Assembly: GCA_004298155.1 (NCBI GenBank)
Contig: SCRD01000018.1
Coordinates: forward strand, 62,001 to 126,000
From: Acidobacteriota bacterium
GTDB taxonomy: Bacteria; Acidobacteriota; Terriglobia; UBA7540
Reading direction: 5' to 3'
DNA length: 64,000 nucleotides
Under the pieces are notes generated by a model. The model was not told the DNA's origin, searched no databases, and saw only the letters and a list, made by a program, of their open reading frames with translations. Made by a program: the position numbers and the translations under genes. Of this stretch, positions 1 to 64,000 are shown in pieces; the first letter of the stretch is position 1, and every line of letters starts with the position of its first letter.

Positions 1-1
1 C

Positions 2-1063
2 CAGGCTCTCAAGGATTTCAGCGAGAACATTATCGAATCCATTGATGCCGGGATCGTAGCGTGGAACCCTGAACAGTGTATCGAATCCTGGAACTCTTCC
101 ATGGAGAGGCTGTACGGAATCCCGAACGCCGAGGCCGAAGGGAAGCAGTTGACCGATATTTTTCCACCGGACCTGATTTCGCAATTGCCCAGGCATTCTG
201 AGCCCTATCGCTCGTTGAATCTCTACAAGTTCCGCCTCAGGAATGCTGCAGGACGCTCTTTGATTGTAAACCTCTCGACTGTGCCGCTTCTGGGCAAAGA
301 CGACCACGTGATTGGCCGCCTGCTGATTATGAATGACCTCACGGAGCGGGTTGAGCTGGAGGACCAGTTGGTCCAGGCTGAGAAGCTTTCTTCAATTGGC
401 ATGCTGGCAGCCGGAGTTGCGCATGAAGTCAATACGCCTCTGGCAGTCATCACTTCCCAACTGCAAATGATGATGCGGCAACTGCCTTGCGATGATCCCC
501 ATTCGCCTGTTCTGGACAGGGTTGTCAAACAGGGTTTCAGGGCCTCAGAGATCATCAACAATCTGCTGAAATTCTCGCGAGTCAGTGGAAGCGAACGCGT
601 CGATCTGGAACTCAACAAGATCATCAAGGAAACGCTTATTCTGGTGGCTCCCATGTTGCGGACTGCCAAGATCAGCGTCCAGACGGAGCTCGACCCAGAC
701 CTTCCTGCCATCCAGGGCAGTTCCGGCAAGCTGCAGCAGGTTTTCATGAACCTCATTATGAACGCCCGCGACGCGATGCCTCATGGCGGAGAACTGATGG
801 TGGCGACGAGCGCCGTCGATTCCACAGTCATGGTCGAAATCGCTGACAATGGCGTGGGCATTTCCCCTGAAAATCTCCGCAAGATCTTTGACCCCTTCTT
901 TACCACGAAAGCGACCAACCGCGGTACGGGACTTGGTTTGGCGGTGAGTTACGGCATCATCCGTGAACACTCCGGGAAGATCTACGTCGACAGTTCAGTC
1001 GGCCGCGGAGCATCATTCCGGCTTGAATTCCCCGCCTCCAGGAAACCGGTCAATGCCCTCTAA
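2..1063 (+). CDS. PAS-domain sensor histidine kinase, 5' end cut by window edge
   Basis: Membrane- or cytosol-based sensor kinase that would phosphorylate the response regulator encoded next to it. The reading frame is open to the window edge: codons from base 2 give a PAS-like segment (NIIESIDAGIVAWN...ESWN), so the internal ATG at 101 is not the true start. After the PAS region comes the dimerisation H-box (GVAHEVNTPLAV, phospho-accepting His), then the ATPase domain with N-box (NLIMNARDAM), G1 (DNGVGI), F-box (DPFFTTK) and G2 (GTGLGLAVSYG). These are all the residues of an active HisKA/HATPase kinase. The stop overlaps the start of the regulator by 11 bases, so the two are translationally coupled. 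The NtrB/AtoS-like class is inferred from the sigma54 partner; the signal sensed is unknown. Confidence 0.93.
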   Translation, partial: QALKDFSENIIESIDAGIVAWNPEQCIESWNSSMERLYGIPNAEAEGKQLTDIFPPDLISQLPRHSEPYRSLNLYKFRLRNAAGRSLIVNLSTVPLLGKDDHVIGRLLIMNDLTERVELEDQLVQAEKLSSIGMLAAGVAHEVNTPLAVITSQLQMMMRQLPCDDPHSPVLDRVVKQGFRASEIINNLLKFSRVSGSERVDLELNKIIKETLILVAPMLRTAKISVQTELDPDLPAIQGSSGKLQQVFMNLIMNARDAMPHGGELMVATSAVDSTVMVEIADNGVGISPENLRKIFDPFFTTKATNRGTGLGLAVSYGIIREHSGKIYVDSSVGRGASFRLEFPASRKPVNAL

Positions 1064-2450
1064 AACAGGTTCTATCCTGATCATTGATGACGAGGCGGAC
1101 GTTCTCGCCAGTCTCGATGAATTGATGCGGACCGAAGGCTACCGGACAGCGACTGCTTCCACTGCAGCAACTGGGCTGGAAAAACTGGACAAGGAGCCAT
1201 ACGACCTCGTTCTGCTCGACATCAGCCTTCCGGACTCCAACGGAATTGAAGTGCTGCGAACGATTAAGCGGGACGCACCGGAGCTTCCGGTGATCATGAT
1301 CACGGCCTACGACTCCAGCCAGATTGCTTTTCAGGCTTCCCGCGAGGGCGCTGAAAGCTACGTCACTAAACCCTGGGACAATGACAAGCTGTTGATCGAA
1401 ATCCGGAATTTGCTGGATCGGTCGCGGCTGCAGGTGGAAAACGTTCTGCTGCGGCGCGCCCTCAAGCGTTTCGGCCTGCCCAACATTGTCGGCAAGAGCG
1501 AGCGCATGCAGAAAGTCTACGACCTGATCACCCAGGTGGCGGCGAGCCGCGCCACGGTGCTGATTACGGGTGAAAGCGGGACCGGCAAGGAACTGGTAGC
1601 CAAGACGATCCACGCCACAAGCCCGCGCGCAGACAAGCCGTTCGTCCCGGTCAACACCGGTTCGATGCCCGTCGACCTGCTTGAAAGCACGTTGTTCGGG
1701 CACGTTAAAGGGGCCTTTACTTCGGCGATTGCCACGAAGAGGGGGCTGTTTGAGGTTGCAGACCAGGGCACCATCTTCTTTGACGAGATCGGTACCATCG
1801 GAGTGGACACGCAGGCGAAGCTGTTGCGCGTGATTCAGGAGCGCGAGTTCATGCGGCTTGGCGGCACGGAAAGCATTAAGGTGGATGTCAGGATTCTGGC
1901 TGCCACCAACTCGGACCTCAAGCAAATGGTCCAGGCTAACAAGTTCCGCGAAGACCTTTATTACCGGTTGAATGTCATCAGTGTGAACCTGCCCTCACTG
2001 CGTGAGCGTAAAGAGGATATTTCCCTCCTGGTAGACCACTTTCTGGCCAAGTATTGCAGTGAAAACGGGCGCGAGGGCCTGAGGTTTTCTTCCGAGGCCT
2101 TGAAGCTCATGATGGACCACGACTGGCCGGGAAACGTGCGCGAGCTGGAGAATGCAGTCGAGCGCGCCGTTGTGCTTGCTGCCGGCCCACTGGTCGGGCC
2201 GGAAGCGCTGCCTGAACAGCTATTTGAAGCGCGCCGGGAAGGGTCACACCCATTGCCCGCGGAGCAGGTTGACGGGCGTTCGTTGTTTGAAGTTGTGGAG
2301 GAATTTGAAAGAAGAGTTATCCTCGACATGCTCTCCCGAACAGACTGGAGCCAGACCGAAGCAGCCGACAGGTTCAGGATTCCATTGTCCACCTTGAATC
2401 AGAAGATCAAGCGACTCAGGATTGATGTGAAGCAACAAAGGAAAGGCTAG
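1053..2450 (+). CDS. NtrC-family sigma54-dependent response regulator
   Basis: DNA-binding activator that opens sigma54 promoters after phosphorylation. From the ATG at 1053 (465 aa) there is a receiver domain with acidic pair (IIDDEAD), phospho-acceptor Asp (LVLLDISLP) and conserved Lys (VTKPW). A central AAA+ domain follows with Walker A (GESGTGKE), the sigma54-contact loop reading GAFTSA in place of GAFTGA, Walker B (FFDEIG) and arginine-finger region (FREDLYYRLNV). A Fis-type helix-turn-helix lies at the C-terminus (QTEAADRFRIPLSTLNQKIKR). A longer in-frame start at 963 lies inside the kinase and would add residues unlike any receiver domain, so 1053 was chosen. It is paired with the kinase upstream. 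Target promoters are not visible. Confidence 0.95.
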   Translation: MPSKTGSILIIDDEADVLASLDELMRTEGYRTATASTAATGLEKLDKEPYDLVLLDISLPDSNGIEVLRTIKRDAPELPVIMITAYDSSQIAFQASREGAESYVTKPWDNDKLLIEIRNLLDRSRLQVENVLLRRALKRFGLPNIVGKSERMQKVYDLITQVAASRATVLITGESGTGKELVAKTIHATSPRADKPFVPVNTGSMPVDLLESTLFGHVKGAFTSAIATKRGLFEVADQGTIFFDEIGTIGVDTQAKLLRVIQEREFMRLGGTESIKVDVRILAATNSDLKQMVQANKFREDLYYRLNVISVNLPSLRERKEDISLLVDHFLAKYCSENGREGLRFSSEALKLMMDHDWPGNVRELENAVERAVVLAAGPLVGPEALPEQLFEARREGSHPLPAEQVDGRSLFEVVEEFERRVILDMLSRTDWSQTEAADRFRIPLSTLNQKIKRLRIDVKQQRKG

Positions 2451-2540
2451 CCGGGAGCAACTCTGGGCGCTCCAGGCCAACTGGCGGCACCCCGCAGGAT
2501 ATCACTCTGCAAGACCCATACAATCTTAATTCTTCGGTCC

Positions 2541-3377
2541 TTATTGGAAAATCAGGATGCCCGCCGGCATTCGATGGAAATGTTGTGTCTGCAGGAATAG
2601 CAAGAGCATCAACGTCCCGTTATAAGCCAGGTGGAGGATGAAGCTGGGAGTAAGGGATCCGGTCAAGCCTCGAACTATCGAGAAGGTCAACCCTACCACC
2701 AGAATCATGATGACGTTGTTCCATGCTCCCCAGTATTCCGGAACGTGTAATCCTGCAAACAGGATGGCCGTAGCCACGATGGCAAATGTGAGGCCGCCAT
2801 GTTTCTCGAAGAAGGCAAACAACAGCCCACGAAACAGGAGCTCCTCCATGAAGGGAGCAACGAGAACCGCAAAGGCTGCGATCGCATAGGCCGATGCAGG
2901 GGAGTTGAACATTTTTTCAAGCGGATAACTTTTTCCCTCCGGCAGGAGAGGAGGAATGATTACCACGACCAGCGAGAGTGCCGTTCCCCCAAGCAAGTAA
3001 CGTATTGTGTTGTGGGGTGAAAGTTTCTTCCACTTCAGAGCACTCAAGAAGGAGGTCTTGTAGTAGAGCGTAAGGAAAAAATAGATATACGCGAGCAGGA
3101 GCATGTACCAGACCAGTTGGAGCGTCAGGATGAAGGTTACATTGGTCTGCAAATTCTGTGTGGGAACCGTCCAGTGCACCAGGGGCTTAAGGAAAGCGTA
3201 CCCGACAAACACAAAGAAGTTTGCGGCCACCAGAGTGAAAAAACCAACGGCAATGAAAATTAGCAGATCGCGAATTCGCCATTGTTCCGGCAGTGGCCTT
3301 GCGCCCACTTGGGCCAGCGGTTGTTCCGCCAGGTTGCTCAGCGGATTGTTGTGGTCGGGCTCGTATTGGAAGGTCAT
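2541..3377 (-). CDS. CPBP family intramembrane metalloprotease
   Basis: Multi-spanning membrane protein of 278 aa with about seven or eight hydrophobic segments. The CPBP (Abi/CAAX protease-like) motifs are intact in the C-terminal half: EELLFRG (EExxxR), FAGLH (FxxxH) and HLAYN (HxxxN), so the metal-dependent active site should be functional. A good ribosome site (AGGAAA) sits 6-7 bases before the ATG. It lies 79 bases downstream of uvrA on the same strand and may be read through from it. Family members act in prenyl-protein processing, bacteriocin self-immunity or membrane proteolysis; the substrate here cannot be deduced. Confidence 0.88.
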   Translation of the reverse strand: MTFQYEPDHNNPLSNLAEQPLAQVGARPLPEQWRIRDLLIFIAVGFFTLVAANFFVFVGYAFLKPLVHWTVPTQNLQTNVTFILTLQLVWYMLLLAYIYFFLTLYYKTSFLSALKWKKLSPHNTIRYLLGGTALSLVVVIIPPLLPEGKSYPLEKMFNSPASAYAIAAFAVLVAPFMEELLFRGLLFAFFEKHGGLTFAIVATAILFAGLHVPEYWGAWNNVIMILVVGLTFSIVRGLTGSLTPSFILHLAYNGTLMLLLFLQTQHFHRMPAGILIFQ

Positions 3378-3456
3378 ATTGATTTCCTGCGGAAGTCCGG
3401 ATGCGCTTTAGGAATGCGTATTTGCCCGTCGGACGACGACCTCGAGGGGGGCCGCT

Positions 3457-6300
3457 CTAGAGGACCAACGCCGGACCTTCTGTGCTGGACGAGGCCCTCT
3501 GTTGATGGTTCAGCACGGCGGCCAGAGACTGGCCCGTGAACGATTTTTCTACACACGCGACCTCTTCCGGCGTTCCCTGAGCTACGATGCGGCCGCCTGC
3601 CTCACCGCCTTCAGGGCCCAGATCAATAATCCAGTCAGCCTGTTTGATGACATCGAGGTGGTGCTCGATGATGATGACGGTGTTGCCTAAATCTGTCAAG
3701 CGGTTCAGCACTTCAAGTAACTGCTTGACGTCATCAAAATGCAGGCCTGTTGTGGGTTCGTCCAGAAGGTATAGCGTCCGGCCGGTCTGGCGGCGGCTGA
3801 GTTCCCTGGCCAGTTTGATACGCTGGGCCTCGCCGCCGGAGAGCGTGGTGGCTGCCTGGCCCAGATGAATATACCCCAACCCCACATCCGCGAGAGTTTG
3901 CAACTTCTGCCGGATTTGCGGAATGTTTTCGACGACCGGCAGCGCGTCAGTAACCGTTGTGTCCAGCAGGTCGGCAATGGAATAGCCTTTGTATTTGACG
4001 GCCAGAGTTTCCGAGTTGTAGCGGCGCCCGTTGCAGACTTCACAAGTAACAAATACGTCAGGGAGAAAGTTCATCTCGATGCGGCGCATGCCGTCACCCT
4101 GGCAGGCTTCGCACCGCCCCCCCTTCACGTTGAAGCTAAATCGGCCGGCGCGATACCCGCGCTCGCGCGATTCCGGCAGCATGGCAAAAAGCTCCCGAAT
4201 TGGCGTAAAAACCCCGGAATAGGTCGCGGGGTTTGATCGCGGTGTGCGTCCGATTGGAGCCTGGTCAATGACGATCACCTTGTCGATGCTCTCAACCCCG
4301 GTTATTTTGCGATGTTGGCCTGGTTCGTCGATCGCCCGGTATAGCTTCTTGGCCAGGGCCCTGTAAAGGATGTCGTTCACAAGCGTTGATTTGCCCGATC
4401 CGGAAACTCCCGTTACCACCACAAGAAGGCCCATTGGAATTCTGACGTCAATGTTTTTCAGATTGTTGGCGCGGGCCCCCAGGATGGAGAGAGCCTTCCC
4501 ATTCGGCGAGCGTCTAGTTTCGGGGACAGGGATGTGTCGGCGCCCGGAGAGGTACTGGCCCGTCAATGAACTTTCGCAGGCGGCCACCTCTTGCGGCGGG
4601 CCGCAGGCGACTAGTGCGCCCCCATGCTTGCCTGCACCGGGGCCGAGGTCAATCACGTAATCGGAGCGGCGGATGGTCTCCTCGTCGTGCTCGACCACCA
4701 AAACGGTGTTGCCCATGTCCCGCAACCGCTCGATTGTCCCCAGGAGCCGCTGGTTATCGCGAGGATGCAAGCCAATACTCGGCTCATCCAGCACGTAAAG
4801 AACGTCCCGCAGCTTGGAGCCGATTTGTGTGGCCAGGCGGACCCGCTGGCTTTCGCCGTTTGAAAGCGTTGCGGCAGACCTATCCAGACTGAGATAACCC
4901 AGCCCCACGGTGTTCAGGAATTCGAGCCTGGCTGTAATCTCATTCAAGATCCGCCGAGCCAGCAACTCCTCGCGCGCGTTCAGCCTGATGCGCCCGACGG
5001 CCTTCTGAGCTTCGCCGACCGGCAGGGCAGTGAAATCCGCGATCGAAAGTCCGGCAACCTTGACGGCCAGGCTTTCAGGCTTCAGGCGTTTGCCATGGCA
5101 CTGCGGGCAAGGCATTGCGGAGGTATAGCGTTCAAACCATTCGTGGTAACTTTCTGAATTTGTCTCCTTGTACCATCCCTCAAGTGTAGGGATAATTCCC
5201 GCAAAACTCCCGGCGCGCCTTGAACCTCGCTGGCCCTTTCCGTAAAGGATGAGGTTCTGGATCCTGGCAGGAAACTTCTCAAAGGGTGTGCGAAGGTCAA
5301 ATCCAACCTGCTCGGCCAGACGAGCCAGTCTCCGCTGAAGAAAGCGCGATCCTGAGCCCGGACCCAGCCCGCCCGCAAACAATGGCCGCGTCCAGTCCAC
5401 TACAACTTTGGCAGGGTCAAACGTAAAAAGACTGCCCAACCCCCGGCATGCTTCGCAGGCGCCATAAGGGCTGTTGAAGGAAAACGAACGGGGTTCGAGC
5501 GCTGGGATGTTGCTGCCGCAGTGGGCGCAGGCCCACTCCTGGGAATAAAGATGCTCTTCGCCGTTAACAACCGCAACCTGGACGATGCCCTTCGCCAGTT
5601 TCATTGCCGTTTCGATGGAGGCTGTAAGCCGGCTTTCAACTCCTCGCTTTACCAGCAACCGGTCCACCAACACTTCAACCGTGTGGTTTCGCCTGCGGTC
5701 CAGTCGGATTTCTTCATCCAGTTGGATCAATTGCCCATCCACACGCGCCCGGACGAATCCCTCCCGCCCGAGCTGTTCGAACAGATTCCGAAATTCACCT
5801 TTCCTCCCGCGCACAACAGGGGCGAGGACCATGATGCGCGGATTTTCATTCCTCCCGGCCCCTTCATCCTGGAGCGCCATGATTGATGCCACGATTTGCT
5901 CCGTCGTCTGGCGGGAGATGGGCCTCCCGCACTGGTGGCAGTGGGGCACTCCAATCGTGGCGTAAAGAAGGCGGAGATAATCGTAAATTTCCGTGATGGT
6001 GCCAACTGTCGATCGCGGACTGCGGCTGGTGGTTTTCTGCTCAATGGAGATGGCAGGGCTAAGACCTTCAACCGCATCGACGTCGGGACGCTGCAACTGA
6101 TCCAGGAACTGCCGCGCGTAGGCGGAGAGCGTCTGCGCATAACGGCGCTGGCCTTCAGCGTAGATGATGTCAAAAGCCAGGCTTGATTTTCCCGACCCGC
6201 TCAGCCCTGTCACAACGGTAAATCTGTCGCGTGGGATGGAAACGTCGATATTCTTAAGATTATGCTGGCGAGCTCCCCGGACTGTGATTTGCTTCAACAT
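3457..6300 (-). CDS. uvrA: Excinuclease ABC subunit UvrA (first copy)
   Basis: DNA-damage recognition ATPase of nucleotide excision repair that loads UvrB on lesions. From the ATG at 6300 (947 aa, normal size) it has two ABC modules: N-terminal Walker A ([12 protein letters not shown]) at about residues 32-43 with signature [12 protein letters not shown], and C-terminal Walker A ([12 protein letters not shown]) with signature [12 protein letters not shown] and Walker B ([10 protein letters not shown]). The C-terminal zinc module is complete (CEACQGDG...CEVCNG), as is the CAHC...CEAC pair. An upstream in-frame ATG adds 14 residues that do not look like UvrA, so the MLKQITVRG start is preferred. 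A second, divergent UvrA lies at 21.9-24.9 kb and uvrC at 43.8 kb. Confidence 0.97.
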
Positions 6301-6518
6301 GCACACACTACCCCTCTGGCGCATAATGCGAGTTAAGGGCAATCTATCATCTTAAAGCCCAGCTCCCAAAGCCGTCAAGGAGGAGCGATCCGTATGGGAG
6401 CCCGTATTCCCCGAGACAAGATAAGTTCCTTAATTAGAAGAGACGAGGGAGGGTGTGACCCGCAAAAACGCTCCAGACCCGCGGTGCACGCTGGCAGTCG
6501 AACAGACCCAAAGAAGGA

Positions 6519-7331
6519 TCACTTTTTCGATAGTTGTTTTTCAAGCCGGTAGGCCTTGGCGTTGAGTTCGCCGAGGTGTTGGAGGTCAGTCTCAGTGAGG
6601 GAAATGGCGTTCTGGATCATATCCAGCGCCGGACCCCCAAACGAGTTGGAATCCTGCCCGCGGTTGGATGTCATCATTCCGCTCATGGTTCGGAATTGGT
6701 TTGTGAGATTTCGATATCGGTCGGCAATGGATGTGAGATATGGCTCACGGCGGCGGTCCAGGTCCTGCAGGCTGAGCAGGATATGCTCGCGTTCAGACAT
6801 ACGCGCGGACCCTTCGTTGTTCGAGGCGCTCAGTCGGTCATTTTCCTTCTGCAGATCGGCGATATGTTGGCGGGAGCTTTGGATCTCAGTCTGCATTGAA
6901 CTGAGTTGGTGCTGCATTTTGTCCAGGCGGCCCTGCAGATCGTTCTTCATTTCCTGAAAGCGCTGGTTGGAGGTTTCGAGCGCCTGTTCATTCTCTGTCT
7001 TCGAGGCGGAAAGCGCCTCCTGGAGTTTCGTGATGCCGGTCTTTGTCGTATTAAGTTCGTCGGTAAGTTGTTTAATCGTTGCATCACGCTTCACGATGGC
7101 GGATTTGCCATCGGTTTCAGGCGCAGGCCTTCCCTCCAAGGATGCCGCGATGCGAAGCTCACTCTGACGAAGGGCTTCCTGGCTTTCGCGCAAAGATTGC
7201 CGGGCGGCATCTCTTTGCTGTCGCGCTTCTGCAAGCCGCCTGGACTGGCGGAGAATGATGCCAGCGGCAGCCACAAGAGCGAGTCCCAGGCCGGACACCA
7301 CCGCGATTTGTAGCCGTCGCATGCCTAACAA
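6519..7331 (-). CDS. Membrane-anchored coiled-coil protein, unknown function
   Basis: 270-aa protein with one N-terminal membrane segment (residues about 8-27) followed by a long heptad-rich, Gln/Glu/Arg/Lys-rich coiled coil to about residue 180 and a helical tail. No catalytic motif is seen. The start is taken as TTG at 7331, because the strong AGGAGG site ends 6 bases before it; the ATG at 7322 is 15 bases away. The TTG lies one base after the stop of the VWA-like gene, so translation is coupled to it. It is the last gene of a three-gene unit with a VWA-like protein and a plugless TonB-receptor barrel. A periplasmic scaffolding role is only a guess from topology. Confidence 0.72.
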   Translation of the reverse strand: MLGMRRLQIAVVSGLGLALVAAAGIILRQSRRLAEARQQRDAARQSLRESQEALRQSELRIAASLEGRPAPETDGKSAIVKRDATIKQLTDELNTTKTGITKLQEALSASKTENEQALETSNQRFQEMKNDLQGRLDKMQHQLSSMQTEIQSSRQHIADLQKENDRLSASNNEGSARMSEREHILLSLQDLDRRREPYLTSIADRYRNLTNQFRTMSGMMTSNRGQDSNSFGGPALDMIQNAISLTETDLQHLGELNAKAYRLEKQLSKK

Positions 7332-7332
7332 T

Positions 7333-8277
7333 TTACTCCTCCTTGGGCCGAAAATGAGGACGCCACGAGATTTGGACCTCTTGGCCGCCGCACGATGCCT
7401 TCAGGCCCACTTGCAATTCTCTATCTGCCTTGTTCGGAACAGACAAAACCAGCCCCCAGACATCAGATATGCGCGAGAATATATGGGATATCGCCTGCGA
7501 AATCTCTGCAGTCGAACGACAAATTACAGTCTCTCCGCCGGTATCCTTTGCCAGCGCATCGAGGCCATTTTGGTACGCTAAATCGAGGTCATTTTGCCGG
7601 TAATGAAGGTGAACCACGAACAACGGCGCCTCAAGGGAGCTGATGTGCCTTTTCAGTTTGGATATCTTCTCATTAATCAAGACGTCTCGGAAGCGCCGGC
7701 TAAGGTCGTGCGCATCACTGGGGTTTATGACAGGATCCGTGTAATCTTCCCGGTAGCTATAGATGCTTCCGTCCGTAATGTAAAGCACAGAGACGCGGAC
7801 CGGCGACTTACGAATCATGGCATCTGCAAGTGAAAGTGTCGGTCGAACAGTTTCCAGCAAACCCGGAGTGCCGCTGCTGGTGAAAGATTGAATGGTATTG
7901 ATCACCTTCTGACGGTCGGGAGTGGGGTCGACGAGAACATGCATTCCGTCCTGTGCGCGCAGGACTCCAACCCACACGTTGTGGGGGAGATTGGAGATGT
8001 TTGTTACAATGGCCTGCTTGGCGTCGTTGATTCGTGAAATGTCATCGGTGACATCCAAAACAAGCAGGATGATCTGATCACTGGTTGGAGCCAACTCCTT
8101 ATTGACCTTCGCGGGCTTGCCATTTAACGTGGGGCCAAACGCGGGATCTCCTGTGCATTTACCCTTATCAATCCAGGCGGGGATCGAGAAAGCGCCGTCA
8201 TTCGTCTGCGTCTGGGCAAAGGCCACACTGGCTGTCGCCAAAAGGACGAGCGAGAGAACAGGAATAACTTTAAGCAT
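7333..8277 (-). CDS. Secreted VWA-like (VWFA-related) domain protein
   Basis: 314-aa exported protein with a clear signal peptide (hydrophobic core ending ASVAFAQ). The central region resembles the von Willebrand factor A fold of acidobacterial VWFA-related proteins: the first strand reads IILLVLDVTDDIS, where a canonical MIDAS would be DxSxS, so metal binding is probably altered. Further fold-typical segments are WVGVLRAQDG and VSVLYITDGS. It is located in the periplasm or outside the cell. Its ATG shares one base with the stop of the upstream TonB-receptor gene (TGATG), and the coiled-coil gene starts one base after its own stop, so the three are co-translated. VWA domains commonly mediate protein-protein adhesion; a partner within this operon is likely but inferred. 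Confidence 0.82.
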   Translation of the reverse strand: MLKVIPVLSLVLLATASVAFAQTQTNDGAFSIPAWIDKGKCTGDPAFGPTLNGKPAKVNKELAPTSDQIILLVLDVTDDISRINDAKQAIVTNISNLPHNVWVGVLRAQDGMHVLVDPTPDRQKVINTIQSFTSSGTPGLLETVRPTLSLADAMIRKSPVRVSVLYITDGSIYSYREDYTDPVINPSDAHDLSRRFRDVLINEKISKLKRHISSLEAPLFVVHLHYRQNDLDLAYQNGLDALAKDTGGETVICRSTAEISQAISHIFSRISDVWGLVLSVPNKADRELQVGLKASCGGQEVQISWRPHFRPKEE

Positions 8278-11075
8278 CAGAAACTCAAAATCAGCCCCAG
8301 TTGAATAACACGCCCGCCATGAGAGCCGATAATCCTTCCAGCATCAATGTTCGGAGCACTGGCAGGGCCGATTGTTGTATCGGGGTAATTCCAGTTCGCA
8401 TGATTAAGAAAGTTAAACGCAGTGAGGTTGAAATCGACAGATGTGCCACCGACCGGCATACGCTTATCCACGCTGACGTCGATCCTGTTACTGCCTGGCC
8501 CCAATAAATCTGATACAGTCCTCGGCCCGTCTCCGAGGGTAAAATCCGCCGGCTGGGCAAAGGCGGAGGGATTGAACCACTGTGAGGGCCCGGGGGACGC
8601 TACGTGTGGATCCACGCCTGGTACAACATCCACAAAGAGGGTGGGAAGCACATCGCCAGTGTTGTTGAATTGTGGGTGCAAAGCAAGGGGCCATCCGCCA
8701 TTCCAGTAGGCCATGCCGCTCACCGACCATCCGCTGACGATCGGCCGTCCCCAGCCGACAAAGCCTAGCAGAGGTTTTCCAGTACCGAAAGGCAGATCGT
8801 AATTGTAGCTGAACTGGAGAGATTGCGGCGTGTTGTACGCCGTGGCCGCCCAATCATTGCTCAGGTTGATTAAGTCCTGGTTTCCGTAGGGCCCTGAATA
8901 ATTATCGAACTGGCTCGATAATTCGTAGGTAGCGGAAAACGAGAGCCCATAGGACTCGCGCTTCTCCACCTGGACGTACCCGGACTTGCGCTGGTAGCGG
9001 CCCGCAGGGTAAAGGCCGTAGAGTTCGAAAGCCTTGAATTGAGGGTAGGGCTGCAGCGTGAGGCGGAACGCTTCGTCGTTGAGCCTGTCGCGATAGCGGA
9101 GATAACTGGGATTAATTGCGTTAGGCGTGGTGGCCTCATCACCGACCAGGAGGTCCCTGCCGGCGCTGTAGTCCGTTCCCAAAGTAACTACCATTGAAAA
9201 AGGCACCTGACGCTCGACCGAAAGTGAAGCAGCTCGATAGACAGGCACCCGGCTGGTCATATCGACGTAATCGGCAACAGTATTGTCAGCCGCCGATGGA
9301 CTTAGGTCCGGTAAAGGCGTTGGCATCGGAGGAATGCCATTTTCCATCTTGATCGCAGGGCTAAGCTGACCGTTGGCGGAAGTAAACGTCTGGCGTGCAT
9401 TGAAGCCTTGTGTACCCCACTGCCCGTCATAAATCGGCATATGCCCGTGCCAGTGGCGAAACGAGGCGTGGACGCCGGTCTTGGAATCACCGCCGGGGTT
9501 CCATACCAGACCCAGCGTGTAGTCAAGCTTGGCGCTGGATGGCCGCAGACCTCGCGGGATCCCGTCGCGCCCGGCGAAGACAAGAGCTCCAAGCAGCCCT
9601 GTTGCTGGATCAAGCACCAGGGGGTCGATGGTGCTCTGGCGGTTATACTTTTCAACCCGCGGCGTATGCCGTTCGAAGGCCAGATCAAGGCTCATCGTAA
9701 GAGTTTTTGAGATTTGGTACTTGTCGCCGCCAGTGACCGACTGATAGGAATTACGGAAATACGAAGGCGAAGTAATGACTGTACGTTCTGCGTACCGCGG
9801 CAGGCCAAGGAGAAAACTGGCAAACGAATCACCTGTGTTGACAATGCCAGGCAGGCTTGTCAGGCCCGTGGAGAACTGGAAGTACCCAACGGGGTATTGC
9901 GGAGTGTACGAATTCAGCTGATACTTGTCGGCCTGGAAGGTCAACTGAAGAGAGTGTTTGCCCTGCTGTGTGGAAACCGAGTTCTGAATTTCAAGGGTGT
10001 TGCGGGCGTTGTGTGAATTAGGGTAACCAGTTCCCATCGAAAGATAATTGTTAACAAGTTGATAGACGGGAAATGGAGTTTGTTCGCCGCTGCCTGCCTT
10101 TGCCACTTCGGATTCGGCGGTTAAATGGACTGAATCAACGGTCTTTGAAGTGGCGGTAAAGACATAGCTGATTTCAGCCCGCCACCTTGAATAGTTTTGG
10201 TCAGGAGATGTCGGGCTTGCCAAGTTCGGGAAATATTTCGGAGCACTCACGAATCCGTTCGAGATGGCTGTCTGGAAGCTCAACCTGTGTCGTGTGCCGA
10301 GGGACTGGTCAACCCTGGCTATGATTCCGTCTGCCGTGTCGTACTGCGGGGCGTTGACAAAGTAGTTGTTCTCAAAGAAAGGTCCGACGTTCGTATTGGG
10401 CAAGGGATAATACGAAAGAGCCTGCTGGACGTCCGGCGCCAGCCTATTAGAAGGGATGATGTTTCCAGGGAAAGGTGACCGCAGATATTGAAGATTGCTG
10501 GTTGAAACTGGACGTGAAATGTCATAAGTGGGATTGGAGGCAGTTGTCAGTAAATCATAGATAATCAGAGGGTGGCCTGCCTGGTCCACCGTCTTTGAAA
10601 AGTCTCCGTTGCGCTGGGCCGCTGTAGGGATGGTGTGCAGCGACGCCCGGGAAATAGTCTCCCGCACGCCTTCGTAAGATAACGTAAAGAAAGTGTTCTG
10701 GGGGTTGTTGATAAGACGCGGAATCAGGAACGGCCCGGCGACGTTGAATCCGAACTGATTGCGGTGCAGCGGAGACTTTGTTCCGCGGTTTTGATTGACC
10801 TCATGTGGGATAGCGTCGAGAGAATCGTTCCGAAAATACTCGTAAATGCGTCCGTGCCAGAGCATCTTAGGCCCAAAGTTTCTCCGCGCTGATGGCGGGC
10901 TTCCCGGCCGCATTCCCCATTTTCCCGTCAGGAGCTTGAACTCTTCTGTCGCACGGGTAAGTGGAGCAGCTTCGCTCTTCTCGGTCGGTTCTCTGCTCTT
11001 CTGGGTACTTTCAGCAGAAAATGCAAATGGGGGGCCAAGGATGAGCCCCAGGAGGGCAAATACAAAAATCTTCAT
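8277..11075 (-). CDS. TonB-receptor-like outer-membrane barrel without plug domain
   Basis: 932-aa protein with a signal peptide from the ATG at 11075 (MKIFVFALLG...AFSAES). An earlier in-frame ATG adds 15 residues before an obvious signal peptide and was rejected. The body matches the beta-barrel of acidobacterial CarboxypepD_reg TonB-dependent transporters: an early GRIYEYFRND and NQFGFNVAGPFLIPR region, repeated aromatic strands, and an aromatic C-terminal strand ending LGLILSF. The usual carboxypeptidase-regulatory-like domain and the TonB plug are missing; only about 60 residues precede the barrel. It may therefore be a non-gated barrel, a partner-dependent receptor or a degenerating transporter. 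It overlaps the VWA-like gene by one base. Confidence 0.85.
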   Translation of the reverse strand: MKIFVFALLGLILGPPFAFSAESTQKSREPTEKSEAAPLTRATEEFKLLTGKWGMRPGSPPSARRNFGPKMLWHGRIYEYFRNDSLDAIPHEVNQNRGTKSPLHRNQFGFNVAGPFLIPRLINNPQNTFFTLSYEGVRETISRASLHTIPTAAQRNGDFSKTVDQAGHPLIIYDLLTTASNPTYDISRPVSTSNLQYLRSPFPGNIIPSNRLAPDVQQALSYYPLPNTNVGPFFENNYFVNAPQYDTADGIIARVDQSLGTRHRLSFQTAISNGFVSAPKYFPNLASPTSPDQNYSRWRAEISYVFTATSKTVDSVHLTAESEVAKAGSGEQTPFPVYQLVNNYLSMGTGYPNSHNARNTLEIQNSVSTQQGKHSLQLTFQADKYQLNSYTPQYPVGYFQFSTGLTSLPGIVNTGDSFASFLLGLPRYAERTVITSPSYFRNSYQSVTGGDKYQISKTLTMSLDLAFERHTPRVEKYNRQSTIDPLVLDPATGLLGALVFAGRDGIPRGLRPSSAKLDYTLGLVWNPGGDSKTGVHASFRHWHGHMPIYDGQWGTQGFNARQTFTSANGQLSPAIKMENGIPPMPTPLPDLSPSAADNTVADYVDMTSRVPVYRAASLSVERQVPFSMVVTLGTDYSAGRDLLVGDEATTPNAINPSYLRYRDRLNDEAFRLTLQPYPQFKAFELYGLYPAGRYQRKSGYVQVEKRESYGLSFSATYELSSQFDNYSGPYGNQDLINLSNDWAATAYNTPQSLQFSYNYDLPFGTGKPLLGFVGWGRPIVSGWSVSGMAYWNGGWPLALHPQFNNTGDVLPTLFVDVVPGVDPHVASPGPSQWFNPSAFAQPADFTLGDGPRTVSDLLGPGSNRIDVSVDKRMPVGGTSVDFNLTAFNFLNHANWNYPDTTIGPASAPNIDAGRIIGSHGGRVIQLGLILSF

Positions 11076-11264
11076 TTCCGGCTCGCACAAACTGGAATTA
11101 TATACCTCGGGTGCTCCCATGACAATCTTTCGGAGCCTTTACTTAGGAGTGCTTAGAATGAACAAGCGTAAGAATCTGATTTGAATTGATGAGACAGAGA
11201 GGCGCAGAAAGCGGGTGCAGGAAAATGGAAGCTAACAGGACCCTTTGATCATCCTTATTGGGGC

Positions 11265-11302
11265 CGGCCGAGCGCTGAGGTCGCGTCATAAGTGCTCGGC
11301 CG
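11265..11302 (-). terminator. Hairpin after the TonB-receptor gene
   Basis: Perfect 9-bp inverted repeat CGGCCGAGC / GCTCGGCCG with a 20-base loop, about 70 bases beyond the stop of the receptor gene ending at 11373. No T-run follows in the minus direction, so it may act as an attenuator or RNA-stability hairpin and not as a classical intrinsic terminator. It separates the full receptor gene from the plugless receptor operon. Confidence 0.45.
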
Positions 11303-11372
11303 ACTTTCAGAGCATGGCTGGCCCTCTGTCCGGGTCTGGCGCGGAAAAGCGATCCGCAAATTTCCAGATGGC

Positions 11373-14267
11373 CTAGAAACTGAACCGCATGAACAGGTCA
11401 ACCATCCGGTTCGCTGACTGGTGATTGAAAAACCCGCCTGCCAACGTGTTGGAAAGGCCAAAGTATCTTGATGTGATGTTGCCGACAGGTGTGCCCAGAT
11501 TGACTTTGTTGAAGAGATTATGGGCCATAACTCCGACCTCAAGCGTGAAGCGCCGGTCGCTGGAAGAACCAAATCTGGGACCACCTCCACCGCTGCTGAG
11601 CCCTCGGCCACCAAGCCCTTCACGGTCGTGGCCGTGTGGTCCGCCTCCGCCGAAGCCGCCACCGCGGCCAGACTCCACTTCTTTACCAAAGCCGAACGTC
11701 TTTGACAGGCGTGCGTTCATTGAGAACTGGTCAGGGCCAAAGTAGTAATTTACTGGGACGAGCGCTTCCCCAGGCGCTGGATTCTGGTTGAAGTACCCCA
11801 CAGCGGGTTGGCTGCAGGTAACACATGCGCCTGGAACGAAAGATGGCCGGTCATTGAAAATCGAGTCCCCATTATAATCATCGCCAAGGGTAACGTTATA
11901 TGGGCGGCCAGAAGTGAATACCAGGAAGGGACTGAAAGTGAATCCGTAGGGGAGACCCGCCGAACCTCCTACAAAAAACCGGTTGCGGGTTATCCAGGCG
12001 GCGCTGCCGTAACTCTGCGAAAGGTCGTACTGGTTCGTGGGGAAACTACCGCCTGCCGCATTCGTGTTGGCGTAGCTGAGTGTGTAATATCCGAATAGTG
12101 AAAGAGCCGCTCCCATACGTATGTTGAAATTTGCAATCAACTGGTTCTCATTGTAGAGTCCTGAGGACTCATACTGGTAAATGTTGCCGACGTTGCCAAA
12201 GGGACGGATGCCGCTCGCCGGATTGGCAGGATTGAAGGTTCCGGGCAGAGGTGCATTGATGTTGCGAGTGAGGAACTGGCGGACTCCGTGTGTTGTGATA
12301 TAGGTTAGTGAAGTCTTGATGTTCTTGTTTACTTGCCTCTCCAGGCCGACGGCTCCCTCGATAACATAAGGCGCCTCGTATTGCCCGCCGATCCGGTAGA
12401 CGGTGGGATAGGTGGCGGAACCTGCTATCGAGTTGATGGGGGGGAGGCCCGGCGGCAGGAATGTGGGAGAGTTGACCACGTACCGCTGCTGGTTAACTCC
12501 ATTCAACTGCTCTGCTTGGAGAATGTTGTCCACGTCAAAGCGGTCATAGAAAATGCCGCCCCCCGCTCTTAGAACAGTTTTGGAGGCTTTGCCGCCTCCG
12601 CCGATCCCCCATGCAATGCCGATGCGCGGCGCTATGTCAAAGTGGTCCTGAATGTCGGTTTGGCCCTCGAAACGCATGCCAAGGGTAAGCGAAAGATTGG
12701 GGAGCGCCCGCCACGTATCTTCGGTGTAAAGGGCATAGTCTAACCTGTTAACTTCAGCAATCGGATTTCCGGCTGTGATTGAAAATTGGTTGGCGCCTCC
12801 ACCTGCCGCCACGATTTCTGCAGGGGTGAGCCCTTGGGCAAGACCCTGCTGGTAAATCGTATACGCCTTGATTCCAGTGAAGGTATAGGTGCCGTTGAAG
12901 CCGTTGGTCGAGTTAACCCCCTGGTTGATATGCCGGACACGTCCGCCATAAGTCAGGCTGTGCTTGCCAAACGTCATTGAAGTCAGACTCTGCAGCTCAT
13001 ACTGATCTTCTGTATTCAGGGAAGTTCCACTGTTACTCCCGCCACCTGTGAAAGCCCCGATAACGTGAATTTCCGGATCTGAATTGAAAGGATTCTGGTC
13101 GTTAGTAAAGTGGCGATATTCAAAACGGTTCTGCATAACCGTCCGGGCACTTATCACTTGAGTGTCGCTAACCTGGACACGTTGTGAGACGCCGCTCGAG
13201 TCATACGCTTGTGAAGGAAGCGAAAACTCCGTAAGGCCAGCATTCGTGTCGTTGCGCGACCATCGTTGATAGCGAACGGACAAGACGTTATTGTTGGTCA
13301 ACTGGAAGTCTAAACGTGGGCTGATGTTGGTTCGGGAGGAGGGGCTGGGAATTGCCTGGCTGACCTGCATCCCATTTGGATCAAACGCAGGGGTCGGAAC
13401 GACAGGCGTGATGATGGACGTGCTGTCGCTGCTGCGGTGGAACATGCCGAAAAAGAAGGACACCTTCTTCCCGATGGGGCCGCCGACATTCCCCGCGAAC
13501 ATCTCCGAGTGGTAACCTGGCTGGTCCGTGACAAAGGGGTTGCGCGAGTTGAAAGACGAGTCGTTGCCGTACGAAAAGGCGCTGCCATGATACTTTGAGT
13601 AGCCTGGCTTGGTGGTAATGTCAATTCGTCCGTAGCCGAGCCTTTCGTACTGCGCGGAAAAAGGATTCTGGTTGACGCGAACTTCCAGAATCGCATCCTT
13701 TGGCGGCAGTTCGCCCCCGGAGAAACCATCGATGTATATCTCGCCTCCGTTAGGTCCCGCTGCCGGGCCCGCCAGTTGCTGAAGCTCTGCCTGTAAGTCG
13801 TCGGGGTCGTCCGAAAGTGACTTTAGCGCCTCCCCCTTCAAAACAACAGCGCCGACATTATCTTCGGGGCTGACGCTGAGGTGCTCGTTTTCGCTTTCCA
13901 CGGTAACCTGCTGCCTCTCCATGGTCACAGCCAACTGTGTGTCCACAACCAGAGGATGGCCGGCAGCGACCCGAAGCCCGGATTTCATAAAAGTGGAAAA
14001 GCCCTGCGTGCTGATTTGCACGGAATACGTACCCGGCGCCAGACTGTGGAAGGCATAGCGCCCCTGCTCGCCAGTCTGGGTAACCTTCGTTTCATGGTTC
14101 GGTCCGGTTAGCGTAGCAGTTGCTGCAGGGATTGCCGCGCCGGATGGGTCCGTAACCTGGCCGCTCACGGTGCCGCTCCCTGTTTGCGCGAAAACCGCAG
14201 CCGAGACGCAAACCGACGCCACCAACGCCCAAAGTAGCGGTTTGAATTTTTCAATTAATTCGTTCAT
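11373..14267 (-). CDS. TonB-dependent receptor with carboxypeptidase-regulatory-like domain
   Basis: Large outer-membrane transporter (964 aa) of the type expanded in Acidobacteriota. The ATG at 14267 follows GGAGG with 8 bases between; a longer in-frame start adds 19 non-signal residues. Order of parts: signal peptide ending VFAQ; CarboxypepD_reg-like Ig domain at about residues 30-115 (SGQVTDPSGAAIPAA, GRYAFHSLAPGTYSV); plug region with EIYIDGFSGGELPPKDAI; barrel with GRIDITTKPG and NVGGPIGKKVSFFF; final aromatic strand VDLFMRFSF. A glycine/histidine-rich patch precedes the last strands. It is probably TonB-energised uptake of an oligosaccharide, peptide or chelate. It lies 78 bases downstream of the DUF5666-like gene and is probably co-transcribed with it. 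Confidence 0.93.
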   Translation of the reverse strand: MNELIEKFKPLLWALVASVCVSAAVFAQTGSGTVSGQVTDPSGAAIPAATATLTGPNHETKVTQTGEQGRYAFHSLAPGTYSVQISTQGFSTFMKSGLRVAAGHPLVVDTQLAVTMERQQVTVESENEHLSVSPEDNVGAVVLKGEALKSLSDDPDDLQAELQQLAGPAAGPNGGEIYIDGFSGGELPPKDAILEVRVNQNPFSAQYERLGYGRIDITTKPGYSKYHGSAFSYGNDSSFNSRNPFVTDQPGYHSEMFAGNVGGPIGKKVSFFFGMFHRSSDSTSIITPVVPTPAFDPNGMQVSQAIPSPSSRTNISPRLDFQLTNNNVLSVRYQRWSRNDTNAGLTEFSLPSQAYDSSGVSQRVQVSDTQVISARTVMQNRFEYRHFTNDQNPFNSDPEIHVIGAFTGGGSNSGTSLNTEDQYELQSLTSMTFGKHSLTYGGRVRHINQGVNSTNGFNGTYTFTGIKAYTIYQQGLAQGLTPAEIVAAGGGANQFSITAGNPIAEVNRLDYALYTEDTWRALPNLSLTLGMRFEGQTDIQDHFDIAPRIGIAWGIGGGGKASKTVLRAGGGIFYDRFDVDNILQAEQLNGVNQQRYVVNSPTFLPPGLPPINSIAGSATYPTVYRIGGQYEAPYVIEGAVGLERQVNKNIKTSLTYITTHGVRQFLTRNINAPLPGTFNPANPASGIRPFGNVGNIYQYESSGLYNENQLIANFNIRMGAALSLFGYYTLSYANTNAAGGSFPTNQYDLSQSYGSAAWITRNRFFVGGSAGLPYGFTFSPFLVFTSGRPYNVTLGDDYNGDSIFNDRPSFVPGACVTCSQPAVGYFNQNPAPGEALVPVNYYFGPDQFSMNARLSKTFGFGKEVESGRGGGFGGGGPHGHDREGLGGRGLSSGGGGPRFGSSSDRRFTLEVGVMAHNLFNKVNLGTPVGNITSRYFGLSNTLAGGFFNHQSANRMVDLFMRFSF

Positions 14268-14345
14268 TTCAGCGTCCTCCGCAACTCCTCTTGCCAATGA
14301 GACATAGTCTGTGGCTCCCGTCATCCGCCGGTTTCGCGGCTTGGA

Positions 14346-15608
14346 TTACGGTCCACTCCCGCCTTCTCCACCTTGGCCTCCACCGCCTGTCTCCCCCTCG
14401 CCACCACCCACGCTCATATTCCACGGCCCCAGCCCAACTTCTTTGCTGCCCTTAGGCCGGGCACGAAGTATGGGCTCAACGCCGCTCAGCACAGCGATAG
14501 CCGTAACCTGGTCCGGTTCGGCCCCTTCAGTGCTCACAACGATAATGGGCTCGCCCGTTTTAAGGCTACTGAGTGAAAGAGCCGGCATTCGCTGTAACAT
14601 TTGTTCGAAGTTTCCGGAACGCCCCACTGGCATGCCGGTTCTTTCGACAGGGACGCCTGACCTTCGATTATCTTGAAATCCTTCCTGTCGCGGCCTTTCA
14701 ACGCCCCGACTCTCCCCATGCTCGCCAGGGGCCCCTTTTTCAGGAGGTCCGGCGTTGAATGCAGCAATTGTATTGGCCACGTCAGGAGTCAACTGATGGA
14801 GCCTTGAGTCCGCGCTTGTCCTGACCAGTACGGGCTTTCCCGTGGAGAGATCTTTCACGGTGATTGTCCGCTGCGAGGTGTTGACGGAAATCACGGTCGC
14901 CCCTATATTCCGGAAGGTACCAGAAACCAGTTTTTGAGCCGTGAAATGAGCCCCGTCGGAACTGTTGGTCCCAAGCGCCCGCATCTGATCCCCGACCCTG
15001 ATCTGATTAATGGGGGCTGTTTTCGCGTCGCTGAATTTGACTGAGTCGGGCGCGTAGCGCAGCAGCGTTGCGTTGGGGGCCAGCGTGATGATAACGGGAT
15101 GGGCCAGATTGCCCGGCCTTGGGGGGGTGCTGGGTACCGCCAACGTGATCTCTTTTGCCACTGGATCGACGGCTTTAACGATGCCAGCGATTCCATTCTT
15201 TTCCCATTGAAGGCGCTCAACTTCCTGGGCTGTTTCCAGCGCTGCCTTACTCATAACCAGGACAGATTTGGCATTGACGGATTTCTGGTCCTCAGACACA
15301 GGCCCTATAATCAGGACGCGGTCACCCAGATGGATGTCACTCACAGGGATTTTGGTGGCTTCTTTCAGGCTCTTCGCGCCCGGAGGGACCTGCAGGACTG
15401 AAACATCCTCCGGCAGGCTGACACTGAGGTTCGGACCTGAGTCCGTACGCATGGTCAGTTGTCCGGGGCGAACTCCCGTCACCACGCCGATCGGGCGAAC
15501 TTTCTGGCTACCGGCAGGGTTTTGGGACAAGGGCTGCGCCACTGCCAGTGCGTGTGCCAGCATTAAACAAGCCACGGCCCACATAAGACGACTTTCCCAA
15601 TTATTCAT
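14346..15608 (-). CDS. Secreted DUF5666-like repeat protein
   Basis: 420-aa exported protein: signal peptide (hydrophobic stretch ending LAVAQP) followed by three or so small beta-barrel repeats of the DUF5666 type, each with the pattern G-x-V-x-x-V then a hydrophobic strand and a later I-x-x-G-D-x-V step (for example HLGDRVLIIG and IRVGDQMRAL). The C-terminus is a Pro/Arg/Gly-rich linker and a Gly-rich tail (GGGEGETGGGGQGGEGG), probably disordered. Proteins of this kind are common exported proteins of Acidobacteriota with no known biochemical role. It precedes the large TonB receptor on the same strand, which suggests an envelope function linked to that receptor. Confidence 0.8.
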   Translation of the reverse strand: MNNWESRLMWAVACLMLAHALAVAQPLSQNPAGSQKVRPIGVVTGVRPGQLTMRTDSGPNLSVSLPEDVSVLQVPPGAKSLKEATKIPVSDIHLGDRVLIIGPVSEDQKSVNAKSVLVMSKAALETAQEVERLQWEKNGIAGIVKAVDPVAKEITLAVPSTPPRPGNLAHPVIITLAPNATLLRYAPDSVKFSDAKTAPINQIRVGDQMRALGTNSSDGAHFTAQKLVSGTFRNIGATVISVNTSQRTITVKDLSTGKPVLVRTSADSRLHQLTPDVANTIAAFNAGPPEKGAPGEHGESRGVERPRQEGFQDNRRSGVPVERTGMPVGRSGNFEQMLQRMPALSLSSLKTGEPIIVVSTEGAEPDQVTAIAVLSGVEPILRARPKGSKEVGLGPWNMSVGGGEGETGGGGQGGEGGSGP

Positions 15609-15957
15609 TGTTCATTTCCAGGGACTCCGGGCGTTAATACTATCTAGACGGTTGTGCCCGGGGACTGGTTTCTATCCTGCCGTTGGTTTTACAAACTTTT
15701 TTCCAGCGAATGTCTGAAATTCGTGTTTTGCAGGGCGGGTAAGCCTGGGCACTGGGAGGGAGTAATCTAAGTCTTTGCTTTCTTCCTGGAGCGGTATGGG
15801 TTCAAAATAGATATATCTGACTCCCCAAACAGCCCGGGGTTCGACAGCCGGCACGGCTGTCACCTGGCTGGAAGGCTGGTTATGACACATATCGGCGAAC
15901 CCCAGCGCATTGTGATTGTGGAGCCGTTGAAAGACCCTGTCCCAAGGGAGGTGCCGC
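15609..15957. other. 349-base intergenic region, divergent promoters
   Basis: Region between the divergent DUF5666-like gene (minus) and the unknown 259-aa gene (plus). It must hold both promoters. A short minus-strand reading frame is open at 15672-15989 but lacks a ribosome site, overlaps the start of the plus gene and has no protein-like pattern. No repeat or RNA structure stood out. Confidence 0.5.
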
Positions 15958-16737
15958 ATGAGCCTGAAGAACCTTCTCAACCGGTTCACAGGCCGGAGGA
16001 ACGACCCGTGGATACACCGCCCGGAAGATCATCCTGAGTCGGGCGTCGAAGGGGTTCCTGACTTTGTTGAACCCCTGCTGGGATGGCGTGCGTGGAGAAT
16101 CTGGGCCCCTGCCTTCGGCTCAAATTTGTGTCCGGCATTCAGCAGCGTAATTCTGGATACGCCCTGGATGCCACGAGGAAAGTTTTCGGCCGAGCACAGC
16201 TTCGATCTGGGTGCAAAGTGCCGTGGCCTTTTGGATCTTGACTGCTCTTGCGGGATTTATGCCTTCAAGAGCCCCCTTGGGGCGTTTGATTATCTGATGA
16301 GGGTGCGTGACAGGCTGCTTGGCAGGTCAGTAGAGGTTGCGCTTGGCACCGTGAGCCTTTGGGGGAAGGTCATCGAGTGCGAGTTGGGATACAAAGCCCA
16401 ATACGCCTATCCAGAGCATATTTATCTTCCTGCCTCCTTTGTCCGGTTTTTGCCCGAAGTTACGTCAGCGTTCGGCGTCGCTGTTGGAATCTATGCTTCT
16501 GCTTGTGAGGAGGAAATCAGCCTGCCAGTGTCCTCTGCCACGCGCGATCAACATTTTCCGCGCTTGCGCCTCAAAAGTTCTGTATTCCTGAACGCCCACC
16601 ACTTCCCATACGAGATTGGATTTTACGACGTTCTACCCTCGCCTGCGCAAGGAAAACAGCTCCCCATCGCTCGCCCCGACTTTTCGTCGCCCCCCTCAGG
16701 CTTACCAGAGGAGCCCGGAGACACGTGCTGGTCCTGA
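15958..16737 (+). CDS. Conserved protein of unknown function
   Basis: 259-aa soluble protein with a good ribosome site (GGAGG) 7-8 bases before the ATG. The core holds a recurring pattern I associate with an uncharacterised family: LLGWRAWRI near the N-terminus, a Cys pair in DLDCSCGIYAFKSP, then VALGTVSLWGKVIECELGYKAQYAYPEHIYLP. The Cys-rich CSCGIYA and the SLWG...GYKAQYAYP segments are likely the functional site. No signal peptide or membrane segment. The C-terminal 40 residues are Pro/Ser-rich and probably disordered. It stands alone between intergenic regions. No function can be assigned. Confidence 0.7.
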   Translation: MSLKNLLNRFTGRRNDPWIHRPEDHPESGVEGVPDFVEPLLGWRAWRIWAPAFGSNLCPAFSSVILDTPWMPRGKFSAEHSFDLGAKCRGLLDLDCSCGIYAFKSPLGAFDYLMRVRDRLLGRSVEVALGTVSLWGKVIECELGYKAQYAYPEHIYLPASFVRFLPEVTSAFGVAVGIYASACEEEISLPVSSATRDQHFPRLRLKSSVFLNAHHFPYEIGFYDVLPSPAQGKQLPIARPDFSSPPSGLPEEPGDTCWS

Positions 16738-17317
16738 GCCCCCTTACTTCCATGCCAGCGGGTAAGTGACTGTGCTATGATCATGAATGCTGTTTGTTTG
16801 CCGATTTTCAGCAGAGTCGATTTGCAGTGGCTTGCTGCAATGGTTGGTGCTTCCCAAAGCACCGCCGTGTTTGTAGCGTGAATGAGTGCCTGCGGGCAGG
16901 TTCTCCTTCGAAGATATCGCAAGGGTCCTCATCCCAAAGCCGAGTTCATCATAGGCGCAAGTTTGTATTTCAGCTTGTAACGCGGTTTTGGCCCAGGCAG
17001 AAATTGCTTTCGTAGGGGGAGGTCCCGGCCTAAGCGCGACCTGACGAGAAAATGGAAGTGTGTGGAGCGTGCTTTGCCTCGGAGCGCCATGAGTAGGAGC
17101 TATAAGAGCGTTCCAAGCGCCCGTCTTTTCCTCGTAGAGTAGACAAGATGGAGTTTGGCCCTTGGCTGGCATGAGTTGTCAGGATTCAGACCTGGGCCAT
17201 CAGGACGTTGCAAGTATTGCTATCGTTGGTTGCAGATCCGTCGATTGCTTTTTAGCCAGGATTGAGGGTGAGCAAACAGGAATTCAAGATTGCGATGGGT
17301 AACCCGGAGGATTGTTC
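16738..17317. other. 580-base stretch without a recognisable gene
   Basis: Between the 259-aa gene and the lipoprotein gene. A minus-strand frame (16744-17172) is open but has no ribosome site, no family resemblance and odd composition; I treat it as chance. No tRNA-like cloverleaf, strong hairpin or repeat was found. The last 20 bases carry the GGAGG ribosome site of the next gene. Confidence 0.45.
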
Positions 17318-18967
17318 TTGTCATCTGATTATTCGATTGCAAAGTCAATGGAATATCGACTGGTGGGTTTAGAAGACAGGTTTTCCCGGCGTACAACCGG
17401 GGCCGGGACAGCTAACCGTGGCGTGCAAATTTTATGGTGGAGAGACGGTGCGAGTCTGCTGCTGGTGTTCGTAGCGGCATTGATGACGATTGCATGCGGG
17501 GGTTCTTCCTCCAGCAATCTGCGGCAGAAGGCTAACACGAACGGGGCGCTTTACTCGTTTGTCGGAGATACCCCTTCCTGTGACGTTCTCTCTCTCGGTA
17601 CTTTCCTTACAAGCATGAGTATGCATCAGGCGGGCAAGCCCTCAACTTCCCAGTTGGCCGTATGGCCGACGATAACTTCGCCGACGTCACCCGTAGTTGA
17701 AATGAGCACCCTGCGCGACATCATGACCGTGGCGAACCTGGCGTCCGTCCCTCCAGGTACCTACGATCAGATCATCATGAAAGTGGTTGTAAACTCTGCT
17801 TCAACCTATGATCCGACCCAGAGCCCTCCTTTCAAACGATTTTCCCCGACGATAACCTCGGACTCCGTGATCATCAACCTGCAGCCTGCCCTCACCGTGA
17901 CTTCTGGCAAAGTGAGCGCGCTCATGATTGATCTTAACCTGCCACAATCCTTGAACGTGGATTCGCAGGGTCAGCTGACAGGAACCGTCACATGGGTCTT
18001 TTCCGGCTTCCCGATTGTGCCGTCCGGTTCTAATGGCTTCGGAGAAATGGACAGCATGTATGGATTTGTGCGGACCGTAAACAGCTCGAGTCCCGGCGCC
18101 GGTTTTACCAGCAGCTTCCTGTTGCAGACCCAATCGGCCACAGCCATTGGTAATGGACCTGCCCTCAACGTAGACCTGACGGACAGCACAGACTTGTGCA
18201 TGAACGGCGTCTGCGGTGTTCCTGTCTCGCAAATTGATCAACTGACGACGGGCAGCTATGTCGAGGTCTACGCCTATATCGATCAGAACGGCAACGTGGT
18301 GGCCAAGAGAATCCAGGTTGAAGATCGTGAGTCAGTGACCGATAAGCTCCTGGCCTATGTGGGCCCCGTACTTGACGTGACAAAGGACGCCAATGGGAAA
18401 GTCACTCAATTTGACATGTTGGTGCGCGAGACCGAGCCGCCTGATCCGTCGAACATTCCCAATAGTACCGCTGTAACCGTTTATGTTTCTCAATCCACTA
18501 CATTTAACCATCTTCTAATTTCTCCTGATATTATCAATCTGGCGTCGAGCGGCAATCTCGACTTTGCTGTTAACGCCCTTGTTCCCGGGCAGGAAGTTGT
18601 TGTGCATGGGGTTTATTCGAAAGCGTCTGGTGGGATAACCACCGTTGCGGCCAACTCAGTTTTTCCGCGCTTCCAGGCCGTACAAGGAATGTTTTCTTCG
18701 TTAGCAGGCAATCCCGCGTCTGATAACAAGACTGGAGCGTTTCAAATGGCGCCGTGCAATGGCCTCCTAAGCAGCAACCCGTTTATGGTAGTTACAGATG
18801 GCCAGACTCTTTTTGAGAATACCAGTGGTTTGAGTACGCTTTCGCCCAGCACACCGGTGCTGGTCCGTGGCGAGATGTTTTATAACGTGGGTGGCAGCAC
18901 CATCAACGGAGTCCAAATCCCTGCGGGGACGGCCGTTCTTGTGGCCAATCGCGTCCGTCAATTCTAA
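17318..18967 (+). CDS. Secreted lipoprotein-like protein with DUF4382/DUF5666-type domains
   Basis: About 549 aa. A long basic N-region is followed by a hydrophobic segment ending LMTIACGGSSSS, a lipobox-like cysteine with a Ser-rich tether typical of Acidobacteriota lipoproteins. After it comes a DUF4382-like beta-sandwich (SVPPGTYDQIIMKVVV; VSALMIDLNLPQSLNVD) and then two or more DUF5666-like beta-barrels (QLTTGSYVEVYAYIDQNGNVVAKRI; VPGQEVVVHGVYS). The start is uncertain: TTG at 17318 lies 7 bases after GGAGG, TTG at 17312 is too close, and ATG at 17348 has no ribosome site. It is probably anchored on the outer side of the envelope. Function unknown. Confidence 0.8.
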   Translation: MSSDYSIAKSMEYRLVGLEDRFSRRTTGAGTANRGVQILWWRDGASLLLVFVAALMTIACGGSSSSNLRQKANTNGALYSFVGDTPSCDVLSLGTFLTSMSMHQAGKPSTSQLAVWPTITSPTSPVVEMSTLRDIMTVANLASVPPGTYDQIIMKVVVNSASTYDPTQSPPFKRFSPTITSDSVIINLQPALTVTSGKVSALMIDLNLPQSLNVDSQGQLTGTVTWVFSGFPIVPSGSNGFGEMDSMYGFVRTVNSSSPGAGFTSSFLLQTQSATAIGNGPALNVDLTDSTDLCMNGVCGVPVSQIDQLTTGSYVEVYAYIDQNGNVVAKRIQVEDRESVTDKLLAYVGPVLDVTKDANGKVTQFDMLVRETEPPDPSNIPNSTAVTVYVSQSTTFNHLLISPDIINLASSGNLDFAVNALVPGQEVVVHGVYSKASGGITTVAANSVFPRFQAVQGMFSSLAGNPASDNKTGAFQMAPCNGLLSSNPFMVVTDGQTLFENTSGLSTLSPSTPVLVRGEMFYNVGGSTINGVQIPAGTAVLVANRVRQF

Positions 18968-19044
18968 CCGGCGTTACCCCGCGTCCAGGCTGTTCAGTCC
19001 GCCGGAACTTCGCCTTTTGAACCCAGCCGCTTCCCTTGCGGCAG

Positions 19045-19572
19045 CTATTTTCCTCTTGAGGCTCTTCGATGGGCGGGGAGTCGAGTGAATTTTAGATCTT
19101 TCCCACGTTTGAGTTTGGTGACATAGATAATCTGGCCTGTGTGAAAAGCGAAATGTTCTGCCACATGGCAAACAGCCTGGAGACCGGTGACGCGGTAGCC
19201 TTGGATGAAATATATGTCCAGGAGGTCCTGCGGGATGATGTCTGCCAGGACCACCTGCGCCTCTTTAATGGTCCTTCGCATGCCAGCCAGGAGTATCCGG
19301 CGGGGAATCGGGCCTGTTTCCGCAAACTCGCGGTCTCGGTCGCGCCGGTCGGCTTCACCACCCAGCCCGGCGATAATCCACTGGCGTACATTCCCCTGGA
19401 GGTGTAGAACCACGTTTCCCACGCTGTTGGACGCAGAATTGGGTCGCCACCAGATCTCTTCCTCGGAAAGAAGTTCGAGACAACGAATGATGCGGCGTGG
19501 GTAAATTTTTACAAGCACACGGCCCGCCTCTTTCAGCAGTACTCTGGTCAGGTTATCCTGAGGCTTCTTCAT
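19045..19572 (-). CDS. DinB-like / DUF1572 family protein
   Basis: 175-aa four-helix-bundle protein of the DinB/DUF1572 group. The probable metal site is visible: His in VVLHLQGNVRQW and the His pair in CHVAEHFAFHTGQI, matching the three-His arrangement of the superfamily. Members act as thiol-dependent metalloenzymes or remain uncharacterised. Its ATG shares one base with the stop of the glycosylase gene upstream (TGATG), so the two are translationally coupled; this hints at a link to alkylation or thiol stress, which is inference. Length and motif spacing are normal. Confidence 0.85.
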   Translation of the reverse strand: MKKPQDNLTRVLLKEAGRVLVKIYPRRIIRCLELLSEEEIWWRPNSASNSVGNVVLHLQGNVRQWIIAGLGGEADRRDRDREFAETGPIPRRILLAGMRRTIKEAQVVLADIIPQDLLDIYFIQGYRVTGLQAVCHVAEHFAFHTGQIIYVTKLKRGKDLKFTRLPAHRRASRGK

Positions 19573-20543
19573 CAGTGCAGGATCCTATTCCCGGGTTGTA
19601 TTTCCGCCAGGAGACTTTCCTTCCATTCTGGCTGTTCCCAGTAGGTCAGCCAGAGATAGAAAGTGGCATAACTTCGCCACCCCTCCCATTTTCTTCCTAT
19701 CTGTTCAACGCGGGCAGAGGTAGGTAGCTTGCGAAGCCGGTAGAAAATTTTGACGGTCTTTTGCAGTCCGACGTCCGCTGATGGCAGGTGGTCAAGCTTT
19801 CCCAGCGCCCGAAGGCAAACATAGTCTGCTGTCCATGGACCGATTCCCTTGTGCTCCATCAGTCGGGCGCGGGCCTCTTCGGACGATGCAGATCGCAACC
19901 CTTCCAGATCAACTTTGCCGTTGGCGACGGTGCGAGAAATACCGATGACGTAACGTGCCTTGGGTCCTGAAATCTGGAGCTTACGAAGGTCTGCTGAGGT
20001 CGTCGAGGCCAGGGTGTGAGGCTCCGGGAAAGCGCTGTAAGACCGTCCCTCGAACTCAACGGTCTCTCCGTAGGTTTCAACCAGCGCTTTTTTTACCTGA
20101 TGTGCAAAAGTCAGGTTGACCTGCTGCTCAAGAATGGCACAGACCACGCACTCATACACGGAAGGGGACTGTGGAATGCGCATGCCCCGAAAGCGTTCAG
20201 CAAGGCCTCTGAGGACCATGTCATTCCTTGCCATCTTGTGAAATGGGGTCAGGTCCAGCCCAGCCGCGAATTGCCGTGACACCGCCTGCCGAACCTGATG
20301 TTGAACACTCCTGTCTTTCGGCCCCTTCAGGACCCTGATTCTCAGGCACGTTCCGTTGGAGTTCCGCTCCTCTCTCACGCCGTAAAGGACCGGCCGCCCG
20401 GCAATACTGATGACCCGCCGATATTCGCCGTCCTCAAAATGGTCCATTAACGGTTCGTAGGAGCGGTTGTTCAGGGAAGGCGGGCTCAGGATGAACTTCA
20501 GCGTGCGAAGGAAGTCGAATGGTTGCTGTGGTTTTATCAACAC
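19572..20543 (-). CDS. AlkA-like DNA-3-methyladenine glycosylase (HhH-GPD)
   Basis: 323-aa base-excision repair glycosylase that removes alkylated bases. The HhH-GPD domain is in the second half: EQQVNLTFAHQVKKALV, the helix-hairpin-helix HKGIGPWTADYVCLRAL and the catalytic Asp in HLPSADVGLQKTV. The first ~110 residues correspond to the AlkA N-terminal domain. GTG start with a weak ribosome site; no better start was seen. It overlaps the DinB-like gene by one base. The divergent 270-base region upstream separates it from the ECF sigma factor gene. Confidence 0.9.
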   Translation of the reverse strand: MLIKPQQPFDFLRTLKFILSPPSLNNRSYEPLMDHFEDGEYRRVISIAGRPVLYGVREERNSNGTCLRIRVLKGPKDRSVQHQVRQAVSRQFAAGLDLTPFHKMARNDMVLRGLAERFRGMRIPQSPSVYECVVCAILEQQVNLTFAHQVKKALVETYGETVEFEGRSYSAFPEPHTLASTTSADLRKLQISGPKARYVIGISRTVANGKVDLEGLRSASSEEARARLMEHKGIGPWTADYVCLRALGKLDHLPSADVGLQKTVKIFYRLRKLPTSARVEQIGRKWEGWRSYATFYLWLTYWEQPEWKESLLAEIQPGNRILH

Positions 20544-20812
20544 GTGATCTGGACTTGCTCCTTACTGGCCCTTCGCCTCTCGAGTGCCTGCTTGATTTTG
20601 AGGTCAGGAGTTGCTGTTTACAGCGCACTGCTATTCTGGCCGAGTGCGATGGAATTCGCAACTGCGCGCCGGAAAGGGGCCGTTGAAACCTCGTTTGTTT
20701 GCCATTTCTTAACAGCGCTGGTATCTTTTTTGTTTCGAATGCATCTCTAGCTTTCATGAGCCATAATAGCCTTGAATTCGGAAAGGCTTCCGAAAAGAGC
20801 CCGGGATTCATA

Positions 20813-21415
20813 ATGGCAAACTCTCCTAACACCGATCTTGTAAAGGATGAAGCTGTCCTGGTGGCCGAGGCAAAGGCTGGCAGCTACGAGGCCTTCGAAG
20901 AGCTCGTCAACCGGTATGAAAAGAAGATCTACCGCCTTGGCCTGAACCTGACGGGCAATCCTGAGGATGCTGAGGACATGCTTCAGGAAACCTTCCTGAA
21001 GGCATTTGAGCATCTGTCCGATTTTCGAGAAGATTCCCGATTCTATACCTGGATCGTGCGAATTGCTATCAATCAGGGGTTGATGAAGCTCCGGAAGCGC
21101 CGCAGCAGCAAAGAAGTACAGATGGAAGACGCCGAAAATGAAGATGGGGAAGTTATCCCCAGAGATTTTGCAGATTGGCGTCCCAATCCGGAACAAGAAT
21201 TGGAGCGTACTGAGCTTGAAGCTATCCTGCAAGACGCGGCGCGTTCGCTACCAATAACTTTTCGAACGGTTTTTTTTCTCCGCGACGTGGAAGGCCTTTC
21301 CACCGAGGAGACAGCCGAATTGCTTAACTTATCTGAAGGCGCCGTGAAGGCCCGCCTTTTCCGGGCGCGCCTTCGCCTTCGCGAAGAGTTAAGCAAGATC
21401 CTTAAACGAGGTTAA
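20813..21415 (+). CDS. ECF (RpoE-type) RNA polymerase sigma factor
   Basis: 200-aa extracytoplasmic-function sigma factor. Region 2 is clear (FEELVNRYEKKIYRLGLNLTGNPEDAEDMLQETFLKAF then FYTWIVRIAINQGLMKLRKR), followed by an acidic linker and region 4 (SLPITFRTVFFLRDVEGLSTEETAELLNLSEGAVKARLFRARLRLREEL). Earlier in-frame starts (20699, 20756) add residues outside the family, so the ATG at 20813 is preferred, though its ribosome site is weak. Six bases after its stop begins a zinc-finger protein that is almost certainly its anti-sigma factor. Confidence 0.93.
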   Translation: MANSPNTDLVKDEAVLVAEAKAGSYEAFEELVNRYEKKIYRLGLNLTGNPEDAEDMLQETFLKAFEHLSDFREDSRFYTWIVRIAINQGLMKLRKRRSSKEVQMEDAENEDGEVIPRDFADWRPNPEQELERTELEAILQDAARSLPITFRTVFFLRDVEGLSTEETAELLNLSEGAVKARLFRARLRLREELSKILKRG

Positions 21416-21421
21416 GCATTC

Positions 21422-21661
21422 GTGAATTGTAAAGACGCGCTCCAACAGATTACCGGCTATCTGGATGGCAACGTAGATGAGGAACTGAGGAGTATGCTGG
21501 AAGTCCATCTCAAGTGCTGCCATCACTGCCAGGTTGTTTTCGATACGACGAAGAAAACGATCGAGCTTTATTGTGACGGCAAAGTCTTTCCGCTTCCCAG
21601 CAGGGTCCGTGAGCGGCTTCATGACGCGCTCCGCACGAAGTGGGAAGCCCGTTCCAGGTAG
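21422..21661 (+). CDS. Zinc-finger anti-sigma factor (zf-HC2)
   Basis: 79-aa protein starting at GTG, 6 bases after the ECF sigma gene. It has the anti-sigma zinc motif (HLKCCHHC, with an earlier Cys in NCKDAL) in an N-terminal helical domain, and no membrane segment, so it is a cytosolic, probably redox- or metal-responsive ZAS-type anti-sigma factor that would hold the adjacent sigma factor inactive. The C-terminal 30 residues are basic. Assignment rests on the HxxxCxxC motif and on the gene pair. Confidence 0.88.
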   Translation: MNCKDALQQITGYLDGNVDEELRSMLEVHLKCCHHCQVVFDTTKKTIELYCDGKVFPLPSRVRERLHDALRTKWEARSR

Positions 21662-21894
21662 CTGGACATTACGATTTGCCGCCGCTTTTTTCCGCTCCCT
21701 GAATTGCCGCTATACTTACCTATCCTGCCACCTGCAGGAAATCCTCTATCCGGTTCCGGCTTGGCGTTTGCTTTGCCTCGATGGCTTCCTCGACCTATAA
21801 TTAAAGGTTTGGACACTCAGCGCGAGCGCCATCTGTATCCCTCTGGAGATCTTGTAGGGACCAGCAAGGATTTCGCGGAATTCTGAGGAGAAAG

Positions 21895-24800
21895 ATGAAG
21901 GAAACAGTGCCGAAGGACAGTGCGGCTTCTCTTCCCATGCCAGGTTCTTCTTTTCACGGTGGAGGGCGCGTTCCAAACGGTTCACCAACCAGCGTACTGA
22001 ATCCGATGGCGCACGAGGGCTCGGCAGAGGATGGTGCGATTGTTGTTCGCGGGGCACGTGTCCACAATCTGAAAGAGGTAGACTGCGAAATCCCTCACAA
22101 CCGGCTGACGGTGGTGACCGGTCTTTCGGGTTCAGGAAAATCGAGCCTGGCGTTTGACACACTCTATGCGGAGGGGCAGCGACGCTATGTGGAATCGCTT
22201 TCCGCCTACGCGCGACAATTCCTGGAGCGGATGGAAAAACCGGACGTAGACGACATCGAAGGCATCGCCCCCGCTGTTGCTATCCGTCAGAAGAACCTGA
22301 CCCGCAATCCGCGCTCGACCGTTGCCACCTCAACTGAAATCTACGATTACCTTCGGCTCCTGTTTGCAAGAATCGGCACCACAACCTGCCCACAGTGCGG
22401 CCAAGTGGTCCAAAAGGATCATGTGGATAGCATTGCCGATCAGATTCTGGGTCTTACAGAAGGTCGCAAGTTCTATGTTCTGTTCCGGTTGAACCAGGCG
22501 CCGGTAGCTGCGACGACACCTGGAAGAAAGCCCAAGGCCGGCTCCCGCGGACGTCCGCGCAATTTGAGAGCTACCACCGATTCCGTAGGGCCCTCCGGCC
22601 AGCAAGGCGCCGTCATCAGCGACTCCCTCAAGCGTCATTTGTTCATGCTGCGCCAGCGCGGGTTCAACCGCCTTTTTCAGGATGGCCGTATTTTTGAATT
22701 TTCTGCACCGGAGTCCCTCCTCGACATCGATTTTCGCAAGCCCGTTTACGCCCTGGTTGACCGGCTGGCAGTGCGTCCAGACATTCGCCAACGATTCATT
22801 GATTCAGTTGAAATCTGCTACCGTGAAGGCGGTGAGGCCATCATCAATCTGCTGCCGCAAACCCCCGAAGAGAAGGCAGAATGGCTGAGCTTTAATGAGC
22901 GGTTCGAATGCAAGAGATGCTGCATCGTGTTTCCTGAACCGCAGCCGTCATTTTTTTCTTTCAACAATCCCGCCGGCGCGTGTCCGCAATGCCAGGGGTT
23001 TGGGAATACAATTGATTTTGATCCCGACCTGGTGGTTCCGGATAAAAAGAAAACACTTGGCGAAGGCGCCATTGAGCCCTGGACCAAGCCCCGTTACCGG
23101 TCACTCCAACAGGAATTCAAATTGGCGGCGCGCGATCGCGGCATTCCGTTGAATGTGCCGTTCTATCAACTGGCTCCCAAACACCGGGAATGGATTATGG
23201 ACGGCGAGGGGGAGTTCGGCGGAGTACGCGGATTTTTCAAACATCTCGAGCGTAAGAAGTACAAACTTCATATCAGAGTTTTCCTCAGCCGTTACCGCGG
23301 CTACGCTGTCTGTTCTGAGTGCCGCGGCGGCCGCCTGCGGCGAGAAGCCCTCAATGTTTCAGTCGAGGGGAAGAATATCGTCGACGTGTGCAGACTGTCT
23401 ATCCGGGAAGCCCGCAGCTTTTTTGACACCCTGACTCTCAGCCAGGAACAGACCAAGGTTGCTGAAAGAGTGCTTGAGGAAATTCGATCGCGGATAGATT
23501 TTCTGTATAAGGTTGGGCTGGAATACCTGACGCTCGACCGGCTGTCCTCTACGCTCTCTGGCGGCGAATCTCAGCGAATCCAGTTGGCCACAGCCCTGGG
23601 GTCCAACCTCGTAGGGACGCTCTATGTGCTGGACGAGCCCTCCATCGGCCTTCACTCGAGAGACACGGACCGTCTGATCGAAATTCTGAAGAATCTCCGC
23701 GACATTGGAAACACTATCCTGGTAGTTGAGCATGATCCCGAAATGATCCGCCACTCTGACAGGATTCTGGACCTTGGCCCCGGAGCCGGTGAGCACGGCG
23801 GCCGCATTATTTACGCGGGAGACTATGACGGGCTGATCAAGGATTCCCATTCGCTCACTGGGTGTTACCTGAGGGGCGAGTTAAGTGTGCCGGTCTCGGC
23901 CGAGCGGCGCAAGCCGGGCAAGGCATGGCTGCGCGCCCGCGGAGCAAGACAGCACAATTTGAAGTCGATTGACGTGGATATTCCTCTCGGGCTCATGGTC
24001 TGTGTCAGTGGAGTATCGGGTTCTGGCAAGTCGACCCTGGTGCACGACGTCCTGTATAACGCAATGATGGCGCGGCGAGGCAACGCGGCGCCAAAAGTGG
24101 AACTGGATTCTATTGAAGGCGACGAGATATTTTCAGATATTATTCTTGTTGATCAGTCACCGCTTGGCCGCACGCCCCGCTCAAATCCTGTGACTTACAT
24201 CAAGGCATTCGATGGGATTCGGGAAGCGTTTGCATCCACGCCGGAAGCAAAGAAGCGCCACTTAAGTCCAGGGCACTTCTCTTTCAACATTCCCGGAGGA
24301 CGGTGCGAAACGTGTCAGGGCGACGGCACCGTGACCGTGGAAATGCAATTCCTTGCAGATATTGAACTGGTCTGCGAGGAGTGCCACGGCATGCGCTTCA
24401 AACCGGCGATCCTTGACGTGCGTTTTAAAGGGAAAAACATCCATGAAGTTCTTCAGATGACGGTGAAAGAGGCGCTGACTTTCTTTGCCGGGATTCCGTC
24501 CGTGGCCCATAAAATTCACGTTCTGGATGAAGTCGGCCTCGGCTATCTGCGCCTTGGGCAATCGGCCACAACATTGTCTGGTGGCGAAGCGCAGCGCGTG
24601 CGGCTAGCTGCGCACATGGCCCACTCAGCAACGTCACAGCCGCTCTTTATTTTCGATGAACCTACCACCGGCCTTCACTTTGATGACATCTCAAAGCTTC
24701 TGGCGGCATTCCGCCGGCTGATTGACCTTGGTGCGACCGTACTGATTATTGAACACAATCTGGACGTGCTGAAAGCGGCGGACTGGATCATTGATCTCGG

Positions 24801-24930
24801 GCCCGAAGGCGGTGATGCCGGTGGAAAAGTGGTGGCGGCGGGCTCGCCGGAAGTCATTGCGGCCTGCCCGCAGTCTTACACTGGAAAATTTCTTGCGAGT
24901 CATTTTTCTGATAAAACCACGTCCCCCTGA
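21895..24930 (+). CDS. uvrA: UvrA paralogue (second copy)
   Basis: 1011-aa ABC excinuclease subunit with a strong ribosome site (GAGGAGA) before the ATG. About 45 extra residues precede the first ABC module. Walker A motifs ([12 protein letters not shown] at ~76-87; [12 protein letters not shown]), signatures ([24 protein letters not shown]), Walker B ([11 protein letters not shown]) and both zinc modules (CPQC and CKRC...CPQC; CETCQGDG...CEECHG) are intact. The UvrB-binding/insertion region carries a basic, Gly/Pro-rich loop (GRKPKAGSRGRPR). Sequence details of the C-terminal module differ clearly from the copy at 3.5-6.3 kb, so this is an old paralogue and not a recent duplicate. It may act on different lesions or be regulatory. 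Confidence 0.95.
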   Translation: MKETVPKDSAASLPMPGSSFHGGGRVPNGSPTSVLNPMAHEGSAEDGAIVVRGARVHNLKEVDCEIPHNRLTVVTGLSGSGKSSLAFDTLYAEGQRRYVESLSAYARQFLERMEKPDVDDIEGIAPAVAIRQKNLTRNPRSTVATSTEIYDYLRLLFARIGTTTCPQCGQVVQKDHVDSIADQILGLTEGRKFYVLFRLNQAPVAATTPGRKPKAGSRGRPRNLRATTDSVGPSGQQGAVISDSLKRHLFMLRQRGFNRLFQDGRIFEFSAPESLLDIDFRKPVYALVDRLAVRPDIRQRFIDSVEICYREGGEAIINLLPQTPEEKAEWLSFNERFECKRCCIVFPEPQPSFFSFNNPAGACPQCQGFGNTIDFDPDLVVPDKKKTLGEGAIEPWTKPRYRSLQQEFKLAARDRGIPLNVPFYQLAPKHREWIMDGEGEFGGVRGFFKHLERKKYKLHIRVFLSRYRGYAVCSECRGGRLRREALNVSVEGKNIVDVCRLSIREARSFFDTLTLSQEQTKVAERVLEEIRSRIDFLYKVGLEYLTLDRLSSTLSGGESQRIQLATALGSNLVGTLYVLDEPSIGLHSRDTDRLIEILKNLRDIGNTILVVEHDPEMIRHSDRILDLGPGAGEHGGRIIYAGDYDGLIKDSHSLTGCYLRGELSVPVSAERRKPGKAWLRARGARQHNLKSIDVDIPLGLMVCVSGVSGSGKSTLVHDVLYNAMMARRGNAAPKVELDSIEGDEIFSDIILVDQSPLGRTPRSNPVTYIKAFDGIREAFASTPEAKKRHLSPGHFSFNIPGGRCETCQGDGTVTVEMQFLADIELVCEECHGMRFKPAILDVRFKGKNIHEVLQMTVKEALTFFAGIPSVAHKIHVLDEVGLGYLRLGQSATTLSGGEAQRVRLAAHMAHSATSQPLFIFDEPTTGLHFDDISKLLAAFRRLIDLGATVLIIEHNLDVLKAADWIIDLGPEGGDAGGKVVAAGSPEVIAACPQSYTGKFLASHFSDKTTSP

Positions 24931-25042
24931 ACGCGATAAACTCTTGTTTATTGTGGTTGACGTTAGCCTCCTGTGAAGAAACCAGCCGTTCGTGGCATGC
25001 CCGCTTTTCGGCAAGCAAAGTCATTCGGAACCTGCTGCGTGA

Positions 25043-25059
25043 ACCGTTATAATAACGGT
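25043..25059. promoter_or_regulatory. Inverted repeat overlapping a TATAAT box just before a start codon
   Basis: ACCGTTA and TAACGGT are separated by TAA, a perfect 7-bp dyad. Inside it lies TATAAT (25048-25053), an ideal -10 hexamer only 7 bases before the ATG at 25061. Either the following gene is made from a near-leaderless transcript with an operator on the promoter, or the dyad is coincidental and replaces the ribosome site. No good -35 hexamer is visible. Confidence 0.4.
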
Positions 25060-25060
25060 G

Positions 25061-25618
25061 ATGGTCTCCAGTCTCCGCATGGTTGTTGGCATAGTTGGCC
25101 TCGCTGTTCTGGGGCAGCTTTTTGTTTATGCCGAACCTGGCCAAAATAAGAACCAGGAAGAGAAGCTAATTGTCAAGATCGAGCGAGAACAGAATCCCGG
25201 CAAGAAAGCCCGGCTTCAACTTCGCCTGGCAAAGATAAAGATGACCGAGGCTGACGAGGCATATCGCGCTGGGAATTTTACCGGCGGGAAAGCGCTCCTC
25301 CAGCAATATCTTGATCATGTCAAGGAGTCCTGGGCTACTCTGCAAGGAGCTGACGGCGACGCAGGGAGGTATCTTGGGGCGTTTAAGGAGCTTGAGATTT
25401 CCCTGCGCGAGGATGACAGGTTCCTTGAAGAACTGAGGCACCGTGTGCCGTATCCTGAGGACGAATCCATAGGGGCAATCGAAAAGGAAAGCAGCGGCGT
25501 TCACAGCCAGGTCCTGGAGGCGATATTCCCGGCCGGCGTCTCGCGGAAGGAAAGAGGTAAACGGTCGATGCCGCCCAGGAGCTGGATGCCGGCGAAGCTT
25601 TGCGTTGTAGAGTCATGA
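25061..25618 (+). CDS. Exported helical protein, unknown function
   Basis: 185-aa protein with an N-terminal signal sequence (hydrophobic residues about 5-22, ending VYAEP). The rest is helical and charged (KIEREQNPGKKARLQLRLAKIKMTEADEAYRAGNF), resembling a TPR-like helical pair at about residues 50-85. The tail is basic. No ribosome site precedes it, but a TATAAT inside a dyad does; GTG at 25058 is an alternative start. Its stop overlaps the next gene's ATG (ATGA), starting a three-gene coupled operon. No function is recognisable. Confidence 0.72.
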   Translation: MVSSLRMVVGIVGLAVLGQLFVYAEPGQNKNQEEKLIVKIEREQNPGKKARLQLRLAKIKMTEADEAYRAGNFTGGKALLQQYLDHVKESWATLQGADGDAGRYLGAFKELEISLREDDRFLEELRHRVPYPEDESIGAIEKESSGVHSQVLEAIFPAGVSRKERGKRSMPPRSWMPAKLCVVES

Positions 25619-26256
25619 AACGGAATTCTCTGCCTCTCGCATTCGGGCTTGCCATGTTTCTGGCCATTGCCCCGCTGTGTGCGCTCGCTCAGGACCAGGA
25701 CTACCTCACTTCCGCCGAAGCGGACAAGTTGCGTGATGCGCAGGACCCCTCCGAACGAATCAAGGTTTATGTTGCTTTCCAACAGGACCGTCTGGGACGC
25801 ATGGTAGCTGCAGACGAATCCACCGGCGATAGTAAAGGCAGTGTCGGCGGCCTGCTGAACCAGTACATTTCCATTAATAACGAGCTCAAGGACTGGATCC
25901 AGTATCAGTTCGATCACGACGGCGACATGAGAAAAGGCCTTCGGGTGCTTCTGGATGAGGGCCCGAAGCAGCTTGAGATGTTGCGGCACATGGAGGGTTC
26001 AACGGGTGCTGGCGCGAGCGCGTATTCGAATTCGCTTCGAGACGCCGTTGCCGACATGAATGACACACTTGACGGAGCCACCCAGGCCCTGGCGGCACAG
26101 CAAAAGAAGTTTCCGGAAATGGCCGAGAGCGCAAAGGCTGATGAGCATGAACTGAAGAAGGAACGGAAAGAGCAGAAGAAGCTTAATAAGAAAGAACGCG
26201 AGATGAGAAACCAGCATCGCAAGAACGAAAATTCCGACGATTCTGGCGGAAACTGA
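25615..26256 (+). CDS. Exported Lys/Glu-rich helical protein, unknown function
   Basis: 213 aa. A clean signal peptide (MKRNSLPLAFG...ALAQDQ) is followed by a helical body and a strongly charged C-terminal coiled coil of mostly Lys/Glu/Arg from about residue 175 to the end (KKERKEQKKLNKKERE). It is probably periplasmic. The ATG overlaps the stop of the preceding gene by four bases and its stop overlaps the following protease gene (TGATG). It follows an exported helical protein of similar character; they may form a pair. No known domain was recognised. Confidence 0.75.
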   Translation: MKRNSLPLAFGLAMFLAIAPLCALAQDQDYLTSAEADKLRDAQDPSERIKVYVAFQQDRLGRMVAADESTGDSKGSVGGLLNQYISINNELKDWIQYQFDHDGDMRKGLRVLLDEGPKQLEMLRHMEGSTGAGASAYSNSLRDAVADMNDTLDGATQALAAQQKKFPEMAESAKADEHELKKERKEQKKLNKKEREMRNQHRKNENSDDSGGN

Positions 26257-27014
26257 TGCCCTCTTTCAAGAGTCGTTCTCGTTTTGTTGCAACCCGGCAA
26301 CTTCTGCTTCCCATCACCGAGCACGAATCCCCCGAGTTCGTTTTTGCCCGCGTGTTCCGCCGTCTGGGCATCCGGCGATCCGTGCCGGATTTCCATATCG
26401 AGTACCGCCCGTTTTCAGGCTTGCGCAGCATTATAGCGCTGCAGGGAAACAGTGCCCGTGTGCGCATCTCAGACATTCTTCGAGAGGCGCCGCTTATCGT
26501 GCTCGAAGCGCTTGCAGAGATCCTCCTTACCCAGCTTTTTAGAACACAGGCCTCTGAAGAAGCCCGGGAATGTTACATGGCGTACGTCTATGACCCTGCC
26601 GTGCGCCGCCGCGTGGACGAGGCCCGGCGCTCACGGGGGCGTGTTCACTTGCTTCCGGCACGTGGCAGTTATTATGATCTAGCGGAGATTTTTGCGCGCC
26701 TGAACCACCGTTTGTTCAATGATGAGCTTTCCCCCTGCCGGATTGGATGGAGCCCTCGGCCCTCGCGCAGCGTCCTCGGCCGCTACGACCCGGCTCACCA
26801 CACCATCACCATCAGCAGGAGCCTGGACTCGGAATCAATTCCGCTTGAAATTGTCGAATATCTGGTTTTTCATGAGATGTTGCACATTCGAATTCCGCTG
26901 GAACGGCGCGGCTCGCGCCGGATTATCCATCCGCGGGCATTTCGCGAAGCGGAAAAAGCGTTTCCGAATTACAGGCAGGTTCGTGATCGGCTGAAAAAGA
27001 TCTTCTTGCCATAA
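26256..27014 (+). CDS. SprT/YgjP-like zinc metallopeptidase
   Basis: 252-aa cytosolic protein with the zincin motif HEMLH (in VEYLVFHEMLHIRIP) and a third ligand His in RIIHPRAFREAEKAFPNY, the arrangement of the YgjP/SprT-like (DUF45, M48-related) group. The N-terminal half is basic and lacks a recognised motif. Its start codon overlaps the stop of the preceding exported-protein gene. The cellular role of bacterial SprT-like proteins is not settled; the eukaryotic relatives cut DNA-protein crosslinks, so the nearness to uvrA may be meaningful, but this is inference. Confidence 0.83.
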   Translation: MPSFKSRSRFVATRQLLLPITEHESPEFVFARVFRRLGIRRSVPDFHIEYRPFSGLRSIIALQGNSARVRISDILREAPLIVLEALAEILLTQLFRTQASEEARECYMAYVYDPAVRRRVDEARRSRGRVHLLPARGSYYDLAEIFARLNHRLFNDELSPCRIGWSPRPSRSVLGRYDPAHHTITISRSLDSESIPLEIVEYLVFHEMLHIRIPLERRGSRRIIHPRAFREAEKAFPNYRQVRDRLKKIFLP

Positions 27015-27103
27015 GCCGACGTCGCATTGCAGGAATTTATTGACGCGGGGCCCTGCCATTTTCTTGAGGGCTGTAAGCCAAAATTGAAAGCGGAGGATGT
27101 CCG

Positions 27104-29092
27104 ATGGGGAAGGGAATGCGCACTGTCATCAACATGGTTTGTCTTGGGGGTGTTTTGCTGTTGGCATCAAACGGGCTTGCAGCATCTCCTCTTACGGTAA
27201 CTTCACCCGACGGGAACCTCTCCGTTACGTTTGAAGGGAAGTCAAACCCTCAACCCTATCTTCCTGGCCAGCGCGCTTACTATCGTGTTTCCTTCAAAGG
27301 CGAGACAGTCCTTAATGACTCGCCACTGGGACTTGACTTCAAAGGCCGCCCCGCGCTGGACCATGGCTTTGAAGTCGTCGGGTCCCAACGCGCTTCGCAT
27401 GACAACACATGGCGGAATGCCTTCGGATCAATTCGCAACGTTCGTGACCATTACAATCAGCTCACCGTCTCCTTGCGCGAGCGCGAGGCGCCCCGCCGCC
27501 GGCTGGACCTGGTGTTTCGCGCCTACGATTCAGGAATTGCCTTCCGCTATTTTTTGCCCCGTCAGGAAGGACTGGCCAATTTCACGTTGTCTTCCGAAAA
27601 CACGGGCTTTTATTTTCCCGGGAACCCTTCCGCGTTTGCGCTCAATCTCGGCAGTTATACGACAAGTTATGAAAGCGAGTTTCAGCCTGTCAAGGTGGAC
27701 GAAATCAAGCCCACGTCGATTATCGGGATTCCCTTGCTGGTCCATGTGAACGACGGCCTGTGGGCAGCTATTCTTGAAGCAGACCTGGACGACTACGCTG
27801 GCTTATACCTCGGCGGTGTACGCGGCTTTCCGGGAGCGCTCATGAGCAAACTGTCGCCTTTGCCGGGCCACTCCGACGAAGCGGTCATTGCTTCTACGCC
27901 CAAAGCCACGCCGTGGAATGTTCTGCTGGTTAACTCGCAGCCCGGCGGCCTGATAGAGTCCGACAGCCTTATTCTGGATTTGAATCCCCCCTCCGCACTT
28001 ACAGATACTTCGTGGATCAAACCGGGCAAGGCCGCCTGGGACTGGTGGTCCGGCAGCTATGCCAGTGGAGTCAATTTCAAGCCCGGCATGAACACGGCTA
28101 CCATGGAGCACTACGTCGATTTCGCCTCAAAATCCCGTTTTGCCTATATGTTGATTGACGCCGGATGGTCGCCAGAAGATGATATCACCCGCACCGTGCC
28201 ATCAATCGATATGCCCGCAATTATTGCGTACGCGAAGAAGCGCGGCGTTCGAATTCTTCTCTGGATACAGTGGAAGGCGGTCGATAAGCAGATGAGCCAG
28301 GCGTTTCCGCTATTTGAGAAATGGGGTGTGGCGGGTGTGAAGATTGACTATATGGACCGCAATGACCAGGAGATGGTGAATTTCTATCGTCGTACGGTTA
28401 AAGCTGCTGCCGAACACCATCTGGCAGTGGACTTCCACGGTGCGTATCCGCCTGCGGGGCTGCGGCGGACCTACCCCAATCTCCTTACTCGTGAAGGGGT
28501 AATGGGAATGGAATACAACAAATGGAGCCGCCGCGAAACACCAGAACACCTTGTGACCATTCCTTTTACCCGGATGCTTGCCGGCCCGATGGATTACACC
28601 CCCGGATGTTTTAACAATGCGACACGCGAACAGTTCGAGCCCCGGCAGATCCAGCCGATGTGCCAGGGGACACGCGCAAATCAACTGGCTATGTATGCTG
28701 TTTACCTGAGCCCGCTGGAGATGGTTTCAGATTATCCTGAAGATTATCTCGGACAGCCGGGTTTTGAATTTCTGGAAAAAGCTCCGACAGTTTGGGACGA
28801 TACCCGTGTCCTGAACGGCGAGCCTTCAGAATACGTCACCATTGCGAGGCGTCACGGTGAGGAATGGTTCCTGGGCAGTATGACCAACTGGACGTCCCGT
28901 GACCTGACCGTTCCGCTCAGTTTTCTTGGTTCGGGCGAGTGGAAGGCAAAGATCTTTGCTGACGGGCCCAACGCCAACCAGAACGCGAAAGATTTGAGCA
29001 TCCAGACAAAGCAAGTAACTGCCGGTGATACCCTTCCCCTGCACCTTGCCTCAGGGGGCGGGGCGGCGGTGATCTTCTCTCAAGCCATGTGA
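27104..29092 (+). CDS. Glycoside hydrolase family 97 (retaining type)
   Basis: 662-aa secreted alpha-glycosidase with a signal peptide ending GLAAS and a ribosome site GGAGG 7 bases before the ATG. N-terminal beta-super-sandwich, central TIM barrel (AWDWWSG, FAYMLIDAGWSPEDDI) and C-terminal beta domain, as in GH97. The barrel holds Asp415 in GVKIDYMDRND and Glu470 in GMEYNKWS. An Asp nucleophile at this site marks the retaining alpha-galactosidase-like branch of GH97; the inverting SusB-type branch uses two Glu bases. Substrate probably alpha-linked galactosides or similar. It stands alone in its transcription unit. Confidence 0.92.
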   Translation: MGKGMRTVINMVCLGGVLLLASNGLAASPLTVTSPDGNLSVTFEGKSNPQPYLPGQRAYYRVSFKGETVLNDSPLGLDFKGRPALDHGFEVVGSQRASHDNTWRNAFGSIRNVRDHYNQLTVSLREREAPRRRLDLVFRAYDSGIAFRYFLPRQEGLANFTLSSENTGFYFPGNPSAFALNLGSYTTSYESEFQPVKVDEIKPTSIIGIPLLVHVNDGLWAAILEADLDDYAGLYLGGVRGFPGALMSKLSPLPGHSDEAVIASTPKATPWNVLLVNSQPGGLIESDSLILDLNPPSALTDTSWIKPGKAAWDWWSGSYASGVNFKPGMNTATMEHYVDFASKSRFAYMLIDAGWSPEDDITRTVPSIDMPAIIAYAKKRGVRILLWIQWKAVDKQMSQAFPLFEKWGVAGVKIDYMDRNDQEMVNFYRRTVKAAAEHHLAVDFHGAYPPAGLRRTYPNLLTREGVMGMEYNKWSRRETPEHLVTIPFTRMLAGPMDYTPGCFNNATREQFEPRQIQPMCQGTRANQLAMYAVYLSPLEMVSDYPEDYLGQPGFEFLEKAPTVWDDTRVLNGEPSEYVTIARRHGEEWFLGSMTNWTSRDLTVPLSFLGSGEWKAKIFADGPNANQNAKDLSIQTKQVTAGDTLPLHLASGGGAAVIFSQAM

Positions 29093-29115
29093 CGATGGGT
29101 GAGTAACCAGGAAGA

Positions 29116-29143
29116 TGGGAGGGCTGTTATTGATTCCCTCCCA
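29116..29143. terminator. Convergent hairpin terminator
   Basis: TGGGAGGG and CCCTCCCA form an 8-bp stem around a 12-base loop, 24 bases after the GH97 stop and 24 bases before the convergent OB-fold gene end. It is placed to serve both genes. No long T-run is present on either side. Confidence 0.55.
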
Positions 29144-29166
29144 CCATATTCTTGAACACAAACGGA

Positions 29167-29601
29167 TCAGCGACGCCAGCCGCGTGACCATTTTGGAATA
29201 CCTTGGGCGTCGCGCAAAGCAAGAGTTTTGTCACCCTTCTTGACCTCGCGTGCAATCAACGCTTCCGAGCCTCCGAAGTCGGCTGTTGCACCTGTCACTT
29301 CGATCTCATCACCCTTTACAAAACTAAATCCTTTTTCTTTCAAAAAGGATGCCGGGCCCAGGTGAACATCGAGAGTTTTACTTTCTGTTTTCAGCGTCAG
29401 GTGGGTACCGTTCCAGCCGTGACGCCCGGTAACAGTCTTGATTTCCTCGACGGTGCCCCTAACTGTCGTTTCGTTTGCAGGATTATACAATCTGGCCCGT
29501 TGGCCGGGCCCCGGTCCCTGTTGCGCATAGGCAAATGGGAGAAGCAGCATGCTGATGAACGTCAGCAATGCTGCCAGACTTAGTCGGTTGAAATTTCTCA
29601 T
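29167..29601 (-). CDS. Secreted OB-fold (DUF5666-like) protein
   Basis: 144-aa exported protein: signal peptide (LSLAALLTFISMLLLPFAYAQ) then one small beta-barrel: TTVRGTVEEIKTV, HLTLKTESKTLDVHLGP, FVKGDEIEVTGATAD, EALIAREVKKGD. This is the pattern of exported bacterial OB-fold / DUF5666 proteins. The start is the ATG at 29601, 7 bases after AGGAGG; an ATG six bases earlier is too close to the ribosome site. It is the second gene of a pair with the Gln/Arg-rich coiled-coil gene. Ligand unknown. Confidence 0.82.
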   Translation of the reverse strand: MRNFNRLSLAALLTFISMLLLPFAYAQQGPGPGQRARLYNPANETTVRGTVEEIKTVTGRHGWNGTHLTLKTESKTLDVHLGPASFLKEKGFSFVKGDEIEVTGATADFGGSEALIAREVKKGDKTLALRDAQGIPKWSRGWRR

Positions 29602-29627
29602 CCTCATTCCTCCTTCACGGTATGTGT

Positions 29628-30242
29628 TCAGGCGCCCGCGCCCATGTCGCTCTGCATTTTGCGATACTGCTTCTGCCACTCTTTCATGGATTGCTCCATG
29701 TCACGGGCACGCTCGCGGACAAGTTTGGCGTCCGGGTTGTTCTGGGCCAGTTCAGCGTCCACCTGCTGAAGTTGTGTGTTCACTCTCTCGCGGATCTGGT
29801 CCATGTTCTGGATGCGGTTCTGCAACGCCTCCCTCTGTTCTGTGGAAAGTCCGGTCATCAGTTGCGCATGTTCCTGCTGCATGGTCTCGAGTCGTTGGCG
29901 AATTTGATCGCGCTGTTGTCTCGCCTGGTCCGCATTGAATTGTGGTGCGCGGGCATCGCGTGCCATCTCACGAGCCTGTGTTCGGATCTGATCTGCCGTC
30001 TGGTCGCATGTTCGAAGGCGATCACGCTGCTGGTCGGTGGCCCGGATGCGGTCGCGGTCCTGCTGCCGGATCACCTGTCCCGCAGCTGATCCCACCTGCC
30101 TGCCCTGCTGCTGTCCCTGGCCCATGGTGGTTCGCGGGCCTTGTGCGGCACCTCGTTGTCCACCGCCACTGCGGCCTTGCGCGGGCAGGAAGGTTGCGCA
30201 GAATGCCATCGCTACCACGATCGAAAGGATAGTCTTTCTCAT
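29628..30242 (-). CDS. Exported Gln/Arg-rich coiled-coil protein
   Basis: 204-aa exported protein with a signal peptide (MRKTILSIVVAMAFCATFLPAQG). After a Gly/Gln-rich stretch the remainder is a long amphipathic helix very rich in Gln, Arg, Asp and Met (QQDRDRIRATDQQRDRLR and further). This resembles periplasmic metal- or stress-related helical proteins such as the CpxP/Spy group in composition, but the LTxxQ motifs are not clear. It lies 26 bases upstream of the OB-fold gene. A NarL-type palindrome is found 85 bases before its start. Confidence 0.75.
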   Translation of the reverse strand: MRKTILSIVVAMAFCATFLPAQGRSGGGQRGAAQGPRTTMGQGQQQGRQVGSAAGQVIRQQDRDRIRATDQQRDRLRTCDQTADQIRTQAREMARDARAPQFNADQARQQRDQIRQRLETMQQEHAQLMTGLSTEQREALQNRIQNMDQIRERVNTQLQQVDAELAQNNPDAKLVRERARDMEQSMKEWQKQYRKMQSDMGAGA

Positions 30243-30326
30243 GACGTTTTCCTCCGTTCAATAGATTCTGCTTTACTCTCCTTTCTTAGATGCTAGCCAG
30301 AAACCAACGGTGAAATCCGTGATGCC

Positions 30327-30341
30327 TACCACTGAGTGGTA
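30327..30341. promoter_or_regulatory. TACCACT-G-AGTGGTA dyad, possible LuxR/NarL-type operator
   Basis: Perfect 7-bp inverted repeat around a single G. Each half matches the TACYYMT heptamer recognised by NarL/FixJ-class response regulators. It sits 85 bases upstream of the minus-strand Gln/Arg-rich gene, a usual place for an activator site. No NarL-class regulator is encoded in the window. Confidence 0.35.
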
Positions 30342-30493
30342 TGATGTATGGTACATGGCTTGTTTCCCTTGCTTTGCAACGGAGGGTATCTGGAGCTGCG
30401 CAATGTGCAAACAGTTTCACAGGAATGGTTGGTCTGGAAATCCAGGTCTTCACCCGATGGACTTTGCCGCTCTTATGCTCTAAATAGTAGGTA

Positions 30494-30592
30494 GCCCGAG
30501 CTAGCGAGAGGCGGGAGCGACACGTATTGCGTGGGGTGCGGTTTAGAAGCCGAATATTCGACGCTGGCTAGCCCCTGCCTCCCGCATCGGGC
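30494..30592 (+). ncRNA. Candidate structured 5' leader
   Basis: GCCCGA at 30494 can pair with TCGGGC at 30587, and GCGGGAG at 30511 with CTCCCGC at 30579, giving two nested helices. The enclosed part holds a perfect palindrome CGAATATTCG (30551-30560) and a GCTAGC copy that offers an alternative pairing with GCTAGC at 30500. It ends about 55 bases before the likely TTG start of the receiver gene. It could be a regulatory leader, a repeat or chance pairing. Confidence 0.25.
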
Positions 30593-30647
30593 ACAGAAGG
30601 AACCGATTGACGGGACTCCGGCCTCGGGGGCCGGGGAGGGGGAATCC

Positions 30648-31055
30648 TTGAAGGACAAGGGCTTCGCTCTGATGGTTCACGACCGCGCTGATCCGTTTCA
30701 GGCGCTCAAGCCGGTGCTCAGGTGTCTGGGCGTTGATACCTTCAGTGTCAGTAACTGTGTAGATGCGGTCCATCTGCTTGAGCAGACCCATCCTCACCTG
30801 CTCTTTACGGATACGCAGCTCCCTGACGGTACGTGGATTGACCTGGTCAACCTCGCAGACGGCACCGCCGTTCCTGCGTGCGTAATTCTGGTTGGACAAT
30901 CGAAGGACCCGGAGCTGTTCCAGTCAGCACTCAATAACGGTGCTTTCGATTTCATTTCTCCCCCATTCGACCCCGACACCATCTCTCAAATCCTCAGTCG
31001 GGCTATGGCTCTTGTCCGTAACCGCCGTGAGCAACTCTCCCGCGCCGCTGCCTAG
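30648..31055 (+). CDS. Degenerate receiver-domain protein
   Basis: About 135 aa from TTG at 30648, which follows a GGAGGG run by 7-8 bases; an ATG at 30531 adds a non-conserved stretch that overlaps the possible leader. The fold of a CheY-like receiver is clear: phospho-acceptor Asp in HLLFTDTQLPDG and a strand/turn at VILVGQSKD. The first acidic pair is weak (VHDRAD) and the conserved Lys near the end is Ser (FISPPF instead of KPF). There is no output domain. It may be a phosphorylation-impaired or phosphate-sink receiver. No kinase gene is adjacent. Confidence 0.72.
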   Translation: MKDKGFALMVHDRADPFQALKPVLRCLGVDTFSVSNCVDAVHLLEQTHPHLLFTDTQLPDGTWIDLVNLADGTAVPACVILVGQSKDPELFQSALNNGAFDFISPPFDPDTISQILSRAMALVRNRREQLSRAAA

Positions 31056-31222
31056 TAAAGTTCCCACACGCTCTCTATCCATCAAGAGCAGTAATTTCTA
31101 CGCCCATCGACATGTTTTTGCACAGCTGTGACGTTTGACGCCGCTGCTACTTCCTCACTGGAAACCCAGAGAGGCCAGCGAGCCGGCCTCCCTGTTAATT
31201 CTTGATCCGCCTTGCGCTCGCT

Positions 31223-31567
31223 TCAGGCTTCGGCCTCTTCAATTTCGCTCACATGAATGGTCATGCTCTCTTCGTCCAGGGTGCCGGTGACTTTGACATT
31301 CTTTCCATCGAAGCCCTTGGCTTTCTCCTGATCGTCGAGCTGATAAGTCTTACCGTCTTCGCCATGGAGGGTGAATTTTCCATCCTGGTTCATGATTTGT
31401 CCAGTGAAGGTCTTGTTCTCAGTCTCCTGCGCAGCAGGCTCCGCAGGCTCATCCTGTTGCGCAATCAGCACGGCGCTGTGACTCACAGCGTGTGCCTTCG
31501 CAATCGGAACTGCCCACGCGACGGTACCTAACACAACCAATGTCACAAACAGATTGGCTTTTTTCAT
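31223..31567 (-). CDS. Secreted DUF5818-like protein
   Basis: 114-aa exported protein. Signal peptide from the ATG at 31567 (MKKANLFVTLVVLGTVAWA), preceded by AGGAGG at 10 bases; a longer open frame upstream has no signal and no ribosome site. The mature part is acidic, with one beta-barrel of the DUF5818 kind: KTFTGQIMNQDGKFTLHGEDG, TYQLDDQEKAKGFDGKNVKVTGTLD, MTIHVSEIEE. It is an acidobacterial exported family with no known role. Confidence 0.8.
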   Translation of the reverse strand: MKKANLFVTLVVLGTVAWAVPIAKAHAVSHSAVLIAQQDEPAEPAAQETENKTFTGQIMNQDGKFTLHGEDGKTYQLDDQEKAKGFDGKNVKVTGTLDEESMTIHVSEIEEAEA

Positions 31568-31911
31568 CTCTTGAATTCCTCCTGCGCTTGCGTCCTGTCT
31601 TGTGCATTGCCCCACTTCAGTTTCTTCCCAGAAACATGATTGGACCATAGCGCTGCACATTAGACGGAAAGCAGGAGCCAAGGTTAGCTGCAGTTTTGCA
31701 AAATCTTTCAATTAGTGGGAAATCAACCACTTTCATGCTCGAAGGCGGAGGGTAATAAAGCTGCTGTGGAATCAGTTGGGTACAAATTTCAATTGAAAGG
31801 GATTACAGGCGGGGTGACCATTGGGTGGCCCGGCCAGGTTGCTGACGGCCCAGGCCGGGCTTAAGCTGTTCATCCTTTTATTCCAAAATGGCTCAAGGCT
31901 GCCTTTTCAGA
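31568..31911. other. 344-base intergenic region with a strong hairpin
   Basis: Between the aldose epimerase stop and the DUF5818-like start, both minus. An 8-bp GC-only stem, GCCCGGCC / GGCCGGGC at 31828-31860 with a 17-base loop, lies about 50 bases after the epimerase stop and probably ends that transcript. An AGTGG...CCACT near-dyad is present around 31714-31731. No gene is evident. Confidence 0.5.
31828..31860 (-). terminator. GC-rich hairpin after galM
   Basis: Perfect GCCCGGCC / GGCCGGGC stem, loop of 17 bases, placed about 50 bases past the aldose epimerase stop codon. No U-tract follows in the minus direction, so termination may be Rho-assisted. Confidence 0.5.
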
Positions 31912-33105
31912 CTATTGGCTGCTTATTGTGAACTTAAAGACGGTAACCTGGTTAAAGGTTTGTCCCGATTTAAGTTCGGTTGTGGGGAAATCCGGGTGGT
32001 TCGGCGAATCTGGATAGTGCTGAGTTTCCAGGCAGAATGCTGAACGGCTGCCATATGCCTTGCCTCCCTTTCCGCGGACCGATCCGTCGAGGAAATTGCC
32101 ACTGTAGAACTGCACGCCGGGTTCCGTGGTGTATACCTCCAGTTCGCGGCCCGATCCGGGATCGTAGGCGCGAGCCGCCAGCTCGAGTCCAGGGCAATTG
32201 CGGTCAATGATGTAGTTAATGTCATACCCTTTCCCGATCTTCAGTTGCTGGTTGTCCTCGTTGATGTGCGCTCCAATCGGTGTGGGCTTACGGAAGTCAA
32301 AAGGAGTCCCGGCGACATCCGCAATCTTTCCGGTTGGGATCTGGTTCGCGTCAACCGGTGTAATTTTGCTGGAATTAATCATTAAAATCTGCTTCAGGAT
32401 GTCTCCATTTCCTTCGCCAGCCAGATTGAAGTAGGAGTGGTTGGTCAGGTTGATGACCGTGTCCTTGTCGGTCGTCGCGCTATAGTTGATCTTTAGAGAG
32501 TTGTCTTTTGTCAGGGTATAGACGACTTTCGCCTGCATATTGCCTGGGTAGCCTTCTTCACCATCCTTACTCGAGTAAGTCATTACCAGCGAAGGCTCTT
32601 CACCCCGGACTTCTTCCGCGGCCCAGAACTGTTTGTCAAAACCCTTGATACCTCCGTGGAGGCTGTTGGGACCATTGTTGACGGGCAGGTGGTAGACTTT
32701 TCCGTCCAGGGCAAATTTGGCGCCGCCTATCCGGTTTGCATAGCGGCCAACCAGGGCGCCGAAATAGGTGTTGTACTTCATGTAGTCCGGGAGGTTATCA
32801 AAACCGAGCACCACGTCGGCCATCATCCCGTTCCGGTCGGGCGCCAGGATCGAGACGATCCTTGCGCCGTAATTTGTGATAGCCACCTGCATACCGTTGC
32901 TGTTCGTCAGCGTATAGAGATGAACTTCCTGTCCGTCAGGCATTTTTCCAAACACGCTCCTTTGGATTCCAGTTTCGTGACTTTCAGTCTCAGTTGCCGG
33001 CTGCTTTCCGGGAGTGCAAGCGCCGGTTACGGTTAATAGAACTACGAGTAAACCTATCAGTCCAGGAAGCCCCTTCGTGGCGTTCCCTCTAATGTTGCTT
33101 GTCAT
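31912..33105 (-). CDS. galM: Aldose 1-epimerase (mutarotase), lipoprotein-like
   Basis: 397-aa GalM-family mutarotase converting alpha- and beta-anomers of hexoses. The N-terminus has a hydrophobic segment ending LLTVTGACTPG, a lipoprotein signal, so it acts in the periplasm or on the outer membrane. Family landmarks: GARIVSILAPDRNG, GRYANRIGGAKF, the catalytic His in NLTNHSYFNLAG, the Asp in KGYDINYI and the catalytic Glu in TTEPGVQFYSGN. Length is slightly above cytosolic GalM because of the signal and linker. It stands alone, and may convert sugars released by exported glycosidases such as the GH97 enzyme before uptake. Confidence 0.94.
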   Translation of the reverse strand: MTSNIRGNATKGLPGLIGLLVVLLTVTGACTPGKQPATETESHETGIQRSVFGKMPDGQEVHLYTLTNSNGMQVAITNYGARIVSILAPDRNGMMADVVLGFDNLPDYMKYNTYFGALVGRYANRIGGAKFALDGKVYHLPVNNGPNSLHGGIKGFDKQFWAAEEVRGEEPSLVMTYSSKDGEEGYPGNMQAKVVYTLTKDNSLKINYSATTDKDTVINLTNHSYFNLAGEGNGDILKQILMINSSKITPVDANQIPTGKIADVAGTPFDFRKPTPIGAHINEDNQQLKIGKGYDINYIIDRNCPGLELAARAYDPGSGRELEVYTTEPGVQFYSGNFLDGSVRGKGGKAYGSRSAFCLETQHYPDSPNHPDFPTTELKSGQTFNQVTVFKFTISSQ

Positions 33106-33378
33106 AAATTATTGATTAGACCTCCGAAGGTAAGTCAGACCGCCCGGCATTCTGGACACCTTGCAAACCGGTTATTCGACCGAACAGCATAACATCTCGG
33201 ATGACGCTTTGGAACACCAAGTGTCTTATTTCTGAAATTCCTATTAAGGCAATATGCTTCGCCTGGCTTCCGGAAACACTGCTAAGCAAGTGATGCGCGT
33301 ACCCCTTGACTTGCACTTCGAGGGCGGATAGCATTGAGAAATCGAGATAAAAATTCTTGCTCAAGGAGGACAGGACTT

Positions 33379-33660
33379 ATGTGGGGCAAAATCACCTTCA
33401 CTGGTAAAGCAGTTTTACTGGGCATGGCGCTGGCGCTGTGCCTGGGATTCACGCAAATTGGAAGCGCGCTTCCAGGCGCGGCCCAGGCCGCCAACGCCAA
33501 AAAGACTGTCTACGTCTGCGCGTGTGCGGGAACGAAATCCTGCCCGTGCATGGCCATGTCAAAGAAGGAAGGCAAGTGTCCGTGCGGGACGGACGCGATG
33601 AAGGAAGTCCCTGCCCACGGCTCATGGGCAAAGGCGAACCGCAAGGCGCTGATGGAATAG
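33379..33660 (+). CDS. Small exported Cys-rich protein
   Basis: 93-aa protein with a ribosome site AAGGAGGA 8 bases before the ATG and a signal sequence (LLGMALALCLGF...AAQAAN). The mature part has six cysteines in three CxC pairs: VCACAGTKSCPCM then EGKCPCG, spaced CxC-x5-CxC-x9-CxC. This would suit binding a soft metal ion (Cu, Zn) or an Fe-S-like site outside the cell. The upstream in-frame ATG at 33334 lacks a ribosome site. It is single and divergent from galM. No known family was recognised. Confidence 0.75.
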   Translation: MWGKITFTGKAVLLGMALALCLGFTQIGSALPGAAQAANAKKTVYVCACAGTKSCPCMAMSKKEGKCPCGTDAMKEVPAHGSWAKANRKALME

Positions 33661-33804
33661 CATCGCACTGCCTGGGTTTCAGTGTCGAGCGTGGACTGAG
33701 CGGTTTTCGCGCTTTCGCGGCACACTCAGTAGCAGCGCAAAGCTGACTCGGCTGCGCGCTGGCGGCCAAGCCTGACAGATGGAATGTCAATGCTCTCACG
33801 GTTT

Positions 33805-33834
33805 CGGAAGGCGACAGATTCCTGTCGCTTTCCG
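33805..33834 (+). terminator. Hairpin downstream of the Cys-rich gene
   Basis: CGGAAGGCGACAG pairs with CTGTCGCTTTCCG around an ATTC tetraloop, 13 bp with one G-T pair. It lies 145 bases past the stop. The distance is long for a terminator, so an RNA-stability function is also possible. Confidence 0.5.
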
Positions 33835-33892
33835 TGACCGCACGGCTTTGGCTGTTCTCTCTTTTAAAAACAGTTTCTGACCCCAAATGCAG

Positions 33893-33938
33893 CAAAGGGC
33901 CTGCTGCGCCGTCTTGGCGAATAGCACCAGGCCCTTTG
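33893..33938 (-). terminator. Hairpin downstream of the amidohydrolase gene
   Basis: Perfect 11-bp stem CAAAGGGCCTG / CAGGCCCTTTG with an inner CGCC/GGCG helix in its 24-base loop, 25 bases past the amidohydrolase stop. A/T-rich bases flank it on both sides, so it may work in both directions. Confidence 0.6.
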
Positions 33939-33963
33939 TTGTACTGTTTTCCTGATCGCTTGC

Positions 33964-35184
33964 CTATTGAATCAGGCCAGGGAACAACCGGGCGGCGTTT
34001 TCGTGATAAATCTTGCGGACGACGCTCATAGGCAGCTTCAGCCCTTGCGATCTGATCCCCCGGTATTCAAACGTTTCATCCGTGGCAAAGTATTTCCAGC
34101 TTACTGCATACTCATATTTCCAATTCCTGATAATTTCGCTGATGCCGTTGGCCTGTCGAATTCCACCGTCCGTTCCGTAGCAGACTCGGTCCTGATACTT
34201 GATCAGAAAATTCCGAACCTTTTCGCGCGGCTGCTTCATCAGGTAAATGATCCGTGCAGCCGTATCCACGTTGAAATTTGGATAGCGGTCAAAACGCCTG
34301 GCGATTTCATCCACGTTGGTTTCCATGCTGCCCAGGTGAGCGCCCACCATGCGCAAGCGCGGATTCATCTCCAGCAGATGGTCCCGGGCTTGCAGGATTT
34401 CCGCCTTCGACGGCGCGCCCGGCTTCCCGTACATGTGCCAATAGGGATTGTGTTTGTAGTAGTTGTAGTCCGGGTTGTGCGGCCCCATCTGCTCGAACGA
34501 CATCCAGCAGCTATCGGGCTCGGCCAGGTGAGCGATCATCGTTTTGTTGTGCGCCGTGATGTCTTTATAGATGGGCTCGAAGACCGGGTCGTCCGGCATC
34601 ACGTACTTGCCTGACGGGAACCTTAAGTCCATGCCCATGTTTTTCCAGATTTTCACCGCGATTGCTCCGGCGGCGAAGTCTCCGTTCAATTGTTTAATCG
34701 CATCCTGGTCAAAGGTCTTTTTCTGGAACAGGTAAGGATTGAAAGTGGTGCAGACGCCCGCGCGTCCCTCGGAACCGCGATGCACCGCCATGGCTTTTTT
34801 GAATTGGGCCTCAGCCGACTGGCTGGGCGGCAGGTTGGCTCTGCCCACTACACAGATGTCCACAATGCGCAGGTTAAGGTCCTTCATCATCTGGTAATAC
34901 TCGGGCGAATCCACAAAGACGTGCGCATGCGTATCAATTGGCTCCACCCTGGCCAGCGCCGCCAGGTCTGCTGCTTCCTGCGGATCTACATCCTCGGGGC
35001 GTGGTGAAGCCATCAATTGTTTCCTTAAAACAGTTCCGGCCATGATGCCGGCGACAAGCAGAAAACCAACTGCGATCATTGCGGTCCGTTTCAACTCCGT
35101 CCTCCGTCGGGCACTATTGGCCAGTGCCCCGTGATGTTTGATGGGCGACTTGCCCATCTGCTTGCGTGAGTGATTGACAATCAT
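33964..35184 (-). CDS. Membrane-anchored amidohydrolase-family (amidohydrolase 2) protein
   Basis: About 406 aa. An N-terminal membrane/signal segment (AMIAVGFLLVAGIMAG) is followed by a TIM-barrel metal hydrolase: metal-binding HxH in EPIDTHAHVFV, His in MIAHLAEP, His in MVGAHLGSMETN and the late Asp in CYGTDGG, the pattern of PF04909 enzymes (decarboxylases, hydrolases). Between them lies a Tyr/His-rich loop (NPDYNYYKHNPYWHMYG). The start is uncertain (ATG at 35184 or 35157; no clear ribosome site). It probably acts in the periplasm; the substrate is unknown. Confidence 0.85.
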   Translation of the reverse strand: MIVNHSRKQMGKSPIKHHGALANSARRRTELKRTAMIAVGFLLVAGIMAGTVLRKQLMASPRPEDVDPQEAADLAALARVEPIDTHAHVFVDSPEYYQMMKDLNLRIVDICVVGRANLPPSQSAEAQFKKAMAVHRGSEGRAGVCTTFNPYLFQKKTFDQDAIKQLNGDFAAGAIAVKIWKNMGMDLRFPSGKYVMPDDPVFEPIYKDITAHNKTMIAHLAEPDSCWMSFEQMGPHNPDYNYYKHNPYWHMYGKPGAPSKAEILQARDHLLEMNPRLRMVGAHLGSMETNVDEIARRFDRYPNFNVDTAARIIYLMKQPREKVRNFLIKYQDRVCYGTDGGIRQANGISEIIRNWKYEYAVSWKYFATDETFEYRGIRSQGLKLPMSVVRKIYHENAARLFPGLIQ

Positions 35185-35784
35185 ACACCGGCGCTGGCGG
35201 TTTTTCGTGCGACTACTTGAAATCTTTCTAGCGCCTCGCACGGAAGAATTCTGTGACTTTTTTGAACAATCTTGCGGCGCTGTTAATGATTATTTTCCAG
35301 GAGCGCTGTTGTTATAGTTACTATATAATCAGTATCTTAGAGAATTATAGGGTCTTTACCTGATTGACCATCGAGCGAAACTTGGATGATTCTAATGCAG
35401 ATGTCCAATCGGTTAACTGCCTCTATCTTCTTGAAGAAGACAGCATGACCGGTTTGGCATGCTTTTGAACGTCGCCTCCGTTTTCCCTCCGGGGCAGGAC
35501 GGTAAGTTCGGTCAGCGGCGTGCGGCTATCGGGGTTTTGCAGGGTCCTAGTTACTCGCCAATCATTTGGGCGGCGGAAAGGCAAACCCGATTGCTCTTAA
35601 AAGTTAGAGCGGCCCAGGACGAACCTTTCCCACTAAGCGCCAGAGTGGACTGGCAGTTCTGGTCAGGCTGATGCATGAAGGCCAAATTCCCGAAAAGGAG
35701 GAGCCGCTCGGTCTCCATGGCGCGATGTCTCCAAACCCGCAGTAACAGGCAAGCGGACCCACCGCACATGGCCAGTGGCAAAAC
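35185..35784. other. 600-base divergent intergenic region, AT-rich core
   Basis: Between the amidohydrolase (minus) and the coiled-coil gene (plus). An AT-rich island at about 35285-35360 holds a perfect TATAAT (35324-35329) without a matching -35 box. A short plus frame at 35459-35671 shows no protein-like pattern. The region is long for a simple promoter and could hold a small RNA, but I see no convincing structure. Confidence 0.4.
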
Positions 35785-37500
35785 ATGGATATGAAGGGAT
35801 CATTGTCCTTAGTTGACGAACTGCGTGCCATCCGCGGTGGCCCGAAAGCTCCGGACGTACGTCCGGGTCTGCTTCAGGAAAACGAGCGGCCCTGGAAATC
35901 TGATATCGAGCGCGTCGAACAAACGCTTCAGGCTGCGTTGCAGGCCATTTCGCAGCTTTCCGGTGTGGTGCTGCCTGAAGGGGTGGTGCAGGACGGAAGC
36001 GGCTCCGTGTCGCGCCTCGATTGCTCGAACCTGAAGGACAGAATCCGCAACGACATCGAAGCCTTTTCCGTAACGACGGTTTCCCAGATATCGAAACAGG
36101 CTGAGTTGCAGGCCCGCGCAGCTCTCGAGGTTATCCAGAGTGAAATGGAGGGCCGGATAGAAAAGGTCGTCGACGGGTACCGGGACAAACTGCGCGAACA
36201 GATCGAGCCTCAACAGTTTGAGATCAATGTTGCGAAGCAGAGCCAGGAGCGTGTCTCTGAGCTGGTTCGGGCCCAGACCGACGAATTTGCCCGGTGGGTG
36301 TGGCTGACCTGCAAAGGGACCGGTACTCCCATCCCATTGCAAATCGAGAAGCTGCTGGAACCTTACGTCCAGGAAGCAACGTCCCTGATGACGGGCAGCA
36401 TCCAGCAAAAGATTCATGACTTGCTGATTGAACAGGAGAAGCTGGTTGAGGAGCGGTTCAAGGGAACTGCGGACACCCTCCAAAACCACATTGTCACCAT
36501 CGAGCAAGCTGCACAGCAGGCGTGTGAGCGAAACGCCGATGCTGTGACCAAGGTGTCTACAGAGCGGCTGAACGCAGCAGCAGACGAGGTGGCAAAGAGC
36601 TTTGAGAGCCGTATTCGAGACCACGTCGAAGGCGCGTTCAGGGACGTCCAGCCACGACTGGATGAATCGACTGCGGCGCTTCTCGAGAAACTGCACGAAG
36701 AGCAGGACAAGATGGCGCAGGACTTCATCCGCCGGATGGAGGTTCTGACGTCAGAGATGGAGGCGACAAAAGGTCCGGAGTTTTCCGCTCGAGTTGAACA
36801 GTCCGTGGCCAATGCCATGAATTCCTCTCTTGAACAGTTGCACGAGACGACAGAGGGCGCCCTTCAGCGGATTCAGGAGTCAGGCCAGTCGGTGCAGGCG
36901 TCCGTCGAGCAGGGTGTGGCGCGCGTGGCGGAGATGATTGGCGGGGAGGGGCAGGACCTCAGCAGCTTTAGAGTGAAATTCCTCTCCGACTCGAAATCTC
37001 AGATTTCCTCTATGGTCCAGGAAGCGGTGGGAGCGATGGAACCGCACGTCATTCAACTGACCGAGGAAAAACTTGAGGCTGCCGGCGTGGGTATTGGCAA
37101 AGCGCGGGATGAAGCTGTCAAACAGTTTGAATCGCGCTTGATGGAGGTTTCTGAGGGCCAGTACCGTGACCTGCTGGAACGCATCCAGAAGGATGCGGGC
37201 GAAGCCAGCGCCCACGCGACCGCAGAAGTCCGCAACACATCTGAGACCCTGGTGCAGGAGATTTCAGAAAAGGCGGATAGCGCGGCTGCTGTTTTGAAGA
37301 AGCAGCAGGAAGAGTCAGAGTTCGGCATCGAATCCTCAGTAAACGATTCTCTTGAGTCCTTCCGCCGGCAGCTTGCTGAGATCACCAGGGCAGGACTGGA
37401 AGGGCAACGCAAGACGATTGCAGATAGCCTGGACGATCTCCAGAAGCGTTTAACGCTGGCTGCAGAGGCGCTGGTCGCCGACGATCCAATCCCGGCATAA
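35785..37500 (+). CDS. Large coiled-coil protein, unknown function
   Basis: 571-aa soluble protein, almost entirely helical and heptad-rich, with high Glu/Gln/Ala/Ser content and no signal peptide or membrane segment. The N-terminal ~60 residues (SLVDELRAIRGG...RPWKSDIERVEQTLQAALQ) are the most distinctive. The middle has one short non-coil patch (RWVWLTCKGTGTPIPLQIEKLLEPY). The overall look recalls chemoreceptor signalling helices or apolipoprotein-like repeats, but no signalling hairpin tip is recognisable. ATG at 35785 or 35791; no clear ribosome site. It could be a cytoskeletal or scaffold protein. Confidence 0.75.
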   Translation: MDMKGSLSLVDELRAIRGGPKAPDVRPGLLQENERPWKSDIERVEQTLQAALQAISQLSGVVLPEGVVQDGSGSVSRLDCSNLKDRIRNDIEAFSVTTVSQISKQAELQARAALEVIQSEMEGRIEKVVDGYRDKLREQIEPQQFEINVAKQSQERVSELVRAQTDEFARWVWLTCKGTGTPIPLQIEKLLEPYVQEATSLMTGSIQQKIHDLLIEQEKLVEERFKGTADTLQNHIVTIEQAAQQACERNADAVTKVSTERLNAAADEVAKSFESRIRDHVEGAFRDVQPRLDESTAALLEKLHEEQDKMAQDFIRRMEVLTSEMEATKGPEFSARVEQSVANAMNSSLEQLHETTEGALQRIQESGQSVQASVEQGVARVAEMIGGEGQDLSSFRVKFLSDSKSQISSMVQEAVGAMEPHVIQLTEEKLEAAGVGIGKARDEAVKQFESRLMEVSEGQYRDLLERIQKDAGEASAHATAEVRNTSETLVQEISEKADSAAAVLKKQQEESEFGIESSVNDSLESFRRQLAEITRAGLEGQRKTIADSLDDLQKRLTLAAEALVADDPIPA

Positions 37501-37551
37501 CAATTCTCCCTGAAGGGGCGAGCCTTGTGCCCCTTCATTTTAATCCGACAT

Positions 37552-39276
37552 TTACACCTTCCCCGGGCCGTATAGAACTTGTCCCGGTTTGGCGCCGGTG
37601 TGCTGGCCGTTATCGATCACCACGACGCCGTTGACAATCACGTACGGGATACCTTCGGGATATTGTGACGGGTCTTCGAACGTAGCTTTGTCGATGACGC
37701 TTTTGGAATTAAAGATGGTGATGTCTGCTGCCATCCCGGGTGCCAGCAGCCCTCGGTCTTTAAGGCCCGCGATGTGCGCGGGCAGGGAAGTCATTTTGCG
37801 GATGGCGTCTGCCAGTGTCAGCACGTGCTTCTCACGCACATAGACTCCCAGCAATCGCGGAAACGTTCCGTAGCAGCGCGGGTGGGGCTTGCCCACAAAC
37901 GCCATTGACGGATTCATCGCCACGCCGTCGGACCCGATTCCTACCCAGGGCTGTTGCATGATGAGGTCCACGTCAGGCTCGCTCATGTTGAAGTAGATGC
38001 CGTACGCTGTGCCGCCTTCATTCACCAGCAAATTGCAGAGAGCGTTCACAGGGTCTGTGCCCATCATTTTTGCCACTTCGTCCATGCGTTTGCCTTCGTA
38101 CTGCTTGTCTTCCGGTTTCATCACGGCAGACACCATCACTCCATGCCACCCGCCCGTGCTTTCCACCTCGTTGTTGGTCCATCCCGGTAGTCCGTGGGCG
38201 ATGTCTCTGCGGATTTCCTCGCGGACCTTGGGGTCCCTGAGCAGTTTGACTCGATGCTCGAGTGAACCTTCCAGAAATCTGGGCGGCAGGCACTGCTCCA
38301 AATGCGTCCAGCCTGCAATATATGGGTACTGGTCAGCGGTAACTTCCACACCGCGTTCGCGGGCCGCATTGATGAGTTTGATTTCATCGATCGCGTGGCC
38401 CCAATTTGGCTTGCCTGTAATTTTGAAGTGGAGGATGTGCACCGGCAGGCGGGCCTTCTCGCCGATCTTGATTGCCTCGGCCAGGGCCTGAGGTTCATTT
38501 GCGCCCTCACTCCGGACGTGGCTGGTGTAGATCCCTCCGTAGCGCGCCGCCACGCTGGCCAGCCGGATGAGATCATCGGTTGACTCAAACATGTTGGGAG
38601 CATAAATAAGCCCGGAGGAAAGCCCGATAGCGCCCTGCTGCATGGCCTGGGCCACCAGCCCTTCCATCCTCGTCATCCCGGCCGGCGTCGGCCTGCGGTT
38701 TACGTTGCCGATTACGTCCATCCACACCTGGCCCGCCCCCACGTAGGAAGCAACGTTCAGCGAGGTGCCGCTCTTTTGAAGCGTGTCAAAATACTGCGCA
38801 AGCGTCTCCCAGTTTCGCTTGAACCCGGCGGGCCGTGGACTTTTGCTGACGTCCGGCTGATTGGGACTTGCAAATGGCCCGGCGGAAGCGTCCTCGCCGA
38901 TGATTTCCGTAGTCACACCCTGCCGGACCTTGCTTTGCCCGCCGCCATCCACCAGCAGCGTGTATTCGCTGTGCGTGTGGAGGTCGATAAAACCCGGAGC
39001 CACTGCAAGCCCCGCCGCGTCAATCACGCGCTTCGCGGTCGCATTCACCAGCCGCCCTACGGCAGCGATCCTGCCATCTTTTACGGCCACCTCGCCCCCG
39101 TACCAGGGGCTCCCGGTGCCGTCAATGATGTGCCCGCCGGTGATGAGCAGGTCGTACTGCGGCTGGGTCTTTTGGGTGGCGGCGGGCTCGTGGTTGCAGG
39201 AAAGCATCAACGCACAGGCGCCGACAATCGCCGCCAATACTGCACACGTTTTACGGGGGAGCCTGGAACCGCGCAT
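37552..39276 (-). CDS. N-acyl-D-amino-acid deacylase (D-aminoacylase) lipoprotein
   Basis: 574 aa from the ATG at 39276, with GGAGG 9 bases before it; a longer frame adds 24 residues before an evident signal segment (CAVLAAIVGACALMLSC, lipoprotein-like). The amidohydrolase fold is clear: YDLLITGGHIIDGTGSPWYGGEVAVKDGRI, metal site GFIDLHTHSEYTLL, SHVRSEG, LHFKITGKPNWG, late Asp in GIGSDGVAM, and the C-terminal GLLAPGMAADITIFN. These match D-aminoacylases that free D-amino acids from N-acyl forms, for example in peptidoglycan or D-peptide recycling. It is probably active outside the cytoplasm. Confidence 0.92.
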   Translation of the reverse strand: MRGSRLPRKTCAVLAAIVGACALMLSCNHEPAATQKTQPQYDLLITGGHIIDGTGSPWYGGEVAVKDGRIAAVGRLVNATAKRVIDAAGLAVAPGFIDLHTHSEYTLLVDGGGQSKVRQGVTTEIIGEDASAGPFASPNQPDVSKSPRPAGFKRNWETLAQYFDTLQKSGTSLNVASYVGAGQVWMDVIGNVNRRPTPAGMTRMEGLVAQAMQQGAIGLSSGLIYAPNMFESTDDLIRLASVAARYGGIYTSHVRSEGANEPQALAEAIKIGEKARLPVHILHFKITGKPNWGHAIDEIKLINAARERGVEVTADQYPYIAGWTHLEQCLPPRFLEGSLEHRVKLLRDPKVREEIRRDIAHGLPGWTNNEVESTGGWHGVMVSAVMKPEDKQYEGKRMDEVAKMMGTDPVNALCNLLVNEGGTAYGIYFNMSEPDVDLIMQQPWVGIGSDGVAMNPSMAFVGKPHPRCYGTFPRLLGVYVREKHVLTLADAIRKMTSLPAHIAGLKDRGLLAPGMAADITIFNSKSVIDKATFEDPSQYPEGIPYVIVNGVVVIDNGQHTGAKPGQVLYGPGKV

Positions 39277-39642
39277 GAAAATATGCCTCCGGACGGCTTT
39301 GGATGATTTTCGGACTGACGGCCCTCGACCGGCGCCGCGGCATCGCATTATAGCTCAGAGATTAGTGCCGGATATGGCAATTTGGTTTGCAGCATTCGGC
39401 GCAATGGGCGCCCCTTCAAACGCGCGCAAGGGCCTTCATTGCGCAGCGCGCAGACCTGGCGCGATATACTATGAGAGTACGCGATAGCAAGCCATTACAA
39501 CTTTGGGTGATGACTCCGTTTGATTTTTGTTTTGTAGCACGGCCATCCTGGCCGTGTCTTTTGACCGCAGCGGGGACGATGACGCCCGTGCCACAAGTCA
39601 AACTGAGTCGCCATCCAACTTTTTGGAAGGTGGCCCACCGCC
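39277..39642. other. 366-base intergenic region with a GTAG-headed hairpin repeat
   Basis: Between the divergent D-aminoacylase (minus) and zinc-ribbon (plus) genes. It contains one REP-like hairpin (39533-39555, listed separately) followed by a related half-site near 39581-39595 reading GACGCCCGTGCCAC. The ribosome site GGAAGG of the next gene is at its end. Confidence 0.55.
39533..39555 (+). repeat. REP-like hairpin with GTAG head
   Basis: GTAG is followed by CACGGCCA-TCC-TGGCCGTG, a perfect 8-bp stem with a 3-base loop, then a T-rich end. The tetranucleotide head and hairpin layout match REP elements. Its stem differs from the REPs around the transposase at 47.8-48.5 kb, so it belongs to another repeat family. 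Confidence 0.6.
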
Positions 39643-40071
39643 ATGCCCTATTGTCCTAATTGCCTGACGGAGTATGTGGAAAGCACACGCGAGTGCGAAG
39701 ACTGCGGGATCCCTCTGCTGCCCGGTTCTCCTCCAGAGGTTGACAGCGAATCGGACTTGGACAAGGCCTCGGGTAGAGAATTTGGAGAATGGTTTCGGGC
39801 GCTCGTGGGTGCCGGACCGGCGGATAAGGACGAGCAAGTCAGGATCGTGAGAGTAAGGACGTTCTCTGGCGGCACGGCTTCACTCGATGCAAGTCTTGCC
39901 CGCAACCTTTTGCGGGCGCGCGGAATTCGTTCCATCCTTGGCGGCGAAAATTCGGCGGAGGTGCTGCCTGTCCTTGAAGTGTCGTTGATGGTCCGTGAAG
40001 AAGACGCTGACCGCGCCGCGGAGATTCTACGCAATTATTTTGACAAGAGTGGCCCTATTCTGGCGGAGTAG
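39643..40071 (+). CDS. Zinc-ribbon protein with DUF2007-like domain
   Basis: 142-aa cytosolic protein. The first 25 residues form a zinc ribbon (YCPNCLTEYVESTRECEDCG, two CxxC pairs). After an acidic linker the C-terminal half matches the DUF2007 (putative signal-transducing) fold: VRIVRVRTFSGG, ASLARNLLRARGIRSILGG, LEVSLMVREEDADRAAEIL. The combination is common in diverse bacteria. It ends one base before the convergent TPR gene. The exact role is unknown. Confidence 0.86.
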   Translation: MPYCPNCLTEYVESTRECEDCGIPLLPGSPPEVDSESDLDKASGREFGEWFRALVGAGPADKDEQVRIVRVRTFSGGTASLDASLARNLLRARGIRSILGGENSAEVLPVLEVSLMVREEDADRAAEILRNYFDKSGPILAE

Positions 40072-40072
40072 T

Positions 40073-40528
40073 TTACCTTTTCGCAGCCGTCGGACCCTTT
40101 TGCGCGGTGCGATTGCTCCTGGGCGCCTGGTTCAGTTCACGCTCAAGCTGGCGAATGGCCTTCTGCGCGTCCGTGGCCTCATCGGCCTGCTGCTTTGACG
40201 GAAGCGTCTCAAGGTATTTCTGGTAAGCGGCGAGAGCTTCGCGCTTTCTGCCCATTTTTTCATAGGCTTTCCCCATCCCAAGATAGGCCGCGGCGTAGTA
40301 GGGATCGTCCCTGGCAGCTTCCTCGTAACGGCTGAGCGCCCCGGGATATTTCTTCCTGCGGAAATAGAAATCGCCAATCTCAACCGATTGACTGGCCGAG
40401 GGCGGAACGTAATGGTATGTGGCTTCCAGTTCGCTCGTATCCGGCGTTTTGTGCTGGCCCGGCAATGCGATCGGCAGTCCGGTGAGCCCAATCAGGCAAA
40501 GCAGCAACACAGCGAAACCATGACGCAT
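40073..40528 (-). CDS. Exported TPR-repeat protein
   Basis: 151-aa protein with a signal sequence (FAVLLLCLIGLTGLPIALPG) and two tetratricopeptide repeats (SVEIGDFYFRRKKYPGALSRYEEAARDDP and AAYLGMGKAYEKMGRKREALAAYQKYLETLP), then a charged tail. It is probably a periplasmic scaffold. It lies 41 bases after the stop of the candidate immunity gene, all on the minus strand, so it may share its transcript, although a role in the toxin locus is not implied by its sequence. Confidence 0.82.
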   Translation of the reverse strand: MRHGFAVLLLCLIGLTGLPIALPGQHKTPDTSELEATYHYVPPSASQSVEIGDFYFRRKKYPGALSRYEEAARDDPYYAAAYLGMGKAYEKMGRKREALAAYQKYLETLPSKQQADEATDAQKAIRQLERELNQAPRSNRTAQKGPTAAKR

Positions 40529-40569
40529 ACCTAAATTGTCTACCGCCGCCTGCAGCGAGTCAACCTTCG

Positions 40570-40938
40570 CTATTTCCTTTCGGGATTGAGCCGTTTGGAG
40601 ATTACAAAGACTTCCACCCCAGACATCGAGCACTCCTCATTCGAAGCATCATGAATAGCAATGGCATTGATTCGACCGCCAGTGTCCTTTGTAAACGTGA
40701 CCAGGTAGACCTGACGCCAGAGGTCTTTGCCGATCCTCTCCGACGCTAAACGCACTGTCTTGGTCTTCGAGAAATCAATGCTCTTGTTGTCTGCTAAACC
40801 AGCGTTTTTCAGTTGGACAAAGGCCATGTTAGTTGGCCAGCCACTGCTGCAATCCGGCCCGTTTGCCTTCGCAGCTTGCGAAAATGCGTTTTCGGGGATG
40901 CTCACAGTGAGGAGGGTAAGAAGCAAAACGGTTTTCAT
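40570..40938 (-). CDS. Exported protein, candidate immunity protein to the RHS toxin
   Basis: 122-aa protein with strong ribosome site AGGAGG 7-8 bases before the ATG and a signal peptide (MKTVLLLTLLTVSIPENAFSQ). The mature part has two cysteines (PDCSSGWPTN, EECSMSGVEV), likely joined by a disulfide, and a mixed alpha/beta pattern (TKTVRLASERIGKDLWRQVYLVTF). It starts 47 bases after the stop of an RHS protein with a peptidoglycan-targeting C-terminus. An exported antidote fits a toxin that acts in the periplasm, as with Tlde1/Tldi1 pairs. The immunity role is inference from position, export and size. Confidence 0.7.
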   Translation of the reverse strand: MKTVLLLTLLTVSIPENAFSQAAKANGPDCSSGWPTNMAFVQLKNAGLADNKSIDFSKTKTVRLASERIGKDLWRQVYLVTFTKDTGGRINAIAIHDASNEECSMSGVEVFVISKRLNPERK

Positions 40939-40985
40939 TTAGAGCCTCCTTGGCAGGGGATGCGCCATGATGCGCCGTCGTTTCA

Positions 40986-42923
40986 CTATGGCACTACAAT
41001 CAGGTTGCTGATTCCACTCCCGGTTACTGTCTCTCGCGAAGGCCTCGAAAGCACAATACAACCTTCAGAGGAACTGAACCGTGAATTACTTCCATTGTCG
41101 CCGTGAATCCAAAAACTGTCCCGCCCCTCCATATTGGTGCCCGGCACCGGATCCAGAGGCATGGATACCGGTCCGATTTCGTTCGTGGGTAGGCCAATAA
41201 CGTACCTCCCACGCGGGAGTGGTCCCGCATTCGCCCTATCGATTCTTTCACCTATGGATTGACTATCAGGATTGTTGAGACCCATACCATGTCCGGCATA
41301 ACCCGCGCCGGCGTGGACGATCGTAACTGCACCAACCTTCAGGTCCATACAGCCTCTCTTCTGGCTGTATTGCCAATTGGGTGGACCCGGGGCTGGCAGT
41401 CCTAGCGCACCGCCGATAAAGCCGGGTCCGACCCTCCAAATACCTAGAATATCCGCCGCGTGTGTGTCGAGGTATGTACCGCAGCCCTCACTGTTACAGA
41501 CGGTTTTGAAAAGCAGGTCGAAAGGATCATAGCCCAATATGGTCCAGTAGTCGTATCCCCCAACCGACGACCAGTGGTTGCAAACGGGGTCCATTAGGCA
41601 GTGGAGCTTAAATTCCGCCTTGAGCTCTCCCGCCGGCGGGGCAAGCCCCAGCGGGTCGGTGAAAGTCGTGGGATTATTCAGCACGTAGGCATACCGGTTG
41701 AGCGATTGCGGGTTGCTCACATCGCCACCCAGCAGATCAGGCGTCATCCACCGTCCGAGCGCGGAGCTGACTTCGCGCGTGGCCGAAGGAACCAACGGAT
41801 CATTAACCTGCCAATCGAGCCCCATCACCACCTCAGACTGCCGGATGCCCGTCTCCTGAAACACTCCGCCCCAGGGATAATGCGTCACGTCCCACTGCAC
41901 CCCTCCGGCAGGGTCCGTTTCCATGGTGGTGGAACCGACAGCGTCCGAGTGGTCGATGAAGGCGCTCGCCCCGCCCATGTTCAGCCGCTGCCCCGCCACC
42001 TGTGACCAGTAAACGTCCCAGCCCGTCCAGTGGGCGCTGGGATGCTGGTCGAATGTCCCCGTCCGCTGGCCGAAAATGTCTATCGGATAGGTCAGCGTCA
42101 TGGGGTCGATGCCCTGGTAATCCTGCACCCGCTGCCCCAGCGCATTATACATCGGGTACTGCCACTGACCCGAGGAGTAGGAATGCTTCACCCGCCCTTC
42201 AGCATCGTACTCGTAGGTGGACCATATATCGTTCAACTGATTTCCGGCAGGATCGTAACTGACGCCGGTACTTCCGATGCTCGTCATTCGGTTCGTGCCT
42301 GAATTATAACTCACAGCGGGGCACAATCCACCCCCTGAACCCGGAGCACACGTTCCATTGCCGTACTGGTCGTAGCTGTATATCAGATCGTAGGCTGGAC
42401 TCCCCGAAGCTACAGCGTGCGTGAGCCGGTTCACGGCATCGTAACAGTAAGTGAATGCGTGGCTGTAACCCGCATTCACGTTGTCCGTGTAGGTGCTGCC
42501 CATAATGTTGCCGTTGTCGCCCGTTGCCGCCGCGCAGGGCGGGCTGCTCCCCGTGTAGCTGTAAGTCAGGGAATAATCCGCTGACAAATTGCTCGAATTA
42601 CCCAGTTCCATCAGCACCGGCTGGAACCGGTTATTATACTGCCGCGTCTCCTGCGACTGCGCGCAGCCCCCGCCTCCGCACATCGTGCTGATCGCTCCCC
42701 AGGGTGTATAGGTGATACTCGATACGGCCATATTCGCCCCGTAGGTCAGGCTCGTTGGTCGCTGGTTCACATCGATCCCCTGGGTCACCGTGAATCCCTC
42801 CGGGTTTGTGTAGCTCGTCACATCTCCCGCCAGATCGTAACTGTAGGCCATATTCCAGATGCTGGCGCTGCCGCAATTGTAAGGCGCGCACTGCCAGAGA
42901 TTTGCCACCCGCCCCATCTGATC
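40986..42923 (-). CDS. RHS-repeat C-terminal fragment with Tlde1/DUF2778-like L,D-transpeptidase toxin tip
   Basis: About 645 codons of RHS protein read from the inner edge of an inserted element; the frame is open on into that element (to 43067) but the RHS-like residues start near GRVANLWQ. YD-type repeats (YSYDLAGDVTSYTNPEGF, TYCYDAVNRLTHAV, YEYDAEGRVKHSYSSGQW) lead to the RHS core end (RYAYVLNNPTTFTDPLGL) at about 41650. The last ~215 residues are the variable tip: AGPLPRGRYVIG, then FWIHGDNGSN...SSEGCIVLSR, with His (codon at 41103) and Cys (41058) 15 residues apart, as in DUF2778/Tlde1-type enzymes that act on peptidoglycan tetrapeptides. The N-terminal half of a normal RHS protein is absent, so this may be a displaced tip needing recombination to be expressed. 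Confidence 0.78.
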   Translation of the reverse strand, partial: DQMGRVANLWQCAPYNCGSASIWNMAYSYDLAGDVTSYTNPEGFTVTQGIDVNQRPTSLTYGANMAVSSITYTPWGAISTMCGGGGCAQSQETRQYNNRFQPVLMELGNSSNLSADYSLTYSYTGSSPPCAAATGDNGNIMGSTYTDNVNAGYSHAFTYCYDAVNRLTHAVASGSPAYDLIYSYDQYGNGTCAPGSGGGLCPAVSYNSGTNRMTSIGSTGVSYDPAGNQLNDIWSTYEYDAEGRVKHSYSSGQWQYPMYNALGQRVQDYQGIDPMTLTYPIDIFGQRTGTFDQHPSAHWTGWDVYWSQVAGQRLNMGGASAFIDHSDAVGSTTMETDPAGGVQWDVTHYPWGGVFQETGIRQSEVVMGLDWQVNDPLVPSATREVSSALGRWMTPDLLGGDVSNPQSLNRYAYVLNNPTTFTDPLGLAPPAGELKAEFKLHCLMDPVCNHWSSVGGYDYWTILGYDPFDLLFKTVCNSEGCGTYLDTHAADILGIWRVGPGFIGGALGLPAPGPPNWQYSQKRGCMDLKVGAVTIVHAGAGYAGHGMGLNNPDSQSIGERIDRANAGPLPRGRYVIGLPTNEIGPVSMPLDPVPGTNMEGRDSFWIHGDNGSNSRFSSSEGCIVLSRPSRETVTGSGISNLIVVP

Positions 42924-43226
42924 GCGGGTGGCGCAGATACGTGCTTTGTCGTGTCTGCGGTCTCGCGAAGCGGGAGGCATTTGCTTCGCTTCGTGGCATC
43001 CGATCCATGGCGATGATCGATGCGTCCTCGAAAAAATAAAATCTCCAGTTCGACCACGGCCATTCACTCGGCGAAGCTAAAACCGGCGTGCGGCGACAGA
43101 TGCTGGTGGTCAAATAGTGAAGATGGCTCAGGCCGTAGTATCGAGGCAGTTTTGACACCGCACCATTTTAACCCCACTCAGCTTCCCCGATCGCGGACAT
43201 TAAAAGTCAATATCTGCGCCACCCGC
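42924..43226 (-). mobile_element. 303-bp element with perfect 16-bp terminal inverted repeats
   Basis: GCGGGTGGCGCAGATA at 42924-42939 and its exact reverse complement at 43211-43226 bound a 303-bp segment lying between two RHS pieces. Inside, on the minus strand, are the first ~27 residues of a REP-associated tyrosine transposase (PRYYGLSHLHYLTTSICRR) joined directly to its late region (SEWPWSNWRFYFFED), so the catalytic middle is deleted. This looks like a non-autonomous, MITE-like derivative of a RAYT gene. A further 9-bp dyad (GCCACCCGC at 42904-42912 with the left end) forms a hairpin. No target duplication is evident. Confidence 0.6.
43006..43158 (-). pseudogene. Internally deleted REP-associated transposase (RAYT) remnant
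   Basis: Reads from MSKLPRYYGLSHLHYL at 43158. The N-terminal motif (RYYG-x-x-HLH-x-x-T) and the late motif (SPSEWPWSNWRFYFFED) are those of RAYT proteins, but the HxH metal site region and the catalytic Tyr helix between them are missing. About 120 residues have been lost in frame. It cannot be active. Confidence 0.6.
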
Positions 43227-43638
43227 CCGGTCCGTCGCCCTGATAATCCTGCACCCGCTGTCCCAGCGCATTATACATCGGGTACTGCCACTGCCCCGTC
43301 GAGTAGGAATGCTTCACCTGTCCCTCAGCGTCATACTCGTAGTTGGAGCCGCCGTCCCATAGCAGATCGCCCGCCGCATCGTAATTGAAGCCCGTGTTGG
43401 TCATTTGATTTGTAGTTGTGTTGTACGTGTATTGCGGATAGAAGCCCTGCGTGCCGCCGTTCATGACGCACGTCCCATTACCGTACTGGTCGTAGCTGTA
43501 GGTCAGATTATACGCCAGGTTGCCTGTTGCCCCCGCGGTCAAAAGCCGGTTCACCCCATCATAGGTGAAGGTCGCAGCGTGGCTGTAACCCGTGTCCGCG
43601 TTGTCCTGGTACCACGACCCAGCCATCGAGCTTTTCAA
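43227..43638 (-). pseudogene. RHS repeat fragment, truncated at both ends
   Basis: About 137 codons homologous to the inner part of the neighbouring RHS gene: SHAATFTYDGVNRLLTAG, NLTYSYDQYGNGTCV, YEYDAEGQVKHSYSTGQWQYPMYNALGQRVQDYQG. The same peptides occur, slightly changed, at about 42110-42510, so this is a diverged duplicate. After YQG the reading runs into the inverted-repeat element and stops (43207). There is no start signal and no RHS N-terminus upstream. It is a relic of RHS tip exchange or tandem duplication. Confidence 0.7.
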
Positions 43639-43823
43639 GAACGCGGTAATGGGAAATGATGTTGTCTGGCTCTTGCAGGAACTTCATTTCTTCGTGCCCC
43701 AATGATAGGTGGGGGCTTGGAAGGAAGTCAATGGTATGAAGTTGAAGTCGGATGCACGGCGGTTCCGGAACTCTCTACATGTCGTTGAGATTGGTGAAAA
43801 TAGGTACAATCTAAGTAAAGGCC

Positions 43824-45665
43824 ATGAACGAACATCTCAAGGAAAGAGCGGAAGACCTTCCGGCGCGGCCGGGCGTGTACCTTTTTAAGGACTCTGCCGG
43901 GCGGCCCATTTACGTGGGCAAGGCCAAGTCATTGCGCCACCGCGTGCGGTCTTACTTTCAAGAGTCCCGCCCCAGCGATGAAAAGCGCGACCGCCTGCTC
44001 GACGTGGCCGCCGAGCTGGAAACCATTCTGGTGGACAATGAGAAGGAAGCCCTCGCGCTTGAGAACAACCTGATTAAGCAGTTCAAGCCACGCTACAACG
44101 TCCTGCTCCGTGATGACAAGACTTACCCTTACATCAAGCTCACTTTGCACGAGCGATTTCCGCGCGTTTACGTTACACGCCGCCTGCGAAAAGACGGGTC
44201 GCGCTACTACGGTCCGTATTTCCCGGGAGGGCTTGCCTACCGTATTGTGGACCTGATCCACCGCCGGTTCTTTGTTCCGTCATGCAAAGTGGACCTGACG
44301 CGTTACCATCCGCGTCCCTGCCTTCAGTACTACATCAAGCGCTGCCTGGGCCCGTGCGTTGAAGGGCTGACCACGCCGGAGAGGTACGCCGAAGCCGTGC
44401 GCGATGTTCGCATGTTCCTCGAAGGCCGCGAAAGCGAGCTGGCGAGGGACCTTCACAATCGCATGGAGCGAGCTTCAGAAGACCAACGCTACGAAGAGGC
44501 CGGCCGCTACCGGGATCAGTTGCTTACCGTTGAAGAGCTGCGCGAGCGGCAGAAAATGGCGGCGTCTTCAGGCGAGGATTTCGACATCTTCGGGTTCCAT
44601 CGAGAAGGTGCACAAATGGCCGTGGACCTGTTCCACTTCCGTAACGGCCGGACCGTTGACCGCCGGGAATTCTTCTGGGAAGATCTTGCTGAACCTGACC
44701 TCAGCGATGTCTTCGCGGCGCTGGTGAAACAGGTCTACCTTGATCAACAGTATGTGCCTGGAGAAATCTTCGCGCCGGTTGGTTTTGAAGATCAGGGACT
44801 GCTTGAAGAAATACTGTCGGAAAAACGCGGCAGGCCCGTGCACATTTATACTCCGGAAGCCGGCAGGCGGCGAGGGTTGCTGGAACTGGTCGCCAGGAAT
44901 GCGCGCCACTCTTTTGAACGCAGGTTCCGGGTGCTCAAACCTCGAACGGAGGAGATGCTCGGGGAACTGGCCGACGCCCTCGACCTTGATAAGCCTCCCC
45001 GACGGATTGAAGCGTTTGACGTTTCGCATATCCAGGGTACCGACATTGTGGCTTCCATGGTGGCTTGCGAAGATGGCGAGATGAAAAAGTCGGACTACCG
45101 AAAGTTCATCATCAAGACGGTCCCGCAGAATGATGATTTTGCCAGCATGCGTGAAGTCGTGGGCCGGCGGTACCGCCGCCTTCAGCAGGAAAAAAAGAGG
45201 TTTCCCGATCTGGTTTTGATTGACGGTGGTCTGGGGCAGCTCCATGCCGCAGCAGACGCGCTTGCTGAGCTTGAGATTATCAACCAGCCGCTGGCCAGTA
45301 TCGCTAAGAGGGAGGAGATCTTATACGTCTATGGCCGCGAAGATGAGCCAATAGTTCTTGATCATCACTCACCCGTACTACACCTGATCCAACGCATTAG
45401 GGACGAGGCCCACCGATTTGCAGTTACCTTCCACAGGAAGCGCCGAACGCGCCGGGAGTTAGCCTCAGAGCTGCTGGAAGTCCCCGGCGTGGGTGATCGG
45501 ACGGCCAGAAAGCTCCTTGAGCACTTTGGCAGCATGGCCAAACTCCAATCCGCCAGCGAAGCCGAACTGTCCCAAATTGTGACACAAAATCAAGCAAGGA
45601 GGATTATGGAGTATTTTTCAAAGGCAGGCGTCAAATATCGAATAGGCAGTCCGGACGGTATATAA
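43824..45665 (+). CDS. uvrC: Excinuclease ABC subunit UvrC
   Basis: 613-aa dual-incision nuclease of nucleotide excision repair. N-terminal GIY-YIG domain (PGVYLFKDSAGRPIYVGKAKSLRHRVRSYF, residues ~15-45) for the 3' cut; Cys cluster (PSCKVDLTRYHPRPCLQYYIKRCLGPC) that may hold an Fe-S site; UVR motif (SEDQRYEEAGRYRDQLL); RNase H-like domain with RIEAFDVSHIQGTD and DLVLIDGGLGQL for the 5' cut; C-terminal helix-hairpin-helix (LLEVPGVGDRTARKLLEHFG). All key residues are present and length is normal. It works with UvrA, two copies of which are in this window, and UvrB, not seen here. Confidence 0.97.
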   Translation: MNEHLKERAEDLPARPGVYLFKDSAGRPIYVGKAKSLRHRVRSYFQESRPSDEKRDRLLDVAAELETILVDNEKEALALENNLIKQFKPRYNVLLRDDKTYPYIKLTLHERFPRVYVTRRLRKDGSRYYGPYFPGGLAYRIVDLIHRRFFVPSCKVDLTRYHPRPCLQYYIKRCLGPCVEGLTTPERYAEAVRDVRMFLEGRESELARDLHNRMERASEDQRYEEAGRYRDQLLTVEELRERQKMAASSGEDFDIFGFHREGAQMAVDLFHFRNGRTVDRREFFWEDLAEPDLSDVFAALVKQVYLDQQYVPGEIFAPVGFEDQGLLEEILSEKRGRPVHIYTPEAGRRRGLLELVARNARHSFERRFRVLKPRTEEMLGELADALDLDKPPRRIEAFDVSHIQGTDIVASMVACEDGEMKKSDYRKFIIKTVPQNDDFASMREVVGRRYRRLQQEKKRFPDLVLIDGGLGQLHAAADALAELEIINQPLASIAKREEILYVYGREDEPIVLDHHSPVLHLIQRIRDEAHRFAVTFHRKRRTRRELASELLEVPGVGDRTARKLLEHFGSMAKLQSASEAELSQIVTQNQARRIMEYFSKAGVKYRIGSPDGI

Positions 45666-45747
45666 TTAATTGCTTTAATTTTAACGCAGTTTGTTGTTGA
45701 AAATAATTCTGGTCTTTGATACGCTGCTCTTGAAAAGGAGGTCGTCC

Positions 45748-45981
45748 ATGAAAATGAAAAACATGCTTTTCGGCTTGGGCATCCTGTCTGCAGGCGTTGG
45801 CATTGGAGCTGCGATGGGTCTCCTTTATGCTCCACAGAGCGGACGTGAAACCAGGAAGCGGATTTCGAGGGCTGCGGAGGATGGCGCCGATTTTGTTGCC
45901 GAGCGCGGCCGTGAAATCTGCCGGCAGGCTGAGGAAGCTTTCGAACGAGGTAAGGACCTGGCAACCCGGCTGGTTGCCTAA
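45748..45981 (+). CDS. YtxH-like membrane protein (first)
   Basis: 77-aa protein with one glycine-rich membrane segment (LFGLGILSAGVGIGAAMGLLYAPQSGRETR) followed by a short amphipathic helix, the YtxH/gas-vesicle-like pattern with its typical LLYAPQSG turn. Start at 45748 from the AGGAGG site 7 bases before it. It is followed at once by a second YtxH protein and then a DUF948-like protein, forming a small envelope-stress type operon. Role unknown. Confidence 0.85.
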   Translation: MKMKNMLFGLGILSAGVGIGAAMGLLYAPQSGRETRKRISRAAEDGADFVAERGREICRQAEEAFERGKDLATRLVA

Positions 45982-46002
45982 GAGGAATCAGGAGGATTGC
46001 TT

Positions 46003-46302
46003 ATGAGTGAAAGCGACGGAGGGTCGAAAGTAGCTTTCTTTCTGGCAGGAGCAGGGATTGGCGCGATATTGGCCCTCCTTTTTGCTCCAAAGTCAGGCCA
46101 GGAAACGCGCGACTACATTGCGCAGCGGGCCAGCGAAGGCAGGGACCGCGTTGCAGAAAAGAGCAGGGAATACCGGCAGAGGGCCGAAGGTTACGTAGAC
46201 AAGGCACGCGGGACCGTTGCCAAACAAAAAGAACAGCTGTCCGCCGCGCTTGAAGCCGGCAAGCAAGCTTATCGGGAGGAGAAGGGGAAGGTGGCCCAAT
46301 AA
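46003..46302 (+). CDS. YtxH-like membrane protein (second)
   Basis: 99-aa paralogue of the preceding gene: membrane segment KVAFFLAGAGIGAILALLF, the APKSGQETR turn, then a charged coiled coil (KSREYRQRAEGYVDKARG). ATG at 46003 lies 7 bases after AGGAGG. It starts 21 bases after the stop of its neighbour. Probably an inner-membrane protein with a cytosolic coiled-coil tail; hetero-oligomers with the first copy are plausible. Confidence 0.87.
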   Translation: MSESDGGSKVAFFLAGAGIGAILALLFAPKSGQETRDYIAQRASEGRDRVAEKSREYRQRAEGYVDKARGTVAKQKEQLSAALEAGKQAYREEKGKVAQ

Positions 46303-46342
46303 GCCGCTGCAGGCGGGTGGCGCAGGCGGCCGAGAGTAGCGT

Positions 46343-46855
46343 ATGGCCCATGACACTCTGTTGACGTTTTTTATTATCATTGCCGCCGCAGCCATCGTTC
46401 TGCAGGCGTTTTCAATGTGCGGCCTTTACCTGTCTATCCGCCGCATCCAGGGCGAAGTGACAGACATGAAGGCCGACGTCGGCCGGCGCATCGAACCCAT
46501 CGCGCAATCTCTAACGGAGATTGTTGCGGATTCGCGCGACCCGCTCCGCTCCATCACCGCCGATCTGGTAGAAGTCGCCCGCGTTCTGCGTGAGCGTACG
46601 GGCACCGTGGACGAAGTCATCGACGACCTGCTGGACCGGTTCCGGCTCCAGGTTATTCGCGTTGACCAGACCGTCACCGACTTGCTGGAAAAGGTCGACA
46701 AAACCGCCGCCACCGTTCAGCGCAACATCATCGCTCCTGTTTCGGAAGCGTCGGCCGTTCTGAAGGGCGTCCAGGCAGGGCTCGATTTCTTCCTTTCAAA
46801 GCGCCGCCAGACTTATTCCAGCGACGTCTCTCAAGACGAGCAGATGTTTATATAA
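46343..46855 (+). CDS. DUF948-like membrane protein
   Basis: 170-aa protein with an N-terminal membrane segment (LLTFFIIIAAAAIVLQAFSMCGLYLSI) and a long amphipathic helical domain (DRFRLQVIRVDQTVTDLLEKVDKTAATVQRN), like the DUF948 proteins often found beside YtxH genes. It lies 40 bases after the second YtxH gene on the same strand. No catalytic residues are visible. Function unknown; the context suggests an envelope-stress group. Confidence 0.75.
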   Translation: MAHDTLLTFFIIIAAAAIVLQAFSMCGLYLSIRRIQGEVTDMKADVGRRIEPIAQSLTEIVADSRDPLRSITADLVEVARVLRERTGTVDEVIDDLLDRFRLQVIRVDQTVTDLLEKVDKTAATVQRNIIAPVSEASAVLKGVQAGLDFFLSKRRQTYSSDVSQDEQMFI

Positions 46856-47057
46856 TTTCAAACCGCCGGCTGGGAGTCCGCAGTCTCGCGGTCCGTTGCG
46901 CAATCCCGAGACCAGCGCTGTGGGATTCCTGCGCAACATTACTGACTTGCCCAAACGCTCACTCCATTCCACTCGCAGGCCAATTCTGACAAAACCAGAA
47001 CCCCTGTCACGCCGGGGTGCGCACGCCGGCGCCGGCCCTGATAATGCCGAGGCGGAT

Positions 47058-47777
47058 ATGTCCCTCAAGCCGCGCGCGAGGCGAGCGCCGAAAGGCGTGC
47101 TTCACTCGCATCAAGCAACGCGCTCCGTGCCTGCCGTGGCCATCTTTGCCCGTGCGGTTGCCCCCGGAAAGGCCAAGACCAGGCTGATTCCCGCGCTCGG
47201 CCCGGGCGGAGCAGCCAGGTTTCACGGCGCGCTGGTTTCCGATGTGCTCGCCAAAGTTGCAGGGCTTAAGGGCAGGGCAGCGCGTTATCTTTTTGCGGCT
47301 GGGGGCGACCTGCCAGAGGGGATGGTTCCGCGCGCTTTCGAGCGCCGCCGGCAGCGGGGCCGTGGCCTGGGGCAGCGCCTCAGCCAGGCGTTCCATGAAC
47401 TTCTTCGCGGGCATTCGCGAGCGGTGATTATCGGCACGGACTCGCCAACTCTTGCCCCCGCAATGCTGCGGCTCGCGCTCGAAGAGTTGCGCGCCACGGA
47501 CGCAGTGCTCGGCCCGTGCCCCGACGGCGGCTATTACCTCATCGGATTGCGGCGCACCGTCCCCGGCCTTTTCAATGGTCTGCGCCTCGGAACGGAATTT
47601 GCTTTTGGCGACACGATCTCGAGCCTCGTCGCGCATGGGCTTTCCTGCTCCGTGCTTGGACCCTGCCCGGACATCGACCGTCCGCAGGACTTGGCCGCGC
47701 TGAAAAAGTTTCTGCGCAAAAATTCCGCCGCCCGCCGCCTCGCGCCCTGCACCTGGCAGTTTTTGTCGAAGTGGTAG
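47058..47777 (+). CDS. TIGR04282/DUF2064 family glycosyltransferase
   Basis: 239-aa GT-A-like enzyme: VPAVAIFARAVAPGKAKTRLIP (nucleotide-binding start), RAVIIGTDSPTLAPAMLRLALEEL, DAVLGPCPDGGYYLIGLRR, and the closing CPDIDRPQDLAALKKFL, all typical of the DUF2064 family. Start at 47058 with a GAGG ribosome site; an earlier in-frame ATG (46896) adds a basic, unconserved stretch. The stop codon TAG is the middle of the GTAG head of a REP repeat, so the C-terminus has probably been set by the repeat. Acceptor and donor are unknown. Confidence 0.88.
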   Translation: MSLKPRARRAPKGVLHSHQATRSVPAVAIFARAVAPGKAKTRLIPALGPGGAARFHGALVSDVLAKVAGLKGRAARYLFAAGGDLPEGMVPRAFERRRQRGRGLGQRLSQAFHELLRGHSRAVIIGTDSPTLAPAMLRLALEELRATDAVLGPCPDGGYYLIGLRRTVPGLFNGLRLGTEFAFGDTISSLVAHGLSCSVLGPCPDIDRPQDLAALKKFLRKNSAARRLAPCTWQFLSKW

Positions 47778-47804
47778 CGCGGACCTCCGCCGTTGAGGTC
47801 CGCG
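47774..47804 (+). repeat. REP repeat 1, GTAG head
   Basis: GTAG then a perfect 10-bp stem CGCGGACCTC / GAGGTCCGCG with loop CGCCGTT. Same stem as REP 2 and REP 3. Its GTAG supplies the TAG stop of the glycosyltransferase gene. Confidence 0.9.
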
Positions 47805-47826
47805 GGTGTTTGATCGGACGAGTTGG

Positions 47827-47857
47827 GTAGCGCGGACCTCCGGTTTAGAGGTCCGCG
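47827..47857 (+). repeat. REP repeat 2, GTAG head
   Basis: GTAG, stem CGCGGACCTC / GAGGTCCGCG, loop CGGTTTA, then a run of five T. It lies 22 bases after REP 1 and 10 bases past the transposase stop. With its T-run it could also end transcription of the glycosyltransferase gene. Confidence 0.9.
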
Positions 47858-47867
47858 GTTTTTCTCT

Positions 47868-48389
47868 TCAGATTCGGGTTCGTTCGTCCGACGGAAGCAA
47901 CGCGCGGTCGATGGGCAGGACGGGATGGCGCGTCGCCTCCTCTTGAATTGACCCCGAATATTCCCGCACGCTGGACCACGGCCATTCTTCTGCGCGCCGA
48001 ACAAGCTCTGCCTTCATCGGGTTCAGGTGAATATACTCGACTTTTTCGTTGTATTCTCTTACGGTACGCAAAGCGCGATCAAAAAAACGGGCCTGCCACA
48101 GTTCACCCCGCTCGGCGCGTCGGCGATTGATGAGGATAGTCGAGCTGATCTTGATGGATTTCACGACCTGTGAAATGGTCAGCGGATAGACGGGCGCGCA
48201 GATGGCGTGCCAGTGGTCGCGAAGAAAAACCCAGGCCGTCAGATAAAATGGGTGCTGCCGCCGCACCCGGCTCAAGGCGAGCGCCAGCAATTGGAAATCG
48301 GCATCGCGCAGCCTGGCCCGCTCGTCGAGCAGACGCACGGTGATAAAGAAATACCGGTCGGAAAGAAAGGGACGCCGGAGCCGCGACAT
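47868..48389 (-). CDS. REP-associated tyrosine transposase (RAYT)
   Basis: 173-aa HUH/Y1-type DNA nuclease of the TnpA-REP family. The HxH metal motif is present (FLRDHWHAICAP) and the catalytic Tyr lies in the helix REYNEKVEYIHLNP; N-terminal SDRYFFITVRLLDER and the late EEWPWSSVREYSG are family marks. The ATG at 48389 was chosen over a GTG at 48407. The gene is intact. RAYTs cut and join REP hairpins with a GTAG-type head; three such hairpins flank this gene. The long basic/acidic tail (SDERTRI) is normal. Confidence 0.93.
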   Translation of the reverse strand: MSRLRRPFLSDRYFFITVRLLDERARLRDADFQLLALALSRVRRQHPFYLTAWVFLRDHWHAICAPVYPLTISQVVKSIKISSTILINRRRAERGELWQARFFDRALRTVREYNEKVEYIHLNPMKAELVRRAEEWPWSSVREYSGSIQEEATRHPVLPIDRALLPSDERTRI

Positions 48390-48406
48390 GGCGCCAGAAT
48401 ATAACA

Positions 48407-48862
48407 CTACGAGCGGCGATCACCAGAAAAACCGCGGACCTCAACCGCGGAGGTCCGCGCTACCCGCTCCTTCCGGAGGTCAATTACAATCTGAGCGGCG
48501 GCGCGTTTGTATGCAGAGATGTCAATGTGGCGGATTTCCTCACAAACTATCCACGTGGACATCGGATTGATGTCAAAGCCGTGAACGTCACAACCCAGGC
48601 GGTTAGCCTCGATGACCGGAGTTCCTCCGCCCATGAAAGGATCAGCAATGGATTTTCCGGCGAAGTCGTGCGCGCCGAAATATGTTTCCGTTACCGGATT
48701 GTCCAAGAATTCTGCGAGGGTCAGGGCTCGAAAAAGCGTCCCTGGCCTGCGGGCAAACCACTTGTGGACAGCAATGAGAGGTCGATAGTTTTGTTGAATT
48801 TGTTTTTCGCGCAGTGCCATCGCTGCAACGAATGGTACGTCAAAATTCCTTTCGATGCTCAT
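48407..48862 (-). pseudogene. DNA methylase N-terminal fragment truncated by the REP-RAYT unit
   Basis: About 130 native residues of an adenine-specific DNA methylase (DUF1156-like N-terminus): YRPLIAVHKWFARRPGTLFRALTLAEF, then the SAM-binding motif DPFMGGGTPVIEANRLGCDVHGFDINP. After VIDLRKER the sequence runs through REP 3 (VARTSAVEVRG) and ends at 48407. The catalytic NPPY/DPPY motif and the rest of a normally 400-900 aa enzyme are absent from the window. It starts properly at ATG 48862, so a short nonfunctional peptide may be made. Original use (restriction-modification or orphan) cannot be told. Confidence 0.82.
48433..48463 (-). repeat. REP repeat 3, inverted, GTAG head at right end
   Basis: On the minus strand: GTAG, stem CGCGGACCTC / GAGGTCCGCG, loop CGCGGTT. 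Its inner side faces the transposase start (44 bases away). Its outer edge is the point where the DNA methylase reading frame loses homology. Confidence 0.9.
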
Positions 48863-49107
48863 TGACTGCCCTTACCTTAGCGTCGGGGGATAACGGGCCA
48901 ATGGATATCTTACAGGGAATCTAAGTCTCTGCAACATAATGTCGCAAGGAGGCCGGGAGCGGCGCGAGTAGACTCGCGCCTTTTCGCAGAGGCCCGCTTC
49001 TCCGTACACGTTGCAGGAGTTGCGATGTATGCACCCGCCGCCGCGCGCCCGGCACCTGGCGATTCCTTCGGTAGATTGCTTCGGAGCGCCCTTCGTATTC
49101 TCAGTGG

Positions 49108-50481
49108 CTAAATTACATCAATGACGATCAGGGTGATATCGTCCTGCTGGGGGCTGGACGCGGGCTGCCATTGCTGAAGCTCGTCGAGCAACCGATTCGA
49201 AAACTCGGCGGCCTGGCATGACTGGTGGCAACGGACGACCTCCTCAAGTTTCTTGTCCCCAAAGGACTCGCCGTTGGCGTTTTCGGGCTCCGTGACGCCG
49301 TCTGTGTAAAGCAGGAAGCGGTCGCCATGGTCCATCGGCATGGTACACACCGGATAGGCGTCGTAGTCGGGCAGCATTCCAAAGAGCAGGCCGTTGCTTT
49401 CGATTTGCTGAAGCTCGCCTTGCCGCCAAAGCAGCAGAGGTGGGTGCCCCGCAGCGGCATACTTTGCGCTGCGATTCCCGGTATCGAGCCACAGATAGGC
49501 GGCAGAGATGAGTTGGCCTTGCAGCAGCCCGGAAAGGACACGGTTCAACCCGCGCATAACTGCTCCCGGGTCATTCGCGCAGCCAACCACGGTTTGCACA
49601 GCGACTTTAACCATCGACGCAATAAGCGCAGCCGGGACGCCATGGCCGCATACGTCAGCCACCAGTAAACCCACCCGGTCCTGATCGACAGTAATGAACT
49701 CGTAGATATCACCCGCCACCGCCGTCATGGGCCGATACGCGGCGCTGATGCGAAGGCGCCTCAATTCGGGAACGCTGCCTGGAAGAATCGAGCGTTGGAT
49801 CTCCCGGGCGACCGTAAGCTCCCTTTCCACCGAGAGCAAACGGCGCTCGTTCGCCAGGACCAACCTCAAGGCGACATAGGCAAAAGAAAACAGGAAGAAG
49901 CCGAAACTGAGGTCGTCGACGATGCGCGGCGTCCTATAACCGATGATGTGCGTAAGGTTGTTCGTCAGGGCTTCTATGGTGAAAACAAGCGCGCCGGCGG
50001 CCAGAACGCCTCGGTCGGGCAGATCGAAATATTTGCTGGATAATCCAGGCACTGCGATGAAAGTCGTGACAACAATGAGGATGCCGGCCCTGAACATTTG
50101 GTCGGAAAACATCAGCCCGGCGCTCGAAACGGAAAAGATGAACAGGGTTGCGGCGGTAGCGCCGATCGCCAATTCTGCCACGATAAAGGCCCCTATGAGG
50201 GACCGCAGTTTCCCGAGGCTAAGTTCCCGGAATGCCAGAAGAGAAGGGAATATGGGCAAGTATGTCAACACCGCACCCGTGTATGGCGCACTGTCTTGAA
50301 ACGAGTGCGGCAGGAGCGGCAGGAAAACGGGCGATTGGATGAGCTGCGATGCGCCGTATAAAGCGCTCCAGGTTCCCAACCAGACAAAGATGAGCGTCCC
50401 GCTGCGCCGGCTGATCCCGGCGATGGCACAGGCCGTTAATCCGATGAACAGGAAAACCGGGCCGAATATAATGTCTGCCAT
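49108..50481 (-). CDS. Membrane SpoIIE/RsbU-type PP2C serine phosphatase
   Basis: About 457 aa. Seven or so membrane segments fill the first ~210 residues. Then a coiled helix with a short linker (VERELTVAREIQRSILPGSVPELRRL) leads to a SpoIIE-like PP2C domain: TAVAGDIYEF (metal Asp), VADVCGHGVPAALIASM, AAGHPPLLLW, FLLYTDGVTEPENANGESFG and the final QDDITLIVIDVI. All metal-binding Asp residues are present. Such phosphatases act on anti-anti-sigma (STAS) proteins in partner-switching cascades, responding to an envelope signal. Start: ATG at 50481 or GTG at 50493; no clear ribosome site. Confidence 0.92.
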   Translation of the reverse strand: MADIIFGPVFLFIGLTACAIAGISRRSGTLIFVWLGTWSALYGASQLIQSPVFLPLLPHSFQDSAPYTGAVLTYLPIFPSLLAFRELSLGKLRSLIGAFIVAELAIGATAATLFIFSVSSAGLMFSDQMFRAGILIVVTTFIAVPGLSSKYFDLPDRGVLAAGALVFTIEALTNNLTHIIGYRTPRIVDDLSFGFFLFSFAYVALRLVLANERRLLSVERELTVAREIQRSILPGSVPELRRLRISAAYRPMTAVAGDIYEFITVDQDRVGLLVADVCGHGVPAALIASMVKVAVQTVVGCANDPGAVMRGLNRVLSGLLQGQLISAAYLWLDTGNRSAKYAAAGHPPLLLWRQGELQQIESNGLLFGMLPDYDAYPVCTMPMDHGDRFLLYTDGVTEPENANGESFGDKKLEEVVRCHQSCQAAEFSNRLLDELQQWQPASSPQQDDITLIVIDVI

Positions 50482-51069
50482 TTGGCACGACACATCGCGA
50501 GTGCTTGAGCGCTCGGGGCAACGCCACCAGAGCCCCCCAACATAACAGAGCGGCCGACACCGCTCAAGCTGAAGTTCCGGGCCAACAAGGATTCACCATG
50601 GATTCGAAAGCGCAATCAAGGAGCTGCCTGGGGTGTATAATGCCTTCAAAACCTGGCGCCACAAGCGCGGACGCGTGGCGGGGCTTACCAAATCATATGT
50701 GCAGGAGGCATGGGTGAGGTCGGGCCGTTCTGCGGGCGTGCAGCGAGGGACCCGGTGCTGACAGCCGGAGAAAAACTCGGCATCTATGAAATCGTTTCAC
50801 TGCTCGGTTCGGGTGGTATGGGTGAGGTGTACCGTGCCCGCGACACCAAGCTGCAGCGTGATGTGGCCCTGAAAATCCTGCCGGAATCGATGGCCCGTGA
50901 CGCCCAGCGCATGGCGCGCTTTGAGCGCGAAGCACAGGTGCTGGCCTCGCTGAATCATCCCAACATTGCTGCCATTTATGGGCTGGAAGAATCGAACGGC
51001 GTCCGCGCGCTGGTGATGGAGCTTGTCGATGGCGAGACGCTGGAGGAGCGATTGCGGCGCCCGCAGCCC

Positions 51070-51187
51070 CCCGCGCATCCCGCGGCGCGGGACACCCTCT
51101 CCCCGCAAGCGGGGCGAGGGGAAAACCTTAAGGATTTGGCGTCCTCTACCTCTGGGAGTGGGAGGCCTGCAAGGCCGGGTGAGGGTT
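51070..51187 (+). repeat. In-frame repeat insertion in the kinase domain
   Basis: A ~40-codon Pro/Gly/Arg-rich block between the kinase hinge (ETLEERL) and the next helix (LAIDEALPVAKQ). It holds a 12-bp near-palindrome CCCTCTCCCCGC / GCGGGGCGAGGG (51095-51120) and a second related pair ending GGCCGGGTGAGGG, typical of dispersed intergenic repeats. Length is a multiple of three, so the frame is kept. Confidence 0.6.
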
Positions 51188-51737
51188 TGCCGTTGGCGAT
51201 TGATGAAGCGCTGCCCGTTGCCAAACAAATCGCCGAGGCATTGGAATACGCGCACGAGCGCGGCGTGATCCATCGCGACCTGAAACCCGCGAACGTGAAG
51301 ATCACGCCTGAAGGCATGGCCAAGGTGCTGGATTTTGGTTTGGCCAAGGTGATGGAGGCGCAGGACGCAACAGCCACGATGGACATGGCCAACTCGCCGA
51401 CGTTGAGCGCCATGGCGACGCAGGCAGGGATGATTCTGGGGACGGCGGCGTACATGAGTCCGGAGCAGGCGAAGGGGCAGCGGGTAGACCGGCGAGCCGA
51501 TATCTGGGCGTTCGGATGCGTGCTCTACGAGATGCTTTCGGGGCGGAGGGCATTCGAGGGCGAAACAATATCAGATGTTCTTGCTGCAGTTATTCGCGCA
51601 GAACCAGTGTGGAACGTAATTCCGAAAACAACACCGCCATCGGTTGGCAACCTCGTCCGCCGCTGCCTGGTGAAAGATCCGAAGCAGCGACTGCGCGACA
51701 TTGGCGAGGCGCGCATCACAATAGAAGAAACCATAAG

Positions 51738-51804
51738 TGGCGCGGGCGCCCCGCCCGTGATGGCCCATGAGCAGGCCTACCCTGAGCGAAGCGAACGGGA
51801 TGCC
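51738..51804 (+). repeat. In-frame repeat insertion between kinase and membrane segment
   Basis: CGCGGGCGCCCCGCCCGTG, a near-palindrome of a common bacterial dispersed repeat, followed by CCTGAGCGAAGCGAACGGG, another. Together they encode an odd linker (GAPPVMAHEQAYPERSERDAH) just before the membrane segment. Confidence 0.5.
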
Positions 51805-53871
51805 CATGCCGTAACGGCCGATCACAGATCGTTGCTGAAACGAGAACGCCTTATTTGGGCATTAGCAACAACAGCCTTATTGGTGGCTGCAATCGTTTCT
51901 GTGGTTGCATATCGCCGCCTGGCGCGTGTTCCGGCCCCTGCAATCGTTGCGGAAATCCCCTCCCCGAAGGGCGGGCAGTTCAGGTTTCAGGGCGATGCGG
52001 GTGGCCCGCCAGCGCTCTCTCCGGACGGACGTTCCCTGGCGTTTGTCGCGACGGATCCGAGCGGGAAAGACATGCTTTGGGTGCGGCCTCTAGACTCACC
52101 CTCCCCTCAGATGCTGGCCGGGACAGAAGGGGCACAATCACTATTTTGGTCGGCCGACAGCCGCTCCATCGGGTTCTTTGCCGACGGCAAAATAAGAGCT
52201 GTCCCTGCGACAGGGGGGACCGTTATGTCGCTTGCTGACTCCGAGGTTGCCACTAGCGGAAGCTGGAACTAGGCAGGAACACTAATTTTTCAGCCATATA
52301 TTGGCAAAGGAATATATCAGGTTCCGATGTCGGGAGGTATCCCCAAACCTGTCGCGAATGCGGATCGGGATTATTTCAGATTTCGGATGTCTCCGAAATT
52401 TCTTCCCGACGGAAAGCACTTCCTTTATACGGGAGTCGGTACAAACCCTGCCGATTCCGGCGTTTACTTCGCCTCACTGGACGGAAAAGAAGACCGGCTG
52501 ATCCTCAAGGAGCCATCGCGGGTTGTTTATGCATCCGGCTATCTGCTCTATAGCCGCAGCACGGAACTTACGGCGCAGGTTTTCGATCCAGACCGAGGGC
52601 AACTGAAAGGCGAGGCGCGCAGGCTTATCGAAGGCGTGCGGAGCGAGGACCCTTTTGGCGGCGTTTTTACGGTTTCCGGGAACGGTATGTTGGCTTACCA
52701 GCCGGGCGATGAAGAATCGGGAAGAACGCTGGTGTTGTTCGACATGTCAGGAAAGAACCTGGGCGCGATTGGCGGAGCGGCGGTCTACTATGATTTGCGG
52801 CTCTCACCTGACGGCCAGCGCCTCGCTTTCGCAATGGGCGCACAGAATAGCGATATCTGGGTTCACGAGCTCGCGCGCGGGGCGCGCATGCGCCTGACGT
52901 TTGATCCCGACACCGACAAGGGAGTGCCGGTCTGGTCACCCGACGGAACGCGGATTCTGTTTGGCACGCTGCGGGGCGGTAAGGCCCGCGTTGGTATTTA
53001 CGAGAAAGCCTCGAACGGGTCGGGCTCCGAAGAGCTTCTGCTGGCGGCAGACCCGTCTGATCCGGAAGTCTGGGCCACGGATTGGTCACGCGACGGACGC
53101 TTTGTCATCTTTTGCCGGGGGGACCTATTTTCCAGGGCTCGATCCGATATCTGGATCCTGCCTCTGGTGGGCGACAGGAAGCCGCGGCTGCTGGTGCGCA
53201 CGCCCGTGGCGGCCTATGACGGCCAGTTTTCTCCCGATGAGCGCTGGATTGCTTATACCTCGAAAGAGTCCGGTCAGGACGAAGTATACGTCATGCCATT
53301 CGACGCCACCAGGTTCTTGGATACCGGAAAGACGACCGCGGAGACTTCCCCACGGGACAGGTGGGAAGTTTCCACCGACGGGGGGCAGTTCCCCAAGTGG
53401 AGAGCGGATGGGAAAGAAATTTTTTACGTCACTACGGGTGGGAAGATAATGGTGGTAGAAGTTAACGGGGCAGCAAATCATTTCGAAGTGGGGAAGCCGC
53501 ACCTGCTTTTCAGAACGACACTCAGCGCAGCAACGCCGCCATACGACGTCTCCGCCGATGGAAAACGAATTGTAATCAACACTCCTGGGGGAGAAAGTAA
53601 CACAGCACTCAGGGTAGTAATTAATTGGACAACACTGCTGAACAACCGATGACTTTCACAGACGGCGCAAAGCTCGGGACTTATGGGATCGTCGCTCGTT
53701 TGGCAGCGGGGGACATGAATAGGATGTCCCACCGCGATACACGGTGATAGGGCCGCCGCTGCACGGCTGGCGGGGGACGATTAACATCAGTCAGGAAACT
53801 CTCAGCCCTGGGAGGCAAGGCGATCTCAGGATCGACGCTCCCAGGGAGAGAGTGGATACAGGCAACCAGCT

Positions 53872-54558
53872 TTACGCGTGGGTTACAGGCAGCACAACGG
53901 GCTGCTGGATAGTGAAGTCGAGAACGGTTTCACTCGGAACGTTGATTTGTTGGCCGTGGGTGAGAACCTGCGCGGCAGTTCCAGCCCCCGCGCCGACTCC
54001 TGCTCCGATGGCGGCGCCCTTACCGCCGCCGGCGATCGCTCCAATCACTCCGCCGACCGCGGCCCCAATGCCAACCTTCTCGGCTGTGTTTTTCCCGCGC
54101 GACTTGCCCCGGACTTCGTAACTGCCTGTGGTTATCGCGTGCGTTGAGCCATTGATTTCGATTCCGGTCAGCGCAAGACGCAACTCGGATTGGCCCTTGA
54201 TTTTGCCCGCTGATTTCACCTGTTCAAGCTTGCCGTAAACGCGCGTGCCCCTTCGCGCGACCACGGTCCCGTTGACGTCGAGAGGCTGTTCGAGGCTGGC
54301 AGTGAAAGTGTCGCCCACGTGGTTCGTTTTGGAATTCACGCCGTCAATCATTCGCACAACCAGGCGGGCGCCGGCGGGCACGCGTACGCTGGACACAGGC
54401 GGCGGGGCTGTTTTCGCGGCTGCCGGTGAGGGTATTGCTTCGGCAGGATTTCCTGCGGGCGAGCTCGCTTGTGTGGAAGCGATATCGCAAGCGAGGGCAA
54501 TCAGCCCACAAAGCGCGACTACGAGCAGAAGCGACATGCGTGGTTTGGTTTTGTTCAT
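53872..54558 (-). CDS. Exported glycine-zipper protein
   Basis: 228-aa exported protein, ribosome site AGGAGG 9 bases before the ATG. Signal sequence (LLLVVALCGLIALAC, lipoprotein-like), Pro/Ala-rich linker, then a beta domain (RVPAGARLVVRMIDGVNSKTNHVGDTFTASL, VVARRGTRVYGKLEQV) like those of TrbI/LipA-type outer-surface proteins, followed by a glycine zipper (GIGAAVGGVIGAIAGGGKGA...) that could insert into a membrane, and a short C-terminal strand. A known pattern in Acidobacteriota with no assigned role; probably an outer-membrane-associated stress protein. Confidence 0.83.
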   Translation of the reverse strand: MNKTKPRMSLLLVVALCGLIALACDIASTQASSPAGNPAEAIPSPAAAKTAPPPVSSVRVPAGARLVVRMIDGVNSKTNHVGDTFTASLEQPLDVNGTVVARRGTRVYGKLEQVKSAGKIKGQSELRLALTGIEINGSTHAITTGSYEVRGKSRGKNTAEKVGIGAAVGGVIGAIAGGGKGAAIGAGVGAGAGTAAQVLTHGQQINVPSETVLDFTIQQPVVLPVTHA

Positions 54559-54919
54559 CCTGGGTTACCTCCTTCTTTTATCTTTCCCGGCATGGGGCGG
54601 AAATTAAGAAAGGTTCAGGCGCCCCAACGCCGTATGAAATCTGGCTTGCAGTCAGCGGCGCATCGGCTGCAGTTAACTGAAAGGAACAAAACAGATCCTT
54701 CGCTCCGTTCAGGATGACTTCACGCGGAGCGTTGTTCACTGACCCACTATGCTGCAAAGGCTATGCCAGAGCTCGACTTCAATTATAATCCGCTGCCGTT
54801 TGTGCCGGTTAGAGTTTGTCGGGGGAGAGGGCTGCCGAGATGTACGAGGAAGATTTTGCACGCCATACCCGTAAGAATTCCGGTGGAGTCTGGTCCGGCG
54901 GAAAATGGGCCGGGGGCTC
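54559..54919. other. 361-base intergenic region with a small dispersed repeat
   Basis: Between the glycine-zipper gene and the mnmA stop, both minus. It holds GATCCTTCGCTCCG-TTCAGGATGA (around 54694-54717), a short imperfect palindrome widely seen as a dispersed intergenic repeat. No gene or terminator was recognised. Confidence 0.5.
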
Positions 54920-56068
54920 TCAGCCGGCGACGCTGCTGATCCATCCGCCTCCAACAACTTCGTCGCCGTCGTAAAAGACGGCGGCCTGGCCGGGCGTGAT
55001 GGCGCGCTGCGGGCTGGCGAACTCGACAACGGCCTCGCCGCCGGCGCGAGCTTCGACGCGGGCGGCTGCAGGGAAGTGCTTGTTGCGGATCTTGACTCGC
55101 GCTTCAAAGGAATCGCCCTCGCTCGCCGGACGGACCCAATTGATTTCGCGCACCACCAGGCGACTCTTCAACAGTTCATCGTTTGCGCCCACGACCACGC
55201 GGTTGTTCGCACGGTCAAGCCCGATGACGTAGAGGGGATTTCCGGTGGAGATGCCCAATCCCTTGCGCTGGCCCACGGTGTAATTTCCCAGGCCCTCGTG
55301 GCGGCCAAGAACGCGGCCGTCAGTGGTGACCATCTCGCCTGCGGTGTCCTCAATCTTCATTCCCTGCTCGCTCAAATAGGCATCTATAAACCGGCGGTAA
55401 TTGCCCGTTGGGACAAAGCAGATTTCCTGGCTGTCAGGCTTTTCGGCCACAGGGAGCTTCCTTTCGCGTGCCATGGAGCGGACTTCTTCCTTGGTGAAAT
55501 CGCCAAGCGGAAACAAAGTCCGCTCAAGCTGCTGCTGCGTGAGCCCAAAGAGGAAATACGACTGGTCCTTGGAGGGATCGCGGCCGGCAAGCAAGCGGTA
55601 GCGGCCGGAATCCGGGTCCTTCTCGACGCGCGCGTAATGCCCGGTGGCGATTTTGTCAGCACCCACCTTGCGGGCGGTTGCAATGAATTCTGCAAACTTG
55701 ATTTCAGTGTTGCACAGGCTGCAGGGAATGGGAGTTTCACCCGCCAGGTAGCTTTCCACGAAGGGGCGCACCACGCCCTGCTCAAAGCGGTCCTCCAGGT
55801 TGACCACGTAATAGGGAAGCCCCAGAAAGCTGGCCACGCGGCGCGCGTCATACACGTCGTCGAGCGAGCAGCAGCGTCCGCTGGCGCGGCCTGGCTCGGC
55901 TTCCTCAGAGCCCAGCAAAGCGGGCAACCGCCGCTGGTTCCACAACTGCATGGTCATGCCGACCACGGAGGGCGGACCGTTGGGATCAGCGTTCGGATTG
56001 TTTTCAGCCAGCAGCGCCGCGGCCACGGAACTGTCCACGCCGCCGCTCATGGCTACTGCAATTGTCAT
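54920..56068 (-). CDS. mnmA: tRNA 2-thiouridine(34) synthase MnmA
   Basis: 382-aa enzyme that thiolates the wobble uridine of tRNA-Lys, -Glu and -Gln using sulfur from a cysteine desulfurase. The PP-loop (AVAMSGGVDSSVAAALL) is at the N-terminus; the two catalytic cysteines are present in IPCSLCNTEIKF and DSQEICFVPTGNYRRFI; the tRNA-binding region holds ATGHYARVE and GNYTVGQRKGLGI; the C-terminal beta-barrel (FASPQRAITPGQAAVFYDGDEVVGGGWI) is complete. Its ATG lies 36 bases after the stop of the cysteine desulfurase gene, which is its probable sulfur donor. Confidence 0.97.
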   Translation of the reverse strand: MTIAVAMSGGVDSSVAAALLAENNPNADPNGPPSVVGMTMQLWNQRRLPALLGSEEAEPGRASGRCCSLDDVYDARRVASFLGLPYYVVNLEDRFEQGVVRPFVESYLAGETPIPCSLCNTEIKFAEFIATARKVGADKIATGHYARVEKDPDSGRYRLLAGRDPSKDQSYFLFGLTQQQLERTLFPLGDFTKEEVRSMARERKLPVAEKPDSQEICFVPTGNYRRFIDAYLSEQGMKIEDTAGEMVTTDGRVLGRHEGLGNYTVGQRKGLGISTGNPLYVIGLDRANNRVVVGANDELLKSRLVVREINWVRPASEGDSFEARVKIRNKHFPAAARVEARAGGEAVVEFASPQRAITPGQAAVFYDGDEVVGGGWISSVAG

Positions 56069-56104
56069 GGGAATTAAAGCCCAGTGTTCAGCCAGCGCCC
56101 CTGT

Positions 56105-57295
56105 TTATGCCCCAGAGGTCACGACACTTATGGCATCCTTGTTGTAATGCGGAGAAAGCGAACGAAGTTGTTCCACCACGCGCGGCAGCACTTCCAGGGT
56201 GTAATCAATGTCTTCGGGCGTTGTGAACTGTCCGAGGCTGAAGCGAATGCTCGAGCGCGCTTGCTCCGGCTTCCGGCCGATAGCGGTGAGCACGTGAGAA
56301 GGCTCGATGGAGCCCGAAGAGCACGCCGCTCCGGTGGAACACGCCACGCCTCTCAGGTCCATAGCGATCACAAAACCCTCGCCCTCGATGTAATCGAAGC
56401 TGATATTGCTGGTGGTAGGCAGCCGCCTTGAAGTGTCGCCCGAAACCGTTGCCAGCGGAACGCTGGAAAGGATTCCCGCCTCGAGCCGGTCGCGCAGCGC
56501 GCTAACGCGCTTCATCTCTTCCACAAGGCGCGTGCCGGCGAGCTCGGCGGCTTTGCCCAGGCCAACTATCCCGGGAACGTTTTCCGTGCCGGGTCGCCGG
56601 TCGCGCTCATGGTGGCCGCCGTATATCAACTGCCGGAGGATGGTTCCCTTGCGAACGTAGAGCACTCCAACGCCCTTTGGACCGTGCAGCTTGTGCGCGG
56701 AAAGCGAAAGCAGATCGACGCCCAGACGTTCAACGTCCACGGGAATTTTTCCGACCGACTGCACCGCGTCCGTATGGAAATAAACATCGCGCTCGCGGGC
56801 GATGCGGCCGATCTCTTCAAGCGGCTGGATGGTTCCAATCTCGTTATTGGCGTGCATCACGGAAATCAAAATAGTGTCTGGCCTGACGGCCCTTTCCACG
56901 TCAGCCGGATCGACCACTCCGCCCGACCCAACGGGAACATAGGTAACGCGGACTCCGCGCTTTTCCAACTCCTTCGCCGTGTGCAGGACGGCGGAGTGTT
57001 CGATCGTAGTGGTGATGAGGTGCTTCGCTTCACGCTTCGAGGCCCTCACTATGCCGAAAAGAGACTGATTGTCGGACTCTGTTCCGCCGCTGGTAAACAC
57101 AATTTCGCTCGGCCTGGCATTCAGCAGGCGGGCAAGCTGCTCGCGGCTTTCTTCGACGGCGGCCCTGGCGCGCTGCCCGTACCAGTGGATGGAGGAAGCG
57201 TTGCCGTAATCATTCAGAAAATACGGCTTCATCGCCTCAAAAACCTCAGGCGCAACGGGGGTGGTCGCGTTGTTGTCCAGGTAAACTCTTCGCAT
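56105..57295 (-). CDS. nifS: Cysteine desulfurase (NifS/IscS class)
   Basis: 396-aa PLP enzyme that takes sulfur from cysteine. Start at MRRVYLDNNATTPV (57295); a longer open frame upstream has no family residues. PLP site: SGGTESDNQSLFG, the His-Lys motif with Schiff-base Lys in LSAHKLHGPKGVGVLYV; the catalytic persulfide Cys is in ACSTGAACSSGSIEPSHVL. Sits 36 bases upstream of mnmA, so its main task is probably tRNA thiolation, though Fe-S assembly is also possible. No scaffold (IscU) gene is nearby. Confidence 0.96.
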   Translation of the reverse strand: MRRVYLDNNATTPVAPEVFEAMKPYFLNDYGNASSIHWYGQRARAAVEESREQLARLLNARPSEIVFTSGGTESDNQSLFGIVRASKREAKHLITTTIEHSAVLHTAKELEKRGVRVTYVPVGSGGVVDPADVERAVRPDTILISVMHANNEIGTIQPLEEIGRIARERDVYFHTDAVQSVGKIPVDVERLGVDLLSLSAHKLHGPKGVGVLYVRKGTILRQLIYGGHHERDRRPGTENVPGIVGLGKAAELAGTRLVEEMKRVSALRDRLEAGILSSVPLATVSGDTSRRLPTTSNISFDYIEGEGFVIAMDLRGVACSTGAACSSGSIEPSHVLTAIGRKPEQARSSIRFSLGQFTTPEDIDYTLEVLPRVVEQLRSLSPHYNKDAISVVTSGA

Positions 57296-57572
57296 GACAG
57301 GGTTCCCGAAATACTGTATGAAACGCGGAAAAACCAACCATTTTGAGATTATCCCACTGGCACGGATGAAGTCAAACACGCCCACCCAAAAGAAGGAAGG
57401 CCTTGTTCGGAATGTCTGCCGCGAAGCCATACGCTTTCTTTATTGAAAGAAATTCTCATTCTTGAAGAAGACAGGTGTTAGGATTCTCGAACATGTCTGT
57501 TTTGCAGTTGACCGCCCGGCCCAAAGTGGGCGGACATGCAGCAAGCAACACAAACTGATTTCTGGAGGAGTA

Positions 57573-58991
57573 ATGAACGGCCCTCAAAAAGAAGAAAGAA
57601 TGAACTTATTCAAAACGCCTTCCGAAGCCGGCGCGGGACTTGCAGTTCCCGCCGGGATTACTTTTATTACGAGACCGGACAGGGTTTTCGGCGCCAATGA
57701 CCGTGTGCGGGTTGGGGTTTGCGGCATCCGCGGACAAGGGTTCACACACGTTGAAGAATACTCGCGCCTGGTGCACGCCGAGGTTGCTGCTGTTTGCGAC
57801 GTAGATGAAAACATTATTGCCGGCCGCCTGTCCGACATGGACAAATTGGCCCTGCCGCGGCCGAAGACTTATATCGACGCGCGAAAACTGATGGAAGACA
57901 AGTCGATTGACGCCATCTCGATTGCCGCTCCCAACCACTGGCACTCTCTGCTTGCCATCTGGGGCTGCCAGGCGGGAAAGGACGTTTACGTTGAAAAGCC
58001 GTGCTCCCACAACTGGTGGGACGGCCACCAGCTCGTGAAAGCCGCGCAGAAGTACAACCGGATTGTCCAGCACGGCACCAATTCGCGTTCGGACGAGGCG
58101 ATCATTGAAGAGGTCCAGAAGCTCCGTGGCGGCCTGATTGGCGAGGTCTATCTGGCCCGCGGCCTCTGCTACAACTGGCGCGACACCATTGGACACACTC
58201 CCGTCGAGCCGGTCCCTGCAGGCGTCCATTACGATCTGTGGACGGGCCCGGCGCCGCTCCATGATTTTACGCGCAACCATTTTCATTACAACTGGCATTG
58301 GTTCTGGGATTACGGGAACGGGGACATTGGCAACCAGGGAATCCATCAGATGGATGTTGCCCGCTGGGGGCTGGGAGTCGGATTTCCGAACAAAGTGTCA
58401 GCCATCGGCGGACATTTCATGTTCCATGACGACCAGGAAACTCCCAACACCCTGAATTCCGTTTTTGAATTCGAGATGCCGGACGGGAAGCGCAAAATGC
58501 TGGAATTTGAGGTGCGCCACTGGATCACCAACCACGAGGCATCTATCGGCACGCCCGGGTTTGGCGTGGAAATACCGGGCTTTATCGGCCCGCCAAGAGA
58601 GGAGCCCCACCAGCAGCGCGGCCCCTTCGGCACAGTGGGTAACATCTTCTACGGATCCAAAGGGTACATGGCGTCGGACAATGAGAGTTTTGCTTCTTAC
58701 AGGTCGTGGCTGGGCCCTGCGCATGAGCCCGGCCCGAGCGCCGCACGCAGCGGGAACAACTGGGCCAATTTCATAGATTGTGTCCGCAGCCGCAAAAAGG
58801 AAGACCTGAATGCGCCGATCGAGGAGGGACATATCTCCTGCACGCTGGTCCATCTGGCAAACGCTTCCTACCGCCTGGGCCGCACTCTGAATTTTGATCC
58901 TGTAAAGCAGGAAGTTATCGGGGACGAAGAGGCAAACCATATCCTGCGCGGGCACTATCGCGAACCCTTTGTGGTGCGCGAAGAAGTGTAG
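57573..58991 (+). CDS. Gfo/Idh/MocA family oxidoreductase
   Basis: 472-aa NAD(P)-dependent sugar oxidoreductase-like protein. Ribosome site GGAGGAG just before the ATG at 57573. Rossmann start (VRVGVCGIRGQGFTHVEEY), then DAISIAAPNHWHSLLAIWGCQAGKDVYVEKPCSHN with the conserved EKP Lys, and a C-terminal alpha/beta domain including a His/Trp-rich stretch (NHFHYNWHWFWDYGNGDIGNQGIHQMDV). Acidobacterial homologues carry a twin-arginine signal; here the equivalent stretch (NLFKTPSEAGAGLAVPAGITF) keeps the hydrophobic part but has no RR pair. It is upstream of, and convergent with, the APC permease. Substrate unknown. Confidence 0.9.
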   Translation: MNGPQKEERMNLFKTPSEAGAGLAVPAGITFITRPDRVFGANDRVRVGVCGIRGQGFTHVEEYSRLVHAEVAAVCDVDENIIAGRLSDMDKLALPRPKTYIDARKLMEDKSIDAISIAAPNHWHSLLAIWGCQAGKDVYVEKPCSHNWWDGHQLVKAAQKYNRIVQHGTNSRSDEAIIEEVQKLRGGLIGEVYLARGLCYNWRDTIGHTPVEPVPAGVHYDLWTGPAPLHDFTRNHFHYNWHWFWDYGNGDIGNQGIHQMDVARWGLGVGFPNKVSAIGGHFMFHDDQETPNTLNSVFEFEMPDGKRKMLEFEVRHWITNHEASIGTPGFGVEIPGFIGPPREEPHQQRGPFGTVGNIFYGSKGYMASDNESFASYRSWLGPAHEPGPSAARSGNNWANFIDCVRSRKKEDLNAPIEEGHISCTLVHLANASYRLGRTLNFDPVKQEVIGDEEANHILRGHYREPFVVREEV

Positions 58992-59056
58992 TGAAAGAGA
59001 AGAAACGCCCGCCGCTTACATTTTGGGGGCTTCCCTGGAGCGGGTTGTGCTGAGCA

Positions 59057-60442
59057 CTACGATTCGCCGAAGTCGATCATCTTGGGCGTCAGGCGGAAGC
59101 CCCGGGTGGTTACTCCGATATAAACAATTCCGATTGCGAACCAGATTCCGCCCACGGTTTTGGCGATGATGTTGAGGTTCCACCAGATCAGGGCGCAGAA
59201 GGCGAACCCGGCGAGCGGCAGGACGGCGTCTCCAAGGATGCGTCTGCGATGGCTGCTCCGCAAGGCGACGCAGAAGTGCCAGAAGGTTGAGAAGTTCACT
59301 CCCATGAAGGCGAGGAACGCGCCGAAATTCAAGAGTTCAGCGGCGTGCTCATAGGCGTTACCGATGTAGTTAAGCGCAACCGCTCCCACGAAAGCTACTG
59401 ATCCGATGAGAAGGATGTTGTAAGTGGGTGTGCTGGTGTTAGGGTGAAGATGGCCGAAAAACTTTCGCGGAAGCACGCCGTCACGCCCCATGCCGAAGAG
59501 CAGGCGTGCCGCCCCGAGACCACCTGTCAACCCGCTGCCGAGTGAGGCCAGGACAAGGATTGCTCCCATGGCCTGAAACAACGGCATGCCGCCCACTCGC
59601 TGGCATACGTCCATGAAGGCTGTTTCCAGATTGACGAAGGAGTGCCAGTCGGGCCAAATGCGCTGCCCCAGATAGACTTCCAGGCCGGCCAGGATCCCCG
59701 TCAAAAAGCAGACCAGCACGGTGGCGAGGAGCACGTTGCGCTTGGGGTTTTCAACATCTTCGGAAAGCGTGGTGATGCCGTCGAAGCCAATATAGGTGAG
59801 CGCCGCGAAAGACGTGGCCATCCAGATCTGATGGCCGTTGAATGTTTGAGGGTTGTAGAAAGGCTGCGTTGAGAAAAGGCCGCTCCAGCCGCCTCCAAGG
59901 AAAAGATACCGGACTGCAAGGAAGAGAAATACGGCAATGACGGCGCACATGCAGACCAGCAGGACTTTGTTGGCGCGCGCCGAGGTTTTGATGCCGCGGA
60001 GGTTCAGAACCGTCATAAAAGCTACCACCAGAAAGGCGGCCACGGCATAGGGCATCTGGGGAAGATAGCGGCTGTGGATGGCCACGGCAATCCAAATGGC
60101 GTTCAAGAGTGGCTGCAAAATGTAATCGAGCAACATGGCCCATCCGATCAGAAAGCCGAGATGCGGGCTCAGGGCCTTGCCCACGTAAGTGTAGGCCGAT
60201 CCTGCCGACGGGTAGACGGCCGCCATGCGCCCGTAGCTGAACGCGGTGATCATCATTGCGAACATGGCGATCAGGATAGTGGTGACGGTGTGGCCGTTTG
60301 AGAGCTTCTGTGCAACCCCGAACAGAGGGATGGGGGCCGTGGGCTGGATAAGAACGAGGCCGTAAAAGACAAGGTCCCAGAGAGTCAGGACCCTTCGCAA
60401 CCGCAACTGGTCAGAGTTTGCTGGCGTGGCACTCTGTTGCAT
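59057..60442 (-). CDS. APC-family amino acid permease
   Basis: 461-aa cytoplasmic-membrane transporter with about 12 hydrophobic segments. The first contains the APC motif around LRRVLTLWDLVFYGLVLIQPTAPIPLFG, later YPSAGSAYTYVGKALSPHLGFLIGW and a conserved FAALTYIGFDGITTLSEDVENPKRN, followed by SRLLFGMGRDGVLP-like ARLLFGMGRDGVLPRKFFG. These match amino acid/polyamine/organocation transporters of the amino acid permease type. The start at ATG 60442 drops ~69 upstream residues without such character. Specificity cannot be told. Confidence 0.9.
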   Translation of the reverse strand: MQQSATPANSDQLRLRRVLTLWDLVFYGLVLIQPTAPIPLFGVAQKLSNGHTVTTILIAMFAMMITAFSYGRMAAVYPSAGSAYTYVGKALSPHLGFLIGWAMLLDYILQPLLNAIWIAVAIHSRYLPQMPYAVAAFLVVAFMTVLNLRGIKTSARANKVLLVCMCAVIAVFLFLAVRYLFLGGGWSGLFSTQPFYNPQTFNGHQIWMATSFAALTYIGFDGITTLSEDVENPKRNVLLATVLVCFLTGILAGLEVYLGQRIWPDWHSFVNLETAFMDVCQRVGGMPLFQAMGAILVLASLGSGLTGGLGAARLLFGMGRDGVLPRKFFGHLHPNTSTPTYNILLIGSVAFVGAVALNYIGNAYEHAAELLNFGAFLAFMGVNFSTFWHFCVALRSSHRRRILGDAVLPLAGFAFCALIWWNLNIIAKTVGGIWFAIGIVYIGVTTRGFRLTPKMIDFGES

Positions 60443-60673
60443 AAATCCGGTGAAGACTCTAACGGAATTTGCCGTGCCCGCCGCGCTGGCCGGGTCACCC
60501 CAGGGACCGTACGATAAGTGAGGATACCGACTCGTCGAAAGAAAGTAAAGAAAAAGGCAAGGCAGTGGCGCATTTGAACGAGTCAACTGGAAAATGCTGA
60601 TTGACACCCCGATGCAGGAGGCATATAAACTCTGCTGAAGCCTGCCCACAGAGGATTTGGATAAGGAGGTTTG

Positions 60674-62026
60674 ATGCGTTATTGGTTTTCCCTTTGCACG
60701 TGGTGCTGTGTTGTGGTTCTTGCCGGAGCCTGCGCCCTGGCTTCATTCGGGGCTACCCCCGGAACACTCTCAGTGGGCGCCGCGCGAGTGGATATTACGC
60801 CGCCTCCGGATGCTGCACTTCCCATGAGCGGGTATAGCGGGCGGCAGCAGGGTTTTCAGAAAATTCATGACCCCATATACGCGCGCGCCATTGTGTTGAG
60901 CGATGGAACGCACGAGGCGGCCATCCTGTCCTGGGAGTTGATCGGAATGCCCGATGGTGTCTGGCAGGACCTGTCACAACGCATCAGCAAAGAGCTTGGC
61001 ATACCTGCCGATCATTTGATCCTCGCGGGCGAGCACGTCCACAGCGCTCCTACAGTGGCTGGCGCGTACACGAAAGGCACGCCCGAAACAATTGCCTACA
61101 CCGCGAAACTTGAGGATTTTGCCTTCCAGGCCGTGAAACAGGCACAGGCGAACCTTCAGCCAGCGAGAGCTGGCTTGGGGGCCGGGAAGGCTTATGTGAA
61201 CATCAACAGGCGCGAACAATTCCCGGATGGTGAATGGGACCTGGGGTATAACCCTGAGGGGCCATCTGACAAAACCGTGGCTGTTCTCAAGTTTGAAACC
61301 ATCGCGGGCAAACCTATTGCTCTCTTGATCAATTATGCGGTGCATGGAGTTGTGATGGGGCCCGACAATCTCGAAGTCAGCGGCGACCTGCCCGGTGCAA
61401 CATCGAGATTCGTTGAACAGTATTACCGGGGTGATATACCCACGCGTTCGGACGGCGGGTGGGACCTGCAACTTCAGCCTCAGGAAAAAACCGATGGTGT
61501 TGTCGCGCTCTGGACCAGTGGAGCGGCAGGAGATCAGAACCCGATCGTGATGGACCAGGACAATGATTTCAGCATGGTTGACGCCTTGGGAAGGATTCTA
61601 GGGGAAGAGACGGTTCGGGCGGCCAATAATATTAAGAACCTGTCGTCCCAGGCAAGCGTATGGGGCTCCCAGAGAGTCATCAGGTGCCCCGGGCGTACGG
61701 TCGTGCCAGGGCCGCATCCCAAGGGGGAATTTAAGTTCGAGGATGCTGAGCCGGTTGATATCCGCCTGAGTCTGCTGATGCTCAATAACATTGCTGTCAC
61801 CGGCGTTTCCGGCGAGGTCCTGACTCCCATCTATTTTCGCCTGAAGAGGGAGTCGCCGTTCCGTCACACTATCATGGTGACGCATGCGAATGGACTGAGC
61901 GGATATATTCCAAATGACGATGCTTATAACCAGGTGAGCTACGAGATTACCACGACGCACCTGAAGCCAGGCTGCGCAGAAACGGGGATCGTCAACGGCC
62001 TTGTGGATATGATGAATCAGCGTTGA
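60674..62026 (+). CDS. Secreted neutral/alkaline ceramidase-like hydrolase
   Basis: 450-aa exported protein, ribosome site AAGGAGG 4-5 bases before the ATG. Signal peptide ends ALASFGA. The N-terminal domain of neutral/alkaline ceramidases follows: LSVGAARVDITPPPDAALPMSGYSGR, VLSDGTHEAAILSWELIGMP, LILAGEHVHSAPTVAG (metal His region), INYAVHGVVMG, and VSGDLPGATSRFVEQ. The C-terminal half carries LLMLNNIAVTGVSGEVLTPIYFRL. A true ceramidase usually has 600-700 residues with an extra domain, so this is a family relative; the real substrate may be another amide or lipid. It is divergent from the permease. Confidence 0.86.
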   Translation: MRYWFSLCTWCCVVVLAGACALASFGATPGTLSVGAARVDITPPPDAALPMSGYSGRQQGFQKIHDPIYARAIVLSDGTHEAAILSWELIGMPDGVWQDLSQRISKELGIPADHLILAGEHVHSAPTVAGAYTKGTPETIAYTAKLEDFAFQAVKQAQANLQPARAGLGAGKAYVNINRREQFPDGEWDLGYNPEGPSDKTVAVLKFETIAGKPIALLINYAVHGVVMGPDNLEVSGDLPGATSRFVEQYYRGDIPTRSDGGWDLQLQPQEKTDGVVALWTSGAAGDQNPIVMDQDNDFSMVDALGRILGEETVRAANNIKNLSSQASVWGSQRVIRCPGRTVVPGPHPKGEFKFEDAEPVDIRLSLLMLNNIAVTGVSGEVLTPIYFRLKRESPFRHTIMVTHANGLSGYIPNDDAYNQVSYEITTTHLKPGCAETGIVNGLVDMMNQR

Positions 62027-62131
62027 TATCCCCCAACCATCCGGCCGGAAGACCCATGAACCGGTTTGCCAGTTTTCAAGCTCAACACAACTTATTAGAA
62101 GGCGGATTTGCTGAAACTGAGGAGGGATTCC

Positions 62132-64000
62132 ATGCGAGATACTATTGTTGGGCATTCTGTGGACCGCTGCTGTGACGGCAAGCGCCGGCCGTGGCGCGTG
62201 GAGAAGTTCCTGGGACTGCTGGGGGTGCTGGTTGTTGTTCTCGGGTTCGCTCTCCCTGCCCGAGCGCCGCTCGATGGGCAGTCGCCGTCCGCAGGCGTTC
62301 CAGTCTATCTGGACCCGAAGCAGCCGATCGACCGGCGGGTGGACGATCTGATGGGCCGGATGACGCTCAAGGAAAAAGTCGGGCAGCTCAATTTGCCCTG
62401 CGTATATGTGGATGAACTGGGCAAGACGATCCCTGAAAAGATGGCTGCTTGCAGAAGATTCGCAGCCGGAACCTACACCAACGAGATTGGCCCGGGCTGC
62501 GGCTTTTTCACGCTGGCCGATACGATTTTGCACGAAGGCGTCAGGCAGCAGGTCGAATATTTTAACGGACTGCAAAAAATCGCTCTTACCGAGACCCGCC
62601 TGAAGATCCCCGTGCTTGAAGATGAGGAAGGGACGCATGGCGGGATGTTCTCGGGTGCGACCGTTTTCCCGGAAGGGCTTGCCATCGGCAGCACGTTTGA
62701 CATGCCACTGGTGAAGTCGATCTACGCGGCATCGGCCCAGGAGTCGCGCGCGGTGGGCATCCACATTCTATCAACTCTTGTGCTGGAGCTTGATCGCGAC
62801 CCGCGGATGGGACGCAACGAGGAAGCGTACACCGAAGACCCCTACCTTTATTCCCGCATTGCTGAGAACGTCGTGCGCGGCGCGCAAGGCTCAAACATCG
62901 ATGCGCCTGATAAGACCATCGCGCTGATGACCGATTTCCCCACCCAGAGCGAACCGACGAGCGGCCTCGAGCGCGGAGCCATCGAACTTTCTGAACGCAA
63001 CCTGCGCGAGAACTACCTGTTGCCCTGGATTGCGGCCTTCCGGGCGGGGGCCCTGGGCGTGATGGCGGGCTATCCGGAAATCGAGGACGTGCCGGAACAC
63101 GGGTCTGTCAAGTGGAATGACACAATTCTCCGGCACGAACTGGGTTTTAAAGGAATTGAGGTGAGCGAAGGGGGCGGTTTTGAAACTCTGCTCTATGAGC
63201 ACATTGTCCCGACGCAAAAGGAAGCCGGTGCGCTGGCGCTGAAGGCCGGCGTGGATGTGAACATCACTTACGAACCCGCGTACATGGGCCCGCTGATTGA
63301 AAACATCGAGGAGGGGAAAGTTCCCATGTGGCTCGTGGACCGGGCGGTGCGGCGGGTGCTGGAGGTAAAGTTCCGGCTGGGGTTGTTCGAGCATCCTTAT
63401 GTGGACCTCGCGCAGGCCGAACGCGTGATGCACTCAAAAGAGCATCAGGAACTTGCGCTGAAGACGGCACGCGAGGGCATCGTTCTGCTGAAGAATGAAA
63501 ACAACCTGCTGCCGCTGAAGAAAAACTTGAAGTCGATTGCGGTGATCGGGCCCAACGCGAACGACGCTATCAACATGGTGGGTGATTACTCGGCCCAGGT
63601 TATCCTGCAACATATGGCGTCGATCCTTGACGCGATCAAAGCCAAAGCATCGCCCGGCACGCAGGTATTTTACGCCAGGGGATGCGCTGTAAACGATCAG
63701 AACAAGAGCGGCATTGCGGCGGCCGTCGAGGCGGCCAAAAAGGCAGGCGTGGCGATTGTGGTGGTGGGCGAACAGGCGCGGCGGGAAGGCGAGCACAACC
63801 TGCCCGCGCCGACCGACGGCGAAGGCTACGATGTGGCGAGCCTGGACCTGACCGGAGTGCAGGAAGACCTGGTGCGGGCGGTAGCGGCGACAGGCACGCC
63901 GACAGTGCTGGTGATGATCAACGGCAGGCCGCTCTCGGTGCACTGGGAAGCAGAGCATCTGCCTGCGATTGTCGAGGCCTGGAACCCAGGCGAGGCGGGC
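62132..64000 (+). CDS. Secreted GH3 glycoside hydrolase, 3' end beyond window
   Basis: At least 623 codons, open to the window end. A basic N-terminus and membrane/signal segment (FLGLLGVLVVVLGFALPARA) lead to the GH3 (alpha/beta)8 domain: RVDDLMGRMTLKEKVGQLNLP, GATVFPEGLAIGSTFD, LELDRDPRMGRNEEAYTEDPYLYSRI. The nucleophile motif, normally SDW/SDG, reads KGIEVSEGGGFETL with Glu346 where Asp is expected. The second domain begins at EGIVLLKNENNLLPLKKNLKSIAVIGPNA. The GAGGAGGG ribosome site is 7-8 bases before the ATG. Activity is probably on beta-glucosides or xylosides, if the changed nucleophile is tolerated. Confidence 0.9.
   Translation, partial: MRDTIVGHSVDRCCDGKRRPWRVEKFLGLLGVLVVVLGFALPARAPLDGQSPSAGVPVYLDPKQPIDRRVDDLMGRMTLKEKVGQLNLPCVYVDELGKTIPEKMAACRRFAAGTYTNEIGPGCGFFTLADTILHEGVRQQVEYFNGLQKIALTETRLKIPVLEDEEGTHGGMFSGATVFPEGLAIGSTFDMPLVKSIYAASAQESRAVGIHILSTLVLELDRDPRMGRNEEAYTEDPYLYSRIAENVVRGAQGSNIDAPDKTIALMTDFPTQSEPTSGLERGAIELSERNLRENYLLPWIAAFRAGALGVMAGYPEIEDVPEHGSVKWNDTILRHELGFKGIEVSEGGGFETLLYEHIVPTQKEAGALALKAGVDVNITYEPAYMGPLIENIEEGKVPMWLVDRAVRRVLEVKFRLGLFEHPYVDLAQAERVMHSKEHQELALKTAREGIVLLKNENNLLPLKKNLKSIAVIGPNANDAINMVGDYSAQVILQHMASILDAIKAKASPGTQVFYARGCAVNDQNKSGIAAAVEAAKKAGVAIVVVGEQARREGEHNLPAPTDGEGYDVASLDLTGVQEDLVRAVAATGTPTVLVMINGRPLSVHWEAEHLPAIVEAWNPGEAG

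What the first reader, a model, noticed from the sequence alone, without database searches (positions are those of the whole stretch)
40570..42923. RHS tip with Tlde1/DUF2778-like peptidoglycan toxin and a likely new immunity partner
The C-terminal ~215 residues after the RHS core end (DPLGL) carry PRGRYVIG and an HG...SSEGC motif with catalytic-type His and Cys 15 residues apart, the pattern of DUF2778/Tlde1 L,D-transpeptidase effectors that act on tetrapeptide stems. The next gene, 47 bases on, encodes a 122-aa exported protein with a likely disulfide, the right size and location for a periplasmic antidote. An RHS-borne L,D-transpeptidase-type toxin with exported immunity in this phylum would be worth describing. 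The family match is recalled, not searched.
Basis: partly seen in the sequence, partly recalled or inferred. Interest (0 to 1): 0.65.

Follow-up and report, generated by a model that had tools for sequence, protein, structure and literature searches.

The report
Orphan cell-wall toxin tip with antidote
This bacterial DNA carries a detached piece of an RHS weapon whose end looks like an enzyme that damages rival cell walls, followed by a small exported protein from a family that often accompanies the same kind of toxin in other bacteria and is most likely its antidote.

Summary
Observation confirmed, interpretation largely supported. The ORF at 40986-43067(-) ends an RHS core at DPLGL. Its tip passes the Pfam cut-off for Tlde1_dom (35.6 against 30.1 bits), keeps the active-site His and Cys, and its predicted structure matches Tlde1a best (Z 11.2 over 109 residues, other L,D-transpeptidases tied).

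The 122-aa protein has homologues on plasmids, in viral contigs and in three phyla. Tlde1 lies directly upstream in 26 of 40 loci outside the window; 10 lack it, 4 are cut off. Toxin and partner divergence correlate (r 0.71, 18 pairs). One locus (L152) is a second RHS-borne Tlde1 with this partner. No family member has a credible Pfam, NCBIfam or PHROG match (31 scanned).

Two corrections. The RHS gene lacks its N-terminus: it is a detached ("orphan") tip, inserted between a TPR gene and uvrC, ending at a transposase-linked repeat. And the kind is known: RHS toxins with L,D-peptidase tips and linked immunity were predicted in 2012 (PMC3482391). What looks new is this uncatalogued partner family, shared by RHS tips and stand-alone Tlde1 genes. 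Toxicity and neutralisation remain untested.

The parts
40570..40938 (-). 122-aa exported-looking protein, proposed immunity protein of the Tlde1 tip; AAGGAGG ribosome-binding sequence upstream; conserved C30 and C103
   Evidence: ORF; homologues; adjacency to Tlde1; alignment; model; G+C 49.9% against 56.4% for the window
40989..41375 (-). Tlde1 / L,D-transpeptidase-type toxin domain (Pfam match about 41031-41306), catalytic-type His and SxGC Cys
   Evidence: PF10908 35.6 bits, cut-off 30.1; alignments; model; top solved match Tlde1a 7uma Z 11.2
41376..41642 (-). linker after DPLGL; its first ~40 residues resemble those behind a related RHS core with a different tip in a same-genus genome (L129)
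   Evidence: sequence comparison by eye
41643..42923 (-). RHS core fragment, 5'-truncated, ending in DPLGL
   Evidence: TIGR03696 39.9 bits, cut-off 32.5; cores 83-90% identical in same-genus genome G001
42924..42970 (-). 47-bp repeat at the 5' border of the RHS fragment; further copies near RHS remnants elsewhere
42971..43158 (-). remnant of a Y1-type (RAYT-like, name recalled) transposase gene with an internal deletion
   Evidence: by eye against the intact copy L128:7365-7922, Y1_Tnp 50 bits; the window ORF itself has no Pfam match
43207..43638 (-). second RHS core fragment, covering only part of the core
   Evidence: 64% identical to residues 186-322 of the 474-residue query; its own Pfam and NCBIfam scores are below cut-off
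40073..40530 (-). TPR-repeat protein gene flanking the insert (probable start near 40528)
   Evidence: next to uvrC in 9 relatives
43824..45665 (+). uvrC, the other flank of the insert

Best explanation
The locus is a displaced ('orphan') RHS toxin-immunity cassette. Its tip is an L,D-transpeptidase-fold enzyme of the Tlde1 type. If exported into the periplasm of a rival, it would use its Cys (with the HG... His) to trim or exchange the terminal D-Ala of peptidoglycan tetrapeptide stems. The 122-aa protein is exported, probably disulfide-stabilised, and most likely binds and blocks the tip in the periplasm. As the cassette stands the toxin has no N-terminus or export signal. It would be silent until recombination joins it to a full-length RHS gene, while the immunity gene, with its own good ribosome-binding site, could protect the cell now. 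Shown here: homology, predicted fold, intact reading frames, neighbourhood conservation, truncation of the carrier. Inferred: enzyme activity, toxicity, neutralisation, export, recombination.
For: Tlde1_dom above cut-off. Tip model (pLDDT 84.2) matches Tlde1a 7uma best, Z 11.2, rmsd 2.3 over 109 residues, with other L,D-transpeptidases tied. The active-site Cys is present in 15 of 15 aligned toxins and the His in 13 of 15, the window having both. Partner homologues lie directly behind Tlde1 frames in 26 of 40 loci, including stand-alone pairs overlapping by 4 nt on four plasmids and an RHS-borne tip in a deltaproteobacterial MAG (L152). Toxin and partner distances correlate, Mantel r 0.71, 0 of 9999 permutations as high, 18 pairs. 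Same-genus RHS cores carry other tips. TPR and uvrC lie next to each other without such an insert in 9 relatives. The RHS N-terminal part of same-genus G002 is not found in this genome at E<=1e-10, and the genome's other RHS-core frames are 544 aa or shorter. Orphan RHS modules deployed after recombination were reported in Salmonella (PMC3967940, passages).
Against: Ten of 40 homologous loci lack Tlde1 although at least 600 nt upstream were held, and the nearest relatives of this partner (Granulicella, Acidisarcina, B. ambifaria) are among them. Three of the 26 positives are short broken toxin frames, one of them only at E 0.0058 (L170). The published motif has (S/T)HGC where the window has SEGC. 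No intact RHS gene was found in this genome that could deliver the tip. Foldseek alone found no match at E<=0.001 for the tip; the Tlde1a match comes from the second-look aligner. The Mantel test does not separate co-adaptation from joint descent.
Confidence: 0.78

Rival explanations
1. The cassette is a decaying remnant with no present function: the RHS part is a pseudogene cut by transposase-related elements, and the tip and partner have simply not yet been lost.
For: The RHS part lacks its N-terminus; a second RHS fragment and a transposase remnant lie beside it; other RHS remnants of this core family in the genome that I read are short.
Against: The tip keeps an open frame and the conserved active-site residues. 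The partner gene is intact, with conserved cysteines and a strong ribosome-binding sequence.
Confidence: 0.3
2. Only the antidote matters: the 122-aa gene is kept as a solitary defence against Tlde1 delivered by other bacteria, and the toxin tip beside it is baggage.
For: Its closest relatives are solitary copies; related loci in Snodgrassella hold tandem arrays of such genes.
Against: In the window a full toxin domain with active-site residues sits 47 nt upstream.
Confidence: 0.3
3. The 122-aa protein is an adaptor, chaperone or second effector of Tlde1 rather than its antidote.
For: Neighbourhood alone cannot tell these roles apart.
Against: It has an export signal-like N-terminus (by eye), occurs without Tlde1 in 10 of 40 loci and in tandem arrays, as is usual for immunity genes; the carriers range from RHS to stand-alone genes, which would hardly share one adaptor.
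Confidence: 0.06

Closest known systems
RHS polymorphic toxins with Tox-LD-peptidase tips (Zhang et al. 2012, PMC3482391; passages and table rows read)
   Same: RHS carrier, L,D-peptidase-type tip at the extreme C-terminus, linked immunity gene
   Different: The partners listed there are Imm16 and Imm57; no Pfam model matches this partner at E<=0.01 in any of 31 members. The phyla listed there for this toxin do not include Acidobacteria. The window's carrier is truncated.
Tlde1a/Tldi1a of Salmonella (PMC9638812, passages read)
   Same: Tlde1 domain, catalytic-type His and Cys, matching predicted fold, exported partner
   Different: Tlde1a is a stand-alone T6SS effector. Motif here is SEGC, not (S/T)HGC. 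In S. Typhimurium the immunity gene lies upstream (PMC10434147, passage), here downstream. Tldi1a sequence was not compared.
Stand-alone 'tlde1 domain-containing protein' pairs of Burkholderia, Paraburkholderia and Cronobacter plasmids and of a Dyella locus
   Same: Homologous toxin and homologous downstream partner
   Different: No RHS carrier; genes overlap by 4 nt in the four plasmids; the Dyella locus has OmpA-type and ClpB-type AAA genes beside it, which suggests a T6SS cluster
Orphan RHS modules (Koskiniemi et al. 2014, PMC3967940, passages; bee-gut survey PMC8125069, passages)
   Same: Displaced RHS 3' end with linked immunity gene, lacking start and export signals
   Different: Different toxin from the Salmonella case; a main RHS gene was not found in this genome

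Membership tests
RHS polymorphic toxin | RHS core ending in DPxGL | tested here: met
   TIGR03696 39.9 bits, cut-off 32.5; DPLGL read
RHS polymorphic toxin | different tips behind closely related cores | tested here: met
   two G001 cores 87 and 90% identical carry other tips
RHS polymorphic toxin | linked immunity gene directly downstream | tested here: met
   122-aa gene 47 nt downstream; family adjacency 26 of 40 loci; neutralisation itself not testable
RHS polymorphic toxin | N-terminal secretion or export part on the same protein | tested here: not met
   RHS ORF truncated at the 5' end; RHS N-terminal part of G002 not found in G000 at E<=1e-10
Tlde1 (PF10908) | profile score above the curated cut-off | tested here: met
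   35.6 against 30.1 bits
Tlde1 (PF10908) | L,D-transpeptidase fold like that of Tlde1a | tested here: met
   7uma Z 11.2, rmsd 2.3, 109 residues; LdtMt1 5e51 at Z 11.0 and YkuD at 10.7 are tied, so the fold alone does not single out Tlde1
Tlde1 (PF10908) | published motif with (S/T)HGC | tested here: not met
   SEGC in the window; only 1 of 15 aligned toxins has His there (L167), so this feature does not define the wider family
Tlde1 (PF10908) | L,D-carboxypeptidase and exchange activity on tetrapeptides | not testable with these tools
   needs enzyme assays
Tlde1 as T6SS effector | delivery by a type VI secretion system | not tested
   no search for T6SS genes in the window's genome was made
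Imm16 / Imm57 | match to a known immunity model | tested here: inconclusive
   no Pfam family at E<=0.01 in any of 31 members; whether both models are in this Pfam copy was not checked
Tldi1 | sequence homology to Tldi1a | not tested
   Tldi1a sequence not fetched

The most novel reading that the evidence does not exclude
The 122-aa proteins form an undescribed, portable immunity family that follows Tlde1-type L,D-transpeptidase toxins across carriers (RHS tips, stand-alone secreted effectors, plasmids, phages) and phyla. It has a cystatin-like arrangement, one helix on a four-stranded sheet, and blocks the active-site cysteine, a bacterial parallel to cystatins that inhibit cysteine proteases. 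The fold likeness is weak (best Z 7.4, to an uncharacterised B. subtilis protein; affimers up to 6.4; chicken cystatin 5.3) and the blocking mode is conjecture.
Probability: 0.2. Interest if true: 0.6.

Novelty: new member of a known kind. Interest (0 to 1): 0.42.

Why it matters
It links three things usually treated apart: orphan RHS tips, stand-alone Tlde1 effectors, and solitary or arrayed immunity genes, through one partner family that the three profile libraries searched do not name. If the 122-aa protein neutralises Tlde1-type enzymes, annotators gain a handle on 'hypothetical protein' genes behind Tlde1, including those on plasmids, in viral contigs and in bee-gut Snodgrassella arrays. 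The same antidote could be tested against both RHS-borne and stand-alone versions of the toxin.

Tried and rejected
Single-protein searches of 101 relatives and of 396 phylum genomes, this genome counted in each, found no homologue of the 122-aa protein outside this genome at E<=0.001. One hit at E 0.002 (L021) was rejected because it overlaps a long FG-GAP-type ORF (name recalled) and has stops in its frame. A profile search (A3) of the 396 genomes also found only the window. So the family is rare in that draw, and the plasmid, genome-contig and viral-contig searches revealed it. The two alignment scans used one short motif around C103 as seed, so members without that motif were missed and the counts are not a census.

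phmmer against PDB sequences gave nothing useful for tip or partner. Foldseek alone gave no match at E<=0.001 for either model. The partner's second-look matches stay under Z 8 and I do not claim a fold family.

I considered that the proteins behind other RHS-linked Tlde1 tips in the phylum (L022, L023, L024, L029) might be the same family as the window's. They look different by eye and align with each other only weakly (21-24% identity to the first). No profile comparison between the two groups was run.

I considered calling the neighbouring repeat a mobiliser of RHS tips. The first own-genome query included the transposase remnant, so some loci (L067, L068) were brought in by that part and cannot count as evidence of enrichment.

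Phages (INPHARED) gave no homologue of the partner at E<=0.1.

Full report
WHAT IS THERE. On the minus strand, a 693-codon ORF (40986-43067) holds an RHS core that ends in DPLGL, followed by 218 residues; 47 nt on is a 122-aa ORF (40570-40938). The core passes TIGR03696 (39.9 against 32.5 bits). The tip passes Pfam Tlde1_dom (PF10908, 35.6 against 30.1) and also matches YkuD below its cut-off (20.2 against 23.4). In an alignment of 15 toxins the Cys of S-x-G-C is present in 15 and the His of HGD in 13, the window having both. The published motif has (S/T)HGC (PMC9638812, passages read). The window has SEGC, and only 1 of the 15 has His at that place, so this difference says little.

THE TIP. 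A model from 15 sequences (mean pLDDT 84.2) has Tlde1a of Salmonella (7uma) as its best solved match, Z 11.2, rmsd 2.3 over 109 residues. LdtMt1 (5e51) and YkuD are within 1 Z and so are tied. The Foldseek step alone had no match at E<=0.001; its first row was an L,D-transpeptidase at E 0.35. I conclude that the tip is an L,D-transpeptidase-fold enzyme, and by profile one of the Tlde1 type. By what is known of Tlde1a it would trim tetrapeptide stems and exchange their D-Ala. That activity is inferred.

THE PARTNER. The 122-aa protein has no credible family match (31 family members against Pfam, NCBIfam and PHROGs, where the only listed match was one member at E 0.0078 to a GlmU model). tblastn against plasmids found 5 records. 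In four of them (B. aenigmatica, B. glumae, Paraburkholderia sp. D15, C. condimenti) it lies directly behind a gene annotated as a tlde1 or DUF2778 protein, with a 4-nt overlap; in the fifth, Acidisarcina polymorpha pACPOL4, no Tlde1 was found. A scan of genome contigs with the seven-sequence alignment gave 27 loci and one of viral contigs 8.

HOW OFTEN WITH TLDE1. I searched these 40 loci (5 plasmid, 27 genome, 8 viral) with a toxin profile built from ten sequences, four of them the plasmid toxins themselves. Directly upstream, 26 have a Tlde1 frame; 10 have none although at least 600 nt are held; 4 have too little upstream to say. Among the 26, L159 itself has less than 600 nt upstream; three (L170, L171, L173) hold only short broken toxin frames, L170 at E 0.0058; L159 and L176 hold partial frames; L143 and L160 are near copies and lack the usual N-terminal part in frame; L148 is a near copy of L178, and L179-L181 are near copies of L178. 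Setting broken frames and near copies aside leaves 18 distinct pairs outside the window. Of the ten without Tlde1, L175 is itself only a fragment of the partner.

DO THEY TRAVEL TOGETHER. With the window and 17 of those pairs (L159 left out because its toxin is cut), toxin and partner distances correlate with r 0.71, reached by 0 of 9999 permutations. This shows that the two travel together, not that they bind.

A SECOND RHS CASE. In L152 (deltaproteobacterial MAG) an RHS core fragment ending in DPLGL carries Tlde1 (51 bits) and is followed by a partner 53% identical to the window's. Upstream in the same locus is another RHS tip, so this too looks like a row of tips. L153 has a stand-alone frame that still begins with an RHS-end-like stretch (by eye). 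Among the toxins compared, the window's is nearest to L153, L154 and L152 (47-52%), and its partner is 52-55% identical to theirs. In a tree of 54 different partners from 35 sources, window included (fragments such as L175 and L182 dropped), the window groups with solitary copies of Granulicella and Acidisarcina (99/81), and other solitary copies lie close by. Solitary and tandem copies (nine in L169, Snodgrassella) fit an antidote family.

THE PARTNER'S SHAPE. The model (mean pLDDT 87.6; residues 31-120 above 90 in every block of ten) is one helix and four strands. Two cysteines (C30, C103) occur in 31 of 31 aligned members and could form a disulfide; C103 lies in the search motif, which biases its constancy. 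Matches to cystatin-like and NTF2-like structures stay at Z 7.4 or below, which the tool warns may mean only a common arrangement.

THE CARRIER IS A FRAGMENT. RHS homology in the window stops beside a 47-bp repeat (42924-42970), beyond which lies a transposase remnant (to 43158), then a second RHS piece (43207-43638), then uvrC. An intact relative of that transposase beside an RHS tip in G001 matches Y1_Tnp. The TPR gene and uvrC lie next to each other on one contig (70-377 nt between matches) in 9 of the 22 genomes with a TPR match (31 searched); in 12 the two were not found together, and in the window they are 3.2 kb apart. In same-genus G001 the contig that holds uvrC ends, just upstream, inside an RHS core piece that starts part-way and has one stop (83% identical), so the insertion is shared or the site is used repeatedly. 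G001 and G002 carry related cores with other tips. G002 has an RHS N-terminal part with a signal-peptide-like start (by eye); it was not found in G000 or G001 at E<=1e-10. The six RHS-core matches of the window's genome lie in frames of at most 696 aa, the longest being the window's own. I therefore call the cassette an orphan tip in the sense of PMC3967940 and PMC8125069 (passages read). The lower G+C of partner (49.9%) and tip (53.7%) against core (59.8%) fits a cassette of other origin.

OTHER TLDE1 IN THE PHYLUM. PF10908 was found at E<=0.001 in 6 of 101 relatives and 6 of 396 phylum genomes, this genome counted in both; 5 of each 6 are over the family's cut-off. Of the ten places outside the window, L023, L024, L025 and L031 also match RHS_repeat, L022 shows an RHS core by eye, L029 follows an RHS core end as its own frame, L027 and L030 match eCIS_core, and L026 and L028 show neither by eye; L026 and L031 are under the Tlde1 cut-off. 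L022, L023, L024 and L029 are followed by exported-looking proteins that resemble each other weakly and not the window's partner (by eye).

NOVELTY. Zhang et al. 2012 list Tox-LD-peptidase with RHS repeats and the immunities Imm16 and Imm57; Acidobacteria are not in their phylum list for that toxin (PMC3482391, table rows). In the listings of my text searches and the passages read I saw no paper that names a Tlde1 tip on an RHS protein in that phylum or this partner family. Those searches cover only the open-licence library; most listed papers I saw as titles and abstract starts, and the 2020 paper that founded Tlde1 (recalled) is not held. The finding is thus a new member of a known kind with an uncatalogued partner family.

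Noticed in passing
window 42924-42970; copies in L062-L068, L127-L129, L134: A 47-bp repeat beside Y1-type transposase remnants borders the RHS fragment; copies lie near several other RHS remnants of this genus (19 sources searched). Enrichment not tested because the first query included the remnant.
   Followed up: partly
L191:5636-7267 (same contig as the window, outside it): Another RHS-core protein whose tip ends with an H...HGC pattern like an L,D-transpeptidase, followed by an ORF with a hydrophobic stretch; Pfam sees only RHS repeats.
   Followed up: partly
L022, L023, L024, L029: Tlde1 tips in the phylum followed by exported-looking proteins that resemble each other (21-24% to the first) but not the window's partner: possibly a second immunity family.
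   Followed up: partly
L027:1312-2598(-), L030:967-2646(-): Proteins combining eCIS_core with a Tlde1 domain (L030's Tlde1 under cut-off on its own); in L027 the next gene resembles a contractile injection system tube protein (below cut-off). Tlde1 may be cargo of extracellular injection systems.
   Followed up: partly
L166, L169, L172, L173 (Snodgrassella): Tandem arrays of partner-family genes, nine copies in L169, some behind one Tlde1 gene.
   Followed up: partly
L152:1-582: RHS tip upstream of the RHS-Tlde1 tip, with a match just under cut-off to Peptidase_M91 (24.6 against 25).
   Followed up: no
L162:1920-2408: A second, strong Tlde1 gene (122 bits) about 2 kb upstream of the pair in Phaseolibacter flectens; its partner was not looked for.
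   Followed up: no
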